Source of the DNA: Prevotella sp. | GTDB lineage: Bacteria > Bacteroidota > Bacteroidia > Bacteroidales > Bacteroidaceae | Assembly: GCA_017524385.1 (NCBI GenBank) | Contig: JAFWSS010000195.1 | Coordinates: forward strand, 1 to 52,228 | DNA length: 52,228 nucleotides | Direction of reading: 5' to 3' | Shown: piece by piece, positions 1 through 52,228 of the stretch | How the letters are laid out: each line of letters starts with the position of its first letter | Numbering within the stretch: position 1 is the stretch's first letter | Made by a program: the position numbers and the translations under genes | Notes under the pieces: generated by a model | What the model was told of the DNA's origin: nothing | The model's input: the letters and a program-made list of their open reading frames with translations, nothing else | Database searches by the model: none

Positions 1-450
1 ACCCGCCCCTCAGGGGATTTCAACCACGCCAAAAGGCCTGTTGCGACTGTAGGGACTTGCTTTATGCATGTCCGTACCAAAACCAAGCTGTAAACGGATG
101 AAGTATAAATCGGATAAACCTTGAAGATTGAAAATTGAAAATTGAAGATTGAAAATTGGCCTTTTGGCGTTCGGGTGGGCACAAGACCCGCCCCTCAGGG
201 GATTTCAACCACGCCAAAAGGCCTGCTGCGACTGTAGGGACTTGCTTTATGCATGTCCGTACCAAAAACCATGAATTAGTCTAAAATTTTGGACTAATTC
301 TTGGACAAACCAAGTTGTAAACGGATGAGAGTATAAATTGGATAAACTTCAAAGATTGAAGATTGAAGATTGAAAATTGAAAATTGGCCTTTTGGCGTTC
401 GGGGGGACACAAGACCCGCCCCTAAGGGGATTTCAACCACGCCCTGCCCA
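1..450. repeat. Tandem copies of a dispersed palindromic element, ~185-bp period
   Basis: Three copies lie in a row: a partial one from base 1, one at about 158-268 and one from 386. Each complete copy has an A/T-rich lead of GATTGAAAATTGAA units, then GGCCTTTTGGCGT (158-170), a ~40-base middle with CCCCTCAGGGG, the opposite arm ACGCCAAAAGGCC (211-223), and a conserved tail ending in GCATGTCCGTACCAAAA. Copies are joined by a linker containing GTAAACGGATGA. The third copy stops at about 443 inside the right arm and runs into unrelated G/C-rich sequence. No convincing gene lies in 1-794; reading frames here only follow the repeat. Confidence 0.85.
273..300. repeat. 28-bp near-perfect palindrome inserted in repeat linker
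   Basis: GAATTAGTCTAAAA is followed by TTTTGGACTAATTC, a self-complementary 28-mer with a single G/T-type imperfection per arm. It sits inside a ~39-base stretch present in this linker but absent from the equivalent linker near base 88, so it looks like a small insertion. Confidence 0.7.
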
Positions 451-756
451 GCGGCGATGCCCCCCGGCGGTGATGATGACGGTGGCAGTGGCAGTGGAGA
501 GGTGACACCCGGCACGCCAGAGTAACGCTACACGCTCAGAGGCACCCACATACAGACTCCGAAGCCCCCTCCAAGCCCTCAACAGTTCTACTTATAGAAT
601 TAGGAAAGCATCGATGGAGGCGCAGAATCTCTACTTACAGAACACAAAGGGTTCTCTACACGCTTAGAGTCCCCTAAATATAGCAATAAATGAGCATCCA
701 AAGGGCGCTTTTTGTACTTTTACACCAATATCACACAATATTTCAAAATAAAAACG

Positions 757-764
757 TAAATTTG
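757..764 (+). promoter_or_regulatory. Possible -7 box upstream of the AbiEii-partner gene
   Basis: TAAATTTG fits the Bacteroidetes TAnnTTTG box and is followed after 30 bases by the ATG at 795. No good TTTG box is seen at the expected upstream spacing, so this is only a candidate. Confidence 0.4.
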
Positions 765-794
765 CAACTGTAAGAAGGAAAAAGCTTGAGATAT

Positions 795-1055
795 ATGTCA
801 CGCGAACAAATAATAGACAAGCACAAGAGCCTCTTCTGGTACATTCCGGAAGGTGAGAAGCAGCACATCAGCGATGCCCTGCTTGTGGAGCGCATCCTCA
901 ACGACGGCACGCTCGATGACTACCGCGAACTTGTGGCCACACTCGGCGGTAAGCGTGTGGCCGAGGTCTTTTTCTCTGCTACAGGTCGCCAGAAGCAGAA
1001 CTATTATCCCGAAATCTACCATTTCTTTTCACTCGTTTTGAAGAAATATGCATAG
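795..1055 (+). CDS. AbiEii-toxin partner protein (antitoxin-like), 86 aa
   Basis: This is a small basic, helical protein of the type that precedes AbiEii/AbiGii nucleotidyltransferase toxin genes in Bacteroidetes. Recognisable features are the FWYIPEG segment near residue 15, the LLVERILNDG stretch in the middle, and the NYYPEIYHFFSLVLKKYA end. I chose ATG 795 over an in-frame TTG at 786. The last 8 bases overlap the start of the toxin remnant at 1048, which is the usual coupled arrangement. The toxin gene is cut short, so this partner is now an orphan. Whether it is truly an antitoxin is inferred from position and resemblance. Confidence 0.75.
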   Translation: MSREQIIDKHKSLFWYIPEGEKQHISDALLVERILNDGTLDDYRELVATLGGKRVAEVFFSATGRQKQNYYPEIYHFFSLVLKKYA

Positions 1056-1182
1056 CGAGATACTCAATGACCAACAAGTCGAACTGCTCCCCCTCATGGC
1101 TCAGTTCCGTCGCGAGTACTACCTTGTAGGTGGCACCGCCATCGCATTGTATATCGGTCACCGACGCAGTACACACCCTTGA
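1048..1182 (+). pseudogene. Truncated AbiEii/AbiGii-family nucleotidyltransferase toxin
   Basis: Translation from ATG 1048 gives 44 residues ending in the family's N-terminal signature EYYLVGGTAIALYIGHRRS, followed by three unrelated residues and TGA. In the intact family this signature runs straight into the hDhDh catalytic aspartates (GHRRSxDxDLF), which are missing along with the rest of the ~250-300 residue protein. The remnant overlaps the upstream partner gene by 8 bases, as in intact loci. A terminator-like hairpin and dispersed-repeat sequence follow at once, so the 3' part was deleted or replaced. No toxin activity is expected. Confidence 0.8.
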
Positions 1183-1183
1183 C

Positions 1184-1206
1184 AAGGGCGTCGAAAGCCC
1201 TTTTTG
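1184..1206 (+). terminator. Rho-independent terminator after the toxin remnant
   Basis: AAGGGC (1184-1189) pairs with GCCCTT (1197-1202) around a 7-base loop, and the T-run continues to 1205. It ends the truncated two-gene unit. Confidence 0.7.
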
Positions 1207-1283
1207 ATAATTGAAGTTGTAAACGGATGAGAGTATAAATTGGATAAACCTCAAAACATAACCTCAAAACATTCTTCGCAAAA

Positions 1284-1315
1284 TTTGCATTTGCTAATCT
1301 TTTTCACTAACTTTG
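1284..1315 (+). promoter_or_regulatory. Bacteroidetes-type promoter of the Rpn nuclease gene
   Basis: TTTG (1284-1287), a 20-base spacer and TAACTTTG (1308-1315) match the primary sigma factor consensus of this phylum. The ATG at 1334 leaves a very short leader. Confidence 0.75.
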
Positions 1316-1333
1316 CAAACAAAAGGAATAACC

Positions 1334-2233
1334 ATGGGCGGAAAATACATCAACCCCTTCACTGACTTCGGGTTCAAGAGACTCTTCGGCACCGAAATGA
1401 ACAAGGAGCTGCTCATCAGCTTCCTCAATAGCCTCCTACACAACCAAGAGGAAATCACAGACATCAGATACCGTAACACCGAACAGCTTGGAAGCGGCAT
1501 AATGGACAGAAAGGCCATCTTCGATGTGTATTGCCAAAACACCGCCGGAGAGTATTTCATCGTCGAGATGCAGAAGGCTGAACAGGACTATTTCAAGGAC
1601 AGAAGCGTGTTTTATGCCACCTTCCCCATACGCGACCAGGCGCAACCAGGCAGCAACTGGGACTTCAAGCTCAAGGGCGTATATACCGTGGGCATCCTCG
1701 ACTTCGTATTCCCCGATGACGAATACGCCCCCGACTGCATGCATCACGAGGTGAAGCTGATGGACGTGGAGGACAAACACGTCTTCTACGACAAGCTCAC
1801 CTTCGTCTATCTCGAAATGCCGAAGTTCAACAAGACAGAGGACCAACTCGAGACCATGATGGACAAATGGCTCTATGTGCTCCGCAACCTCTCAAGGCTG
1901 ATGGAGCGGCCTGCCGCACTTCAAGAACGTGTGTTCAATCGCCTTTTCGAACAGGCGGAGATAGCAAGGTTCTCCAAAAACGAACTTTTCGACTACGAGG
2001 AGAGCCTAAAGGTCTACCGCGACCTCTTCAACGTGGTCAACACTGCAGAGGGAAAGGGCTACACCAAAGGAAAGGCAGAAGGCCTTGAAGAAGGAATTGC
2101 AAAAGGAAAAGCGGAAGGAAGAGAAGAAGAAAAAGTTGAAGTTGCCAAAAAACTTCTCGCTTTGGGCACTGATATCAATATCGTGCGTCAAGCCACAGGA
2201 CTCTCTATCGATGACATCAACAATCTTTTATGA
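1334..2233 (+). CDS. Rpn family / PD-(D/E)XK nuclease family transposase-like protein
   Basis: The 299-residue protein opens with the family signature YINPFTDFGFKRLFG, typical of PDDEXK_2/Rpn proteins (recombination-promoting nuclease, putative transposase). The nuclease core shows an Asp in the IFDVYCQN strand and the ExQ pair in FIVEMQKAEQDYF, followed by the YATFPIRDQ helix region. The C-terminal third is a charged repeat-like segment (GYTKGKAEGLEEGIAKGK) ending in a small helical tail, also usual for the family. ATG 1334 follows AAAGGAATAACC and a good promoter; an upstream TTG at 1313 lies within the promoter and is unlikely. These proteins cut DNA and raise recombination in E. coli; their natural role is unclear. 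The gene sits between copies of the dispersed element. Confidence 0.9.
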   Translation: MGGKYINPFTDFGFKRLFGTEMNKELLISFLNSLLHNQEEITDIRYRNTEQLGSGIMDRKAIFDVYCQNTAGEYFIVEMQKAEQDYFKDRSVFYATFPIRDQAQPGSNWDFKLKGVYTVGILDFVFPDDEYAPDCMHHEVKLMDVEDKHVFYDKLTFVYLEMPKFNKTEDQLETMMDKWLYVLRNLSRLMERPAALQERVFNRLFEQAEIARFSKNELFDYEESLKVYRDLFNVVNTAEGKGYTKGKAEGLEEGIAKGKAEGREEEKVEVAKKLLALGTDINIVRQATGLSIDDINNLL

Positions 2234-2669
2234 ATCAGGGGAACGGAGTTTTTGGCCGTATTCGGATGATAGTATAAATTGGATAAACCTCAAAGATTGA
2301 AGGTTGAAAATTGAAAATTGGCCTTTTGGCGTTCGGGTGGCACAAGACCCGCCTTAAGGGGGATTTCAACCACGCCAAAAGGCCTGTTGCGACTGTAGGG
2401 ACTTGCTTTATGCATGTCCGTACCAAAACCAAGCCTAAACGGATGAGAGTATAAATCGGACAAACCCCTCCGTTGCAACATCCCCTCGAGGGAGGGCAGT
2501 GGTGGGTTCTCCCCAAACCGCCCAAACCACCCATCCTCCCCGTTCTCCGTAAGCGGCTCCGCCGCCGCACCACAGGAATCCTTCATTTTTAACAAAATCA
2601 CATACAAGATAGTCACTTCCAAAGCGTTTATAATATGAACATGTGTCATTCCATCAACAGAACAGAATC
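2234..2669. repeat. Gene-free stretch with a further copy of the dispersed element
   Basis: This holds the linker (2263-2290), a GATTGAA lead and the palindromic core, with arms at 2320-2332 and 2371-2383 and the tail ending near 2428. The linker then starts again but is followed by G/C-rich sequence with CCCTCGAGGG (about 2484-2493) and poly-C/G tracts. Reading frames across it are by-products of the repeat. No promoter for the next gene could be assigned. Confidence 0.8.
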
Positions 2670-3518
2670 ATGAAACTCAACACATCCTTCATATTTCAAA
2701 CACTCTTCACTGTGTTACTGACCGCCACCTTCACTTCATGCGCCACGATTTTCTCCGATATGAAGGCTGACATCCTCGTCGAAAGCGAAGTGGACGAACC
2801 CGTGACCATCAACAGCGGCGCCAGAGAATACAAGGATGTCACACCCCCCGCCTTATTGGAGGTGAATCACCGCCAACCCAATGGGCAGCCTGCTAATTAT
2901 AAACGGCATGAGTTAAATGCCTCATTGGGCTTCGGCCCCAACCAAGCAGACCACACCACGCAACACTTTATTGACGGCTTCACCCTACCCCGGCATATGG
3001 AAATTGAAGGAGAGTGTGGAGACATCTTCGGCAAATCATATATCGTGGGAAAGATGGAATATCACTACCGACTCAACAGGAAATGGGACATCGGTGCAAC
3101 GATGGCATGGGGAAGGTCTTCGGAAAGCTATACCAATGAGGATTTCCATGTTGTCGAGCAGAACAATAATTCCAGCATCGTCACCACAGGATACGAGACA
3201 TGCCGCAGTTTCTCGTTTACACCCTCGGCGAGATACACCTGGTTTGAAAGAAGGTGTTGTCGTCTCTACTCCCGTGTCGCGTTGGGAATGATGCGCAACC
3301 GCCTTCATTTCGATTTGGAGGAATGGAAGGGCGTGAGACCGTTAGAATCATGTCAAGGAAACGCCCACGAAGAGCACTTTGACAATACGAAATGGTGTAT
3401 GGCCTACCAAATCTCACCCTTTGGCATGAGCTTGGGACCCGCCCCGGTGAAGTTTTTCTTCGAGTTGGGCTACGGATGCCTCGGAGTGTGCAACATGGGG
3501 CTCAGCGTAAGTTTCTAA
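2670..3518 (+). CDS. Lipoprotein with PEGA-like N-terminus and barrel-like C-terminus
   Basis: The 282-residue product has a lipoprotein signal peptide with the lipobox around TSCATIF (Cys near residue 24). Residues ~30-75 (DILVESEVDEPVTIN... YKDVTPPALLEV) resemble the short beta repeats of PEGA-like surface domains. The remainder alternates polar and aromatic residues (YHYRLNRKWDIGATMAWGR, SFTPSARYTWFERR) and ends in LGVCNMGLSVSF, a terminal aromatic typical of outer-membrane beta-barrels. It is probably an envelope protein, function unknown. ATG 2670 is used because it directly precedes the signal peptide; an upstream in-frame ATG at 2643 would add nine residues before it. Confidence 0.75.
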   Translation: MKLNTSFIFQTLFTVLLTATFTSCATIFSDMKADILVESEVDEPVTINSGAREYKDVTPPALLEVNHRQPNGQPANYKRHELNASLGFGPNQADHTTQHFIDGFTLPRHMEIEGECGDIFGKSYIVGKMEYHYRLNRKWDIGATMAWGRSSESYTNEDFHVVEQNNNSSIVTTGYETCRSFSFTPSARYTWFERRCCRLYSRVALGMMRNRLHFDLEEWKGVRPLESCQGNAHEEHFDNTKWCMAYQISPFGMSLGPAPVKFFFELGYGCLGVCNMGLSVSF

Positions 3519-3780
3519 AAAGATGATGCATAGCTGTAAACGGATGAGAGTATAAATCAAAGATTGAAGATTGAAAATTGAAAATTGGCCTTTTGGCGTT
3601 CGGGTGGGCACAAGACCCGCACCCTCAGGGGGATTTCAACCACGCCAAAAGGCCTGTTGCGATCTTGGGACTTGCTTTATGCATGTCCGTACCAAAAGCC
3701 AAGAATGTCGGTGCGCATATTTTCGGCCATCCGCTTCTTATAACTATAAACGTTTGAGGGTATGAACCATTTATGCTTCA
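3519..3780. repeat. Fourth site of the dispersed palindromic element
   Basis: The linker GTAAACGGATGAGAG begins near 3537, the GATTGAA lead follows, and the palindrome arms lie at 3587-3599 and 3641-3653, with the tail ending at about 3698. A degenerate linker (AAACGTTTGAGGG) follows near 3747. The GATCTTGGGA segment differs from the GACTGTAGGGA of the other copies. No gene is seen. Confidence 0.8.
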
Positions 3781-3784
3781 AAAA

Positions 3785-3816
3785 TTTGGTTGTTTCAGAA
3801 AGAATCACTAAATTTG
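3785..3816 (+). promoter_or_regulatory. Promoter of the aldose epimerase gene
   Basis: TTTG (3785-3788), a 20-base spacer and TAAATTTG (3809-3816) match the phylum consensus and lie 64 bases before ATG 3881. Confidence 0.75.
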
Positions 3817-3880
3817 TACTTTTAAAACCCCAACGTCAAGAAAAATACATAACCAGACAACACACCTAAATCATTGTTTT

Positions 3881-4753
3881 ATGATAGAACTTAGTAATGA
3901 GCAACTGACCGTCAAGGTTGCAGAGATGGGAGCGGAGCTCCAGAGTATTATCGATAGCGACGAGCGTGAGTACCTTTGGCAGGCAGACCCGCAGTATTGG
4001 CCCCGCCGTTCGCCCATCCTCTTCCCCATAGTATGTAGCGTGGAAAACGACACTTACACTGTCGATGGGCAGGAGTATCATCTGCCGCGCCACGGCTTTG
4101 CACGCGACACTGAATTCACCCTTGTGGCTCAGTCGGAGAACAAGGCGGTTTTCGCACTTCACGAAAGCGAAGAGACCTTGAAGGTCTACCCCTTCCCCTT
4201 CAACCTTGCCGTGAGCTATCGGCTTGACAACAACAAGATTCACGTCATCTGGCACGTGGAAAACACAGGCAAGCGTGAAATGTATTTCCAGATAGGCGGC
4301 CATCCTGCTTTCATTGCTCCAGGTTGCGAGGCAGGAAAGCCTCTGAAAGGTGTCCTCCGCGTTGACAACAAAGGTTTGCTTCAAGGTCTCAAGAGCCATA
4401 TCGACGGTTCGGTGGAGATGGATGAGATAGAAGTCGCATCACAGGAGGGACTTATCCTTTTCGACGACGAGTTCTTCGCTCACGACTCGGTGAAGCTGCA
4501 CAAGAGCCAGACCAGCTGCGTAGAACTTCTTGATACAGACGGCAGCGTGGCGGTGAGGCTCGATTATAAATGCCCCATCATCGCATTCTGGAGTCCTTAT
4601 CAGAAGAATGCACCGTTCGTCTGTCTTGAACCATGGTATGGCGTGGGCGACCCTCGCGGATACGATGGCGAGTTCAAGGACAAGCCTTTTATCAACCATC
4701 TGATGCCCGGTGCCTCGTTCATGAGCGAATACGTCATCACGATAGGTGAGTGA
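3881..4753 (+). CDS. Aldose 1-epimerase family protein (LacX/GalM-like)
   Basis: The 290-residue cytoplasmic protein matches the short aldose 1-epimerase branch (LacX/YihR-like), which interconverts alpha and beta anomers of hexoses or hexose phosphates. Visible family features are the early EMGAELQSI strand, WPRRSPILFPIVC, the catalytic His in LPRHGFARD (about residue 70), the second His in QIGGHPAF (about 146), and the C-terminal Glu in VCLEPWYGVGD (about 249), the usual catalytic base. No signal peptide is present. It has its own promoter and is not obviously part of an operon. The exact sugar cannot be told from sequence. Confidence 0.9.
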   Translation: MIELSNEQLTVKVAEMGAELQSIIDSDEREYLWQADPQYWPRRSPILFPIVCSVENDTYTVDGQEYHLPRHGFARDTEFTLVAQSENKAVFALHESEETLKVYPFPFNLAVSYRLDNNKIHVIWHVENTGKREMYFQIGGHPAFIAPGCEAGKPLKGVLRVDNKGLLQGLKSHIDGSVEMDEIEVASQEGLILFDDEFFAHDSVKLHKSQTSCVELLDTDGSVAVRLDYKCPIIAFWSPYQKNAPFVCLEPWYGVGDPRGYDGEFKDKPFINHLMPGASFMSEYVITIGE

Positions 4754-4766
4754 ATTATGGAAACTT

Positions 4767-4813
4767 AGGAGTTAAAGGGGAGTTAAAAAGGAGTTAAAGA
4801 GGAGTTAAAGGGA
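4767..4813. repeat. Short direct repeats of GGAGTTAAA
   Basis: Four copies of an 11-base unit (about AGGAGTTAAAG) occur in a row downstream of the epimerase gene, with looser variants (GGAGCTTAC, GGAGTTTAC) to 4880. The 223-base gap up to 4977 shows no gene. Confidence 0.65.
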
Positions 4814-4976
4814 CATATGTTCACTTTTAGGAACTTCTTTTAGGAGCTTACTTTCTGGAGCTTACTATCAGGAGTTTACGATTCCGCAAGTCATTCATCC
4901 TCATCATAGTTCTGGGAACAGAGAAAAAGTCTGTCGGTATACTCGACGGTTACTTCATCAACCAAAAGTCAATCTT

Positions 4977-7900
4977 ATGAAAAAAAGTATTTTTCGCAGC
5001 GTCGTGCTTCTCATCTTTGCATGGATGGGAACTGCAGTTCAGGCACAGATACCATCAGGTTATTATGACAGCGCTTCCGGACATACCGGTGCCGAGTTGA
5101 AATCTGCCTTGCACGATATCATCAAGGGACATACCGTTGTCAGTTATTCCGGATTGCTCAATGCCTACGCCTATACAGACTGCCGGGCCAATGGCACCAT
5201 TTGGGATATCTATTCCAACTGTGCGTATTCCATCAATGGAAGTTGCGGTTCATATAAAAAGGAGGGCGACTGTTGGAACCGTGAACACACGTGGCCACAG
5301 AGTTGGTTCAATGAGGTTAGTGGTCCCAAGAGCGACCTCTTCCACGTCTATCCCACAGATGGTTATGTGAATGGCAGACGCTCCAATTATCCGTATGGAG
5401 AAGTGCGCAATCCAACCTATACTTCGGGCAATGGTTCCAAACTCGGTCCCTGTACCACTGCCGGTTTTTCAGGTACGGCATTTGAGCCCATTGATGAGTA
5501 CAAGGGCGACATCGCTCGTAGCTATTTCTATATGAGTGTGCGCTATTATCATGAGGATAGTGGATGGGGAAACAGCGAGATGACCACCAAGTCGGAAATC
5601 AAGCCTTGGGCAATGGCCATGCTTTTGCGTTGGAATGAGGAAGACCCGGTGAGTGACAAGGAAATCGCCCGCAACAATGTCATTTATAAAAAATACCAAC
5701 ACAACCGCAATCCCTTCATCGACCATCCTGAGTATGCACGTATGATATGGGATGAGACCTGGACCGCAGGCGAAGAATACGACATCGCTTTAGACGTTGT
5801 TTCCCATGGCAGTGTGAGTGCACCCGCCAGTGCTGCGGCAGGCACTACTGTTGCCATTACGGTAATACCCGATGAGGGCTATGATTTGGAGACATTGACT
5901 GTTTACAAGACTGGCGACCCCTCTACCACAGTGCCAGTGAACAGCGATGCCACTTTTGTGATGCCCGAATATGACGTGACAGTGAGTGCAACGTTCTTGG
6001 AGAACAACACGTTCTATGCCATCACATTGGAAAATGTGACCAATGGCAGTATAGCAGCCAGCGCAGAAAGTGCGAAGGTGGGCACCACTGTCGAGCTTAC
6101 AGCAATTCCAGACAATGGATATGCCCTTTATAATTGGTATGTGACCAAGGCTGATGGCAGCCAAGCTTCAGTGGCAGTCACCGGCAACACGTTTGTCATG
6201 CCTTCCTGCGATGTCACCGTGACCGCCACCTTTGTTGTTGCCACCGCCGGGGATGGTGATTATGTGAAAGTCACCTCTGCCCCCGAAGACTGGAGTGGGG
6301 AGTACCTCATTGTCTATGAGGATGGCAAGAAAGCCTTCAATGGCGGTTTGACCACACTTGATGCTACATCCAACAACATATCCGTCACCATCAGCGATGA
6401 CAAGATAGAATCGAATTCGACCACCGATGCCGCAACTTTCACCATCGCCAAGTCGGGCAACGGATATACCATTTGTTCTGCCAGTGGTTATTATATCGGT
6501 CAGACCGGTGATGCCAATGGGCTGAATTCTTCCAAATCCACGGCATATGCCAATACCATTTCTCTTTCAGGCGGTGTCGATATCGTTTCGAGTGGAGGCG
6601 CCCATCTGAGATACAATGCATCGAGCGACCAGGAACGTTTCCGTTATTACAAGTCGAGTTCTTATACCGCTCAGAAAGCCATACAACTTTACAAGAAAAC
6701 AGCCACGAGTGCGGCAGTCGTTCCTACTTACACCATCACTTTCAACCCCAATGGTGGTGCCGGAGAAGTCCATACACAGACCGTAGAGGAAAACAATCCT
6801 ACGAATTTGGAAGCCAACACATTCAGTTACGAGAGTCATGTCTTTACTGGTTGGAACACCAAAGACGACGGCACGGGCATGTATTATGCCGACGAGGCGA
6901 CGGTCAGTCTGCATAACGACCTAACTCTTTATGCACAATGGGAGACGTTGTACAACGTTACGGTGAGTGAGAACGAACACGGGGCCATCTCTGTCAGTTC
7001 TCTCTCTGCTACAGAAGGCACCACTGTCACACTGAGTGCTGTCCCTGATGAAGGCTATACTCTCTACCTTTGGAATGTCACAGATGTTGATGGCGTACCC
7101 GTACAAGTTTTTGACGACCAGTTTGACATGCCTGCATGTAATGTCAATGTGAGTGCCACGTTTGTCTATGTGGGACAGTCGGGCGATGCCACCGTCTACC
7201 GTCTCGTCACCTCCACCGACCAGTTGACCGCTGGCGATGTATATCTCATAGCCAACAAGAGTGCGGCAAAAGCGTTGGGAAGTGCCAACAACAACAACCG
7301 CGTAGCAGCAAGTGTAACCATGAATGATGCCAAAGATGTCATTACCGACCGTGGTGAAGCATACGAGTTGGTATTAGGTGGCAGTGAGGGCAAATGGACA
7401 TTTTACGATGATGCCAACCATGGCTATCTCTATGCCGCCAGCAGCAGCAATAATTATTTAAGAACAGAAAGCACCTTGTCCGACAATAGCCGGTGGTCGG
7501 TTGCTGTCACCAATGAGGGTGTCGCCACCATCAAGGCTCAAGGTTCTAATACTCGTAATTTAATCAAGTATAATTCTCAAAACAGCATTTTTTCATGCTA
7601 TGGTTCCGGTCAAAATGATGTCAATCTGTTCGTTCGTGGGAATGAAGTGAATACAAGTGTCATTCTTTCCAACGACGACAGGGGCATGGATGAAGCACAC
7701 ACCAACACTGCACTCATCAATGCCTATGACAATGAGAAAGTGAACGTGGTGCTCTATGGACACACCTTCCATAAGGATGGGAATTGGAACACCCTTGTTC
7801 TTCCCTTCAGTCTTGGCAGTTTGGTCGGCACCCCTCTTGATGGTGCGTCTATCAAGGAACTCACCTCCGCGTCGTATGAAAATGGAACAATAACGTTGAA

Positions 7901-8462
7901 TTTCAGCGATGACCTCGATGCCATCGAGGCTGGCAAACCTTACATTGTGAGATGGGAGGGTACTGGTGAAGTCAGCGACCCGCTATTCAACGGGGTGGTC
8001 ATCAGCAAGAACGGTCCTGTGGATGTGAACAAAGGAATGCTGTCCATGCTGGGCGTCTATACCCCTCTCCGTATTGAAGGTGGCAGGCCCATAGTCTTCT
8101 TAGGAGAAAACAATACACTCTACCATCCTAATGCCGAGCAAACCACCAAGATCAACGCCTTCCATGCATACTTCCAAGTCAACTCCAACCTGGGCGACGT
8201 GAATGGCGACGAAGAGGTCAACGTGACAGATGTGACTTCCCTCGTCAATCATATCCTCGGCAATGACAACGGCAGGTTCATCATTGACAATGCCGACATC
8301 ACAAGCGACGGAGAGGTCACGATAACCGATGTGACGGCATTGGTGAACCTCATCCTGAATGGCAGCTCGAAAATCTCTAACGTGGTGGTCACCGGTGCCG
8401 ACGGTTTCACCTTCGGCGGTGAGGGCAACGGCATTGCATTCAGTCGTGCATACATGAAATAA
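4977..8462 (+). CDS. Secreted endonuclease I with InlB-type repeats and dockerin-like end
   Basis: The 1161-residue product has a signal peptide (cleavage near AQA, residue 23), then an endonuclease I domain (~25-260) with NREHTWPQSWF (101-111), SDLFHVYPTDG (119-129) and NRNPFIDHPE (243-252), which carry the His and metal-binding residues of the family. After it come two divergent Bacteroidetes repeat domains (~270-345 and ~347-425), a globular domain (~428-575), a Listeria-Bacteroides InlB repeat (~580-655, ending LTLYAQW), another repeat domain, and a second copy of the globular domain (~735-890). Near the end are two EF-hand-like dockerin segments, GDVNGDEEVNVTDV and ADITSDGEVTITDV. It probably cuts extracellular nucleic acid at the cell surface. 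The family is normally ~250-350 residues, so most of the protein is adhesion or display modules. Confidence 0.88.
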   Translation: MKKSIFRSVVLLIFAWMGTAVQAQIPSGYYDSASGHTGAELKSALHDIIKGHTVVSYSGLLNAYAYTDCRANGTIWDIYSNCAYSINGSCGSYKKEGDCWNREHTWPQSWFNEVSGPKSDLFHVYPTDGYVNGRRSNYPYGEVRNPTYTSGNGSKLGPCTTAGFSGTAFEPIDEYKGDIARSYFYMSVRYYHEDSGWGNSEMTTKSEIKPWAMAMLLRWNEEDPVSDKEIARNNVIYKKYQHNRNPFIDHPEYARMIWDETWTAGEEYDIALDVVSHGSVSAPASAAAGTTVAITVIPDEGYDLETLTVYKTGDPSTTVPVNSDATFVMPEYDVTVSATFLENNTFYAITLENVTNGSIAASAESAKVGTTVELTAIPDNGYALYNWYVTKADGSQASVAVTGNTFVMPSCDVTVTATFVVATAGDGDYVKVTSAPEDWSGEYLIVYEDGKKAFNGGLTTLDATSNNISVTISDDKIESNSTTDAATFTIAKSGNGYTICSASGYYIGQTGDANGLNSSKSTAYANTISLSGGVDIVSSGGAHLRYNASSDQERFRYYKSSSYTAQKAIQLYKKTATSAAVVPTYTITFNPNGGAGEVHTQTVEENNPTNLEANTFSYESHVFTGWNTKDDGTGMYYADEATVSLHNDLTLYAQWETLYNVTVSENEHGAISVSSLSATEGTTVTLSAVPDEGYTLYLWNVTDVDGVPVQVFDDQFDMPACNVNVSATFVYVGQSGDATVYRLVTSTDQLTAGDVYLIANKSAAKALGSANNNNRVAASVTMNDAKDVITDRGEAYELVLGGSEGKWTFYDDANHGYLYAASSSNNYLRTESTLSDNSRWSVAVTNEGVATIKAQGSNTRNLIKYNSQNSIFSCYGSGQNDVNLFVRGNEVNTSVILSNDDRGMDEAHTNTALINAYDNEKVNVVLYGHTFHKDGNWNTLVLPFSLGSLVGTPLDGASIKELTSASYENGTITLNFSDDLDAIEAGKPYIVRWEGTGEVSDPLFNGVVISKNGPVDVNKGMLSMLGVYTPLRIEGGRPIVFLGENNTLYHPNAEQTTKINAFHAYFQVNSNLGDVNGDEEVNVTDVTSLVNHILGNDNGRFIIDNADITSDGEVTITDVTALVNLILNGSSKISNVVVTGADGFTFGGEGNGIAFSRAYMK

Positions 8463-8554
8463 GCTTGCAGAATGCAAAGAAATGCATTTGCCATCTATGA
8501 TATCATAAAAGGCATCGGACTCACAGAGGAAGGAATCGAGAAGATTTGAACAAG

Positions 8555-9586
8555 ATGGCCTATCACACGCGCGCGCGTAAGCTTTGGGCCGACTCGTTGA
8601 AGGGTTGGCTGATACTCCTTGTGGTGTTGGGGCACGCCCTGCAGTGGACTCTTGGCGATGTCGGCATAGACCACAACCACCTTTGGAATTGGATTTATTC
8701 CTTCCATATGTCGGCTTTCATGGCTGTCAGCGGTTGGCTGGCGTACAGGCCGGAGGGCGAGTCTCACCCTGCGGGGCGTCTCATCCTCCGTCGCGCCGGT
8801 CAGTTGCTGGTGCCATATTTCTGCTGGTCGGTGGTTCTTTTGTTTTTTTCCAATGACAGTGTTGTCTCCAATGTGCTCAACTTCGTGTTATGCCCCGACA
8901 ATTATTTCTGGTTCCTGTGGGTTTTGTTCTTCATCCATGTCATATTCATCCTTGTGGAAAGCGCCTCCAATCGACTCCATCTCAACCATACGGCAACCAT
9001 TCTGGCAACGGCACTGTTGCTTGTCGCAGTAATGGTGGTCACGGAATTCCGCTTGTTTGGATACCAATACATCGCCTATCATTTCATCTTCTTCTCCTTC
9101 GGCTATTTCATCCATCGTCATGCAGCCTTGCAGACGCGGCGTTGGGCGGTGTTGCTACCTTGCGCCATCCTTTGGCTGGTGCTGGCATGGTGGTGGAGGA
9201 TGCATGACCTTCCGTCGTGGATGCCCTCCATTCCCGGTGTACCAGAGACCTTGTTGGTGTATGCTTATCGCACGCTCACGGCATTGACCGCCGCCTTTTT
9301 CCTCCTCAATGCCGCCCCCTTGGTGCTCGATGGCAACCGTTTCCCCAACAGTCGGGTCATCACATTGGGGCAATGGTCTTTAGGCATCTATACTGCCCAT
9401 TTGTCGTATCTCACCTTGTTGAAACAGACTTCCTTGTTGTTTGCGATGAAGGCAGGTTGGCGTTCGTTGCCCGACTGGTTGTTCGTATCGATGCTGTTTG
9501 TGACGGCTCTTGTCATTTCCCTTGTTGTCGTATGGCTCCTCATGCGCAACAGGCATACGGCGAGGCTGATGTTGGGCAAATTTTGA
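8555..9586 (+). CDS. Acyltransferase 3 family membrane protein
   Basis: The ~343-residue protein starts ADSLKGWLILLVVLGHAL, the family signature with the essential His in TM1, followed by the Arg-containing LILRRAGQLLVPYFCWS. About ten hydrophobic segments follow. Such proteins O-acylate sugars of polysaccharides, peptidoglycan or lipids at the inner membrane. A TTG at 8546, preceded by GAGGAAGGAA, could be the real start and would add three residues. The SGNH hydrolase gene begins 12 bases after the stop, so the two are likely cotranscribed and may act on one substrate. Confidence 0.88.
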   Translation: MAYHTRARKLWADSLKGWLILLVVLGHALQWTLGDVGIDHNHLWNWIYSFHMSAFMAVSGWLAYRPEGESHPAGRLILRRAGQLLVPYFCWSVVLLFFSNDSVVSNVLNFVLCPDNYFWFLWVLFFIHVIFILVESASNRLHLNHTATILATALLLVAVMVVTEFRLFGYQYIAYHFIFFSFGYFIHRHAALQTRRWAVLLPCAILWLVLAWWWRMHDLPSWMPSIPGVPETLLVYAYRTLTALTAAFFLLNAAPLVLDGNRFPNSRVITLGQWSLGIYTAHLSYLTLLKQTSLLFAMKAGWRSLPDWLFVSMLFVTALVISLVVVWLLMRNRHTARLMLGKF

Positions 9587-9598
9587 ATTCAAACGAGT

Positions 9599-10357
9599 AT
9601 GAAGACAAAAAAATCTTCTTTTGGAAAGAAATGCAGGAGGTTTGCCGCATGGCTGGCGGCGGCCTATTTCTTGGCGAATATATGGACCTACGTGCAGGAT
9701 ATGGGAAAACCCACCATCCTCTTCGTGGGTGACAGCGTGACGGATGCGAAGATAGAATACAAGCTGTGGAAGCCCTATTCCCTCTACCGGTATTGTTATG
9801 CTTGGAAGTTGCCTTTCTACCATGAGGCGTTGTATGCACATGGAGGGTGGTGCCGCCTGGTGGGTGAGCGGAAAGGTTTCAACTGGTACGACGCGGGTAG
9901 CGGTGGTGCTACACTCGCCGACAATGGTCAAAGCAACGCCATTGTCAAGCGTGTGAAGGAACTCGCCCATCTCAAGGACTTCGACTACATCATCGTCAGC
10001 GGTGGCATCAACGATTTGGAATACAACCATTGGATGGGTGATGACAACACCTCTTCCATCCAGGCCTTGCGCGAAATCTGCGCCACGCTGAAAGGCACGA
10101 GATCAAAGGTGGGGTTCATCATTCCCTATTACACAGGGAAGCATGTGGATGCCATGCGCAAATATGGCGACATGATGCGTAGCGTGTGCGAGGAGTATGG
10201 CGTGCCTTTCCTCGACCAACGAGAGTCGGCCGTGAGACTCGACACCAAGGAGGGTGTGATGAGGCATGGCATAGCCGGCAAGGACTGGCTTCATTGCAAC
10301 GAGGCCGCTTACCAGATACTGGCCGACGACATCTGCCGATGGATGGAAGGATGGTGA
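9599..10357 (+). CDS. SGNH/GDSL-family hydrolase, membrane-anchored
   Basis: The 252-residue protein has a basic N-terminus and one hydrophobic segment (~15-30, AAWLAAAYFLANIW) serving as signal or anchor. The four family blocks are present: FVGDSVTDA (Ser ~45), the Gly of DAGSGGATLADN, Asn in VSGGINDLEY, and the Asp-x-x-His pair in KDWLHCNEAAY. These enzymes remove or move acyl groups on carbohydrates. Its position right behind an acyltransferase-3 gene suggests paired O-acetylation and deacetylation (or acetyl transfer) of an envelope glycan; that is inference. Confidence 0.88.
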   Translation: MKTKKSSFGKKCRRFAAWLAAAYFLANIWTYVQDMGKPTILFVGDSVTDAKIEYKLWKPYSLYRYCYAWKLPFYHEALYAHGGWCRLVGERKGFNWYDAGSGGATLADNGQSNAIVKRVKELAHLKDFDYIIVSGGINDLEYNHWMGDDNTSSIQALREICATLKGTRSKVGFIIPYYTGKHVDAMRKYGDMMRSVCEEYGVPFLDQRESAVRLDTKEGVMRHGIAGKDWLHCNEAAYQILADDICRWMEGW

Positions 10358-10387
10358 AGATGATGCTCTGGCCAGAGATGGCCACCA

Positions 10388-11371
10388 TCAGCTGTTTCGT
10401 TCATTGAAATAGGAGACGGCTTTCTCCACTTTCCATTCATCCATCATCCTCTTGTAATTGGCCGACTCCACATTCTCTTCCACCCGGTCGTCGAGCATGG
10501 AAAAGAAGTCCATGCCCGTGATTCGCTCCACCTCGTCGATAGAGACCACATACTCGTTCATATCCTTGTGGCCTCCCTTGTTGGGATAGACGAATCCTAT
10601 GGCCTTGGTCTTCCTTCCATCGGCGAGCAGCACTTTGAAGAAAGCGTCGGGGACGGCCACATTGTTGTTGCCTATGGTTTGTTTCACCCCGTTGTAGAAT
10701 ATGGGGCCGGTGACGATGTAGATGTCTCCCATCTCTTTTGCCCAGTATCGGCATTGTATTTCCAGGTCGTTCCAGTCGCCCTTGTTCAAGTCGTGGTTCT
10801 GCGGGCATATGTTGGAGAGAAGGAAAGACTGCTTTTGGGCTTTTTGGCTCCATTTGTTGTCGCCCGAGGGGCACATGTGCCCTCTGTCGTATTTGGAACG
10901 GAAATAATCGTCTGTCGTAGCCCTTGGCGCCGGCACCTCCATGTCTTCATAAAAATCCATCCCATCCCTATAGTTCTGTCCTTTGGTATGTGCAGCAGTG
11001 AGGTGCCATGCCACCCAGTTGGGCACTTTTCTGTCTTTGTTGTATGAGACGGTGTATCCCTCTCTCAAGAGCATGATCTCGCTGGTGTTTTTGAGAGGGG
11101 CGGGATATTCCATTTTCTGTTCCCTCCTCCCGCGCTCGTTGTTCGTGGTGCTTTCCCCAGAATTCCTGGTGCTTTCCCCGGAAGACCTTTGGTCGTAAAA
11201 TTCAGGCACGATGTCTCCTCCCCCATTGCCACTTCCAAGACCGATGCCGAAATATCTTCCCAGCACCAAAAGAGCGATGAGGAGAACCAGCAGCAGTAGT
11301 TTCACTTTGTGCTTTTTCCCCAATCCTTGCAGTATTCCCTTTTTCCTATTTCTTCCTTTTCTTTTACCCAT
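10388..11371 (-). CDS. DNA/RNA non-specific endonuclease, membrane-anchored
   Basis: The 327-residue protein begins with a very basic stretch and one hydrophobic helix (~24-44, VKLLLLVLLIALLVLGRYFGI), then a Ser/Asn/Glu-rich linker (~60-90). The NUC1-type nuclease domain follows, with the signature SKYDRGHMCPSGDN holding the catalytic His, and the downstream Asn metal ligand in SNICPQNHDLNKGDW. Enzymes of this family cut single- and double-stranded DNA and RNA; the anchor points to activity on the periplasmic or outer side. It lies 38 bases behind the L,D-transpeptidase gene and is probably cotranscribed with it. Confidence 0.9.
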   Translation of the reverse strand: MGKRKGRNRKKGILQGLGKKHKVKLLLLVLLIALLVLGRYFGIGLGSGNGGGDIVPEFYDQRSSGESTRNSGESTTNNERGRREQKMEYPAPLKNTSEIMLLREGYTVSYNKDRKVPNWVAWHLTAAHTKGQNYRDGMDFYEDMEVPAPRATTDDYFRSKYDRGHMCPSGDNKWSQKAQKQSFLLSNICPQNHDLNKGDWNDLEIQCRYWAKEMGDIYIVTGPIFYNGVKQTIGNNNVAVPDAFFKVLLADGRKTKAIGFVYPNKGGHKDMNEYVVSIDEVERITGMDFFSMLDDRVEENVESANYKRMMDEWKVEKAVSYFNERNS

Positions 11372-11409
11372 GGCATTGCGGTTGAGAGTAAACCAGTGTT
11401 TTGTTGACT

Positions 11410-12189
11410 TTATTGTTGAGCAACCTTAGCCGGGTTGATGTGTCTTTTTCTCTTGATGCCTTGTTTTTTCATGGCGCGTATTTCGAAGGGAAGGTCGTCC
11501 ACGTCCTCCGCCTTGATGACCACAGGCATCCCGACATAGGTGTAATTGTCTCCCAAGTCCTTGATGTCCTTGTCGTGCAACCTGATGCATCCCTCGCTGG
11601 CTCTTCCAGGTACGCTTTCCTCGTTGTTGGTGCTTCCATGTATGCCAATACCCTTGTGCCCTGGGGTTTTCAGCCTATGAAAATAACGTCCGTATGAGAG
11701 GATTTTTCCCCTTCCGTCTCCGAAGTCATGTTCCCATCCCGATGCATCGACGATTTCTGTTATGGTGAAGGGGTTGTCCATGGTGCAATGAGGAGTTTTC
11801 ATATCCCCCTCCTTTTCCTTGTTCCCTTTTTTGAGTGCAAAGCAACAGTCATACCTAGCCAGCATCACGGTGTCTTCCCCCTGTGGTTCATAAACATAAA
11901 GGTAATAGTCTTTTTTAGACATGATGATGAAGCAGTTTTCCTTTTTTTTCATCTTGTCAGGATGACTGAAACTTTCGTCCGATGCCAGTCTTATGGTTTT
12001 ATTGCCATACGACTCAACCACCTTCTCTCCCACTTCATCCTCTGAATAGGGGAATGCCTCCTCCTGGGCATCTACGAAAGGCTTGCTCTCACCCTTCTTC
12101 CCTTCCCCATGGCAGGCGGCCAAGAGAACCAGTGCAACCACGCATGTCACCAAGGTTTTGTATTTCTCGACTGTTCTTTTGTTTTCCAT
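11410..12189 (-). CDS. L,D-transpeptidase family (YkuD) lipoprotein
   Basis: The 259-residue protein has a signal peptide with lipobox LVLLAACHG (Cys ~25), so it is a lipoprotein. The YkuD catalytic domain lies in the C-terminal half, with the His of KGIGIHGSTN and the catalytic Cys of SEGCIRLHDKDI. Family members cross-link peptidoglycan or attach proteins to it, and a subset are murein amidases or endopeptidases. It is the first gene of a two-gene minus-strand unit with the nuclease gene, and has its own promoter in the divergent gap. Confidence 0.88.
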   Translation of the reverse strand: MENKRTVEKYKTLVTCVVALVLLAACHGEGKKGESKPFVDAQEEAFPYSEDEVGEKVVESYGNKTIRLASDESFSHPDKMKKKENCFIIMSKKDYYLYVYEPQGEDTVMLARYDCCFALKKGNKEKEGDMKTPHCTMDNPFTITEIVDASGWEHDFGDGRGKILSYGRYFHRLKTPGHKGIGIHGSTNNEESVPGRASEGCIRLHDKDIKDLGDNYTYVGMPVVIKAEDVDDLPFEIRAMKKQGIKRKRHINPAKVAQQ

Positions 12190-12212
12190 GTTTTGTCCTA
12201 TTAATATGGATG

Positions 12213-12243
12213 CAAAAATAAGAAAAAAAATGATACGAGCAAA
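12213..12243 (-). promoter_or_regulatory. Promoter of the L,D-transpeptidase gene
   Basis: Read on the minus strand: TTTG (12243-12240), a 19-base spacer, then TATTTTTG (12220-12213), 24 bases before the start codon. Confidence 0.65.
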
Positions 12244-12281
12244 ACAAAAAAGCCTTTTTTGAGGTTTTCCCGCTCAAGTGG

Positions 12282-12312
12282 TTGGTTGAATGAAATGTTT
12301 TTCCTATTTTTG
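12282..12312 (+). promoter_or_regulatory. Promoter of aguA
   Basis: TTGG (12282-12285), a 19-base spacer and TATTTTTG (12305-12312) precede ATG 12335 by 22 bases. It lies back to back with the L,D-transpeptidase promoter. Confidence 0.65.
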
Positions 12313-12334
12313 TAACTCAAATGCAAGCATCTCA

Positions 12335-13360
12335 ATGGACCACCTGTATTTCCCTGCTGAATGGGAGCACCAGCGGTGCATCCAACTGACGTGGCCCCAT
12401 GCCGGCACCGACTGGGCAGACTGTCTGACGGACATCACAAAGACGTTCGTCGAACTGTCGTCCGTCATCACTCGGCATGAGGCCTTGTTGGTTGTCACTC
12501 CCGACCCGGCCTCCACCCATTCCACCCTGGCGTCACGTCTGTCGCCGGAAGCCCTCCGTCGCGTCACCTTCTTCCAGTGTGCCACCAACGACACATGGGC
12601 GCGAGACCATGGCGCCCTCACCCTTCTGCCTGTTGCCGGCAGCACCGCCAGCCCTCGGCTGCTCGACTTCCGCTTCAACGGCTGGGGAGAGAAGTTCCCC
12701 TCTGCGCTCGACAACGCCATCAACCGCCATCTCTCGCAATCCGGCATCCTTGGCCCTCTTGACGACCATGACGACTTCGTGCTTGAAGGCGGCTCCGTGG
12801 AGAGCGACGGTGCAGGCACGGTTTTCACGACGAGCATGTGCCTGTTGTCGCCTCACCGCAACGACCTTGACCGCGAAGGTCTGGAACGCGAGTTGAAACG
12901 TCGCCTGCATGCCGCCCGCGTGGTGTGGCTCGACCATGGCAGCCTGATAGGCGACGACACCGACGGGCACATCGACACCATCGTGCGCTGCGCCCCCGGC
13001 GACACCCTGCTGCATGTGTGCAGCGACGACCCTTCCGATGCGCAACATGCCGACTTCCAAGCCCTCGAGCGCCAACTGCACGAGTTGCGCACCCTCGACG
13101 GACGCCCCTATCGGTTTCTCCCTCTCCCCATGCCTCACGCCATCATGGAAGACGGAGAGCGCCTGCCTGCCACATATGCCAACTTCCTCATTCTCAACGG
13201 TGCCGTCGTTGTTCCGACCTATGACCAGCCCGACAACGACGCCCAGGCCTGCGAGACCATCGGCAGTGCGTTCCCAGGCCGCGAGGTGGTGCCTTTGGAC
13301 GCCCGGACAATCATCCGCCAGCATGGCTCCATCCACTGTCTGACAATGCAGTATTATTGA
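12335..13360 (+). CDS. aguA: Agmatine deiminase
   Basis: The 341-residue enzyme converts agmatine to N-carbamoylputrescine and ammonia in polyamine synthesis. Family features: YFPAEWEHQRCIQLTWPH at the N-terminus, NDTWARDHGALT (substrate-binding Asp), LEGGSVESDG, DHGSLIGDDTDGHID with the catalytic Asp/His pair, and the nucleophilic Cys in HGSIHCLTMQYY at the very C-terminus. ATG 12335 (MDHLYFPAEW) is chosen because it matches the family's length and follows the promoter closely; an upstream frame extension to 12290 would start inside the promoter. The next gene, aguB, begins 17 bases after the stop and catalyses the next step. Confidence 0.95.
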   Translation: MDHLYFPAEWEHQRCIQLTWPHAGTDWADCLTDITKTFVELSSVITRHEALLVVTPDPASTHSTLASRLSPEALRRVTFFQCATNDTWARDHGALTLLPVAGSTASPRLLDFRFNGWGEKFPSALDNAINRHLSQSGILGPLDDHDDFVLEGGSVESDGAGTVFTTSMCLLSPHRNDLDREGLERELKRRLHAARVVWLDHGSLIGDDTDGHIDTIVRCAPGDTLLHVCSDDPSDAQHADFQALERQLHELRTLDGRPYRFLPLPMPHAIMEDGERLPATYANFLILNGAVVVPTYDQPDNDAQACETIGSAFPGREVVPLDARTIIRQHGSIHCLTMQYY

Positions 13361-13377
13361 ACCCACATTCTCACACC

Positions 13378-14274
13378 ATGAAAGAAATCAAGATAGGAAT
13401 CATCCAGCAACACAACGTTGACTCACGCGAGGACAACATGCGCCGCCTCCGTGACGGCATCATCGACCTTTCCCGTCAAGGTGCCCAATTGGTCGTCCTT
13501 CAGGAGTTGCACAACTCCCTTTACTTCTGCCAAGAGGAGCGAGTCGACCATTTCGACTTGGCCGAACCCATCCCCGGGCCTTCCACCGAGTTTTTTGGCA
13601 CCCTTGCCCGTGAACTGGGTGTGGTGATTGTCACCTCCCTCTTCGAGCGCCGCGCCGCCGGCCTTTACCACAACACCGCCGTAGTGCTGGAGCGCGACGG
13701 CAGCATAGCCGGCATCTACCGCAAGACACACATCCCCGACGACCCAGCCTATTATGAGAAATTCTATTTCACACCCGGCGACCTTGGCTTCCATCCCATC
13801 GACACCAGCGTGGGTCGCCTTGGCGTGCTTGTCTGCTGGGACCAATGGTATCCCGAGGCCGCACGCCTGATGGCCCTTGCCGGCGCCGACCTTCTCATCT
13901 ACCCCACTGCCATCGGCTATGAGAGCAGCGACACACCGGAAGAGCAAGAGCGCCAGCGGGAGGCATGGACGACGGTGCAGCGCGGCCATGCCGTGGCCAA
14001 CGGCCTGCCAGTGGTGACGGTGAACCGCGTGGGCCACGAAGCCGACCCCTCTGGCCAGACCCGTGGCATACAGTTTTGGGGAAGCAGTTTCATTGTCGGT
14101 CCTCAAGGCGAGTTTCTCCACCGCTCCAGTGTCGATGCCGAAGAGACGGCTGTCATCACCATCGACCTGGACCACAGCGAGCAAGTGCGACGCTGGTGGC
14201 CATTCTTCCGCGACCGCAGGATAGAGGAATATGGCAACCTGCTCAAAAGGTATGTGGACCCTGAAAGAGGATAG
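13378..14274 (+). CDS. aguB: N-carbamoylputrescine amidase
   Basis: The 298-residue nitrilase-superfamily enzyme hydrolyses N-carbamoylputrescine to putrescine, CO2 and ammonia. The catalytic triad is visible: Glu in VVLQELHN (~42), Lys in YRKTHIPDDP (~117), Cys in VLVCWDQWYPEAAR (~154). The CWDQWYPEAAR motif is characteristic of the AguB branch rather than of other nitrilases. ATG 13378 is 17 bases after aguA and opens with the family sequence KEIKIGIIQQ. With aguA it makes a complete arginine-derived agmatine-to-putrescine route, common in Bacteroidales. Confidence 0.95.
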   Translation: MKEIKIGIIQQHNVDSREDNMRRLRDGIIDLSRQGAQLVVLQELHNSLYFCQEERVDHFDLAEPIPGPSTEFFGTLARELGVVIVTSLFERRAAGLYHNTAVVLERDGSIAGIYRKTHIPDDPAYYEKFYFTPGDLGFHPIDTSVGRLGVLVCWDQWYPEAARLMALAGADLLIYPTAIGYESSDTPEEQERQREAWTTVQRGHAVANGLPVVTVNRVGHEADPSGQTRGIQFWGSSFIVGPQGEFLHRSSVDAEETAVITIDLDHSEQVRRWWPFFRDRRIEEYGNLLKRYVDPERG

Positions 14275-14313
14275 AAAGTGCTAGGAAAAACTAGGAATAC
14301 TGGGAAAGTCCCC

Positions 14314-14331
14314 CCTTGGAAAAATCCAAGG
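14314..14331. terminator. Small hairpin between convergent genes
   Basis: CCTTGGA (14314-14320), AAAA loop, TCCAAGG (14325-14331). A 7-base-pair stem lies between aguB and the convergent permease operon, possibly serving both. There is no clear T-run on the plus strand. Confidence 0.45.
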
Positions 14332-15609
14332 CTAATGACGCCTTTTATGCCTTAGCAGCCATAGTGATGCGATGGCCACGACAGCCATGCTAACGACGCA
14401 GATGAAGAATCGCCGATATCCAAAATAGTCTTGTATGAAGCCCGTAGCCACACCTGCCAGCAAAAACGAAAAAGCGACGATGGCGAGGCAGGAGTCGCCA
14501 TATGCAGGAAGTGTTCTGCCACGTCCATAATACCTCAGATATCGCACGAACCCCGCCATACCGAATCCACATCCAAAACTCTCCACCGAGAGGCAAAGGG
14601 TGACGTATGACAGTTCCGACGGCATGTCATAAGCAAGGTAAAGGAGCACCACGTCGGGCAAGGTGATGGCCATCACCATAGGCCACACCCACTTTCTCAA
14701 GCCCTTTTTCTTCATGATTTCAAATCCCATCACGCAGCCCGCCAACATGGCCATTCCTGCCACGGTGCTTAGCGCGAACGCCACTTCCTGCGGTCCTAAC
14801 GAGAGTCCTCCGATGCTCCCCGGGTCGACCAAGAAGAGCAGGACACCTTTTATGATGAGGCATTCGTGCAAGGAGAAAAGAATGATGAACAAGACAAAAG
14901 GCCCTTGCTTGGGGAATTTCCACCATTTCCTCACTTCTCTCATCTGTCTTTTCCAAGCCGCCGACAGCCCCATCTGTCTCCCGCACTCCACATGCTTTGG
15001 CAACGAAATGGCCATGATGACAGCCACGAAAAAGACCATGGCCGCCAACACATTGAAAGCCAATGCCCACGACTCGACGATGTCTCTTGTGAGCACCTCC
15101 ATGTCGCCGGCGATGACGAAGGTGACACCCGTGCCCAAAACGGTGGCCAGAATGGGCAAAGCTACAGACACGGAAGTTCTTCCTTGCTTCCGACTCCCCC
15201 AAAGTGCGTTACAGAAATCTCCCGCCATGACATCATGGAAAGCCCCTATCAGTGCAGCAGCAGCCAGGCAATACCATACGGCGTCACCGCCACCTTTCGG
15301 TTCTATAAACCATGCCACCGCCAACATCGACAAGGCGAACAGCACCTCCATGGCCACCATCCACCACGCCTGCCGTGGCAAGGCCAAGGCGAAAGGTCTG
15401 AGCAACTGTCGCAACACGAACGGAATGGCAAGCAACGCTGTCCCACACGAGGCCCAAGAGTTGCTCATTCCCAGTCTCTTCAGCATCACCATCGCCACAG
15501 ACATCAGGGCCACCACCACCATGCCCCTTGCGAAGCCCAGCAGCGAAGCCCATAGCCACGCCCTCCTATGCGTGACCACCTTTCCTGCGACAGAAGAATG
15601 CTCTCTCAT
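14332..15609 (-). CDS. AmpG-like MFS permease, divergent copy
   Basis: The 425-residue protein has about 12 hydrophobic helices and resembles the AmpG/MFS neighbour upstream, sharing features such as an intracellular loop near residue 200 and a W-PMVMAITLPDVVLLYL segment that matches W-PFVCAITLPDIVYVYL in the neighbour. It is more diverged at the N-terminus. Its start directly abuts the previous gene's stop (no gap), showing coupled translation. A role in uptake of cell-wall fragments is inferred from resemblance and operon; the substrate is unknown. Confidence 0.85.
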   Translation of the reverse strand: MREHSSVAGKVVTHRRAWLWASLLGFARGMVVVALMSVAMVMLKRLGMSNSWASCGTALLAIPFVLRQLLRPFALALPRQAWWMVAMEVLFALSMLAVAWFIEPKGGGDAVWYCLAAAALIGAFHDVMAGDFCNALWGSRKQGRTSVSVALPILATVLGTGVTFVIAGDMEVLTRDIVESWALAFNVLAAMVFFVAVIMAISLPKHVECGRQMGLSAAWKRQMREVRKWWKFPKQGPFVLFIILFSLHECLIIKGVLLFLVDPGSIGGLSLGPQEVAFALSTVAGMAMLAGCVMGFEIMKKKGLRKWVWPMVMAITLPDVVLLYLAYDMPSELSYVTLCLSVESFGCGFGMAGFVRYLRYYGRGRTLPAYGDSCLAIVAFSFLLAGVATGFIQDYFGYRRFFICVVSMAVVAIASLWLLRHKRRH

Positions 15610-16893
15610 CTATTCTTGCTTTTTCTTTCCAAACTCCGGGTCAATCTTGATGAAGGCCGTAACGGCAAAGGTGATGATGCAGAAGAACATGACCAAGATG
15701 AAGAAGGTATTATACCCTACCGCGTCCTTGATCCATCCCGACACCATTCCCGGGAGCATCAACCCGAGATAAGACAATCCGGTGCAAATGGCATAATGAG
15801 ATGTCTTGAACTCACCCTGACTGTAATAGAGCATATAGAGCGTAAGTGCGGTGAATCCCAATCCATAGCCAAACTGCTCTATGAAAAGGCATGTGCTGAC
15901 GAGCCACAGGTTGTCGGGCAGAGCCGCACTAAGATACACATACACGATGTCGGGCAAGGTGATGGCGCAAACAAACGGCCAAAGCCAACGTTTCAATCCG
16001 TCGCGACTGGCCAGCATGCCACCCACAATACCGCCCAGGAGCAGTCCGATGAGTCCGACGGTGCCGTATGCCAGGCCAAACGCCTCTTTGGTAAGCCCCA
16101 GTCCTCCCTCTTCCATCGGGCGTAGCAAGAACGTGCTTGCCATCTTGGTGAGCATAGCTTCGGGGAAGCGATAAAGCAAAAGGAAAAGCAACACGAACAC
16201 GATTTGCTTGACCGGCACCTTGGTGAAGAATGAGGAGAGCATCTGCCAAAGTCCATGCACCACTTCTTCTGCCGTCATCCCTTCGTTATTCCTGTCCACA
16301 GGTTTTGGCATGGCAAAACGATGATAAAGCCAGATGGCGATGAAGATTGCCGCAAGTCCGAAAAAGATGAGACTCCATGTAAACGCCTTGCTGTCAGGGT
16401 ATGCTTTCTGCAACTCACCGGCCAACCATACGAGCACGCCTTGTCCGAAGATGACAGCGACACGGTAAAAGGTGTTTCGGATTCCGACAAACCACGATTG
16501 GTCGTGACTGTCGAGGTCGAGCATGTAGAATCCGTCGGCGGCAATGTCGTGCGTGGCACTGGAAAATGCCATGAGGAAGAAGAAGAACATGGTACCTTGA
16601 AACCAAAAAGCCGTGTTCACCGTGAAAGCCACACCGGCGAAGGCCGCTCCCAGTAGCAACTGCATGGTGAGCACCCACCAACGTTTGGTTTTAAACAAAT
16701 CAACAAATGGGCTCCATAGCGGTTTGATGACCCACGGCAGTCCCAGCCAACTTGTGTAGAGGGCGATTTCGGTGTCGCTCATCCCCATTTCCATATACAT
16801 CACCACGGCCACGGTCATCACCACCACGTTGGGCAACCCCTCGGCGAAGTACAGTGTTGGAATCCAAGCCCATGGGCTTCTTTTCTTTTCCAT
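15610..16893 (-). CDS. AmpG-like MFS permease (muropeptide uptake family)
   Basis: The 427-residue, 12-helix protein begins SPWAWIPTLYFAEGLPNVVV, the AmpG/acetyl-CoA-transporter-type opening, followed by LGLPWVIKPLWSPFVD, typical of AmpG. AmpG carries anhydro-muropeptides into the cytoplasm during peptidoglycan recycling. The gene starts 5 bases after the large fusion gene and ends flush with the second permease. The shared operon with a SpoIID-domain protein supports a cell-wall fragment as substrate, but related sugar transporters cannot be excluded. Confidence 0.88.
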   Translation of the reverse strand: MEKKRSPWAWIPTLYFAEGLPNVVVMTVAVVMYMEMGMSDTEIALYTSWLGLPWVIKPLWSPFVDLFKTKRWWVLTMQLLLGAAFAGVAFTVNTAFWFQGTMFFFFLMAFSSATHDIAADGFYMLDLDSHDQSWFVGIRNTFYRVAVIFGQGVLVWLAGELQKAYPDSKAFTWSLIFFGLAAIFIAIWLYHRFAMPKPVDRNNEGMTAEEVVHGLWQMLSSFFTKVPVKQIVFVLLFLLLYRFPEAMLTKMASTFLLRPMEEGGLGLTKEAFGLAYGTVGLIGLLLGGIVGGMLASRDGLKRWLWPFVCAITLPDIVYVYLSAALPDNLWLVSTCLFIEQFGYGLGFTALTLYMLYYSQGEFKTSHYAICTGLSYLGLMLPGMVSGWIKDAVGYNTFFILVMFFCIITFAVTAFIKIDPEFGKKKQE

Positions 16894-16898
16894 TTTGC

Positions 16899-19800
16899 TT
16901 ACTTATATAGTTTCTTTATTTCTGCGTCTTGATAATAGTGTAGGAGTATCTCATTGTATGAAGCACCTTTCTCACCCATCATGGCGGCACCAATCTGACA
17001 GAGTCCGACCCCATGCCCCCACCCTGCACCATGCAGGATGAATCGTTGGGGCAGCCCGTCTTTCTCCCCTTCGGTATCGATGACGAAAGCCGAACTGAGC
17101 AGGTGTGTCTTGCTGAGTGCCCTTCTGATTTCCAATTCCTTCCCGATGATGAGTGTACGCTTGGTGCCCTCTATCCTCATTCTGGCGATTCGCCCGCTAC
17201 GCCCCCTTTCCACAGGTGTGAGGGCCTTGATGCCACCAAAGTCCATCTTGAGTTTCTCGTCGATGAGAGCGGCGAGTTCGGCTTGCGAATACTCCACTTT
17301 CCACCTGAAGAAGTTGGTTGTCTCGGTGTCGTAGTCGTTGAGCACCTGCCTGAGCACCTTTTGGTCGGTGGTGTTGCAGTAGGCTTTTGGTTGACCAAGA
17401 ATCCATTTTCTTGCCGTCTGCTCCACCCTGAGGTCAGGCAGCCCGCCATGTCCGTAGTCTGCCACCGCCCTGAGATAAGGTTTCGGGATGTTGTCCCAGC
17501 AATATTGGAATTCCTCGGTCACCCCACCGCAGCACTTGCTGAACCTGGCGTCGCAGATTTCCCCTCCGTGTGAGAGCACCTGTCCCCTTGTGGCTTTCAC
17601 CGCCTCCACCACCTTTTTTTCCGTAGCCCTGGTGATGCCTTGGTATCGCTGGCAGTGGTCGTCGGCGCAGACATCGAAGATGGTGTGGTCCTCACGGTCG
17701 TACCATCTGACGACCTCGTCCTCCTTTTTGATGAATGAGAAGAAATGGTCTCCGCTGTCCTTTCGTTGTTTTCTGTGCTCCATTTGAGCGAGCAGCCAAC
17801 TGCGTGAGATGACAGCGTGAGCCTTGAGCAGTTCCAATGATGACGTAGCCTTCATCTCGCTTGAAATGACGCTTGCGAGGTAGTCCTCCACCGGCAATTG
17901 GTTGATGGCTTGTATCTTGTCTGCTTCGACGACGAGTTTGAGTGCTCCGAGGAAGGTTTGTGTCTCTTTTCTCTCCCAATGGAAATCCACCCCGATGGTC
18001 ACGTCGAAGAGGGAGAAAGAAGCGTCTGCCGCCTTGGGTGTGAAGAGCAATTCCCTATAAAGGTTGCCCTTCCAGAGTATGCCACCCTCTGCAAGTTTCA
18101 CCTCCTGCGCTCCCTCGATGGTTTCTCCTTTCGCCACAAAGGGTTTGTTGAGAGCAAACTTGATTTCGGTTCCAGCAACGATGCCTACGGCCACCTGTGG
18201 TTCCTTTCCCATGGGTTTCACTGCAGGTTGCCTGCCCGCACCCCTGAGGATGTCGGTCACCCTTTGCATGTCCTCATCGTCGATTGCCACCTCCTTGAGT
18301 ATGGCCGTTATCGTCTCGGCGTCGAGTGAATTGAAATCCTCCTCCCTTGGTGTGATGATGAGTCCAGCCATGTCGAGTGCCCCCGGGCTGACCATCCTCT
18401 GGCTGTCACCGGTTAGATGATAGCACTGAGGCCTGTGGCAACGTCTTGGGAACACCACACTGAGCACGTCTCCATCCTGTATCCACGCCAGTATGTTGAG
18501 CATGGGTTCCTCTCCTTGTTGTCTTTCAGAGTTCTCCACCCCGTTGTCCAATGCAGCGAGGAGTTTCCTGAATAGCGCCTCCCCCGTCTCCTTGTTTCTG
18601 CTCTTGATGAGCAAGGCGTTGCAGGGATAGTTTTTCAGCACGTATATTCCCTCGTTGTCGTTGATGGTCATCAAGGGTAGCAGGTCCCTCGATAGTCTTT
18701 GCCACGCCGTCTGCAGCGGTGTCATACCCGATGTCCCTGCCTGCAGGTGCAGGTGGTCGGGTGCCGACGCCCCGCATCTTGGTCCGTTGTAGAAGACGGT
18801 GAGTTCCGGATATTGTTCCAGCAACCTGTGTATTTCATAATAGCAGTCTTTTATCTGCTGGGGTTGGTGCTTTTTAGCAGCGATGGTGAAATGCGTGTTC
18901 AGTATGGGGAAGGGATTGACCAATATGTCAAGTTTGGCATCAAAAGCCTTAACCACCTGCACCTCCGGCCTGTTTCGCTCACAGAGGAAGCAGGGTCTTT
19001 TCTCTATGGTCTGCTTGTCCATCTTCGCCCCCGTCGAGCCAATTCGCGCCGGGTTCCACTGCACGGTAAGCGGCACACTGTGCTCGTTATGGTCCATCTG
19101 CCTTGTTTTCACATCATGCAAGTCGCGGTATCTCTTTCTTGCATCAGGCCATAGTTCCAGTTGCCTGTTGAAAAACCGTCCTAGCGAGTTGTCCTCCAAA
19201 TGCTCCTCCCCCATTCCGGCCATTTGCTGTCGTGCCATTATTTCCAAAGTCCTCAACCTATCCTTGTAGAGGTTGTTTGCGTTGATGCGCTCGATGCTCA
19301 GTGCTGCGTCGCTGTTTCCTCCCCACCTCCTGCACAAGTATAGTTCGTCGTAGATTCGTCCTATGCGGTACCGTCTGCTGAATGCGAGTCCCATGGCATA
19401 GTCCTCTCCATAGCTGGTGTTGGGGAAGAGGATGTGCCTCAACAATGGTGTGAAGAAGGCTCTTGGTGCACCTAGTCCATTGATTCTCAGGGCATTGTTA
19501 GGCCCGTTGTCATCGGTCCATTCCTTATGGTCGATGAGTCCCGGCGGCAGTGTGTTGAGTTGGAAGTCACACATGCGGTATGCTCCCACCACCATTGCAG
19601 CCTTTTGCTGGTGGAAAGCGTCAACAATCCTTTGCAGCGTGTTTTTTGAAGAGTATAGGTCGTCGCTGTCGAGTTGTACTGCAAATCTCCCGCACCTTTC
19701 GTCAATGACGGCTACGTTCCAGCAACCTCCTATTCCCAGGTCCTTTCTTTCAGGAATGATGTGTATGAGCCTCGGGTCGTCGTATTTTTCCAACAAGGCG

Positions 19801-20681
19801 GTTGTTCCGTCTGTGGAATGGTTGTCCACCACGATGACATTGTATTTAAATGTCGTTTGCTGTTCCAGTGCCGAATCGACGGCATCGCAGATGGTTTTTT
19901 CCCTGTTGAATACCGGGATGACCACCGATGCCTCATAATCGAAGGCTTGCTCGTTGAAGTCGGGCGTCTTGTATGCAGTGGTGTCCACCAACGCCCCCAA
20001 TTCCTTGAGGTGAGCCGTTGCTGCTCGTTCCATCTCCACCTGCACCTCCCTGTTACGTGGGTTGACATAGTCGAATTGCTTCTCTCCACTTGCCCTGAGG
20101 TCTATTTCTTGCTTTGTGTATAGGAACTCGTTGAGATGGAAGAGTTGTCCTTGTCGGCTGACAAAGAGGCGCAGGTCGTAAAGGCCGGCGTGCTGATAGT
20201 CGGGCAGGTTGGGTTGCTTGGCATAAGCATGGAGCACATCGGCCTTGATGAGCAGAACGGCTCCGAAGTCGAAATCATCCCTGATGCTGCCCGCTTGGTA
20301 GTCGATCAGTGGATGTGGCACTGTCACGCCGTTCTCCACCGACCGATGGTCGGCATATACCCATGGCGCCTTTGAGTCTTCCGCCACACGTAGCAACCGG
20401 TCAGTGGCATGCATTCCCATCAAGACGGGTTCGGGTTGTGTGAAGAGCATCACGTAAGACGCTGTTGAATTTTGCTCGATGGCCAGCATCGTGCTGGTTG
20501 AGAACGGTAGTCCTATGGGCAGCATCGTGCATCCCAGAGGGCATTCGTGGGGCCTTGGCAGTTTTTCATCCACCATCAAATGAATATGCCTGATGGTGTT
20601 GTCCTCTCTCAACTGCGACACCGTCATCTCTGCCGCAGCCATATTGGCGCAAGGCAGAAAACAGTCTATTTTTCCTCTCAT
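16899..20681 (-). CDS. Glycosyltransferase 2 / DUF4922 (GalT-like) / SpoIID fusion protein
   Basis: This 1260-residue protein has no signal peptide or membrane helix. Residues ~1-200 look like a reduced glycosyltransferase-like domain (DFDFGAVLLIKADVL). Residues ~250-470 are a canonical GT2 domain: ASVVIPVFNREKTI, VVDNHSTDGT and the DxD motif QLDSDD (338-340). Residues ~560-770 match DUF4922, with CFLC (564-567) and HLHLQ (643-647), the same Cys-pair and HxHxQ pattern as GalT-type nucleotidyltransferases. Residues ~830-1260 are a SpoIID/LytB domain: LPVEDYLASVISSEM, CCGGVTEE and GWGHGVGLCQIGA. SpoIID binds and cleaves denuded glycan strands and is normally extracytoplasmic, so a leaderless version is odd. 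It heads a tight operon with two AmpG-like permeases. The combined role is unknown; sugar or muropeptide salvage is the best guess. Confidence 0.88.
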   Translation of the reverse strand: MRGKIDCFLPCANMAAAEMTVSQLREDNTIRHIHLMVDEKLPRPHECPLGCTMLPIGLPFSTSTMLAIEQNSTASYVMLFTQPEPVLMGMHATDRLLRVAEDSKAPWVYADHRSVENGVTVPHPLIDYQAGSIRDDFDFGAVLLIKADVLHAYAKQPNLPDYQHAGLYDLRLFVSRQGQLFHLNEFLYTKQEIDLRASGEKQFDYVNPRNREVQVEMERAATAHLKELGALVDTTAYKTPDFNEQAFDYEASVVIPVFNREKTICDAVDSALEQQTTFKYNVIVVDNHSTDGTTALLEKYDDPRLIHIIPERKDLGIGGCWNVAVIDERCGRFAVQLDSDDLYSSKNTLQRIVDAFHQQKAAMVVGAYRMCDFQLNTLPPGLIDHKEWTDDNGPNNALRINGLGAPRAFFTPLLRHILFPNTSYGEDYAMGLAFSRRYRIGRIYDELYLCRRWGGNSDAALSIERINANNLYKDRLRTLEIMARQQMAGMGEEHLEDNSLGRFFNRQLELWPDARKRYRDLHDVKTRQMDHNEHSVPLTVQWNPARIGSTGAKMDKQTIEKRPCFLCERNRPEVQVVKAFDAKLDILVNPFPILNTHFTIAAKKHQPQQIKDCYYEIHRLLEQYPELTVFYNGPRCGASAPDHLHLQAGTSGMTPLQTAWQRLSRDLLPLMTINDNEGIYVLKNYPCNALLIKSRNKETGEALFRKLLAALDNGVENSERQQGEEPMLNILAWIQDGDVLSVVFPRRCHRPQCYHLTGDSQRMVSPGALDMAGLIITPREEDFNSLDAETITAILKEVAIDDEDMQRVTDILRGAGRQPAVKPMGKEPQVAVGIVAGTEIKFALNKPFVAKGETIEGAQEVKLAEGGILWKGNLYRELLFTPKAADASFSLFDVTIGVDFHWERKETQTFLGALKLVVEADKIQAINQLPVEDYLASVISSEMKATSSLELLKAHAVISRSWLLAQMEHRKQRKDSGDHFFSFIKKEDEVVRWYDREDHTIFDVCADDHCQRYQGITRATEKKVVEAVKATRGQVLSHGGEICDARFSKCCGGVTEEFQYCWDNIPKPYLRAVADYGHGGLPDLRVEQTARKWILGQPKAYCNTTDQKVLRQVLNDYDTETTNFFRWKVEYSQAELAALIDEKLKMDFGGIKALTPVERGRSGRIARMRIEGTKRTLIIGKELEIRRALSKTHLLSSAFVIDTEGEKDGLPQRFILHGAGWGHGVGLCQIGAAMMGEKGASYNEILLHYYQDAEIKKLYK

Positions 20682-20706
20682 GAACAGGTGTTTTGCTTGT
20701 TGGTTG

Positions 20707-20740
20707 CAAAGATATGAAAAAATCTGATGAAGTAAGCAAA
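20707..20740 (-). promoter_or_regulatory. Promoter of the fusion-permease operon
   Basis: On the minus strand TTTG (20740-20737) is followed after 22 bases by TATCTTTG (20714-20707), 25 bases before the start codon at 20681. The spacer is slightly long. Confidence 0.6.
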
Positions 20741-20780
20741 AATCAAATGATTTTGCTCTTTTTGGACTTCTTTTCCATTT

Positions 20781-20910
20781 CGCTTAATCACGATTTTTCA
20801 TAAATTTCTCACGCTCGAAAAAAGAAACAAGTTCCTTTTCTTGCTCGCTTAATCGAAATTTTTCATAAATTTCTCACGCTCGAAAAAAGAAACAAGTTCC
20901 TTTTCTTGCT
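20781..20910 (+). repeat. Two 65-bp tandem repeats ahead of the M16 gene
   Basis: Units 20781-20845 and 20846-20910 are nearly identical, each starting CGCTTAATC and ending TTTTCTTGCT, with TTTCTCACGCTCGAAAA in the middle and a possible stem AAGAAA/TTTCTT. A third partial unit (20911-20920) runs into the -7 box of the promoter. The same sequence family stands before rlmN and, in looser form, before the genes at 49 kb. Confidence 0.85.
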
Positions 20911-20937
20911 CGCTTAATCGATTTTTTCGTACCTTTG
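20905..20937 (+). promoter_or_regulatory. Promoter of the M16 peptidase gene
   Basis: CTTG (20905-20908) at the end of the second repeat, a 21-base spacer and TACCTTTG (20930-20937) give a standard phylum promoter 50 bases before ATG 20988. Confidence 0.7.
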
Positions 20938-20987
20938 CATGTTCAACATTCATTCTCACCAAACAACATTAAATATTTAAAGAGAAA

Positions 20988-23798
20988 ATGAAACTAAAAT
21001 CATTATTGTTAGCAACCCTGCTACTCGCCGGTTTGTCTGCTTCTGCCCAGATGCAGACGATTCCAACCGACGAGAATGTGCGCATAGGCAAGCTCGACAA
21101 CGGGCTGACCTATTACATCCGGCACAACGGTTATCCAGAAAAAGTGGCCAGTTTCTACATCGCCCAGAAAGTGGGTTCGGTGCAGGAAAACGAAGACCAG
21201 CGCGGCTTGGCCCACTTGCTGGAGCATATGGCCTTCAACGGCAGCGACCATTTCAAGGACAACGCCTTGCAGGAGTACCTGCAATCCATCGGCGTGGAAT
21301 ACGGTCGCAACCTTAACGCCTACACATCGACCGACCAGACCGTGTATTACATCCAAGACGTGCCCACCACGCGCCTCTCAGCTCTCGACTCTTGCATGCT
21401 CGTGCTGAAAGACTGGTCGAACGGTATCACGCTCAGTGAAGAAGCCATCAACCAGGAGCGCGACATCGTGCACAACGAGTACCGCATGCGCATCACCGGT
21501 TTGCAGAAGATTCTGGAGCAGAAACTGCCGGAACTCTATCCTGGTTCCACCTATGGAAACCGCTTCCCCATCGGTCTGATGGAGGTGATCGACGGTTGCT
21601 CTCCCGAGACCCTTCGCGCCTATTACCGCAAATGGTACCGTCCCGACAACCAAGGCATCATCATCGTTGGCGACATCGATGTAGACCGCACCGAGCAGAA
21701 GGTGAAAGAGTTGTTTAGTGACATCAAGGTTCCTGCCAACGCCGCCAAAGTGGTGCCGGTGGAAGTGCCCGACAACAACGAGGCCGTCTATGTCATCGGC
21801 AAGGACAAAGAATTGCAGGCCAACCTGTTCCTTGTGAACATGAAACACGACGCCTTCCCCGACTCGTTGAAGAATGATGTCTCCTATATGATCATGGACT
21901 TTGCCACCGACATGTTCTCTCAGATGCTCAACGAACGTTTCACCGAGGAATGCCAGAAACCGGAGAGTCCGCTCCTCCAAGCCGGAGTGAGCGACGGCCA
22001 ATACCTCATCTCACGCACGAAGGACGCGCTCACCCTTCAAGTGGTTCCCAAGGAAGGACAGGAGTTGGAAGGTCTTGCCACCGCACTTCGAGAGCTGAAA
22101 CGCGCCAAGGAATTCGGCTTCACAGACACTGAATACGAGCGTGCCAAGAGCAACTACACCAGCCAGTTGGAGAAGATTTACAACAACCGGGATAAATACA
22201 AGACCAACGACTATTGCAGCCAATACGTTCAGAACTTCATCAACTACGAGCCCATCCCCTCCATCGAGACGGAATACACGTTGATGAACCAGATGGTGCC
22301 TATGATTCCCGTGGACATCGTCAACATGGTGGCCAAGGAACTCGTCAATGAGACCGACACCAACCTCGTGGTGCTTGCCGCCCTCAAGGACATTGAAGGC
22401 AAGCAATATTTCACCACCAACGACATCAGCAAGACCATCGCCGACGTCCGTGCCGAGCAGCTCGAGGCCTTCGTCGACAACGTGATACAAGAACCCCTCA
22501 TGGCCGAGCTTCCCCAAAAGGGCAGCATCGTGAAGGAAACAGAGAACAGCACCCTTGGATTCAAGGAACTTCTCCTCTCCAACGGCGTGAAGGTGCTGAT
22601 GAAGAAGACCGACTTCAACGCCGAGGAAATCCTCATGAGTGCCACGTCGGCTGGCGGAGCCTCCGTCTTCGGCGTCGGCGAGGCGGACAACCTCCAACTG
22701 GCATCCTACATCCTCTCTTCCAGCGGCATGGGCAAATTCATGCAGACCGACCTGCAGAAGGCTCTCGCCGGCAAGCAGGTAAGCCTCAACTTCAGCATCG
22801 ACAACTCACGACATGGCATCAGCGGCTCATCCACCCCCAAGGACTTGGAGACGTTGATGCAACTCACCCACATCGGTTTCACCAACCTGACAAAGGACGA
22901 GAAAGCAGTGAACACGCTCGTCAACACCTTGAAAATGGTTTTGAGCAACATCAGCAACAACAACGATGCCGTCTTCGAGGACTCCGTGAATAGCGTCATC
23001 TACAAGAACAACCCGCTCTTCCGCACCCCGACACCAGAAGCCCTCGACAGAATCAGTTACGACCGCGTGTTGGAGATGGCCCGCATCCTCTACGGCAATG
23101 CCGCCAACTTCACCTTCACCTTCGTGGGCAACTACGACGAGGCTGCCTTGAAGCAGTTCATCGAGCAATACATCGCCTCGCTGCCCTCCAAAGGCAAGGC
23201 CGACCTGACGGGCAAGGAGATGCGCACCTTCGCCAAGGGCTTTGTATCCAACAAGTTTGACAAGAAGATGGAGAACCCACAGGCTCAAGCCAATGAAATC
23301 TGGCGCTCCAATGCCGTGAAATACTCCCTTTCCAACAACGTGCTCAACGACATCTCCTCCAGGTTGCTCGACATGACCTACAACCGCGAGATTCGCGAGC
23401 GACTCTCCGCTGCCTACCATGCAGGCGCCAATGGCGAGGTGGAGACCGATGGTCCGCAGACCTTCTTGATCATCACCGGCAACGCCATGCTCAATCCCGA
23501 GAAGGCACAGGAAGCCATCAAGGAGTTCCACAAGGGCATGGATGCCACAGTGGCCAACCCCAATGTTGACGACCTGAACAAAATCAAGCAAATCCTGCTT
23601 AAGCAGGCCGATGTTGATGCCAGCACCAACAGATACTGGATCACCGTCCTCAACCGCTGGATCCGCTTCGGCGTAGACATCCACACCAACTACAAGAGCA
23701 CTGTGGAAGCCATCACACCAAAAGATATCAGCAATTATCTGAAGAAGGTCATCCTCAAGAGCCGCAACCACTACGAGGTGGAGATGATGCCCCAATAA
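20988..23798 (+). CDS. M16 family (insulinase-like) zinc metallopeptidase
   Basis: The 936-residue protein has a signal peptide (LLLAGLSASAQ, cleavage near residue 20) and two tandem M16 halves. The inverted zinc motif HLLEH lies at 76-80 with the third ligand Glu near 157 (NQERDIV), 77 residues later as expected. The second half (from ~500) has the family fold but no zinc motif, as usual for the inactive partner domain. It probably degrades peptides in the periplasm. Full length for the ~930-residue Bacteroidetes M16 group. Confidence 0.93.
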   Translation: MKLKSLLLATLLLAGLSASAQMQTIPTDENVRIGKLDNGLTYYIRHNGYPEKVASFYIAQKVGSVQENEDQRGLAHLLEHMAFNGSDHFKDNALQEYLQSIGVEYGRNLNAYTSTDQTVYYIQDVPTTRLSALDSCMLVLKDWSNGITLSEEAINQERDIVHNEYRMRITGLQKILEQKLPELYPGSTYGNRFPIGLMEVIDGCSPETLRAYYRKWYRPDNQGIIIVGDIDVDRTEQKVKELFSDIKVPANAAKVVPVEVPDNNEAVYVIGKDKELQANLFLVNMKHDAFPDSLKNDVSYMIMDFATDMFSQMLNERFTEECQKPESPLLQAGVSDGQYLISRTKDALTLQVVPKEGQELEGLATALRELKRAKEFGFTDTEYERAKSNYTSQLEKIYNNRDKYKTNDYCSQYVQNFINYEPIPSIETEYTLMNQMVPMIPVDIVNMVAKELVNETDTNLVVLAALKDIEGKQYFTTNDISKTIADVRAEQLEAFVDNVIQEPLMAELPQKGSIVKETENSTLGFKELLLSNGVKVLMKKTDFNAEEILMSATSAGGASVFGVGEADNLQLASYILSSSGMGKFMQTDLQKALAGKQVSLNFSIDNSRHGISGSSTPKDLETLMQLTHIGFTNLTKDEKAVNTLVNTLKMVLSNISNNNDAVFEDSVNSVIYKNNPLFRTPTPEALDRISYDRVLEMARILYGNAANFTFTFVGNYDEAALKQFIEQYIASLPSKGKADLTGKEMRTFAKGFVSNKFDKKMENPQAQANEIWRSNAVKYSLSNNVLNDISSRLLDMTYNREIRERLSAAYHAGANGEVETDGPQTFLIITGNAMLNPEKAQEAIKEFHKGMDATVANPNVDDLNKIKQILLKQADVDASTNRYWITVLNRWIRFGVDIHTNYKSTVEAITPKDISNYLKKVILKSRNHYEVEMMPQ

Positions 23799-23823
23799 GC
23801 ACCGCTCCCACCGTCAATAATAG

Positions 23824-23878
23824 GTTTTCGGGACCTGGCGGCTGCCCAATGGCAGCCCCGGGTCCCGGAAACTTTTTT
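23824..23878 (+). terminator. Strong rho-independent terminator after the M16 gene
   Basis: The outer stem pairs 23824-23835 with 23861-23872 and the inner stem GGCTGCC (23840-23846) with GGCAGCC (23851-23857). A run of six T follows at 23873-23878. Confidence 0.85.
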
Positions 23879-23964
23879 ACCATTTTGCTTTTTTATGTTA
23901 ATAATGTGATTGCCAAACAAGAAAAGGGAGCATTACACGTTATATATATATAAAAGTGACAACC

Positions 23965-24705
23965 ATGAAAAGAGGAAAGAACATTTGCAACACCCTGAAG
24001 GCCGTCCGCCAACAGATAGCCGACAGCAACGACATCGCATACACCCCCACCGAGTGCCACTATGAAGGAGAGTGCGCCGGCACCTGCCCCAAATGCGAGC
24101 AGGAAATGCGCTACCTGGAACAACAACTCGACTTGCGCCGAGCCATGGGCAAGGCGGTGAGCCTCGTAGGCATCAGCGTCGGCCTTGCCGCCCTTACCTC
24201 CTGCAAGACGCACAAGACCAACACCGACAACGAGCCCCTCGGTGGCGACGTGGTCATAGTGGAGCGAACCGAAGGCATCGTACCTATGTACATAGGGGAA
24301 AAAGAAGACGTAGACAGCCTGGACAACTGTAAGTTGGCGCCCATCGCGACCGTCACCGACAGCACCACCAGAGAGGAAAGGATTTTTGGTGAAATCGAAG
24401 AGACAATGCCCTCTTTCCGAGGAGGCCAGACCGCCCTTATGGAATATTTGTCAAAACAAACCGTCGTCCCTGCGTCGGTGAAGGACAAATGCCGCGCGAT
24501 TGTAAGTTTCACGATAGAGCGCAACGGTGAAATCATCAATGCCATGATTTCCAAGTCTTCTGGCAACAAGGATGCCGATGCGGAAGCGCTCCGTGTGGTG
24601 AATGGCATGCCGAAGTGGTCTCCCGGGAAAATCAAGGGGCAATCCGTGCAGGTGAAATACACTCTTCCCGTCACCTTCAATCCCGTTGGAGTCTCATCGC
24701 AATGA
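23965..24705 (+). CDS. TonB C-terminal domain protein with Cys-rich N-terminus
   Basis: The 246-residue protein starts with a conserved Bacteroidetes segment, NTLKAVRQQIADSNDIAYTP, followed by a four-Cys cluster in CHYEGECAGTCPKCE that probably binds a metal, then a hydrophobic helix (~67-82, AVSLVGISVGLAALTSC). The C-terminal ~90 residues match the TonB/energy-transducer fold (CRAIVSFTIERNGEI, DADAEALRVVNGMPKWSPGK, VQVKYTLPVTF). It may act as a small TonB-like adaptor or a stand-alone periplasmic domain protein. ATG 23965 is chosen over an in-frame GTG at 23956. The stop overlaps the start of the radical SAM gene by 4 bases. Confidence 0.85.
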   Translation: MKRGKNICNTLKAVRQQIADSNDIAYTPTECHYEGECAGTCPKCEQEMRYLEQQLDLRRAMGKAVSLVGISVGLAALTSCKTHKTNTDNEPLGGDVVIVERTEGIVPMYIGEKEDVDSLDNCKLAPIATVTDSTTREERIFGEIEETMPSFRGGQTALMEYLSKQTVVPASVKDKCRAIVSFTIERNGEIINAMISKSSGNKDADAEALRVVNGMPKWSPGKIKGQSVQVKYTLPVTFNPVGVSSQ

Positions 24706-25325
24706 ACAAAGCCCCCTTCCTCGCCATCAGCCGCCATCGACTGGCCATCGACGGCCAGGGTGTCACCACGCTGGTAGCCTTCCACGGCTGCCCGCTGCAC
24801 TGTCGTTACTGCCTCAACGACATGTGCCACAATCCCGACAGCGTGTGGAAGGAGTTGACACCCGAAGAGTTGGTGGAAATTGTGAGCATCGACAACCTCT
24901 ATTTCCTCGCCACTCAAGGCGGCGTCACCTTCGGTGGCGGCGAGCCTTCCTTGTGGAGCCTCTTCATCGAGGAGTTCGCTTCCATCATGGACAGTCGGTG
25001 GCGCATCACGATGGAAACCAGCCTCCATGTGCCACGCAGCCACCTGGAACGCCTCCTGCCCGTTGTCAACCAATGGATTGTGGATGTGAAGACGATGGAT
25101 GCCGATATCTACAAGCAATACACTGGCTGTGACAACACACTGATGACCGACAACCTCGGCTTTCTGCTGTCACACGAGGGGATGGCAGAGAAAGTGGTGA
25201 CACGCCTGCCCCTCATCCCGGAATACAACACACCCGACGACGTGGCCAAGAGCCGCGCCTTGCTCGAGGAGATGGGAGTGAAACACTTTGACGAATTTGA
25301 GTATATGGTCAATAGGAGGGGATAA
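24702..25325 (+). CDS. Radical SAM protein, PFL-activase-like
   Basis: The 207-residue protein carries the CX3CX2C cluster motif in HGCPLHCRYCLN (~residues 29-36) that binds the 4Fe-4S cluster, and the GGGEP SAM-binding motif in VTFGGGEPSLW. It resembles glycyl-radical-enzyme activases (pyruvate formate-lyase activase group) but is short and lacks the second ferredoxin insert. No glycyl-radical enzyme gene is nearby. ATG 24702 overlaps the previous stop as ATGA, implying coupling with the TonB-domain protein, an unusual pairing. The substrate is unknown. Confidence 0.85.
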   Translation: MNKAPFLAISRHRLAIDGQGVTTLVAFHGCPLHCRYCLNDMCHNPDSVWKELTPEELVEIVSIDNLYFLATQGGVTFGGGEPSLWSLFIEEFASIMDSRWRITMETSLHVPRSHLERLLPVVNQWIVDVKTMDADIYKQYTGCDNTLMTDNLGFLLSHEGMAEKVVTRLPLIPEYNTPDDVAKSRALLEEMGVKHFDEFEYMVNRRG

Positions 25326-25389
25326 GAGATTTTAGGAGCGAATAGGAGGAAACAGGAGATTATAGGTAGTAAAAATTGTCTGTGGGATG

Positions 25390-25459
25390 CTTTTCTCACA
25401 CTCGAAGCAAGAAACACATTTCTTTCTTACTCGCTTAATCGATTTTTTTCGTACCTTTG
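25390..25459 (+). promoter_or_regulatory. rlmN promoter with the CTCGAA/GCTTAATCG upstream element
   Basis: TTCTCACACTCGAA, AAGAAACACATTTCTT (a perfect hairpin with CACA loop), CTCGCTTAATCG and TACCTTTG (25452-25459) form the same arrangement as ahead of the M16 gene. ATG 25491 follows after 31 bases. Confidence 0.7.
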
Positions 25460-25490
25460 CAGTCGATGGGATTTTATAACCTTGCATTCG

Positions 25491-26522
25491 ATGGAAAAAG
25501 AGACATTGCTAGGCAAGACATTGACGGAGTTGCGTGAAGTGGCGAAGTCGCTTGGTCTTCCCGCCTTCACCGGCGGGCAGATGGCCGATTGGCTCTATCG
25601 CCGTCACGTGACGAGCATCGACGAGATGACAAACATCTCCAAGCGCAACCGCGCCCTGCTCTCCGAACGCTACGAGGTGGGACGCTTCGCCCCTGTCGAG
25701 AGTCAGCATTCTTCCGACGGCACTGTGAAATACCTCTTCCCCACCCACGACGGCCATTTGGTTGAAACAGTGTACATCCCCGACGGCGACCGCGCCACCC
25801 TCTGCGTGTCGTCGCAAGTGGGCTGCAAGATGCACTGCGCCTTCTGTCAGACCGGCCGACAAGGTTTCGAAGGTAACCTCAGCGCCGGCGACATCATCAA
25901 CCAATTGTCGTCGCTTCCAGAGCGCGACACACTCACCAACATCGTCTTCATGGGCCAAGGCGAACCCATGGACAACCTCGACGCCGTTCTCCGTGCCACG
26001 ACAGTGCTCACCTCAGACTATGGATGGGCTTGGAGTCCGCGCCGCATCACGGTGAGCAGCGTAGGCGTGAAAGGCAAGTTGCAACGCTTCCTTGAAGAGA
26101 GCGAGTGCCACGTGGCCATCAGCCTCCACACCCCCATCTCCACCCAGCGCGCCCAACTGATGCCCGTCGAGCGCGCCATGCCCATCAGCGAGGTGGTGGA
26201 CTTGCTCCGCCACTACGACTTCTCCCACCAGCGTCGCCTTTCCTTCGAATACATCGTCTTCGGAGGTGTCAACGACACACCACGGCATGCGAAAGAGACA
26301 GCGAAGCTGCTCCGCGGCCTTCACTGCCGCGTCAACCTCATCCGCTTCCATCAAATCCCAGGCTCCGAACTCCATGGCGCCTCAGAGGAAAGCATGCTTC
26401 AGCTACGAGACTATCTCACGTCGCACGGCATCTTCACCACCATCCGCGCCAGTCGCGGTGAAGACATCCAAGCCGCCTGCGGCCTGCTCACCACAGCCAA
26501 GAAGTCGGGCCTCACCACGTGA
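25491..26522 (+). CDS. rlmN: 23S rRNA/tRNA (adenine C2) methyltransferase
   Basis: The 343-residue radical SAM enzyme methylates C2 of A2503 in 23S rRNA and A37 in some tRNAs. It shows GQMADWLYRRH near the N-terminus, SSQVGCKMHCAFCQTG with the CX3CX2C cluster motif, FMGQGEPMDN, and the second catalytic Cys in QAACGLL near the end. ATG 25491 is used; an in-frame TTG at 25482 would add three residues. The next gene starts 44 bases after the stop without an obvious promoter and may be cotranscribed. Confidence 0.95.
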   Translation: MEKETLLGKTLTELREVAKSLGLPAFTGGQMADWLYRRHVTSIDEMTNISKRNRALLSERYEVGRFAPVESQHSSDGTVKYLFPTHDGHLVETVYIPDGDRATLCVSSQVGCKMHCAFCQTGRQGFEGNLSAGDIINQLSSLPERDTLTNIVFMGQGEPMDNLDAVLRATTVLTSDYGWAWSPRRITVSSVGVKGKLQRFLEESECHVAISLHTPISTQRAQLMPVERAMPISEVVDLLRHYDFSHQRRLSFEYIVFGGVNDTPRHAKETAKLLRGLHCRVNLIRFHQIPGSELHGASEESMLQLRDYLTSHGIFTTIRASRGEDIQAACGLLTTAKKSGLTT

Positions 26523-26566
26523 CCCCACCTATATCATATATATAACCATCCCAACAAAACACCTAT

Positions 26567-27652
26567 ATGGAAGAAAACAAAATACGCATCGCCATCACCC
26601 ACGGCGACACCAACGGCATCGGATACGAAACGATTTTCAAGACTTTCTCCGACCCCGCCATATTCGAACTATGCACCCCCATCATCTACGGTTCGCCCAA
26701 AGTGGCTGCATACCACCGCAAGAGCCTTGACATGCAAGCCAATTTCGCCATCATCTCCAAGGCAGAAGATGCGAAGGAAAACCGCCTCAACATGCTCACT
26801 TGCTTCGACGAAGAGGTGAAAGTGGACATCGGAATGCCCACCAAGGTGTCATACATCGCCGCTCGCAAAGCCCTCGAACGTGCCCTTGAAGACCATTCCG
26901 CCGGTCTCTTCGACGCTCTTGTCACGTCGCCGATGACCAACGATTATGATGTCGACAACGGCAGGGAAATCACTCCCCTGCAAAGCATCGAGCGCGCCAG
27001 CGGCAACGCCGGGAAGGGCCTTGTCATCCACCTGAACGACTCGCTACGCATTGCGTCGGTCACCGGCGACCTCCCCCTTGGCGACGCACTCCGTGAAATC
27101 CGCAAGGATCTCATCGTGGAAAAAGCCACCGTGTTCTTCAACAGCCTTCGCCGTGACTTCCGCATCCCCACACCCCGCATCGCACTTCTTCAAGTCAATC
27201 TTGTGGCAGGCCCCGAGGAAGAGGAAATCCTCAAACCCGCCATCACCGAGTTGAACAATGCCGGCATAGGCGTCTATGGCCCCTACCCCGTGGATGAGTT
27301 CTTCAGCAACTACGAGCACACGTTGTTCGACGGCACCCTCGCCATCTACCAGAGCCAGGCGATGACCCCCCTTCGCATGCTTGCGGAAGAAGGTCGCGTG
27401 ATGCTCACCGCCGGTCTTCCCATCGTGCACACCGCCCCGGGGTTCGGACCTTGTTTCGAGAGCGCCGGCCTTGGCACTGCCGACGAAAGTGCACTTCGTG
27501 ACGCCATCTATCTTGCCATCGACACCTTCCGCTATCGCAAGGAGTATGACGAGCCATTGGGCAACCCCCTGAAGAAACTCTACCATGAGAAACGCGACGA
27601 AAGTGAAAAAGTAAGATTCTCCATTCCTAAGAAGCACGAGTCGCACGCATGA
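26567..27652 (+). CDS. pdxA: PdxA-like protein lacking the metal-binding histidines
   Basis: The 361-residue protein follows the PdxA family (4-hydroxythreonine-4-phosphate dehydrogenase, vitamin B6 synthesis) along its whole length: IAITHGDTNGIGYETIFKTF, PIIYGSPKVAAYHRK, TAGLPIVHTAPGFG. The three His that hold the divalent metal in E. coli PdxA (166, 211, 266) should lie in GHTE, NPHAG and YHDQ motifs. Here the equivalent places read ITPLQS, NLVAGPE and YQSQ, so all three are replaced. The reading frame is intact and the position ahead of the flippase gene (4-base overlap) is the conserved one. It is probably not an active B6 enzyme; a retained non-catalytic or changed role is inferred. Confidence 0.88.
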   Translation: MEENKIRIAITHGDTNGIGYETIFKTFSDPAIFELCTPIIYGSPKVAAYHRKSLDMQANFAIISKAEDAKENRLNMLTCFDEEVKVDIGMPTKVSYIAARKALERALEDHSAGLFDALVTSPMTNDYDVDNGREITPLQSIERASGNAGKGLVIHLNDSLRIASVTGDLPLGDALREIRKDLIVEKATVFFNSLRRDFRIPTPRIALLQVNLVAGPEEEEILKPAITELNNAGIGVYGPYPVDEFFSNYEHTLFDGTLAIYQSQAMTPLRMLAEEGRVMLTAGLPIVHTAPGFGPCFESAGLGTADESALRDAIYLAIDTFRYRKEYDEPLGNPLKKLYHEKRDESEKVRFSIPKKHESHA

Positions 27653-28641
27653 AGAAGAAATACCAGAACGGGTTCTTCCTCTTCGGCCTTGTCGTGCTTG
27701 CCATCATGGTGTCACAGCTCGACTTCGCCGAAGTGTGGCGCCATATCCGCACCGCCGGCTATTGGTTTTTCGCCGTCGTGACCCTTTGGGGTGTGCTCTA
27801 TATGTTCAACACCTTCTCATGGTACATCATCATCCACAACGGATGGCCGCGCAAGCCAAAAGTCAATTTCTGGTGGCTTTACAAAATCACCATCTCGGGC
27901 TTTGCACTCAACTACGCCACCCCAGGCGGCCTGATGGGCGGCGAGCCCTACCGCATCATGGCACTGAAGCCCAAGGTGGGGACAGAACAGGCTTCCGCCT
28001 CTGTCATCCTTTTTGCGATGACTCACATATTCAGCCATTTCTGGTTCTGGCTCCTTTCCGTGGTGCTCTATGTGGCCACACAGGAAATGAGCATCCCTAT
28101 GGCTGTGATGCTTGCGGCCATCACCGCTTTCTGCTCCCTTGGCATCTGGTTTTTCATGTCTGGATACAAGAAAGGCCTTGCCGTGCGTGTGATGAACCTC
28201 CTCCGCCACATGCCTTTTGTCAAAGGCTGGGCAACAAGATTCGTTGAGAAGCATCGCAGTGAACTTGACAACATCGACACCAAGATTGCCTCGCTTCACG
28301 AGCAGAACCCCAAGGCATTCATCTTGGCCGTTGCGTCGGAACTCTCCTGCCGCGTGGTCTCCGCCCTGGAAATCTACTTCATCCTACTGGTGATGTATCC
28401 CGAGGCCAACTACCTGCAGTGCATCCTCATACTAGCCTTCACCAGCCTCTTCGCCAACATGCTCTTCTTCATGCCGTTGCAACTGGGAGGTCGCGAAGGC
28501 GGATTCCTCATGTCGGCCAAAGGACTGAGCATCAGCACCGACGCCGGCATCATGGTAGCCTTGCTCGTCCGCATCCGCGAACTCATCTGGACCGCCATCG
28601 GACTGCTACTCATCAAAATGGAGAAAAAGATTGAAGATTGA
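27649..28641 (+). CDS. Flippase-like membrane protein (LPG synthase TM domain family)
   Basis: The 330-residue protein has about eight membrane helices and matches the UPF0104 / lysylphosphatidylglycerol synthase TM family, with NYATPGGLMGGEPYRIMAL as the clearest motif and GGREGGFL near the end. Members are suspected lipid flippases. ATG overlaps the PdxA-like stop by 4 bases. The C-terminus (KMEKKIED) and stop codon are supplied by the start of a GATTGAA repeat tract, so the original end may have been altered. Confidence 0.87.
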   Translation: MKKKYQNGFFLFGLVVLAIMVSQLDFAEVWRHIRTAGYWFFAVVTLWGVLYMFNTFSWYIIIHNGWPRKPKVNFWWLYKITISGFALNYATPGGLMGGEPYRIMALKPKVGTEQASASVILFAMTHIFSHFWFWLLSVVLYVATQEMSIPMAVMLAAITAFCSLGIWFFMSGYKKGLAVRVMNLLRHMPFVKGWATRFVEKHRSELDNIDTKIASLHEQNPKAFILAVASELSCRVVSALEIYFILLVMYPEANYLQCILILAFTSLFANMLFFMPLQLGGREGGFLMSAKGLSISTDAGIMVALLVRIRELIWTAIGLLLIKMEKKIED

Positions 28642-28712
28642 AAATTGAAGATTGAAAATTGAAGATTGAAAATTGAAGATTGAAAATTGAAGATTGAAAA
28701 TTGAAAATTGAA
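28629..28712. repeat. GATTGAAGATTGAAAATTGAA tandem tract
   Basis: About a dozen 7-base units alternate GATTGAA and AATTGAA. The same tract leads each dispersed element in 1-3.7 kb, and short copies recur near 28860. It starts inside the last codons of the flippase-like gene. Confidence 0.85.
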
Positions 28713-28715
28713 TTT

Positions 28716-28857
28716 TTGGAGCAGCGAGAGCAGAGTCAAGCTTGCTTGAACTCTGCCGAGTCGCGACAAAAAATCAGCGAAGCTAATTTGGAGCAGCGAG
28801 AGCAGAGTCAAGCTTGCTTGAACTCTGCCGAGTCGCGACAAAAATCAGCGAAGCAAA
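28716..28857. repeat. 72-bp tandem repeat, two copies, with hairpin
   Basis: Units start at 28716 and 28788, differing mainly in one A. Each holds GCAGAGTCAAG, a short loop and CTTGAACTCTGC, an 11-bp stem with one bulge, between GAGCAGCGAGA and CGAGTCGCGAC. The 384-base gap 28642-29025 has no gene; its remainder has repeated ACTAGGATAGCTAGGAAA-like units (about 28884-28930). Confidence 0.85.
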
Positions 28858-28991
28858 AAATTGAAGATTGAAGATAATAGGATAAACTAGAATAGCTAGG
28901 AAAACTAGGATAGCTAGGAAAACCAGGAAACCACAACCCCAAAAAAATGCTAAAAAAGTGACAAAATTGCAGTTTTCTCCAAGTAATTGTG

Positions 28992-28999
28992 TAATTTTG
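28992..28999 (+). promoter_or_regulatory. -7 box ahead of the sigma-54 activator gene
   Basis: TAATTTTG stands 26 bases before ATG 29026, with a T-rich stretch (about 28972-28977) at roughly the right distance upstream. Confidence 0.55.
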
Positions 29000-29025
29000 T
29001 CACCTCAAAAGCAAAACTCTGTTTT

Positions 29026-30258
29026 ATGCCCAATCTGCAAGACATTAAAAACCGCTACAACATCGTAGGCAACTGCGATGCGCTGAACCGTGCGCTGGAC
29101 ATCGCATTGCAGGTAGCCCCCACCGACTTGTCCGTGCTCATCGTAGGAGAGAGTGGAGTGGGCAAGGAAATCATTCCACGCCTGATTCACGACTTCTCCA
29201 CCCGTAGAGGCAAGAACTACTTCGCCATCAACTGTGGTTCCATCCCCGAAGGCACCATCGACAGCGAACTCTTCGGCCATGAGAAAGGTGCATTCACCGA
29301 TGCCATCGGCGAGAGCAAAGGCTATTTCGGCGTTGCCGATAAAGGCACCATCTTCCTCGACGAAGTGGGTGAACTTCCCCTCGCCACCCAGGCACGCCTC
29401 CTGCGCGTACTGGAAAACGGCGAATACATCCGTGTCGGAGGCACAGAAGTGAGGAAAACCGACGTCCGGGTGGTGGCGGCCACCAATGTGAATATCCGCA
29501 AGGCCATCAGCGAAGGCCGTTTCCGTGAAGACCTCTACTACCGCTTGAACACCATCCCCATCCAGATGCCTCCCCTTCGCGAGCGCGGCGAGGACATCCT
29601 GAAACTCTTCCGACTCTTCGCCATGCAGATAGCAGAAAAATACCGCCTCCCCCGCATCAGCCTCACCAAGGAGGCACAGCAACGCATGCTCGAATACAAA
29701 TGGCCAGGCAATGTGAGGCAGTTGAAGAACATCACTGAGCAGATGTCGGTGTTGAGCGAGCAACGTGAGATAGACGAAGCCACCGTCTCACAATTCATCC
29801 CCAAGGATGACGACACCACCCTTCCCGCCCTCCCGCCAAGTGCCTCAGGGAGCCACTCCTATGAGAACGAGCGCAAGGCCATTTTCAAGATTCTCTATGA
29901 GATGCAGAACAATGTGAGCGACGTCCGTCGTGAACTCAACGCCCTTCGTCAACAACTCGACGAGGCAGCATCGCTTTCCGCCAAGGCCCAGACACTCAGT
30001 TCGCATTTCTCACCTTCCATCCCCGCCTCGCTCAACGGAAGCGACTCTTCCCTTGACCACTCCCCCCATGTGGAGGATGCCGTGGCAGAGGAGATAGCAG
30101 ATGCAGAGATGGAAAACCTCAACCTCAACGACCAAGAGCGCCAAGCCATCATCAAATCCCTTGAGCGCAACAACGGCAACCGCAGCAAGACGGCCCAGGA
30201 ACTGGGCATCTCCTCCAGGACACTGTACCGAAAACTGAGACAGTATGGACTCACATAA
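29026..30258 (+). CDS. Sigma-54 interacting transcriptional activator, no receiver domain
   Basis: The 410-residue protein has an AAA+ domain from the start: Walker A GESGVGKE (~45-52), the sigma-54 contact loop GAFTDA (GAFTGA variant), Walker B GTIFLDEVGELP, and R-finger region FREDLYYRL. A Ser/Pro-rich linker (~265-350) and a Fis-type helix-turn-helix at the end (NRSKTAQELGISSRTLYRKLRQYG) follow. There is no receiver or sensor domain, so activity may be controlled by expression or by a partner. ATG 29026 follows a promoter box. The stop overlaps the lptE start by 14 bases, so envelope genes downstream depend on the same transcript. Confidence 0.92.
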   Translation: MPNLQDIKNRYNIVGNCDALNRALDIALQVAPTDLSVLIVGESGVGKEIIPRLIHDFSTRRGKNYFAINCGSIPEGTIDSELFGHEKGAFTDAIGESKGYFGVADKGTIFLDEVGELPLATQARLLRVLENGEYIRVGGTEVRKTDVRVVAATNVNIRKAISEGRFREDLYYRLNTIPIQMPPLRERGEDILKLFRLFAMQIAEKYRLPRISLTKEAQQRMLEYKWPGNVRQLKNITEQMSVLSEQREIDEATVSQFIPKDDDTTLPALPPSASGSHSYENERKAIFKILYEMQNNVSDVRRELNALRQQLDEAASLSAKAQTLSSHFSPSIPASLNGSDSSLDHSPHVEDAVAEEIADAEMENLNLNDQERQAIIKSLERNNGNRSKTAQELGISSRTLYRKLRQYGLT

Positions 30259-30763
30259 GCACCTCTTCACCGCATCCGTCTTCCTCGTCGCCCTTTTGCT
30301 CACCGCCTGCACCGTGTCTTACAAGTTCAACGGGGCGAGCATCAATTACAACGAGACGAAAACCATCACCATCAGCGACTTCCCCATCCGTGCGAACTAT
30401 GTATGGGGGCCTATGCAAGCCATCTTCAACAACGAGTTGAAAGACATCTTCGCCAACCACACCAAACTCACCCAAGTGAAGCGCAACGGCGACTTGAAAC
30501 TCGAGGGCGAAATCACCCAATACAACCAACGCAACAAGAGCGTCTCCAGCGAAGGCTACTCCGCCCAGACCGAACTGTCGATGACCGTCAACGTGAGATT
30601 CACCAACAACAAGAACCACAAGGAGGACTTCGAAAAGCAGTTCACGGCCTCCACGACCTACGAAACCACGCAGTCTCTCAACTCCGTCCAGGAAGAACTC
30701 GTCACCGAAATGGTGAAGAACATCACCGACCAAATCTTCAACGCCACCGTGGCCAACTGGTAA
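30245..30763 (+). CDS. lptE: LptE-family LPS assembly lipoprotein
   Basis: The 172-residue protein has a lipoprotein signal (VALLLTACTVSYKFNG, lipid Cys ~22) and the Bacteroidetes LptE pattern: GASINYNETKTITI, ANYVWGPMQAIFNNELKDIF, LEGEITQYNQRN. LptE plugs the LptD barrel that delivers LPS to the outer leaflet of the outer membrane. It overlaps the sigma-54 activator gene by 14 bases and is followed after 5 bases by a hypothetical gene. Confidence 0.9.
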   Translation: MDSHKHLFTASVFLVALLLTACTVSYKFNGASINYNETKTITISDFPIRANYVWGPMQAIFNNELKDIFANHTKLTQVKRNGDLKLEGEITQYNQRNKSVSSEGYSAQTELSMTVNVRFTNNKNHKEDFEKQFTASTTYETTQSLNSVQEELVTEMVKNITDQIFNATVANW

Positions 30764-30768
30764 CCGTC

Positions 30769-31509
30769 ATGAACCTGATAGAACTCATCGAGCATCCCGA
30801 GTTGCTGGACAAGGACACCCTCTACCAGCTTCGCCAACTCACTGCGAGCCACCCCTATTACCAGACGGCCCGCCTGCTGCTGCTGCAAAACCTTTACCTC
30901 CTTCACGAATCGTCTTTCGACGACGAGTTGCAACGTGCCGCCCTCTACATCACCGACCGCACCAAGTTGTTCGACATGATTGAGGCCCGCCACTACCAAC
31001 TCACCTCCGAAAAGTCCGACGAGAAGAAACCTTCGGGTGAGTCTGACCGCACGACGACTCTCATCGACAATTTCCTTGACCACCAGGACGAGGAGGCTCC
31101 TCGCCGCCCGAAACGGCGCCGCCCCACCGCCACCGACGCCACCGTCGACTATGTGGCCTACCTCTTGGAGAGCGACGAGAGCGATGAGGGAAGCGACACA
31201 CCCGGCACCACCCCAGAGATGCAGGGGCAAAGCCTCATCGACAAATTCATCAATGAAGAGGGTGGAAAGATGACCTTGCAGGAAAAACCGGAATATGCTG
31301 CGCCGCCAAGTGCCGAAGAGCAGAAAAATGGCGAAGAAGGCTATTTTACTGCCACTTTGGCCCGAATTTACGTGAAACAAGGCAGATATTCGAAGGCTTT
31401 GGAAATTATTAAGCGTTTAAATTTGAATTATCCAAAAAAAAGTGCTTACTTTGCAGACCAAATTCGATTTTTGGAAAAATTGATTATCAATAATAAAAAA
31501 AATAGTTAG
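30769..31509 (+). CDS. Conserved hypothetical protein between lptE and secG
   Basis: The 246-residue protein begins LIELIEHPELLDKDTLYQLRQL. It has a charged, probably disordered middle (~85-185), and a TPR-like C-terminus (ATLARIYVKQGRYSKALEIIKRLNLNYPKKS). There is no signal peptide. The start at 30769 is set by the 5-base spacing after lptE; a frame extension upstream overlaps lptE and is spurious. The last ~60 codons become A/T-rich. Its position between an LPS transport gene and secG is typical for Bacteroidales; the function is not known. Confidence 0.8.
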   Translation: MNLIELIEHPELLDKDTLYQLRQLTASHPYYQTARLLLLQNLYLLHESSFDDELQRAALYITDRTKLFDMIEARHYQLTSEKSDEKKPSGESDRTTTLIDNFLDHQDEEAPRRPKRRRPTATDATVDYVAYLLESDESDEGSDTPGTTPEMQGQSLIDKFINEEGGKMTLQEKPEYAAPPSAEEQKNGEEGYFTATLARIYVKQGRYSKALEIIKRLNLNYPKKSAYFADQIRFLEKLIINNKKNS

Positions 31510-31513
31510 GAAA

Positions 31514-32011
31514 ATGTATTACTTATTTGTCATCCTCATTGTCATTGCCGCATTGCTCATGATAGGCATCGTGCTTATTCAAGAGTCCAAGGGCGGTGGA
31601 CTGTCATCCAATTTCTCCGCAGGCAACGCCCTCGCCGGTGTGCGCAAAACCACCGATTTCATCGAGAAAGCCACCTGGGGCCTTGCTATAGCCATGGTGG
31701 TGCTGAGCATCATTTGCGCCTATACTGCTCCTGAAATTTCATCGTCGAGCACGATTGAAGCCACCAGCGGAGACCCGAACGCTCAACAAAAATTCGGCAT
31801 TCCCACACAAAACAACCAGGCCGCTCCTGCACAAGGTGACCAGGCCGCTCCTGCAAAAGGCGACCAGGCCGCTCCTGCAAAAGGCGACCAGGCCGCTCCT
31901 GCACAAGGCAACCAAGCCGCTCCTGCTACTCCTGCCAAGGAAGGCGCAGCACAGGCTCCTGCACAACCAGCAAAGTCTGCCGCACCAGAAGCCCCTGCCG
32001 GGAAGCAATAA
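31514..32011 (+). CDS. secG: Preprotein translocase subunit SecG with repeat tail
   Basis: The first ~75 residues are a normal SecG: helix YLFVILIVIAALLMIGIVLIQ, the GGGLSSNF loop, and a second helix LAIAMVVLSIICAY. SecG assists SecYE in export across the inner membrane. The rest (~76-165) is an Ala/Pro/Gln/Lys tail with about five QAAPAxGD repeats, low complexity and probably unstructured. The start is 4 bases after the previous gene. Confidence 0.93.
   Translation: MYYLFVILIVIAALLMIGIVLIQESKGGGLSSNFSAGNALAGVRKTTDFIEKATWGLAIAMVVLSIICAYTAPEISSSSTIEATSGDPNAQQKFGIPTQNNQAAPAQGDQAAPAKGDQAAPAKGDQAAPAQGNQAAPATPAKEGAAQAPAQPAKSAAPEAPAGKQ
31814..31927 (+). repeat. 24-bp coding tandem repeat in secG
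   Basis: About 4.7 units of a 24-base sequence encode QAAPA(Q/K)G(D/N). Units are nearly identical at DNA level, so copy number could vary by slippage. Confidence 0.85.
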
Positions 32012-32015
32012 CGAC

Positions 32016-32066
32016 AAGAAAGGCATCCTCGACAGTTCCTCTGCCAGGATGCCCCTACTTTCTTGT
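32016..32066 (+). terminator. Probable terminator after secG
   Basis: AAGAAA-GGCATCCT (from 32017) pairs with AGGATGCC (32046-32053) and TTTCTT (32059-32064) with an internal loop. It separates secG from the tRNA-His promoter. Confidence 0.6.
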
Positions 32067-32126
32067 TCAAATATTCAGTGTCTTACCAAGACTCTGTTTT
32101 TCCTTTTTGAAAAAAACGCCGAAAAA

Positions 32127-32158
32127 TTTGGCGATATGGCAGAAAAGCATTACCTTTG
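32127..32158 (+). promoter_or_regulatory. Promoter of tRNA-His
   Basis: TTTG (32127-32130), a 20-base spacer and TACCTTTG (32151-32158) match the phylum consensus exactly, ~31 bases before the tRNA. Confidence 0.8.
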
Positions 32159-32189
32159 CATCCGCTTTTAAAGCCAAAGTGCCAACACG

Positions 32190-32266
32190 GTGCCCGTAGT
32201 TCAGTTGGTTAGAGCGTCAGATTGTGGTTCTGAATGTCGGGGGTTCGAGTCCCCCCGGGCACACCA
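32190..32266 (+). tRNA. tRNA-His (GTG)
   Basis: Acceptor GTGCCCG (32190-32196) pairs with CGGGCAC (32256-32262), the anticodon loop is TTGTGGT with anticodon GTG, and the T-arm is GGGGGTTCGAGTCCCCC. A G at 32189 can serve as the histidine-specific G-1. The discriminator is A (32263) and CCA is encoded (32264-32266). Confidence 0.95.
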
Positions 32267-32406
32267 GGCAGGATTCGCCAATTTCCTTTTATCGGGAAAA
32301 TTGGCGATTTTTTGTCATCAGACCATTCAGACAATCCCGACGTCATTTCTCATTTTCTCATATAAGAACTTTTTTTTCATTTTTAATCTTTAATCTTTCA
32401 TCTATC

Positions 32407-33267
32407 ATGAAACGCTTGCTTTCCACCCTATTATGCATCATCGTGATCACACTTGGCACCCATGCTCAAATCGACGAAGTGGTGAGCCAAATCAACAAAG
32501 ACGGCGGATGGACCCCCAGTTCCCGATGGCTTCAAAACAAGGAAATAGCCAAAAGATACCTGATGCGTATCAATGAATTCACCACTTCAGACGCCCAATG
32601 GGCACAAAGAGATTTGAACGAAGACCATGAGCAGGCGCAGAAAATCCTGCAAGTTCGCGACCAACTCATCGGCAAAACGAAAAAAGTGAAGAAACAGGAC
32701 AAAATCCTATCGAAATATTTCAACGACGTGAGCCAGGCTCGCCAAGCCTTCGCCCAAGCCGACACCACAGAAATGTGCTATCAATTGTTGTCAGGAGCAC
32801 TCGATGGCGTGATCAACCACACCATCACCCGCAAGATGCCCTCCGGCGCCCTCACCTATTTCCGCCATAGCATCTCCAATGGCTATGCCGGCACCCACGA
32901 CGAGACCATACTTGAGAAGAAGGAAGGCAAAGGACGGCTCGCCATCAATATGAAGAACATGCGCATGAATCCTGAGGACAAAAACAAGGAACCCGTCTGG
33001 GTGGAAGTGGAAGACTCCGTGTTCCAACGTGTCAGGGACATGGCGGAGACTGGCTTGCTCTATGATGTCAACCACTATTACAGTCCCTCAGTAGATATCA
33101 TGGATGCCTCCAACTGGTCGATGGACTTCAAGTTTGATGGAGGCAGCATCAGTTCCAGTGGCTATGCGTCCGGCCCCGACCATTCCGACTGCCTGCACGA
33201 CATCCTGAGATATCTATTTGTTGTCTATAAGGAACATGGAGGCTCTTTAGGAGAGGATATGCACTAG
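32407..33267 (+). CDS. Secreted protein of unknown function
   Basis: The 286-residue product has a signal peptide (LLSTLLCIIVITLGTHAQ, cleavage near residue 20). The mature part has a helical, charged N-terminal half (QWAQRDLNEDHEQAQKIL, KKVKKQDKIL) and a beta-rich C-terminal half (ALTYFRHSISNGYAGT, MDFKFDGGSISSSGYASG). No family is recognised. ATG 32407 follows TCATCTATC after an A/T-rich leader; an upstream frame extension runs through the tRNA and is discarded. It likely acts in the periplasm or at the outer membrane. Confidence 0.8.
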   Translation: MKRLLSTLLCIIVITLGTHAQIDEVVSQINKDGGWTPSSRWLQNKEIAKRYLMRINEFTTSDAQWAQRDLNEDHEQAQKILQVRDQLIGKTKKVKKQDKILSKYFNDVSQARQAFAQADTTEMCYQLLSGALDGVINHTITRKMPSGALTYFRHSISNGYAGTHDETILEKKEGKGRLAINMKNMRMNPEDKNKEPVWVEVEDSVFQRVRDMAETGLLYDVNHYYSPSVDIMDASNWSMDFKFDGGSISSSGYASGPDHSDCLHDILRYLFVVYKEHGGSLGEDMH

Positions 33268-33383
33268 AGAGCAGCTGCAAAACCGCTGCCTGCGGAAAAC
33301 GGATTTGAGCACTAGAGAAACAGGAATACTAAAGGAAACAGGGGTACAGAGGAACTCGGAAAATATTAAAATGTGTGAATTTG

Positions 33384-33414
33384 TTGGCTGTTCGAACAAA
33401 AGGTCTTATCTTTG
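33384..33414 (+). promoter_or_regulatory. Promoter of tRNA-Leu
   Basis: TTGG (33384-33387), a 19-base spacer and TATCTTTG (33407-33414), ~36 bases before the tRNA. Confidence 0.7.
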
Positions 33415-33450
33415 CATCCAACTTTGCGGAATCATCATCCGCAACACCCA

Positions 33451-33536
33451 GCCGCAATGGTGGAATTGGTAGACACGAGGGACTTAAAATCCCTTGACCA
33501 GGAATGGTCGTGCGGGTTCGAGTCCCGCTCGCGGCA
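33451..33536 (+). tRNA. tRNA-Leu (TAA)
   Basis: Acceptor GCCGCAA pairs with TCGCGGC (one A-C mismatch), the anticodon stem is AGGGA/TCCCT with loop CTTAAAA (anticodon TAA), and there is a long variable arm GACCAGGAATGGTC as expected for Leu. The T-arm is GCGGGTTCGAGTCCCGC. CCA is not encoded, unlike the tRNA-His upstream. Confidence 0.93.
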
Positions 33537-33555
33537 CTTTTTTTAACTCCCCCCT

Positions 33556-34557
33556 ATGAGACATTTTCTTCCCATCATCTCCATGCTGCTTCTGATGTCG
33601 TGCGGTGTGGATAGCAACCATTTCAAGTTGTCTGGTCGTTTTCTGAACATGAACCAAGGAGAGTTTTATGTCTATAGTCCAGAAGGCGGCATCGACGGAA
33701 TCGACACGATTCATGTCGTAGGCGGCCGTTTCACTTATGAGCGTCCTTGCGACCGTAAAATGACCCTGATGCTTGTGTTCCCCAACTTCTCCCAGCAACC
33801 GATTTTCGCCGAGCCGGGGAAGTCTGTTGAAATCAAGTCTGACGCCTCCAATATGAAAGAGATGGAGGTCAATGGTACCGAGTCAAACGAACTGATGACC
33901 AAGTTCCGCTTGCAAACGGCACACATCGCCCCACCCGACATCACACCGAAGGCAGCAAAATTCATCGAGTCGCATTTGGACTCCCCGGTGAGTCTATACC
34001 TGCTTCGCACCTATTTCATCCAAACACCCCACCCCGACTACGCTCAGGCAGCGAAGTTGACAACAAAGATGTTGAAGAAACAGCCCAAGAACGGCACCCT
34101 CATCATCGTCCAGCAGCAACTCAACCAGTTGTCCCATGGTGTTGCAGGAGCGCCAATGGCACATTTCAGCGGTCCTGGCATCGATGGCGGCACAGTGAGC
34201 GAGCAAGACCTAGGCGACGACGTCGCCGTGCTGTGCACCTGGAGCAGTTGGAACTACATCAGCCAGGACATGCAGCGGATGCTGCGCCGCAAACTACGTT
34301 CTTCAGGCGGACGCCTTCACCTGGTGAGTGTCTGCATCGACACCGACAAAAGCGCCTGCCTGAAGACGATGAAGCGCGACACCCTCTCATGGCCTTGCAT
34401 CTTCGACGGAAAACTCTTCGACAGTCCGATCATGCAACAGACAGGACTTGCCGACGTGCCAGACAACATCGTCTACCACCATGGGAAGGTCGTGGCCAGG
34501 AGCCTGAACAACAACGACCTGTCGAAGGAACTGGATGAATTGTTGAAAAAAGACTGA
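33556..34557 (+). CDS. DUF4369/thioredoxin-like lipoprotein without CxxC
   Basis: The 333-residue protein has a short lipoprotein signal (ISMLLLMSCGVD, Cys ~16). An N-terminal DUF4369-like beta domain (FKLSGRFLNMNQGEFYVYS) is followed by a helical linker and a thioredoxin-like C-terminal domain. At the place where redox-active members have WASWCGPC, this protein reads WSSWNYIS, so both active-site Cys are missing. The remaining fold is recognisable (LHLVSVCIDTD, WPCIFDG, TGLADVPDNIVYHHGKVVAR). It is probably a periplasmic protein with a structural or binding role, not a disulfide reductase. Confidence 0.83.
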   Translation: MRHFLPIISMLLLMSCGVDSNHFKLSGRFLNMNQGEFYVYSPEGGIDGIDTIHVVGGRFTYERPCDRKMTLMLVFPNFSQQPIFAEPGKSVEIKSDASNMKEMEVNGTESNELMTKFRLQTAHIAPPDITPKAAKFIESHLDSPVSLYLLRTYFIQTPHPDYAQAAKLTTKMLKKQPKNGTLIIVQQQLNQLSHGVAGAPMAHFSGPGIDGGTVSEQDLGDDVAVLCTWSSWNYISQDMQRMLRRKLRSSGGRLHLVSVCIDTDKSACLKTMKRDTLSWPCIFDGKLFDSPIMQQTGLADVPDNIVYHHGKVVARSLNNNDLSKELDELLKKD

Positions 34558-34600
34558 AAGACAAGTTGGGGGAGCAGTCAAAGTAGTACAACGTCTTTTG

Positions 34601-34978
34601 TCAATATTTCCGGAATTTCCACTGCCGCTGCCCTTTGCTGAGCACTATTTTGTCATTGGAGAGAGCTTCGATTCTCAGGCGAATGTCGCCGAAGGGTTGG
34701 AATCCGAAGGACTTTTCCACGATGGCGGTGTCCGACGGCACGCCATAGATGGAGAGGCATTGTATGAAAAGGCTGTCGCCTACATGCTGGAACTTTCCAT
34801 ACACCTCGCCCTCCGAGATGGAGCGGAACAAGGTCAGCGACCCCGAGAAACTCACATATTTCGTGTCTGAGTCCGCCAAACGCCACTGACCGAACAAGTC
34901 GCCCGCCTCGCCACCTTCCTGGCAAGAAACCAAGAGGAGGAGGGAGAGGGCTATGATGGTATTAAAGAATCTTGCCAT
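34601..34978 (-). CDS. Small lipoprotein, lipocalin-like
   Basis: The 125-residue product has a lipoprotein signal (IIALSLLLLVSCQEGG, Cys ~19) and a short beta-rich body beginning LFGQWRLADSDTKYVSFSG and ending IVLSKGQRQWKFRKY, resembling the small lipocalin-like domains common in Bacteroidetes. The start overlaps the end of the Wzi-like gene by 17 bases, so they are translated together. No specific function can be given. Confidence 0.8.
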   Translation of the reverse strand: MARFFNTIIALSLLLLVSCQEGGEAGDLFGQWRLADSDTKYVSFSGSLTLFRSISEGEVYGKFQHVGDSLFIQCLSIYGVPSDTAIVEKSFGFQPFGDIRLRIEALSNDKIVLSKGQRQWKFRKY

Positions 34979-36506
34979 GGAAACCGACTTTTAAGTTGAA
35001 CGTGTGACAATCGCCGTAGATGTTCCCCTTGTCGAACGCATAAGCGGCGGCAAAGCGCCATGGGCCGAGGTCATAGACCCCTTGCACCATGGCATCGAAG
35101 GAGTGATGCTTGACGGGGAGCGGTGCGGAGTAGGTGCCCCATCCCTCACGATAAGACCCTTTGACGAGATAGGACAGGTGGTTGGCTATCTCGCCATCGA
35201 CCCCCAGGTGCCACGCCTTCACGCGGTTGTCGCGGAACGACATCAACCCGTCGTTGTTGTATATGGGTGAGGTGATGAGCGCATTGCCCGGCGTCATGCC
35301 ATAGTGTGAATAGGCAACATAGAACATATGGTTGTAGTAGTTGTCGTTGCCGACGACGAAATCATCCACTTGGCTGCGCACAGGCTCAGGGTAGTCGCCA
35401 CTATCCCAATGGAGGGGTCCCGACTGGTTGGTGGTCTGGAAATACTCCACCACAGCCTTCCTCACCAGCTGCCGTCCAGCCCTCTTGTTGTCGTATTGCA
35501 GCCCCCACAACCCGTCCCAGCCGTTGCCTTTTCGTATGCCGGAGCCATCCTCGAACGGGTTGTCGAGATAAGCCTGGAGGAGATGATCATTGTCGATGTT
35601 CCAACCCACCTGCAGGGTCATTGAACCAAGATGGTTGCCAAAGACCCAGTCTTCCAACACGTCGTTCTCATAGTAATTCTTGTCACCAAAGGATGCGATG
35701 ACATCAAAGAAAGATTTTGGTTTCACAGGCTTCTTGGATGCCACCAACTCCCCGTTCACGGTTTTATACCCCGTGCCGCCAAACTGCACTGCATGTTCCA
35801 CGCCGGCGACGACAAAGAAGCGTTTGGCTGGGTTGGTGCGGAAATACAGATGCTTCTGATGGGCATAGGCACCGGTGGCATACCCCCAGTTGACGCCGCC
35901 TCCCCGACGGAACGCCTCCTCACGATAACCGCTGTCGGTGAACTTGCCATAGCCGAAGTCGAAATGCGCCTGCAGCCATCCCTTCGTGAACGGTATGGTC
36001 CAGAACCCGTTGGTTCCGACATGCACCTTTGGCACCGGTTTGGCGTTGATGCCGTTGGCGAACAAACCGGAAGACAGTTGCTCATCGCGCAACGCCGTCT
36101 TCTCCTCACGACTTCCAACCTCTATGAAAAACGCCTTGTAAGCCAGGTTGGCATAGCACTGTTGCAAGAAGGTGTGATGGTCTGCGTGAACGGAAGCGAT
36201 GGCATCCACAGCAGCCGTGAGAGAGAGGTTGCTCGTGAACGGATGGTCCACTTTCACTGCGCCACGCACATAGGCCGTGTTGGAACGTGTGCCCAACACA
36301 TGGTGGCGGTTGGTGACCAACTGGAATGCCGTGAAATCGCCCGTCCCCACCGCCGTCTCGGCAGCGAGGTCGTAGGTGATGCTGGTTGCCAGCGTGTCCT
36401 CACATGGTGTGTCCAGCGCAGTCATTGGCACGAGATTGCCTTGTGCTTGGCAAGGAAGGGCAAGCAAGAGGCAGGAGGCAAGCCCCAAGAAAAACTGCAT
36501 CCTCAT
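34962..36506 (-). CDS. Wzi-like capsule assembly / outer-membrane barrel protein
   Basis: The 514-residue protein has a signal peptide (LGLASCLLLALPCQAQ) and an alternating beta-strand pattern with many aromatic residues, ending in HTFNLKVGFHGKIL. It resembles Bacteroidetes Wzi-family proteins: LGSMTLQVGWNIDNDHLLQAY, WDGLWGLQYD, NQSGPLHWDS, GNDNYYNHMFYVAYSHYGM, ISPIYNNDGLMSFRDNRVKAWHLG. Wzi is an outer-membrane lectin that anchors capsule to the surface. No capsule cluster is seen in the window. It lies 37 bases behind the RyR/FGE gene on the same strand, so it may share the kinase operon's transcript, or may have a promoter in the short gap. Confidence 0.8.
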   Translation of the reverse strand: MRMQFFLGLASCLLLALPCQAQGNLVPMTALDTPCEDTLATSITYDLAAETAVGTGDFTAFQLVTNRHHVLGTRSNTAYVRGAVKVDHPFTSNLSLTAAVDAIASVHADHHTFLQQCYANLAYKAFFIEVGSREEKTALRDEQLSSGLFANGINAKPVPKVHVGTNGFWTIPFTKGWLQAHFDFGYGKFTDSGYREEAFRRGGGVNWGYATGAYAHQKHLYFRTNPAKRFFVVAGVEHAVQFGGTGYKTVNGELVASKKPVKPKSFFDVIASFGDKNYYENDVLEDWVFGNHLGSMTLQVGWNIDNDHLLQAYLDNPFEDGSGIRKGNGWDGLWGLQYDNKRAGRQLVRKAVVEYFQTTNQSGPLHWDSGDYPEPVRSQVDDFVVGNDNYYNHMFYVAYSHYGMTPGNALITSPIYNNDGLMSFRDNRVKAWHLGVDGEIANHLSYLVKGSYREGWGTYSAPLPVKHHSFDAMVQGVYDLGPWRFAAAYAFDKGNIYGDCHTFNLKVGFHGKIL

Positions 36507-36543
36507 CGTCTATCTTCTTTAAATTCCATTGTTCCCATGTTTT

Positions 36544-39500
36544 TTAACTCTTGATAATATTGTCAGCCTGGTTGTTTTTCCTTGCTTCCATCATTGCTTC
36601 ATATTCAGCGTATGCTTCCACACTTAGCACAAGCCTGAAACCGATATCGTTTCCTTTATGGTCTAGCGGCCAGTCGCAGCAATTGGTGACCCTGCATTCA
36701 CCGGGTGCAGACCTCCAACTCCCCCCCTTGAGGATTTTTGTACAGTCTTCAGCCCACCAGTCCTTGCACCATTCCCACACATTGCCGCACATGTCGTATA
36801 ATTTGTTTTCGTTAGGTTCCTTACCTTTGACAGGATTGGTGCATTTAGTGATTCCGTTGTGCCACGCCACCGCATCGGGGCCTTTTTCTTTTGAAATAGT
36901 CCCGCTATAGATGGGATATCCATCAGTGTCATTGGTGTTTTCGCCGCCCCCCTTGGCTGCGAATTCCCATTGTGACTCCGTAGGCAGGCAGAAGAGTTTG
37001 TCTTCACTCAATAGAGACTGGAATTCTTTTCTGAAAAACTCATTGATTTTCTCAATAAAGGCCAAGGCATCGTCATAGGACACCTTTTCCACAGGCAAGT
37101 CACGCCCTTTGTGCTCAGAGGGATTGTATCCCATGAATGCATTCCATTGCCTTTGTGTCAATGGTGCTTCTGCCATCCAGAATGCAGACATCTCTATGAT
37201 GTTGGAGAAGGCGTTTCTTTCCCTGGGAGTTGTTGTGATGGTGTTGGTGCCGTCAAACAAGGTCTTTTCGCCCACGCCCATGCGGAATTGTCCACTCTCA
37301 ATCTTTCGCAACTGTTTCAATATCTGGTAGAAGATCCTGTATTTTTCCGTTTCTTGCTCTTTCACCTCGGAATCGTCTTTCTCAAAAGAATAAGGGAGCA
37401 TCAGCCTGAATCCCAGGTCGGCAGATTTGTAATCCAAATGCCAATGGCGGCTCCATCGTCCCTCCGCATTAGAAAGGTCACATTCCTTTTTGCTAAACTT
37501 CCAACTTCCGCCCAAGAAAAAGAAGGTGTCGCCCAATCGGTCGGCAGCGGTGCGCGACCATTCCCATACATTTCCAAGCATGTCGAACAACCCGAAATCA
37601 TTTTTCTCTTTTTGACACACTTCGTGCGTCCCATTGGCATGTCTGTCATGATACCATGCTTGTCTTTCTATCACGCCATTGTCTTGGTAAAAAGAAGCGG
37701 GATGCCCGGCAAGTGCGGCATAAAGCCATTCTTCTTTGCTTGGGAGCGAGAAATGCAATCCCGTCCTGTCATACAAGATGACAAGGAAGTCTTCAATGTT
37801 TTCTTTCGACACCATTTCCACCGGGCGCTCCTTGCCTTTGTATTGCGAGGGATTGTTCTTGGCGCCCATCACCTCTTCCCACAGCCCTTGTGTCACAGGA
37901 TAAGCACCCATCCATATGGCCTGCATTTTCTTGTTACCTTTCGGACGATTTTCGTCATCGTTGTTGTCTTTTGTCCTAACCAATTTTCCGGCAGGGATGC
38001 ACACCATGTCACGGATGTATTCGTATGTCTTTCTCCATTCCCTTTTCTTGTTGTCTTTGACAGGCGCCAAAATCTTTCTGCATCTTATCTCGCTCTCTCT
38101 TCTGTGAAACCTAAGCCTGAGCAGGTTGCGTATGATGCGGCTGTCGTTCATCAAAGTCTTGTCCACCATGGCCAACGTTTCATAGGAGCAGATGTCGAGG
38201 TGGGCACGTTTCTTCCTTTTGAGATATTCTTTCCTGATTTTCCTTTTCTTGTCATCATCCAGATTGAGGAAATAAGCCATCTCGTCATCGTATAGAGGGC
38301 GATATCCCAAAGTCAGCCTTTCTGTAAGCCATCTGTTATGCTCCGCTTTTGACAACAGAAGTATCATTTCGTCATTGTTGAGTGCCGTGTTGCATTCTTC
38401 ATTTGAAGAAAAGACAGAAAGGCCAGCCGACCTTAGTTTGGAGGAGAAACTATCTATCAAGTTGATGTTCGACATCTTGTTTACAATTCCCTCTTCCGAC
38501 CATAATTCGTTGATATAGTTGATGAAGAAGTCGATGTTGCCTTTGCTGTATTGCAAGTTGCCTTTCATATATGTGGCGAGGGCGAGTTTTGCCAGGATGT
38601 TGTCAAACATGGTTTCCTTGTAGCAATCCTCCTGCATGCCGAAAGGTTTCAGTTTCTCATATCGTTTCCATTCAGTCTCGCCAGTTGCCACTTTTTGTGT
38701 CAGGTCGAAACTGTTCTGCTGATAGACAAGCACTTGAAGCACCTTTTTCATGATGCTCTCTGGAAAATACAAAGCCATGGCAATCGACTTGGCCGGATTG
38801 TTCAAGCATACCGCCACCGTGCATGTCTTCTTGCCATCGTTCACGCAATCTTCCATATAGTCCAGTATCTCTTTCGAGGCCACATTGCCTTCTATGAACT
38901 CCCATTGAATATCCATGAAGTTCCCTCCACTTCCGAGGTGATGGTAGGGTGAGTTTTCGTCACACATGGGGTCGATGTCCTCGTCATTCTCCTCTTCCCA
39001 TCTTTTTATCCTCTCTCCCTTCTTGCATTTGAGGGTTCTGTGCCGGCATAATGCAAAAAGTGCGGAGAAACGCTCTTCAAGGAATTCTCCCTCTCGTGTT
39101 GCTTGCTCATCGATGAAGGTGATGGTTGTGCGGCATCCTTTCGTGTGATAGTTGGGAAGGTGTATCAACAATGCCGCTTGCAGAGCCAAGGCCGTGCCCA
39201 TCTGGTTCATGCCCACGACGAACAAATGTACGGACATGTCGCTGTCGCATGATATTCCAACATATCTGTTGGTTTGTTCATCCTTGTAGCAGTCCAAGGG
39301 AAGGTATCTTTGTACAGAAGACTCGTCAACCCTGTTGCCAGGGATGATGGCATAGTTGTCCACCAGCACTTTCTTGGCCCAAATCTCATGGATGTTGAAA
39401 GGTAGGAACTCCACGTCTTCATTGAGTTTCTTGTAGATATGTGTCGATTTGAATATCGTGTATGTGCTTTGGTATTCAAAATTCACATGGCACCTGAGTT

Positions 39501-40326
39501 TCTGCCCAATCCAGCACTTTTTCTTCTTTTTTGGCAGTTTCTCGCAATAGCGTGAGATCAGTTCCAAGCATTTCATGCTGTATGAGTCATGATCCTGCTC
39601 GTCCTTGTCGCTCATGTCTTCTCCAAGAATGTAGACTTCCTTCGCCCTTTCAAGTTCCAGGTCCTTGATATCCTCATATATGGTTCTGTCTCCGAAATAA
39701 AAGACCACCTTTTCCTCGTCTATCCTGTTTAGTTTCAGTTCCAACTTGAACCTTTCCTTCTCGACTTCGTTTTTCGTCTGTATCAGGACATATTTCACAT
39801 CAGGCCTTCGCAACGACTTTTTTGCGATGGTGGCAGCCTGTTCGTTCACTCCGATGATTACAATATAGTCTTTGAAGAAAAAGCGGTTGTACCAGTTGTT
39901 GTTGTAGCGTATGAGTCCATTCCTCCATTTCTCGGCTCTCCGTGAATTGTAACTCACAAGTGATGAGACAAACAGCCCAGAAAGGCAGAAAATGCCTCCA
40001 AAAGCACATAAGGCAGCGATGATGGCGCCTTTGGTGTTGGCAAGTGGAATGTTTCCCGGGTCTGCAAATTGGCAGATGATGGCCCACCAAAGATTGCTTT
40101 CGTGTTGACTGCTGTTGTTGATGATGTCTTCTGCCTTGATGGAAAAGATTTCAGAAATGAATATGAAAGCCACGACAAACAAGATGGTGTATATGATGGG
40201 CTGTATATACCATTTCCCGTCAGCTCGATAGATGTTCCTATGACGCTCGACAGGAAACAAGATGGCTTTTCCAAACTGTTCCGCTTTCCTTTTGGCTGTA
40301 TTAAGGATGTCTTGCTTGTTGAGCAT
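36544..40326 (-). CDS. Membrane protein: two Rossmann-like domains, RyR domain, two FGE/SUMF1-like domains
   Basis: The 1260-residue protein has two N-terminal membrane helices (~42-62 and ~100-124). A Rossmann/TrkA-N-like domain begins at FKDYIVIIGVNEQAATIAKKSL (~151), and a second at VHLFVVGMNQMGTALALQAAL (~366). A RyR-type signature AEHNRWLTERLTLGYRP lies at 661-677. Two FGE/SUMF1-like domains follow: ~770-980 (WMGAYPVTQGLWEEVMG, FDMLGNVWEWS, GGSWKF) and ~1005-1235 (FWMAEAPLTQRQWNAFMG, YDMCGNVWEWC, GGSWRS, DIGFRLVL). Neither copy keeps the first of the two Cys needed for formylglycine formation, so they are probably binding modules. The shape suggests a membrane sensor or effector gated by nucleotide or ion state and by kinases encoded 13 bases upstream. 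No precise function is known. Confidence 0.85.
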   Translation of the reverse strand: MLNKQDILNTAKRKAEQFGKAILFPVERHRNIYRADGKWYIQPIIYTILFVVAFIFISEIFSIKAEDIINNSSQHESNLWWAIICQFADPGNIPLANTKGAIIAALCAFGGIFCLSGLFVSSLVSYNSRRAEKWRNGLIRYNNNWYNRFFFKDYIVIIGVNEQAATIAKKSLRRPDVKYVLIQTKNEVEKERFKLELKLNRIDEEKVVFYFGDRTIYEDIKDLELERAKEVYILGEDMSDKDEQDHDSYSMKCLELISRYCEKLPKKKKKCWIGQKLRCHVNFEYQSTYTIFKSTHIYKKLNEDVEFLPFNIHEIWAKKVLVDNYAIIPGNRVDESSVQRYLPLDCYKDEQTNRYVGISCDSDMSVHLFVVGMNQMGTALALQAALLIHLPNYHTKGCRTTITFIDEQATREGEFLEERFSALFALCRHRTLKCKKGERIKRWEEENDEDIDPMCDENSPYHHLGSGGNFMDIQWEFIEGNVASKEILDYMEDCVNDGKKTCTVAVCLNNPAKSIAMALYFPESIMKKVLQVLVYQQNSFDLTQKVATGETEWKRYEKLKPFGMQEDCYKETMFDNILAKLALATYMKGNLQYSKGNIDFFINYINELWSEEGIVNKMSNINLIDSFSSKLRSAGLSVFSSNEECNTALNNDEMILLLSKAEHNRWLTERLTLGYRPLYDDEMAYFLNLDDDKKRKIRKEYLKRKKRAHLDICSYETLAMVDKTLMNDSRIIRNLLRLRFHRRESEIRCRKILAPVKDNKKREWRKTYEYIRDMVCIPAGKLVRTKDNNDDENRPKGNKKMQAIWMGAYPVTQGLWEEVMGAKNNPSQYKGKERPVEMVSKENIEDFLVILYDRTGLHFSLPSKEEWLYAALAGHPASFYQDNGVIERQAWYHDRHANGTHEVCQKEKNDFGLFDMLGNVWEWSRTAADRLGDTFFFLGGSWKFSKKECDLSNAEGRWSRHWHLDYKSADLGFRLMLPYSFEKDDSEVKEQETEKYRIFYQILKQLRKIESGQFRMGVGEKTLFDGTNTITTTPRERNAFSNIIEMSAFWMAEAPLTQRQWNAFMGYNPSEHKGRDLPVEKVSYDDALAFIEKINEFFRKEFQSLLSEDKLFCLPTESQWEFAAKGGGENTNDTDGYPIYSGTISKEKGPDAVAWHNGITKCTNPVKGKEPNENKLYDMCGNVWEWCKDWWAEDCTKILKGGSWRSAPGECRVTNCCDWPLDHKGNDIGFRLVLSVEAYAEYEAMMEARKNNQADNIIKS

Positions 40327-40339
40327 GGTCTGTTGGTTG

Positions 40340-42829
40340 TTATTGGTTGTAATTGAGCATATAGATTCCTATGGTTTCCAAAATCAGGAACCCCCAGGTG
40401 ATGCAAGAATGCAAGAATTTACTTTTCATTCCTACGCAAAGGAAGATGAGCACGGCGCCACATACCCATAAAAGAGCGAGGGTGCCAATGGCTGGATAAT
40501 GGTATTCAGGGTTGAACCAGGTCCATGCCCACCACAGCAAGGGGTAGAGGACCTGAAGGAAAAATCCGATCACCGTCATGCATCCGGGGGTGTCGTCATC
40601 CTTTTCTTTCAGCCCCTCCAACTTCTTCTTGGCGAATTCACTTCCTTGTGCCGCAGCTTTTTCATACCAAGTTTGTGCCTGGCTTAAATCTTTTTCCACG
40701 CCTTCGCCGAGTTCCAGCATCGACGCAAGACTGAGCATGGCTTGGGTATCTCCTTTCTTCGCCGCCGTTCCAAACCATTTGAATGCTTCGGAAAGGTTCT
40801 TCGGTTTGCCATTGCGTCCCATGTAGTAGTCCTTTCCCAATTCGCACATCTGGCTTGGTGTCATCCCTGCTCCTTCCACGTAGTTGCTTGGCTTGGGCTC
40901 GCTTTTCTTGTTGCCCAGTTTCAGTTCCTTGAGTCTTTTCTTCGCCTCTTCGTCACCTTGTGCAGTTGCTTTTTCATACCAGTAGCGGGCGTGTGACAGG
41001 TTCTTTTTCGTTCCAAAGCCGTTCTCATACATCTGGGCAAGAAGGTATTGCCCGTAAGCATTTCCTTTCTTGGCAGACTTTTCATACCATTCCAGGGCTT
41101 TCGCGTAGTCTTTTTTCACGCCATAGCCATGCTGGTACATCAGTCCGAGATTATACTGTCCGGAAGCATTTCCTTGTTCGGCTGCCAGTTGGAACCATTT
41201 TACTGCTTCATTATAGTCCTTTGTCACGCCAAAGGCGTTCTTATACATGTTGCCAAGATTGTTCTGTGCTACGGCATTCCCTTTCTCCGCGGCTTTACGA
41301 TACCACTTTATGGCCTCTGCATAGTTGGTTTTCTTTCCTTTCCGTCCATAGAAGTAATCGTTTCCCAACTCGTTCATCTGCGATGAAGTCAGCCTCGCTT
41401 CGTTCTCGTCGCTGCCTTGCCTGGGCACGTCGATTTGGAGAAGTTCCTGAAGTTTCTTCTTGGCTTCTTTCCCTCCTTGGTCGGCAGCCTTCTTGTACCA
41501 AAAACGTGCCATGGCCAGGTTCTTTTCCATGCCCAAACCGTTTTCATACATCTGTGCAAGATGGAATTGTGAATTGGCATGTCCTCGTTTTGCCGCTTTC
41601 TTATACCATTCTGCCGCTCCTTCTAAATCAACCTCCGTACCTTCGCCCCTTTCATACATCCGGGCAAGTTGGAATTGCGCATTAAGATGCTCTTCTTCTG
41701 CCGCCATTGAATACCATTTCAAGGCTTCTGCGTAGTTCTTCTTCTTGCCTTTCCAACCATAATAGTAATTATTTCCCAAATCGTTCTTTTGTTGCGATGT
41801 AAGCCCCGCTCCATTCTCTTTCTTGCCTGGTTTGGACTCGTCTTTCTTTTCCAGAGGTTTGTTTCCCTGGTTCTGAACCTTGGGGGCGTCTTTCTTTCTT
41901 GCTTCCTGCTTTGCAGGTTTGGTCTCCCACTTGCAGACTTCCCCCATGAAAGCGGCGACAGACTGGAATCTGTCTTTCTTGGTAGGCATCATGGCCTTTG
42001 CGATGCTGACAGCGAGCCCGTCGCTGACACCACGTACCTGCAACTCATAGAGTGGGAAGCCATCGTTGAGGATGTCGGAAGCATACGGGGGTGTCATTCC
42101 AGTGAGCATTTTGTACAGGGTGCCTCCCAGAGCATAGACATCCATGGTGACAGGGAAATCCTTGGCATTGCCTTTCTTGAATTGGATTTGCTCGATGGGA
42201 GCATATCCCGGCGTGCCTCCTCCCACCGTGGTGCTTGTCTCTGGTTTACCATTTTCATCGTATTGCTTGGAAAGGCCGAAGTCGATCAAGACGGCATCCC
42301 TTTTCTCACGCATCATGACGTTGCCAGGCTTGAGGTCGAGGTGCAGCATTTGCTTGTCGTGCATGAAGGAGAGAGCCTCACCTATTTGCTTCGCTATCCT
42401 GATGGCCTCGTTGGTGTCGAGCCTTCCCTTTTCATTGATGTAGTCTTCAAGACTTCCGCCGCCGATGAACTCCATGGAAAAATAGACGGTGTTGTTGGCA
42501 GGGAAGGCTTCCAGCACATTGATGATGTGCTTGTGCTGTAATTTACCCAAGTTCTGAGCCTCTTGGATGAATTTCTCCCTGTATTTGACGAAGTTCTTAA
42601 TGTTGCTGCCGCAGATCACTGTTGTGCCATCGCTGCCTCGGTTGTTGATTTCATGCATGAAGAATTCCTTGATGGCCACCTTCATATTGGTATCGATGGC
42701 CCCCAGTCCCCCGGCAATTTTCACCGATGCGAGGTAAGTGATGCCAAAACCTCCTTGTCCCAGTTTCTTGACAATCTTGTATTGGAATTTCTCTCCCTTG
42801 AGTATCGTGCCTTCTGGTAGTGCGCTCAT
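40340..42829 (-). CDS. Ser/Thr protein kinase with Sel1 repeats and C-terminal membrane helices
   Basis: The 829-residue protein has a complete eukaryote-like kinase domain (~1-300): GQGGFG loop (25-30), Lys54 in VAIKEFF, HLDLKPGN (Asp165), DFG (183-185) and GYAPIEQ for the APE segment. A charged linker (~304-345) is followed by about nine Sel1/TPR-like repeats (~350-735) in three blocks, each opening with a LGNDYFYGRKGKKTNYAEA-like variant. The tail has 3 hydrophobic helices (FFLQVLYPLLWWAWTWF, LALLWVCGAVLIFLCVG, WGFLILETIGIYML). The kinase faces the cytoplasm. It is 22 bases downstream of the dual-kinase gene and 13 bases upstream of the RyR/FGE gene. The kinase domain closely resembles the second domain of the neighbour, so they come from a duplication. 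Confidence 0.9.
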   Translation of the reverse strand: MSALPEGTILKGEKFQYKIVKKLGQGGFGITYLASVKIAGGLGAIDTNMKVAIKEFFMHEINNRGSDGTTVICGSNIKNFVKYREKFIQEAQNLGKLQHKHIINVLEAFPANNTVYFSMEFIGGGSLEDYINEKGRLDTNEAIRIAKQIGEALSFMHDKQMLHLDLKPGNVMMREKRDAVLIDFGLSKQYDENGKPETSTTVGGGTPGYAPIEQIQFKKGNAKDFPVTMDVYALGGTLYKMLTGMTPPYASDILNDGFPLYELQVRGVSDGLAVSIAKAMMPTKKDRFQSVAAFMGEVCKWETKPAKQEARKKDAPKVQNQGNKPLEKKDESKPGKKENGAGLTSQQKNDLGNNYYYGWKGKKKNYAEALKWYSMAAEEEHLNAQFQLARMYERGEGTEVDLEGAAEWYKKAAKRGHANSQFHLAQMYENGLGMEKNLAMARFWYKKAADQGGKEAKKKLQELLQIDVPRQGSDENEARLTSSQMNELGNDYFYGRKGKKTNYAEAIKWYRKAAEKGNAVAQNNLGNMYKNAFGVTKDYNEAVKWFQLAAEQGNASGQYNLGLMYQHGYGVKKDYAKALEWYEKSAKKGNAYGQYLLAQMYENGFGTKKNLSHARYWYEKATAQGDEEAKKRLKELKLGNKKSEPKPSNYVEGAGMTPSQMCELGKDYYMGRNGKPKNLSEAFKWFGTAAKKGDTQAMLSLASMLELGEGVEKDLSQAQTWYEKAAAQGSEFAKKKLEGLKEKDDDTPGCMTVIGFFLQVLYPLLWWAWTWFNPEYHYPAIGTLALLWVCGAVLIFLCVGMKSKFLHSCITWGFLILETIGIYMLNYNQ

Positions 42830-42852
42830 GGCTTGAATAATTTTGGATGTTC

Positions 42853-44709
42853 TTATCGTCTTCTTGCCGGCAATGCTCTCAATGCCTTCATGAAGGCATC
42901 GATGGTGGGATATCGGTCCTTCTTTCTTGGCTCCATGGCCTTGGCGATGACTCGGGTGAGAGCTTTGCTCACGTGCCGCCTTTCAAACTCCTCGTAGGGA
43001 AAGCCTTCGTTGAGGATGAAGGATGAGTCAGGGGGTGAAGTGGAGAGGAGCATCTTGTACATTGTCGCCCCCAAGGCATAGACATCTATCGTCACTGGGA
43101 AGTTGCTGTCTTCTTTGCGATAGTGCATCTGTTCGATGGGGGCGTAGCCTGGTGTGCCAAGTCCCAGAGGCGTACTTGTCTCCGGTACGCCGTTCTTCAG
43201 GTATTGCTTGGAGAGCCCGAAGTCGATGAGTACATATTCGCCGCTCTTCCTGCGCATGATGTTCTTGGGCTTCAAGTCGAGATGGAGCATCCTCTTCGAA
43301 TGCATGAAGGAGACGGCCTTTCCTATTTCAAGGGTGGTCTGCACCGCCTCCTCTTCTGTGAAGGTGTGCAGCTTGATGTAGTCGTCGAGGCTGCCACCGT
43401 CGATATATTCCATGGAATAATATACGGTGTTGTTGGCCTTGAAAGACTCTATCACATTGATGATAGAGTTGTCTGTCATCTTCGACAAGTTGATGGCCTC
43501 TTTCTCGAATTTCTTCATATACCCCTCGTGCAAGTCACCGCTGCCACTGGTGACGGTGGTGTTGTCACTGCCACGGCCGTTGGTGTTTTTCATGAAAAAC
43601 TCCTTGATGCAGACGGAGATGTTGGCATCGATGGCGCCGAGTGGGCCAGCCAACTTGACGGAGGCGAGGTAGGTGATGCCGAATCCGCCTTGACCCAGCA
43701 CTTTCTGGATGGTGTAGATGTAGACGGGGCCTTTCAACTCGGTGCCGATGGGGAGGGAGTTGACAAACTTCTCTTCCTCCTGCCCGCCCATGCTGATGAC
43801 TTCCACCTCAAGGTCGTCGTCGTCATAGTCTATGGCGCACTCTCCAATAGCCTCTATGAACTCGGAAGCGGTCTGGTAACGGTTCTTATAGTGGGGTTGC
43901 ATCGCTTTCTCTATCACAGCAATGGTGGATTCGGATACACCGTGATTGAGCAAATCATCCTTGGGCAATCCGTCTTCTAAAATGGCTCCAGGACCGGGTG
44001 GTGTTGAGCCAGTTAGCAGATTATATAGGGTTGCCCCCAAAGCATAGATGTCTATCTGAGGTGAGAACTTTTCCACTTTCTCTGCTATTTGTTCAAAGGG
44101 TGCATAATGTTGGGTGTAGCAGTCCATTGGCGGCGAGTAGGAGGATGTATAGCATTCGTTCATAATATATTGTTTGGCTATGCCGAAGTCGATGAGGATG
44201 GGCATGTCATCTTTTCGGCGCACTAAGATGTTGGATGGTTTCACGTCAAAATGGTTGATATGACGATGATGGAGATAATCTATTGCCTCCGCCACCCTGG
44301 AAACATAGCGTAAGGCTGTCTGCTCTGGCAGTGCACCATCTCGAGAGACAATATCCCTAAGGCTCATTCCCTCGATGTATTCCATCACATGATACTCCGT
44401 GCCATTCTCTATAAAACTTTCAATTAATTTGATGATGCCAGGATGGTCTAACTGGGTGATAATTTGTGCTTCCTTTGAAAAACACCGACTGTATGATTCT
44501 ACTATGCTAGAATCGATTATAGAACAAACCATTGAGCTTTCGTCTCGCACGCATAAATCACGCAAAAAAAACTCCTTGATGACAACATATTTTTTAAAAT
44601 AAACATGCTCCGCCAAATAAGTGATGTTGAAAGTACTTTGCCCCAACCCCTTGATGATGCGGTATTTCCCTCTTTGAAGGGTCGTGCCTATTTTTAATTC
44701 ATTTGCCAT
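42853..44709 (-). CDS. Protein with two tandem Ser/Thr kinase domains
   Basis: The 618-residue protein holds two kinase domains joined by an acidic linker (~293-304, DYDDDDLEVEVI). Domain 1 (~15-290) has an altered glycine loop (GLGQSTFNIT), Lys45, HFDVKPSN (Asp155; Phe replaces the usual Arg) and DFG (174-176). Domain 2 (~325-615) has an intact GQGGFG loop (339-344), Lys369, HLDLKPKN (Asp478) and DFG (496-498), and is strikingly like the kinase domain of the next gene. No membrane helix is seen. Domain 1 may be regulatory or weakly active, domain 2 looks active; both keep Lys, Asp and DFG. ATG 44709 (MANELKIG) is preferred over an in-frame TTG at 44715. The stop of the kinase remnant lies 6 bases upstream. 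Confidence 0.9.
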   Translation of the reverse strand: MANELKIGTTLQRGKYRIIKGLGQSTFNITYLAEHVYFKKYVVIKEFFLRDLCVRDESSMVCSIIDSSIVESYSRCFSKEAQIITQLDHPGIIKLIESFIENGTEYHVMEYIEGMSLRDIVSRDGALPEQTALRYVSRVAEAIDYLHHRHINHFDVKPSNILVRRKDDMPILIDFGIAKQYIMNECYTSSYSPPMDCYTQHYAPFEQIAEKVEKFSPQIDIYALGATLYNLLTGSTPPGPGAILEDGLPKDDLLNHGVSESTIAVIEKAMQPHYKNRYQTASEFIEAIGECAIDYDDDDLEVEVISMGGQEEEKFVNSLPIGTELKGPVYIYTIQKVLGQGGFGITYLASVKLAGPLGAIDANISVCIKEFFMKNTNGRGSDNTTVTSGSGDLHEGYMKKFEKEAINLSKMTDNSIINVIESFKANNTVYYSMEYIDGGSLDDYIKLHTFTEEEAVQTTLEIGKAVSFMHSKRMLHLDLKPKNIMRRKSGEYVLIDFGLSKQYLKNGVPETSTPLGLGTPGYAPIEQMHYRKEDSNFPVTIDVYALGATMYKMLLSTSPPDSSFILNEGFPYEEFERRHVSKALTRVIAKAMEPRKKDRYPTIDAFMKALRALPARRR

Positions 44710-44715
44710 AATCAA

Positions 44716-44805
44716 TTATTGATGTGATTCTTCTTCATCGTCATCATCCATATCGTATTCTTCAATAGCTTTTATGAACTCGGAAACTATCTGGTAATTT
44801 TCAAC
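44716..44805 (-). pseudogene. C-terminal remnant of another kinase gene
   Basis: The last ~29 codons before TAA 44716-44718 read YQIVSEFIKAIEEYDMDDDD. They match the end of kinase domain 1 of the next gene (YQTASEFIEAIGECAIDYDDDD). The match fades near base 44805, just short of the stop codon of the AAA-ATPase gene at 44825. The rest of the kinase gene is missing. It was evidently the first gene of the operon, with a 6-base gap to the dual-kinase ATG. Confidence 0.75.
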
Positions 44806-44824
44806 AGACAATCGTTTGCACTTC

Positions 44825-46387
44825 TTATTGTTGGACGACCACCCATTCCTCGATGGTGCGCGTCTTTGTCGAGAACGACAGACCGATCTTGTGCAACCGA
44901 CGCTCGTCATAACTGAAGGGTATCATGTAACCCTTCTCGTCAATCTGCTGCAACGCTTTCCGAGCCGGCTGGTCCATTTTCAGTTCAATGACATAAATGT
45001 CGGTGCGCGACTGCCACACGGCGTCGATGCGTCCCGTGGCCGTCCTCACCTCCGTCAGCAGGTAGCGGCCCATGAGCGAGAGCACCACGTAGAGCAACTG
45101 ACGGAAATGCCCCTCGGTGTTCGCTCCCTCGGCATAGGGGATGGAGGCGAGGAACGCCTTCAGGCGCTCCAGCATCTCCTCCAGGTCGTCATTGCGCAGG
45201 GCGCGATACATGTCGACGATGCTGTTGCTGGTGGTCAGCGTGTCGTCCCAGACGTAGTACGGCACAAGGGCATCCATCACGCCTTGATAAACCTCGTTGT
45301 TGGGATACCCCAGGGTGTAGGTGTCGGTGTCGCGGTCGTAATCCTTGATGGTGAGGTAGCCGCTCTGATAAAACAACGGCAGCACGCTCTTCATCTGCTC
45401 CGTGGGTGCGTCAAACTCGACAGAACGGGCAAAGCTGCCATCCAACCGTGTGATGTCGGTGCCGAATTTCTTGAGCATGTTGACCAACACCGTGGGCGTA
45501 CCCGTCTCAAACCAATGGGCTTGCAAATCCCTATCGACAAGGGCGTTGAGCAGGCTGAATGGATTATACACATCCGTCTTGTCCTTGGCGAAGTGGTAGC
45601 CGTCGTATTTCTCCTTCAGCAGGCGGTAGGCCTCCTCCGTGGTGATGCCCATGTCGGCGGCCATGTCGGCCACGGCCTCTCCCCACTGCTCATGCAGTTC
45701 CCTTTCGGTGATGCCGCAAATGGTGGAATACTCCGGCACCATCGTGATGCGCTTCAGGTTGTTCAGTTCGCTGAAGATGCTGAGTTGCGAGAACTTGGAG
45801 ATGCCGGTGATGAAGACGAAGCGCAGCCACTGGTCGCAGTCCTTCAGCGGTGCATAAAACGCCCGCAAGGCCAGGCGCATCTCCTCAAGCCGCTCCGGCT
45901 GGTGCATCACGCTGAGCAGTGGTGCGTCGTATTCGTCGATGAGCACCACCACCTTCTTGCCGTATTTCTCGGCACAGCCGGTGATGAGGCGTTCCAATCG
46001 GTCGCCTGGTGCGTCATCCTTTCGTTCCAAGCCATATTTCTTCTCCAACCGCTCCAACTTGGTGCCTAACCGGAGGTTCATATATTCCACGCCACCGTCC
46101 TTCGCCGATGCCAGGCTGATGTCGAGCACGGGATATTGTTCCCATTCCGTCTCCAGACGGCCGGCCTCCAGACCCTCGAACAAGTCGCGGCGACCTTCGA
46201 AGTAACTCTTCATCGTCGAGAGCAGCAGCGACTTCCCGAAACGGCGCGGGCGGCTGAGAAACACGAACTGAAACTGCTGGGCAAGACGGTAGACGTAGCC
46301 TGTCTTGTCGGCATACATATAACCGCCTTCGCGAATCTTCTCGAAGGTCTGTATGCCGATGGGATATTTGAACTTGCTGATTGTCAT
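44825..46387 (-). CDS. AAA-ATPase-like / PD-(D/E)XK nuclease family protein
   Basis: The 520-residue protein belongs to the widespread Bacteroidetes AAA-ATPase-like (PF09820) plus PDDEXK_9 family. The N-terminus has KYPIGIQTFEKIREGGYMYADKTGYV, then Walker A-like RPRRFGKSLLLSTM and Walker B VVLIDEYDAPL, and the C-terminal nuclease core RIDAVWQSRTDIYVIELKMD. These genes are mobile-looking and often in many copies per genome; their natural role is unresolved. Base composition is more G/C-rich than the kinase genes next to it. It sits where the upstream part of a kinase gene is missing. Confidence 0.92.
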   Translation of the reverse strand: MTISKFKYPIGIQTFEKIREGGYMYADKTGYVYRLAQQFQFVFLSRPRRFGKSLLLSTMKSYFEGRRDLFEGLEAGRLETEWEQYPVLDISLASAKDGGVEYMNLRLGTKLERLEKKYGLERKDDAPGDRLERLITGCAEKYGKKVVVLIDEYDAPLLSVMHQPERLEEMRLALRAFYAPLKDCDQWLRFVFITGISKFSQLSIFSELNNLKRITMVPEYSTICGITERELHEQWGEAVADMAADMGITTEEAYRLLKEKYDGYHFAKDKTDVYNPFSLLNALVDRDLQAHWFETGTPTVLVNMLKKFGTDITRLDGSFARSVEFDAPTEQMKSVLPLFYQSGYLTIKDYDRDTDTYTLGYPNNEVYQGVMDALVPYYVWDDTLTTSNSIVDMYRALRNDDLEEMLERLKAFLASIPYAEGANTEGHFRQLLYVVLSLMGRYLLTEVRTATGRIDAVWQSRTDIYVIELKMDQPARKALQQIDEKGYMIPFSYDERRLHKIGLSFSTKTRTIEEWVVVQQ

Positions 46388-46432
46388 ATTGTAAAATGTT
46401 CTTAGTCAGACTTCATTCAGCTATATTTGTTA

Positions 46433-46440
46433 CAAAGATA
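46433..46440 (-). promoter_or_regulatory. -7 box of the AAA-ATPase gene
   Basis: On the minus strand TATCTTTG (46440-46433), 45 bases before the start codon. No clear TTTG box at the expected spacing. Confidence 0.5.
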
Positions 46441-46508
46441 ATGTTTTTTTCTGAATTCTCCTCATTTCATACAGAAAATCAAAGAATAAGAAAAACACCT
46501 TCTTCATC

Positions 46509-49091
46509 CTATTTCCTCACCATTTTCTGGGAAAGGTTGCCTCGCCTCACGATGTAGATGCCGGCGGGCAGGGTGTGTCGGCAGTCACCATCGCCCTCTG
46601 CCACTTTCGTTCCACCCAAGGTATAGACCTGCCAATGGCCGGAATGGCGGTCCGTGTCTGCCATCTCTCTCACACCCGAAAGTTCTCCCTTCAGGGGAAG
46701 GAACGCCTCTGCGGAAGGTAATTGTGCATACACTCCAAAAGGCAGTAGCACGCCATCTGAAGTCACCCTTGAGAAACCCCATATGCCATCCTGGCACGCC
46801 AACACATAGTCGCCTTCTTGAAGGGATGCGCGGGTGTAGGTGCCACGCAGCATGTCGGTGAGGGGCGATGCATGGTAGCCCGCCTCGCCGCTGCCGGTGA
46901 AGGCGACCTCGCCCCGGGCCTCTACAAGAACGGGAGTATGGGCGGGTACGCTCTCCAAAGGTGTCAACTCCAACTGATCGTTCACAGCGTATACTCTCAC
47001 CCCCTCGGGGATGGTGGCGGCGAAAGGCACCATGGTCATCTGGCAGCCATCGACGTGCAGCGTCAGCGTCGCACGTTGTGTCTCAAACGCGCTGGCGGGA
47101 CGGAAGTCAAGGCCGTTGGCTGCAAGCACAAGCGAGGCGCATTGTCCGTTGGTCACGATGTTGTCACCTTCCACACCGCTGCCTTCAGCCACATAGGCCA
47201 CGCGGTTGCCGAAGAGCCAAGGCAGAGACGCTGGCAGTTGGGTCACCCCGGTCAAGTCGAAACTGGTGCAGTTGGCGTCGCTGGTGTAGTCGAGCACATA
47301 ACTGTCGTCCTCCACGTAGGCTCCGGTGAGCGTGGCGGCGTAGGGTGAGGATGGTCCGCTCAGGTAGACATCGCCAAAGGTGATGCTGAGCGTCGACGAC
47401 CAGTTGTTGTTGGTCAGTGAGATGAGTCCCAGGCATCCGTCTGTCAGCGTCTTTGCCGACAGGTCGAAGACGATGGAGAAGTTCTCCCGCTGGTTGAACT
47501 GCAGGTCGCCGTAGTTGTATGATGACACCTCGCCCTTGGCGTTGACATAGGTCAGGGTGGTCAGGGCGGAACTGTAGTTGAGTGTCGATGTCATCTTCTT
47601 CACCTGCATTACAAGGCGGCTGTAGCGGTTGTCCAATGCCACATAGCCATAGCTGTCGCTGGTGCGGGTGGAGATGAGGGGGTTGTTGTGGTCGAAAGTT
47701 TTCGTCTTGCCGCTCAACTTGTAGCCGGTGCCGAACGTGGCCTTGGTGGCTTGCATGTCGTCGATGCGGTCGAAACGGGCGATGCTGCCTTTCATGTCCG
47801 ACGGCTGGCGGTCGCGGCTGCGGACGAACAGCACGGTGGTCACGCTCTGGGCTTCGATACGTGTCACGGGGCGGCAGGTCTCGGCTTCGAGGGCCAGCGT
47901 GGCGGTTTGGAAACTCTTGGTCTTGGTGGTGACGGTGGTTTTGCCTTCCTGGGTGTAGAAAGGCAGGTCTGCTGTCAGGTCTACGGCGTTGTTGGTGGCG
48001 TTTGCGATGACGGCCACCACGGTGTCTCCCGTCTGCGAGAGATAGGCCGACCCTTCCAGTCCGCTATCGCCGAAGTTGGCGTCGATTCGTGTCATGCCTG
48101 TGACGAAGCGTGCGAAGTGGGCCATCACGTATCCGCGCTTGGTGACCACGCCACTCGACGTGCCCATCTGTCCGTCGCCGAGCATGCCATAGTAGCGCTT
48201 GGCGGCATAGTGCACCCATGCGTTGAAGTCGCCCAGCATGCAGGTGTTGATGGCGCGGAAGAAGTCGAAGAAGTCTTTGGAGAAGTCGAAATTGCGGTTG
48301 GAGGACTGCCCCTCGTTCCAATTGATGAGGTATTCCGTCATCCACACCTCCTTGCCTTTCTTGGCAAGGTTCTTGTAGGCCGACTGTATGCCGCCGTATT
48401 GGTGGCCGCCGTAGATGTCGAAGCCGGGCAGCACGTCGCTCTTGTTCAAGGCGTTGGCATAACTGTCGCTGCAGGCAAGCGTCTCCGGGGCCATCACCTT
48501 GCAACTGATGGTGGGGCCGTAGGTCTTCACAAACTCTGCTATCTCCGATGCCGACCAAAGGCAGCCGGCATAGGTGGCCGGCCAGTCGGGCTCGTTCTGG
48601 ATGCTGATGGCGTCCAGTTCCACACCGTTGGTACGCATGTATTGCACATAGTCTTCCAAATACTGGGCGTAGTCGGGCCAGTTCTCTCTCTTCAGGTAGC
48701 CCAGGGTGCCGTCGCTGTTCTTCGCGTTGATGGTGCCGTTGGTCTTCCATTCGGCGGGCTGTCCCCAAGGCGAGGCGAAGACGATGAGACCCATCTGCTT
48801 GGCGTTCTTCGCTGTCTGCAGCGACTGGCTCCAGGAGTTTCTCCCGATGGGGATGTATAGGCGCATGATGTTGCAACCCACCGTGCTGCCAGTGCCCCAC
48901 ACCTTCTTGATGTCTGAGGTGCTCATATGGTTGTAGGTGAACTGCGGGGAGCAGACGAAACCGCCGAATCCCGTGATGCTTTGGTGTCTCGTTTGGGCGT
49001 CAATGCGCAAGGTGCCCGACTGCTGGGCGAAAGCAGGAGAAGCCATCAACATGACAATACCAACGATGAAGGCCCATGATGTTCTTTTCAT
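46509..49091 (-). CDS. GH30 family glycosidase with T9SS sorting domain
   Basis: The 860-residue protein has a signal peptide (LMASPAFAQQ) and a GH30-type catalytic domain (~30-430), with SITGFGGFVCSPQFTYN, the acid/base Glu in SIQNEPDWPATYAGC (~160) and the nucleophile Glu in EVWMTEYLINWNE (~250). It most resembles the glucuronoxylanase branch, so xylan is the likely but unproven substrate. Beta-rich modules follow (~450-770). The last ~70 residues (WQVYTLGGTKVAEGD, LPAGIYIVRRGNLSQKMVRK) form a type IX secretion sorting domain, so the enzyme is exported to the cell surface. Its promoter is divergent from the BspA-like gene. Confidence 0.88.
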   Translation of the reverse strand: MKRTSWAFIVGIVMLMASPAFAQQSGTLRIDAQTRHQSITGFGGFVCSPQFTYNHMSTSDIKKVWGTGSTVGCNIMRLYIPIGRNSWSQSLQTAKNAKQMGLIVFASPWGQPAEWKTNGTINAKNSDGTLGYLKRENWPDYAQYLEDYVQYMRTNGVELDAISIQNEPDWPATYAGCLWSASEIAEFVKTYGPTISCKVMAPETLACSDSYANALNKSDVLPGFDIYGGHQYGGIQSAYKNLAKKGKEVWMTEYLINWNEGQSSNRNFDFSKDFFDFFRAINTCMLGDFNAWVHYAAKRYYGMLGDGQMGTSSGVVTKRGYVMAHFARFVTGMTRIDANFGDSGLEGSAYLSQTGDTVVAVIANATNNAVDLTADLPFYTQEGKTTVTTKTKSFQTATLALEAETCRPVTRIEAQSVTTVLFVRSRDRQPSDMKGSIARFDRIDDMQATKATFGTGYKLSGKTKTFDHNNPLISTRTSDSYGYVALDNRYSRLVMQVKKMTSTLNYSSALTTLTYVNAKGEVSSYNYGDLQFNQRENFSIVFDLSAKTLTDGCLGLISLTNNNWSSTLSITFGDVYLSGPSSPYAATLTGAYVEDDSYVLDYTSDANCTSFDLTGVTQLPASLPWLFGNRVAYVAEGSGVEGDNIVTNGQCASLVLAANGLDFRPASAFETQRATLTLHVDGCQMTMVPFAATIPEGVRVYAVNDQLELTPLESVPAHTPVLVEARGEVAFTGSGEAGYHASPLTDMLRGTYTRASLQEGDYVLACQDGIWGFSRVTSDGVLLPFGVYAQLPSAEAFLPLKGELSGVREMADTDRHSGHWQVYTLGGTKVAEGDGDCRHTLPAGIYIVRRGNLSQKMVRK

Positions 49092-49115
49092 ATCTTCTCT
49101 TTTTGGTTACGGCTT

Positions 49116-49146
49116 CAAAGGTACGAATAAGCGAGCGGAATGCAAA
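49116..49146 (-). promoter_or_regulatory. Promoter of the GH30 gene
   Basis: On the minus strand TTTG (49146-49143), a 19-base spacer containing CCGCTCGCTTATTCG, and TACCTTTG (49123-49116), 25 bases before the start codon. Confidence 0.75.
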
Positions 49147-49292
49147 GCAAATAACGAAGTTTTTGATTTCATTCACAAGCAAATGCATTTTTTTCAACCT
49201 ATAGGTTTTATGCTTTTATGGCAAGAGGAAACGCTTCATTGAGTACCTTTGATTCCATCGAAGGCACTTTCACTCGGAAAAATTCAAAATAT

Positions 49293-49324
49293 TTTGGCTT
49301 TTCGCTCGCTTATTTGTACCTTTG
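49293..49324 (+). promoter_or_regulatory. Promoter of the BspA-like gene
   Basis: TTTG (49293-49296), a 20-base spacer containing CGCTCGCTTA, and TACCTTTG (49317-49324), 40 bases before ATG 49364. A TCACTCGGAAAA upstream arm (about 49269-49281) matches the elements ahead of the M16 and rlmN genes. Confidence 0.75.
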
Positions 49325-49363
49325 TGGCGTTTTTTAGAAAATACCCCGAATCATACGAAAAAG

Positions 49364-52228
49364 ATGAGAAAATTACGATTACTGTTGACGTTGGTCTCAA
49401 CCTGTCTGGCGGCATTTGCTTTTGCCGCTGATATCCAGATAAACGGTTTCCTTTACAGCGTGACTGACCCAGAGGAGCATACCGTCGCCCTTACCGGTTG
49501 GGATGAAGAATTTTTCTTTAGCGCCACCAGCCCCAGCAACCCCACCATCGGTTATTGGGACGAGGAGGAAGAAGGGTTGGTGAACGTCGTCATCCCATGG
49601 CGCGTGCTCATTGACGGTGTCTACTACAAAGTGACCAGCATCGGCGACAGGGCCTTTGCCAACTGCGAGACGATGGAGTCGGTCACCATCCCCAACTCCG
49701 TGACGAGCATAGGCCAACAAGCCTTCGAGGGCTGCTCCTATCTGACCACGGTTAAAGTGCAGTGGATCACTCCGCTGGAAGTACCCGCCAACATCTTCGA
49801 TGGCGTGAATGTCGCCAACGCCACCCTAGCGGTGCCACAAGGCTATCTCGACGTTTATTCACAGGCTGATGTGTGGAAGGACTTTGGAAACATCACCACC
49901 TATTACGAGGTTGACTTCAACATGATTTTCAAGGATCCGCACGTGAAAGCACTCTGCGTGGCCAACTGGGACAACAATGAAGATGGCGAACTCTCCTACC
50001 GTGAGGCGCAGGCCGTCACCGACTTCGGCGACGTCTTCAAGGGCGACACCGAGATAACGAGCTTCACCGAACTGCGCTCCTTCAGCGGGCTCACCTCCAT
50101 CGCCGACTCTACTTTCGCGGGATGCACCGCACTCACCGAGGTGACCATCGCACCAAACGCAAAGACCATCGGCAAGGCTGCTTTCGCAGGATGCACCGCT
50201 TTGGTCACAGTCAATTTCCAGTCGGCGCAAACCTCCATCGGCGACTATGCCTTTGCTGGATGCACCGCATTGCAGGAAATCGCCCTACCGCTCAAATTGA
50301 CCACCATCGGAGAGCACGCTTTCGAAGGATGCACCGCATTGGAGACGATAACCTTCTCAACGGCAGTCACCACCATCAAGGCATACGCCTTCGCAGGGTG
50401 CACCGCATTGCCGTCGGTCTCCTTCCCCGCCAACCTGGTCACCATCGGCGAGAGAGCATTCGACGGCTGTACCGCAATACCCTCCTTCACCATCCCGGCA
50501 AAGGTGACATCCATCGGCTACGGAGCATTCGCCAACTGCACCTCCAACAAGACGTTCACGGTGAGCACTTCCAACAAGATTTACGCGCACAATAGTTCAA
50601 AGGTGTATATCACCGACAAGACGGAGAAGCGCAAGGTTGTGGCCTTCGCTGTGGGTGCCGCCAACAAGAACATCAGTTTCGGTGCCACTGTGAACGAGAT
50701 ATGCCCCTGCGCATTTGAAGGCGACACACTCATTACTTCGGTCAACCTTGCCAACATTGCAACGGTGGGAGATAATGCTTTCGCCAACTGCCCAGCCTTG
50801 ACGCAACTGTGGATACCCGCCTGCGTCACGTCCATCGGACAGAAGGTATTCGACAACAGCAACGCCATCACCGACGTCTACTGTGACAGCGAAGAACCCT
50901 ACGGCATCAACGACAACAACTTCACCGACGGTGTCTATGCCACCGCCACGCTGCATGTGCCCGAAAACATATGGCAAGTATATGCCTCCCTCGAGGGATG
51001 GAGAAACTTCGTATACATCACACGACCTCAGTTCGTGTCTTGCGACAACGCATACATCATGAGGGGCGAAACGGCATCGCTCGTCATCAACCTTGCAACC
51101 GACATGGGCAAGGAATACATCGGATACCAGTTTGAACTCTTCCTGCCGGAGGGCGTGGAACTGGTGCCAGAGGGTGACTCCTACGCTTATGAACTGTCCG
51201 ACCGCAACCCAGCGGGCATGATGGCCGCTTTCGAGTCTGTTGGCGACGGTCACTACCTCGTGGCTGCGATATCCCTCTTCAACAGGGCTATTTCCGGGAC
51301 CGACGGCCCCATCATCACCCTTCAGTTGAAGGCGTCAAAGGACGCAGCAGTGGGCACCTTCCCCTGCGAAATAAAAAATATCGTGTTGATTGGCAAGAAC
51401 AGCGAGGATGTCAACCTCCTCGACACTTCCTTCGAACTCACCGTCGACACCGATTACGGCCTTGGAGATGTCAACCACGACCTTCAGGTGAACATCACCG
51501 ACGTGTCGCTGATGGTGTCGTATGTGATGGGGAACGATGTTGAACAATTCTACTTCAACGAGGGGGATGTCAACCAAGACGGCAGCATCAACATCTCCGA
51601 CATTTCGAGCGTCATCTCCTACGTTCTCGACGGCTACTTCCCTGGTTCATCACCACAACCTGAGCCCGAAGCCGTGGCAGAATTCTCCAACGATGTCATC
51701 CAAATCAATTTCGATTTCGAGACCAACATGGCCGAACTCGTTCAGTCCAGCAGCCTCAAGCGTTTGCTGTACCCCCTCAGCTGCGCCACTGTCAAGGTCA
51801 ATGGAGAAGAGAAGGAAGTATACTCCGTGGAAGGCTTCGAGGACGGACGTTTCTACATCTTCCTCAACGAAGGTTTGAACCAGAGCGATGTGGTGGAGGT
51901 GACCTTCACCAACCCGGAAGACCAAGAGTACCACCTCGTCAATCTCTCCGAAACCGGTGGTGATGTCAACGACTTCACCGTCACTGCTACTTACAACGCC
52001 GAAGTGGAACAGAACGACACATATCCTTACGCCTCACTCACTCCGTCGGTCGTAAGTACCAACCCCGAGGATGGCTCCGTAGATGTTCCCAACAGCATCA
52101 AGGAGTTCACACTGAAGTTTGACAAGGAAGTTGACTGCAGTCTTCTCGAGGCCACGCTCAACGACGAGGTGCTGACCGTCAGCCCGGCAGAAGGCTATGC
52201 CGAAGAGGTCACCTTCGTACGCAACAGC
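49364..52228 (+). CDS. BspA-like leucine-rich repeat surface protein, partial
   Basis: The frame is open from ATG 49364 to the window end (955 codons, no stop), so the C-terminus is missing. A signal peptide (LLTLVSTCLAAFAFA) precedes BspA-type LRR_5 repeats of ~23 residues (SIGDYAFAGCTALQEI, TIGEHAFEGCTALETI) in two blocks (~70-120 and ~240-510). An EF-hand-like NWDNNEDGELSYREA lies between them near 205. A cohesin-like beta domain (~560-700, GETASLVINLATDM, YIGYQFELFLPEGVEL) is followed by two dockerin-type calcium loops (GDVNHDLQVNITDVS and GDVNQDGSINISDIS) and an Ig-like region (SVVSTNPEDGSVDVP) cut by the window end. It is probably a surface adhesin or scaffold. Confidence 0.9.
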   Translation, partial: MRKLRLLLTLVSTCLAAFAFAADIQINGFLYSVTDPEEHTVALTGWDEEFFFSATSPSNPTIGYWDEEEEGLVNVVIPWRVLIDGVYYKVTSIGDRAFANCETMESVTIPNSVTSIGQQAFEGCSYLTTVKVQWITPLEVPANIFDGVNVANATLAVPQGYLDVYSQADVWKDFGNITTYYEVDFNMIFKDPHVKALCVANWDNNEDGELSYREAQAVTDFGDVFKGDTEITSFTELRSFSGLTSIADSTFAGCTALTEVTIAPNAKTIGKAAFAGCTALVTVNFQSAQTSIGDYAFAGCTALQEIALPLKLTTIGEHAFEGCTALETITFSTAVTTIKAYAFAGCTALPSVSFPANLVTIGERAFDGCTAIPSFTIPAKVTSIGYGAFANCTSNKTFTVSTSNKIYAHNSSKVYITDKTEKRKVVAFAVGAANKNISFGATVNEICPCAFEGDTLITSVNLANIATVGDNAFANCPALTQLWIPACVTSIGQKVFDNSNAITDVYCDSEEPYGINDNNFTDGVYATATLHVPENIWQVYASLEGWRNFVYITRPQFVSCDNAYIMRGETASLVINLATDMGKEYIGYQFELFLPEGVELVPEGDSYAYELSDRNPAGMMAAFESVGDGHYLVAAISLFNRAISGTDGPIITLQLKASKDAAVGTFPCEIKNIVLIGKNSEDVNLLDTSFELTVDTDYGLGDVNHDLQVNITDVSLMVSYVMGNDVEQFYFNEGDVNQDGSINISDISSVISYVLDGYFPGSSPQPEPEAVAEFSNDVIQINFDFETNMAELVQSSSLKRLLYPLSCATVKVNGEEKEVYSVEGFEDGRFYIFLNEGLNQSDVVEVTFTNPEDQEYHLVNLSETGGDVNDFTVTATYNAEVEQNDTYPYASLTPSVVSTNPEDGSVDVPNSIKEFTLKFDKEVDCSLLEATLNDEVLTVSPAEGYAEEVTFVRNS

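Follow-up and report, generated by a model that had tools for sequence, protein, structure and literature searches.

The three-gene locus described here is best explained overall, with a probability of roughly 0.6, as encoding a nucleotide-controlled, RCK-gated cation channel, placed in this case under kinase and FGE control within a conflict-type network. The locus lies in the window, the whole stretch of 52,228 nucleotides of Prevotella sp. DNA that was analysed (contig JAFWSS010000195.1). ORF calling places all three genes (K1, K2 and CH) on the minus strand. The arrangement with its domains is real, far beyond chance.

The genes and their kinases

42853..44709, minus strand: K1, 618 aa, tandem Ser/Thr kinase domains (about residues 14-292 and 331-613), catalytic motifs in both
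40340..42829, minus strand: K2, 829 aa, one Ser/Thr kinase domain (about residues 16-317) with nine Sel1 repeats and a hydrophobic C-terminal end that holds two or more TM segments
36544..40326, minus strand: CH, 1260 aa, a predicted ion channel gated by RCK domains, which also carries a RyR-fold domain and two FGE-like domains

The start of K1 is an ATG at 44709, while an in-frame TTG at 44715 would give a protein of 620 aa. K1 and K2 are separated by 23 bases (42830-42852) rather than the 22 first counted, and the 13 bases originally given between K2 and CH (40327-40339) were correct.

The original prediction of a double kinase, followed by a kinase with about nine Sel1 repeats and membrane helices, is borne out. 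Pfam finds two Pkinase stretches in K1 (1.4e-68), and one in K2 (7.4e-39) together with nine Sel1 stretches (1e-79). The VxIK, HxDxKxxN and DFG motifs are present in all three kinase domains. Two TM regions are indicated by hydropathy at the C-terminus of K2, at residues 750-768 and 777-806. The kinases match 36 (K1) and 37 (K2) PADLOC families, and their NCBIfam MADS6 scores of 191 and 102 bits are far under the 460-bit cut-off. As evidence of a known defence system, with MADS (mad6) and PD-T4-6 kinase defence among those considered, these generic matches were rejected.

The predicted channel protein

40147..40218, minus strand: TM1, residues 37-60 (structure model and hydropathy)
40042..40092, minus strand: pore helix plus filter (FADPGNIP, including Asp89), residues 79-95 (structure model)
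39922..40026, minus strand: TM2, residues 101-135 (structure model and hydropathy)
39337..39873, minus strand: RCK1, about residues 152-330 (profile and fold searches, model)
38632..39234, minus strand: RCK2, about residues 365-565 (fold searches, model)
38107..38403, minus strand: RyR-fold domain, about residues 642-740, with H663, W666, H709 and D728
37372..38016, minus strand: FGE-like domain 1, about residues 771-985 (Pfam)
36628..37302, minus strand: FGE-like domain 2, residues 1009-1233 (Pfam)

CH is very probably an RCK ion channel of the two-TM kind, as judged from modelling. Residues 37-135 comprise TM1, the pore helix, the filter and TM2, and are followed by tandem RCK domains. Hydropathy places the TM regions at 38-69 and 98-126, in agreement with the 2-TM protein first described. 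GsuK and CASTOR/DMI1 top both the profile and the fold searches, which identify the two Rossmann-like domains of the original prediction as the tandem RCK domains. The Pfam model Slo-like_RCK is below its cut-off in CH, and among 36 family rows 23 match it at E up to 1. The suggestion that CH may gate an effector was a good guess in that the protein is modelled as an RCK channel, although the pore itself had been overlooked. A TVGYG-type K+ channel filter is absent from CH, the filter being FADPGN. Compared with the AD(S/A)GNHA of CASTOR, in which the Asp is essential, the A, D, G and N are the same, P replaces S/A and the His is absent.

A reading in which the TM pair merely anchors an RCK-RyR-FGE sensor without a pore, the real output being the kinases, is very unlikely. 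The filter Asp is missing in six of 54 relatives, and several carry DSNA in place of DPGN. TIR-FGE fusions, and kinase genes that lie next to FGE genes, show that sensor parts are shuffled. Against this, Asp89 is conserved in the other 48 of the 54, and the pore helix and FADPGN of CH are intact, with a mean pLDDT of 87-90 over residues 81-100 of the model. These conservation counts, like the tree, cover 54 of 59 channels, five under 600 aa having been left out. The 59 came from 60 loci fetched as the stronger matches, as L055 (a 34% match) lost its channel in ORF picking.

The RyR signature noted originally is real, although Pfam gives no score at that position. When the domain is modelled alone, the first structure matches are RyR structures. 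Both a Rossmann and a RyR fold, whose absence from models would have counted against the original prediction, were found. H663, W666, H709 and D728 are conserved in 53-54 of the 54 relatives and correspond, in the alignment, to the residues with which phage RyDEP contacts cADPR. W666 stands at +3 from H663 as in RyDEP, and D728 at +19 versus +17. The two His residues are 46 positions apart versus 25, because of an insert in the CH domain. PF02026 scores 13.1 bits on CH, at another stretch, under its curated cut-off of 27.4, and the domain is therefore termed RyR-fold rather than a PF02026 member. PF02026 is found at E up to 1 in seven of 36 family rows, the best match (1.2e-33) being an extra N-terminal domain of the L048 protein. 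The result of the RyR profile comparison is decided by alignment depth: 16 rows give a probability of 3.8% (E 0.011) and no PDB match at E up to 5, whereas 54 rows give 88.8%. The whole-channel fold searches span residues 35-669 and thus barely test this part. It is likely that the RyR domain of CH binds an adenine-type nucleotide.

The two FGE-like domains originally proposed are recovered by Pfam as two FGE-sulfatase stretches (2.2e-53). The formylglycine-generating enzyme carries a catalytic Cys pair in GGS..C....C. This pair is absent from CH, where GGSWKFSKKEC and GGSWRSAPGEC both lack the first Cys. Channel-FGE fusions form one clade of six in the tree of 54 channels. Diversification of the FGE tail by a DGR was considered and rejected, as no template repeat was found in the assembly. 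Matches of the FGE C-terminus within it reach only 40-43 bases, in the WEWC motif region, and its two RT matches are both on other contigs.

Neighbours and distribution of the channel family

RyR- and TIR-domain proteins are more regular partners of the channel than kinases. Neighbours were counted at 50 loci in 47 genomes, with G011, G042, G1050, G1068 and eight named loci left out. Against Poisson expectations that assume an even spread of genes, with rounded sizes and genomes that are unequally related and often fragmented drafts, a TIR domain occurs less than 10 kb from the channel at 21 of the 50 loci (0.9 expected, excluding a TIR that overlaps the channel ORF of G070) and a separate RyR domain occurs within the same distance at 24 (0.4 expected). 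Separate RyR proteins are present, for example, at L040, L046 and L059, and at L064 the channel, of a simpler kind, lies in a set with kinase-AAA, TIR-Sel1 and TIR genes. Neither a TIR (TIR_2) nor a separate RyR domain was found on the window's contig. A strict catalytic-Glu pattern is present in 15 of 31 TIR-like genes, and of eight channel-adjacent TIR proteins scanned, five match PADLOC ThsB models weakly. The two channels scanned against PADLOC families (CH and that of L046) gave no match.

Pkinase occurs within 10 kb at five of the 50 loci, the window included. The idea that both kinases travel with CH as a set therefore fails, and kinases as fixed partners of the family were rejected. 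Only two of the six FGE-fused channels, that of the window and that of L071, adjoin a kinase gene, the upstream side of L069 being cut by the contig end. It could be that K1 and K2 derive from a large kinase expansion, with 32 Pkinase matches in the genome, and lie upstream of CH without a functional link, as the count of four in 49 other loci would allow. This is rather unlikely. That same count is a mild over-representation (0.65 expected, P 0.004, under the Poisson assumptions above), the genes share one strand with gaps of 23 and 13 bases, and elsewhere in the genome (L156) a K2-like kinase gene is followed, 40 bases downstream, by an FGE gene. The odds that the kinases act on CH are about even.

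An unlikely explanation is a housekeeping osmotic or metabolic channel with no conflict role, in which the RyR domain of CH senses ATP, ADP or AMP for ion balance and the kinases are ordinary stress regulators. GsuK, whose structure matches best, has entries with ADP and with NAD according to their titles, and animal RyR Repeat12 binds AMP-PCP and ADP (PMC12627627). Of the ten other window proteins that were scanned, most are housekeeping or secreted enzymes. The distribution of the family is patchy, however, with channel matches in 22 of 393 genomes of the order (E up to 1e-30) and in 19 of 395 of the phylum (E up to 1e-10; those outside the source genome are partial). The strong TIR excess also speaks against it: TIR-positive rows (17 of 54) are scattered across it, requiring 14 changes or more, on a quick LG+G4 tree with SH-aLRT support only, long-branch warnings for L061, L152 and L154, and TIR and RyR labels assigned by hand. 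The plasmid records searched gave no match, and one unannotated 'phage' contig covers 43% of the query.

Proposed mechanism and relation to known systems

In the preferred reading, a nucleotide-controlled channel, CH would conduct cations as a two-TM RCK protein, whose closest matches by profile and fold are GsuK and the plant Ca2+ channels CASTOR/DMI1. It is probably tetrameric, with a cytoplasmic RCK gating ring that bears the RyR-fold domain. The pocket of this domain may hold an adenine nucleotide or ADP-ribose, and the ligand would open or close the pore. The two FGE-like domains, of C-type-lectin fold and cytoplasmic, may serve for sensing or docking. The kinases K1 and K2, directly upstream and probably on one transcript with CH, would phosphorylate the channel and thereby tune or trigger it, K2 being predicted at the membrane via its C-terminal helices. 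Since TIR proteins are common neighbours elsewhere in the family, ion flux through these channels looks like the output of a stress or phage-conflict network. A role in defence or abortive infection is proposed tentatively, at slightly less than even odds. A longer chain is speculative and on balance doubtful: TIR enzymes would make an ADP-ribose-type messenger that acts on the RyR domain to open a CASTOR-like cation channel, and on the branch of the window's member the trigger would have been replaced or supplemented by FGE sensors and kinases. If true, this would be a bacterial counterpart of calcium channels under cADPR control, and perhaps their forerunner.

Whether cADPR-type signals act on animal ryanodine receptors through the RyR domain has been left to future studies (PMC13232231). 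The question could be addressed in a simple system with a compact bacterial channel that has a single RyR-fold domain, a conserved pocket and, in its family, TIR neighbours. With the CH family, ion channels bearing RyR receptors would join the candidate effectors of immunity based on nucleotides in bacteria, and CH would give the kinase and FGE genes of these organisms a concrete output.

No description of a bacterial RCK-RyR channel was recognised among the open-licence PMC papers listed. In the FGS/EAD/STAND conflict systems the FGE-like domain is a presumed invader sensor, and CH shares with them this domain and, in its related loci, kinase, TIR and nSTAND genes. It differs in that the body of the protein is a channel, and the parts of these sources consulted describe no RyR or RCK channel (PMC8195603, PMC7159879). 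With the plant nuclear Ca2+ channels CASTOR/POLLUX/DMI1 and the RCK channels GsuK and MthK, CH has in common the predicted pore-forming TM pair and the tandem RCK gating ring, and with the CASTOR kind of filter the Asp-x-Gly-Asn. Unlike these channels, it adds a RyR-fold and two FGE-like domains, and its channel activity is predicted. In Thoeris, a TIR protein makes an ADPR signal to which an effector responds. Many channel-family members likewise adjoin TIR proteins, and RyR domains can bind 2'/3'cADPR (PMC13232231). On the window's contig no TIR was found. The fold and the H-x-x-W ... H ... D residues of CH are shared with animal RyR Repeat12, the B. thetaiotaomicron structure 3nrt and phage RyDEP. 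Here the domain is divergent, carries a helical insert and sits behind an RCK ring, whereas RyDEP is a free enzyme or sponge.

Gene order and kinases

The three genes that the original prediction had joined in one operon, K1, K2 and CH, are present as it claimed, all on the minus strand. The spacing is 23 bases between K1 and K2 and 13 between K2 and CH, and a secreted-protein gene lies 37 bases after CH.

44825-46387: AAA-ATPase_like/PDDEXK_9 gene
42853-44709, minus: K1, double kinase
40340-42829, minus: K2, kinase with Sel1 repeats
36544-40326, minus: CH, predicted RCK-gated channel
34962-36506, minus: secreted protein of 514 aa with a signal-like N-terminus

Pfam assigns two kinase domains to K1, and one kinase domain with nine Sel1 stretches to K2. 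All three domains are probably active, as the lysine, HxDxKxxN and DFG motifs are intact in each.

The 514-aa protein has no match in the Pfam scan. Its gene is overlapped by a lipocalin-like gene, both lying within 34601-36506 (minus), and the two are possibly on the same transcript as CH. Directly upstream of K1 (44716-44824, minus) is an open stretch without its own start, ending SEFIKAIEEYDMDDDDEEESHQ-stop, which resembles the end of the first kinase domain of K1 (phmmer E 0.0017 among 282 sequences). It may be what is left of another kinase gene, severed by the AAA-ATPase_like/PDDEXK_9 gene. The window also encodes a Porphyromonas-type peptidyl-arginine deiminase (12290-13360) and, at 4977-8462, an endonuclease I protein that carries InlB-type repeats as well as a dockerin.

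The predicted channel

Relatives of CH were gathered from 301 family genomes, genome contigs (8 loci), 395 phylum genomes and 393 order genomes. In a single-sequence search, CH residues 46-116 weakly match the Kv1.3 pore (E 0.007). A PDB profile search with 36 sequences, CH and its relatives, over residues 1-770 placed the gating rings of DMI1 (2.9e-6) and CASTOR (5.6e-5) at the top, followed by GsuK and then by weaker Slo2.2-type channels and MthK. The AF2 model of CH (pLDDT 86.4, pTM 0.83) contains TM1 (37-60), a pore helix (79-88), a filter, TM2 (101-135) and two RCK domains. GsuK ranks first for this model by both Foldseek and VIA. It is followed by CASTOR, Slo and MthK in the former; in the latter come KtrA, DMI1, MthK, CASTOR and TrkA, which all score within roughly one Z unit.

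The CH filter reads FADPGN; among 54 sequences, 48 have the Asp, 37 the Pro, 38 the Gly and 29 the Asn. In CASTOR the filter reads AD265S(A)GNHA, and loss of current is reported for D265N (PMC6697748). The phylum search also retrieved plain 2TM-RCK proteins with related filters, e.g. DPGTMGGD and DPGYLGDDEG. The motif is lost in some CH relatives, and CH may be a pore-less scaffold. A second channel of the same genome (L049; G000:C77:6203-8296) has no FGE tail, and its filter is without the Gly-Asn of DPGN.

RyR-fold domain and FGE-like tail

Residues 642-740 of CH carry the pattern E-H-x-R-W ... H-x-D ... D, which is nearly invariant across the channel family. An initial RyR comparison of 16 rows was weak. 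By hhalign, 54 channel rows aligned with seven separate RyR-type neighbours at 88.8% (pairwise E 2.5e-6), with H, W, H and D in register. A PDB profile search with the region returned RyR proteins in rows 1-5 of 6 (E 0.04 to 0.19). For the lone-domain model (pLDDT 87), Foldseek lists nothing but RyR structures down to row 38 (best E 0.53), and VIA gives a B. thetaiotaomicron RyR protein 7.4 versus 4.5 for the best other fold. Each test is modest singly, but as they agree the assignment is convincing in combination; the RyR signature originally predicted is thus supported, though the Pfam RyR model gives this region no score.

In a preprint (PMC13232231), phage proteins with RyR domains are reported either to cleave 2'/3'cADPR or to bind it, with contacts H75, W78, H100 and D117. 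Separate RyR proteins near channels mostly keep these spacings (in L040, H-W 3, H-H 25 and H-D 17). The CH counterparts are H663, W666, H709 and D728, a helical insert separating W666 from H709, and among channels the first three are each retained in 53/54 and D728 in 54/54. Since these residues are kept, and AMP-PCP and ADP are reported to be bound by animal RyR Repeat12 (PMC12627627), the ligand is likely to be an adenine nucleotide or ADPR. The domain could bind such a ligand or, less likely, cleave it: in the preprint the His-Asp pair of the phage protein RyDEP is catalytic, and six of the eight phage homologues assayed there showed binding but none showed cleavage (PMC13232231). CH may instead be an energy-sensing housekeeping channel.

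RyR domains at channel loci are of two kinds, with the H..W..H..D pattern in 22/30 and the second His replaced by Ser or Thr in 8/30. L042 and L047 hold one of each in tandem, resembling an active/inactive repeat pair. The channel at L048:443-2953 has a canonical N-terminal PF02026 RyR domain (E 1.2e-33) and a divergent C-terminal one.

Pfam also finds two FGE-like stretches in CH. Such a tail occurs in six channels including CH, forming a single clade (support 100). True FGE carries a catalytic Cys pair, the first Cys of which is missing in both CH copies, which makes binding the likelier role. The genome's own assembly was searched for a DGR template repeat matching the tail, and none was found. 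FGS domains of this kind are put forward as intracellular invader sensors in PMC8195603.

Neighbourhoods and proposed mechanism

Among 50 channel loci in 47 genomes (127 TIR_2 and 60 PF02026 matches in total), which are not fully independent, and against Poisson expectations that ignore gene clustering, TIR_2 lies within 5 kb of 18 loci (0.5 expected) and within 10 kb of 21 (0.9), PF02026 within 10 kb of 24 (0.4), and kinase matches within 10 kb of five with the window counted (0.8) or of 4/49 with it excluded (0.65). A quick tree of 54 rows, 17 of them TIR-positive by labels assigned by hand, requires no fewer than 14 changes in the TIR label, so the association is not one inherited block. 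The window's contig has no TIR_2 or PF02026 match; elsewhere in the genome, on other contigs, TIR has three matches and PF02026 has one.

K1 and K2, closely spaced with CH, may be unlinked to it. The genome (99.9% completeness, 6.56% contamination) has 32 kinase-domain matches, with K2-like kinases at several further sites. At one (L156) an FGE gene begins 40 bases downstream, with a near-threshold EAD11 match. The kinase-domain search gave no match on C77, the contig of the second channel.

A Pfam scan of 20 selected neighbour proteins found TIR-FGE (L067, L153) and TIR-Sel1 (L064, L073) fusions, kinase-AAA (L064, L071), nSTAND1 (L061), PrsW, M48, and RyR with a sub-threshold C39-peptidase match. 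The parts are thus interchangeable, and the kinase-Sel1 arrangement of K2 fits the same grammar, kinase replacing TIR. A TIR protein adjoining an FGE-fused channel (L071:5753-7030) matches prok_STING below the threshold (24.1 of 27.1 bits). At 7/59 loci (L048, L054, L058, L062, L067, L139, L147) the channel gene run pairs an RyR-containing partner with a small gene that we read as sigma-factor-like, the single copy scanned having no Pfam match. Part of a channel, at 26% identity and E 1e-18, lies at the record edge of MT836850.1 (L162, 7396-8478), an unannotated human faecal record labelled Bacteriophage sp. that may be bacterial rather than phage.

CH is best read as a cation channel gated by a nucleotide, with the two kinases and FGE-type sensing tuning it; it would serve as an effector through ion flux or amplify a signal. 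Its ligand, its conduction of ions, its phosphorylation by K1 or K2 and its protection against phage are all inferred.

Among the matches listed, no report of a bacterial RCK-RyR channel or TIR-RyR-channel locus was found in the open-licence PMC literature, and CH, the L046 channel and the separate RyR protein of L040 match no PADLOC family. The individual parts are of already known kinds, and their combination appears to be new.
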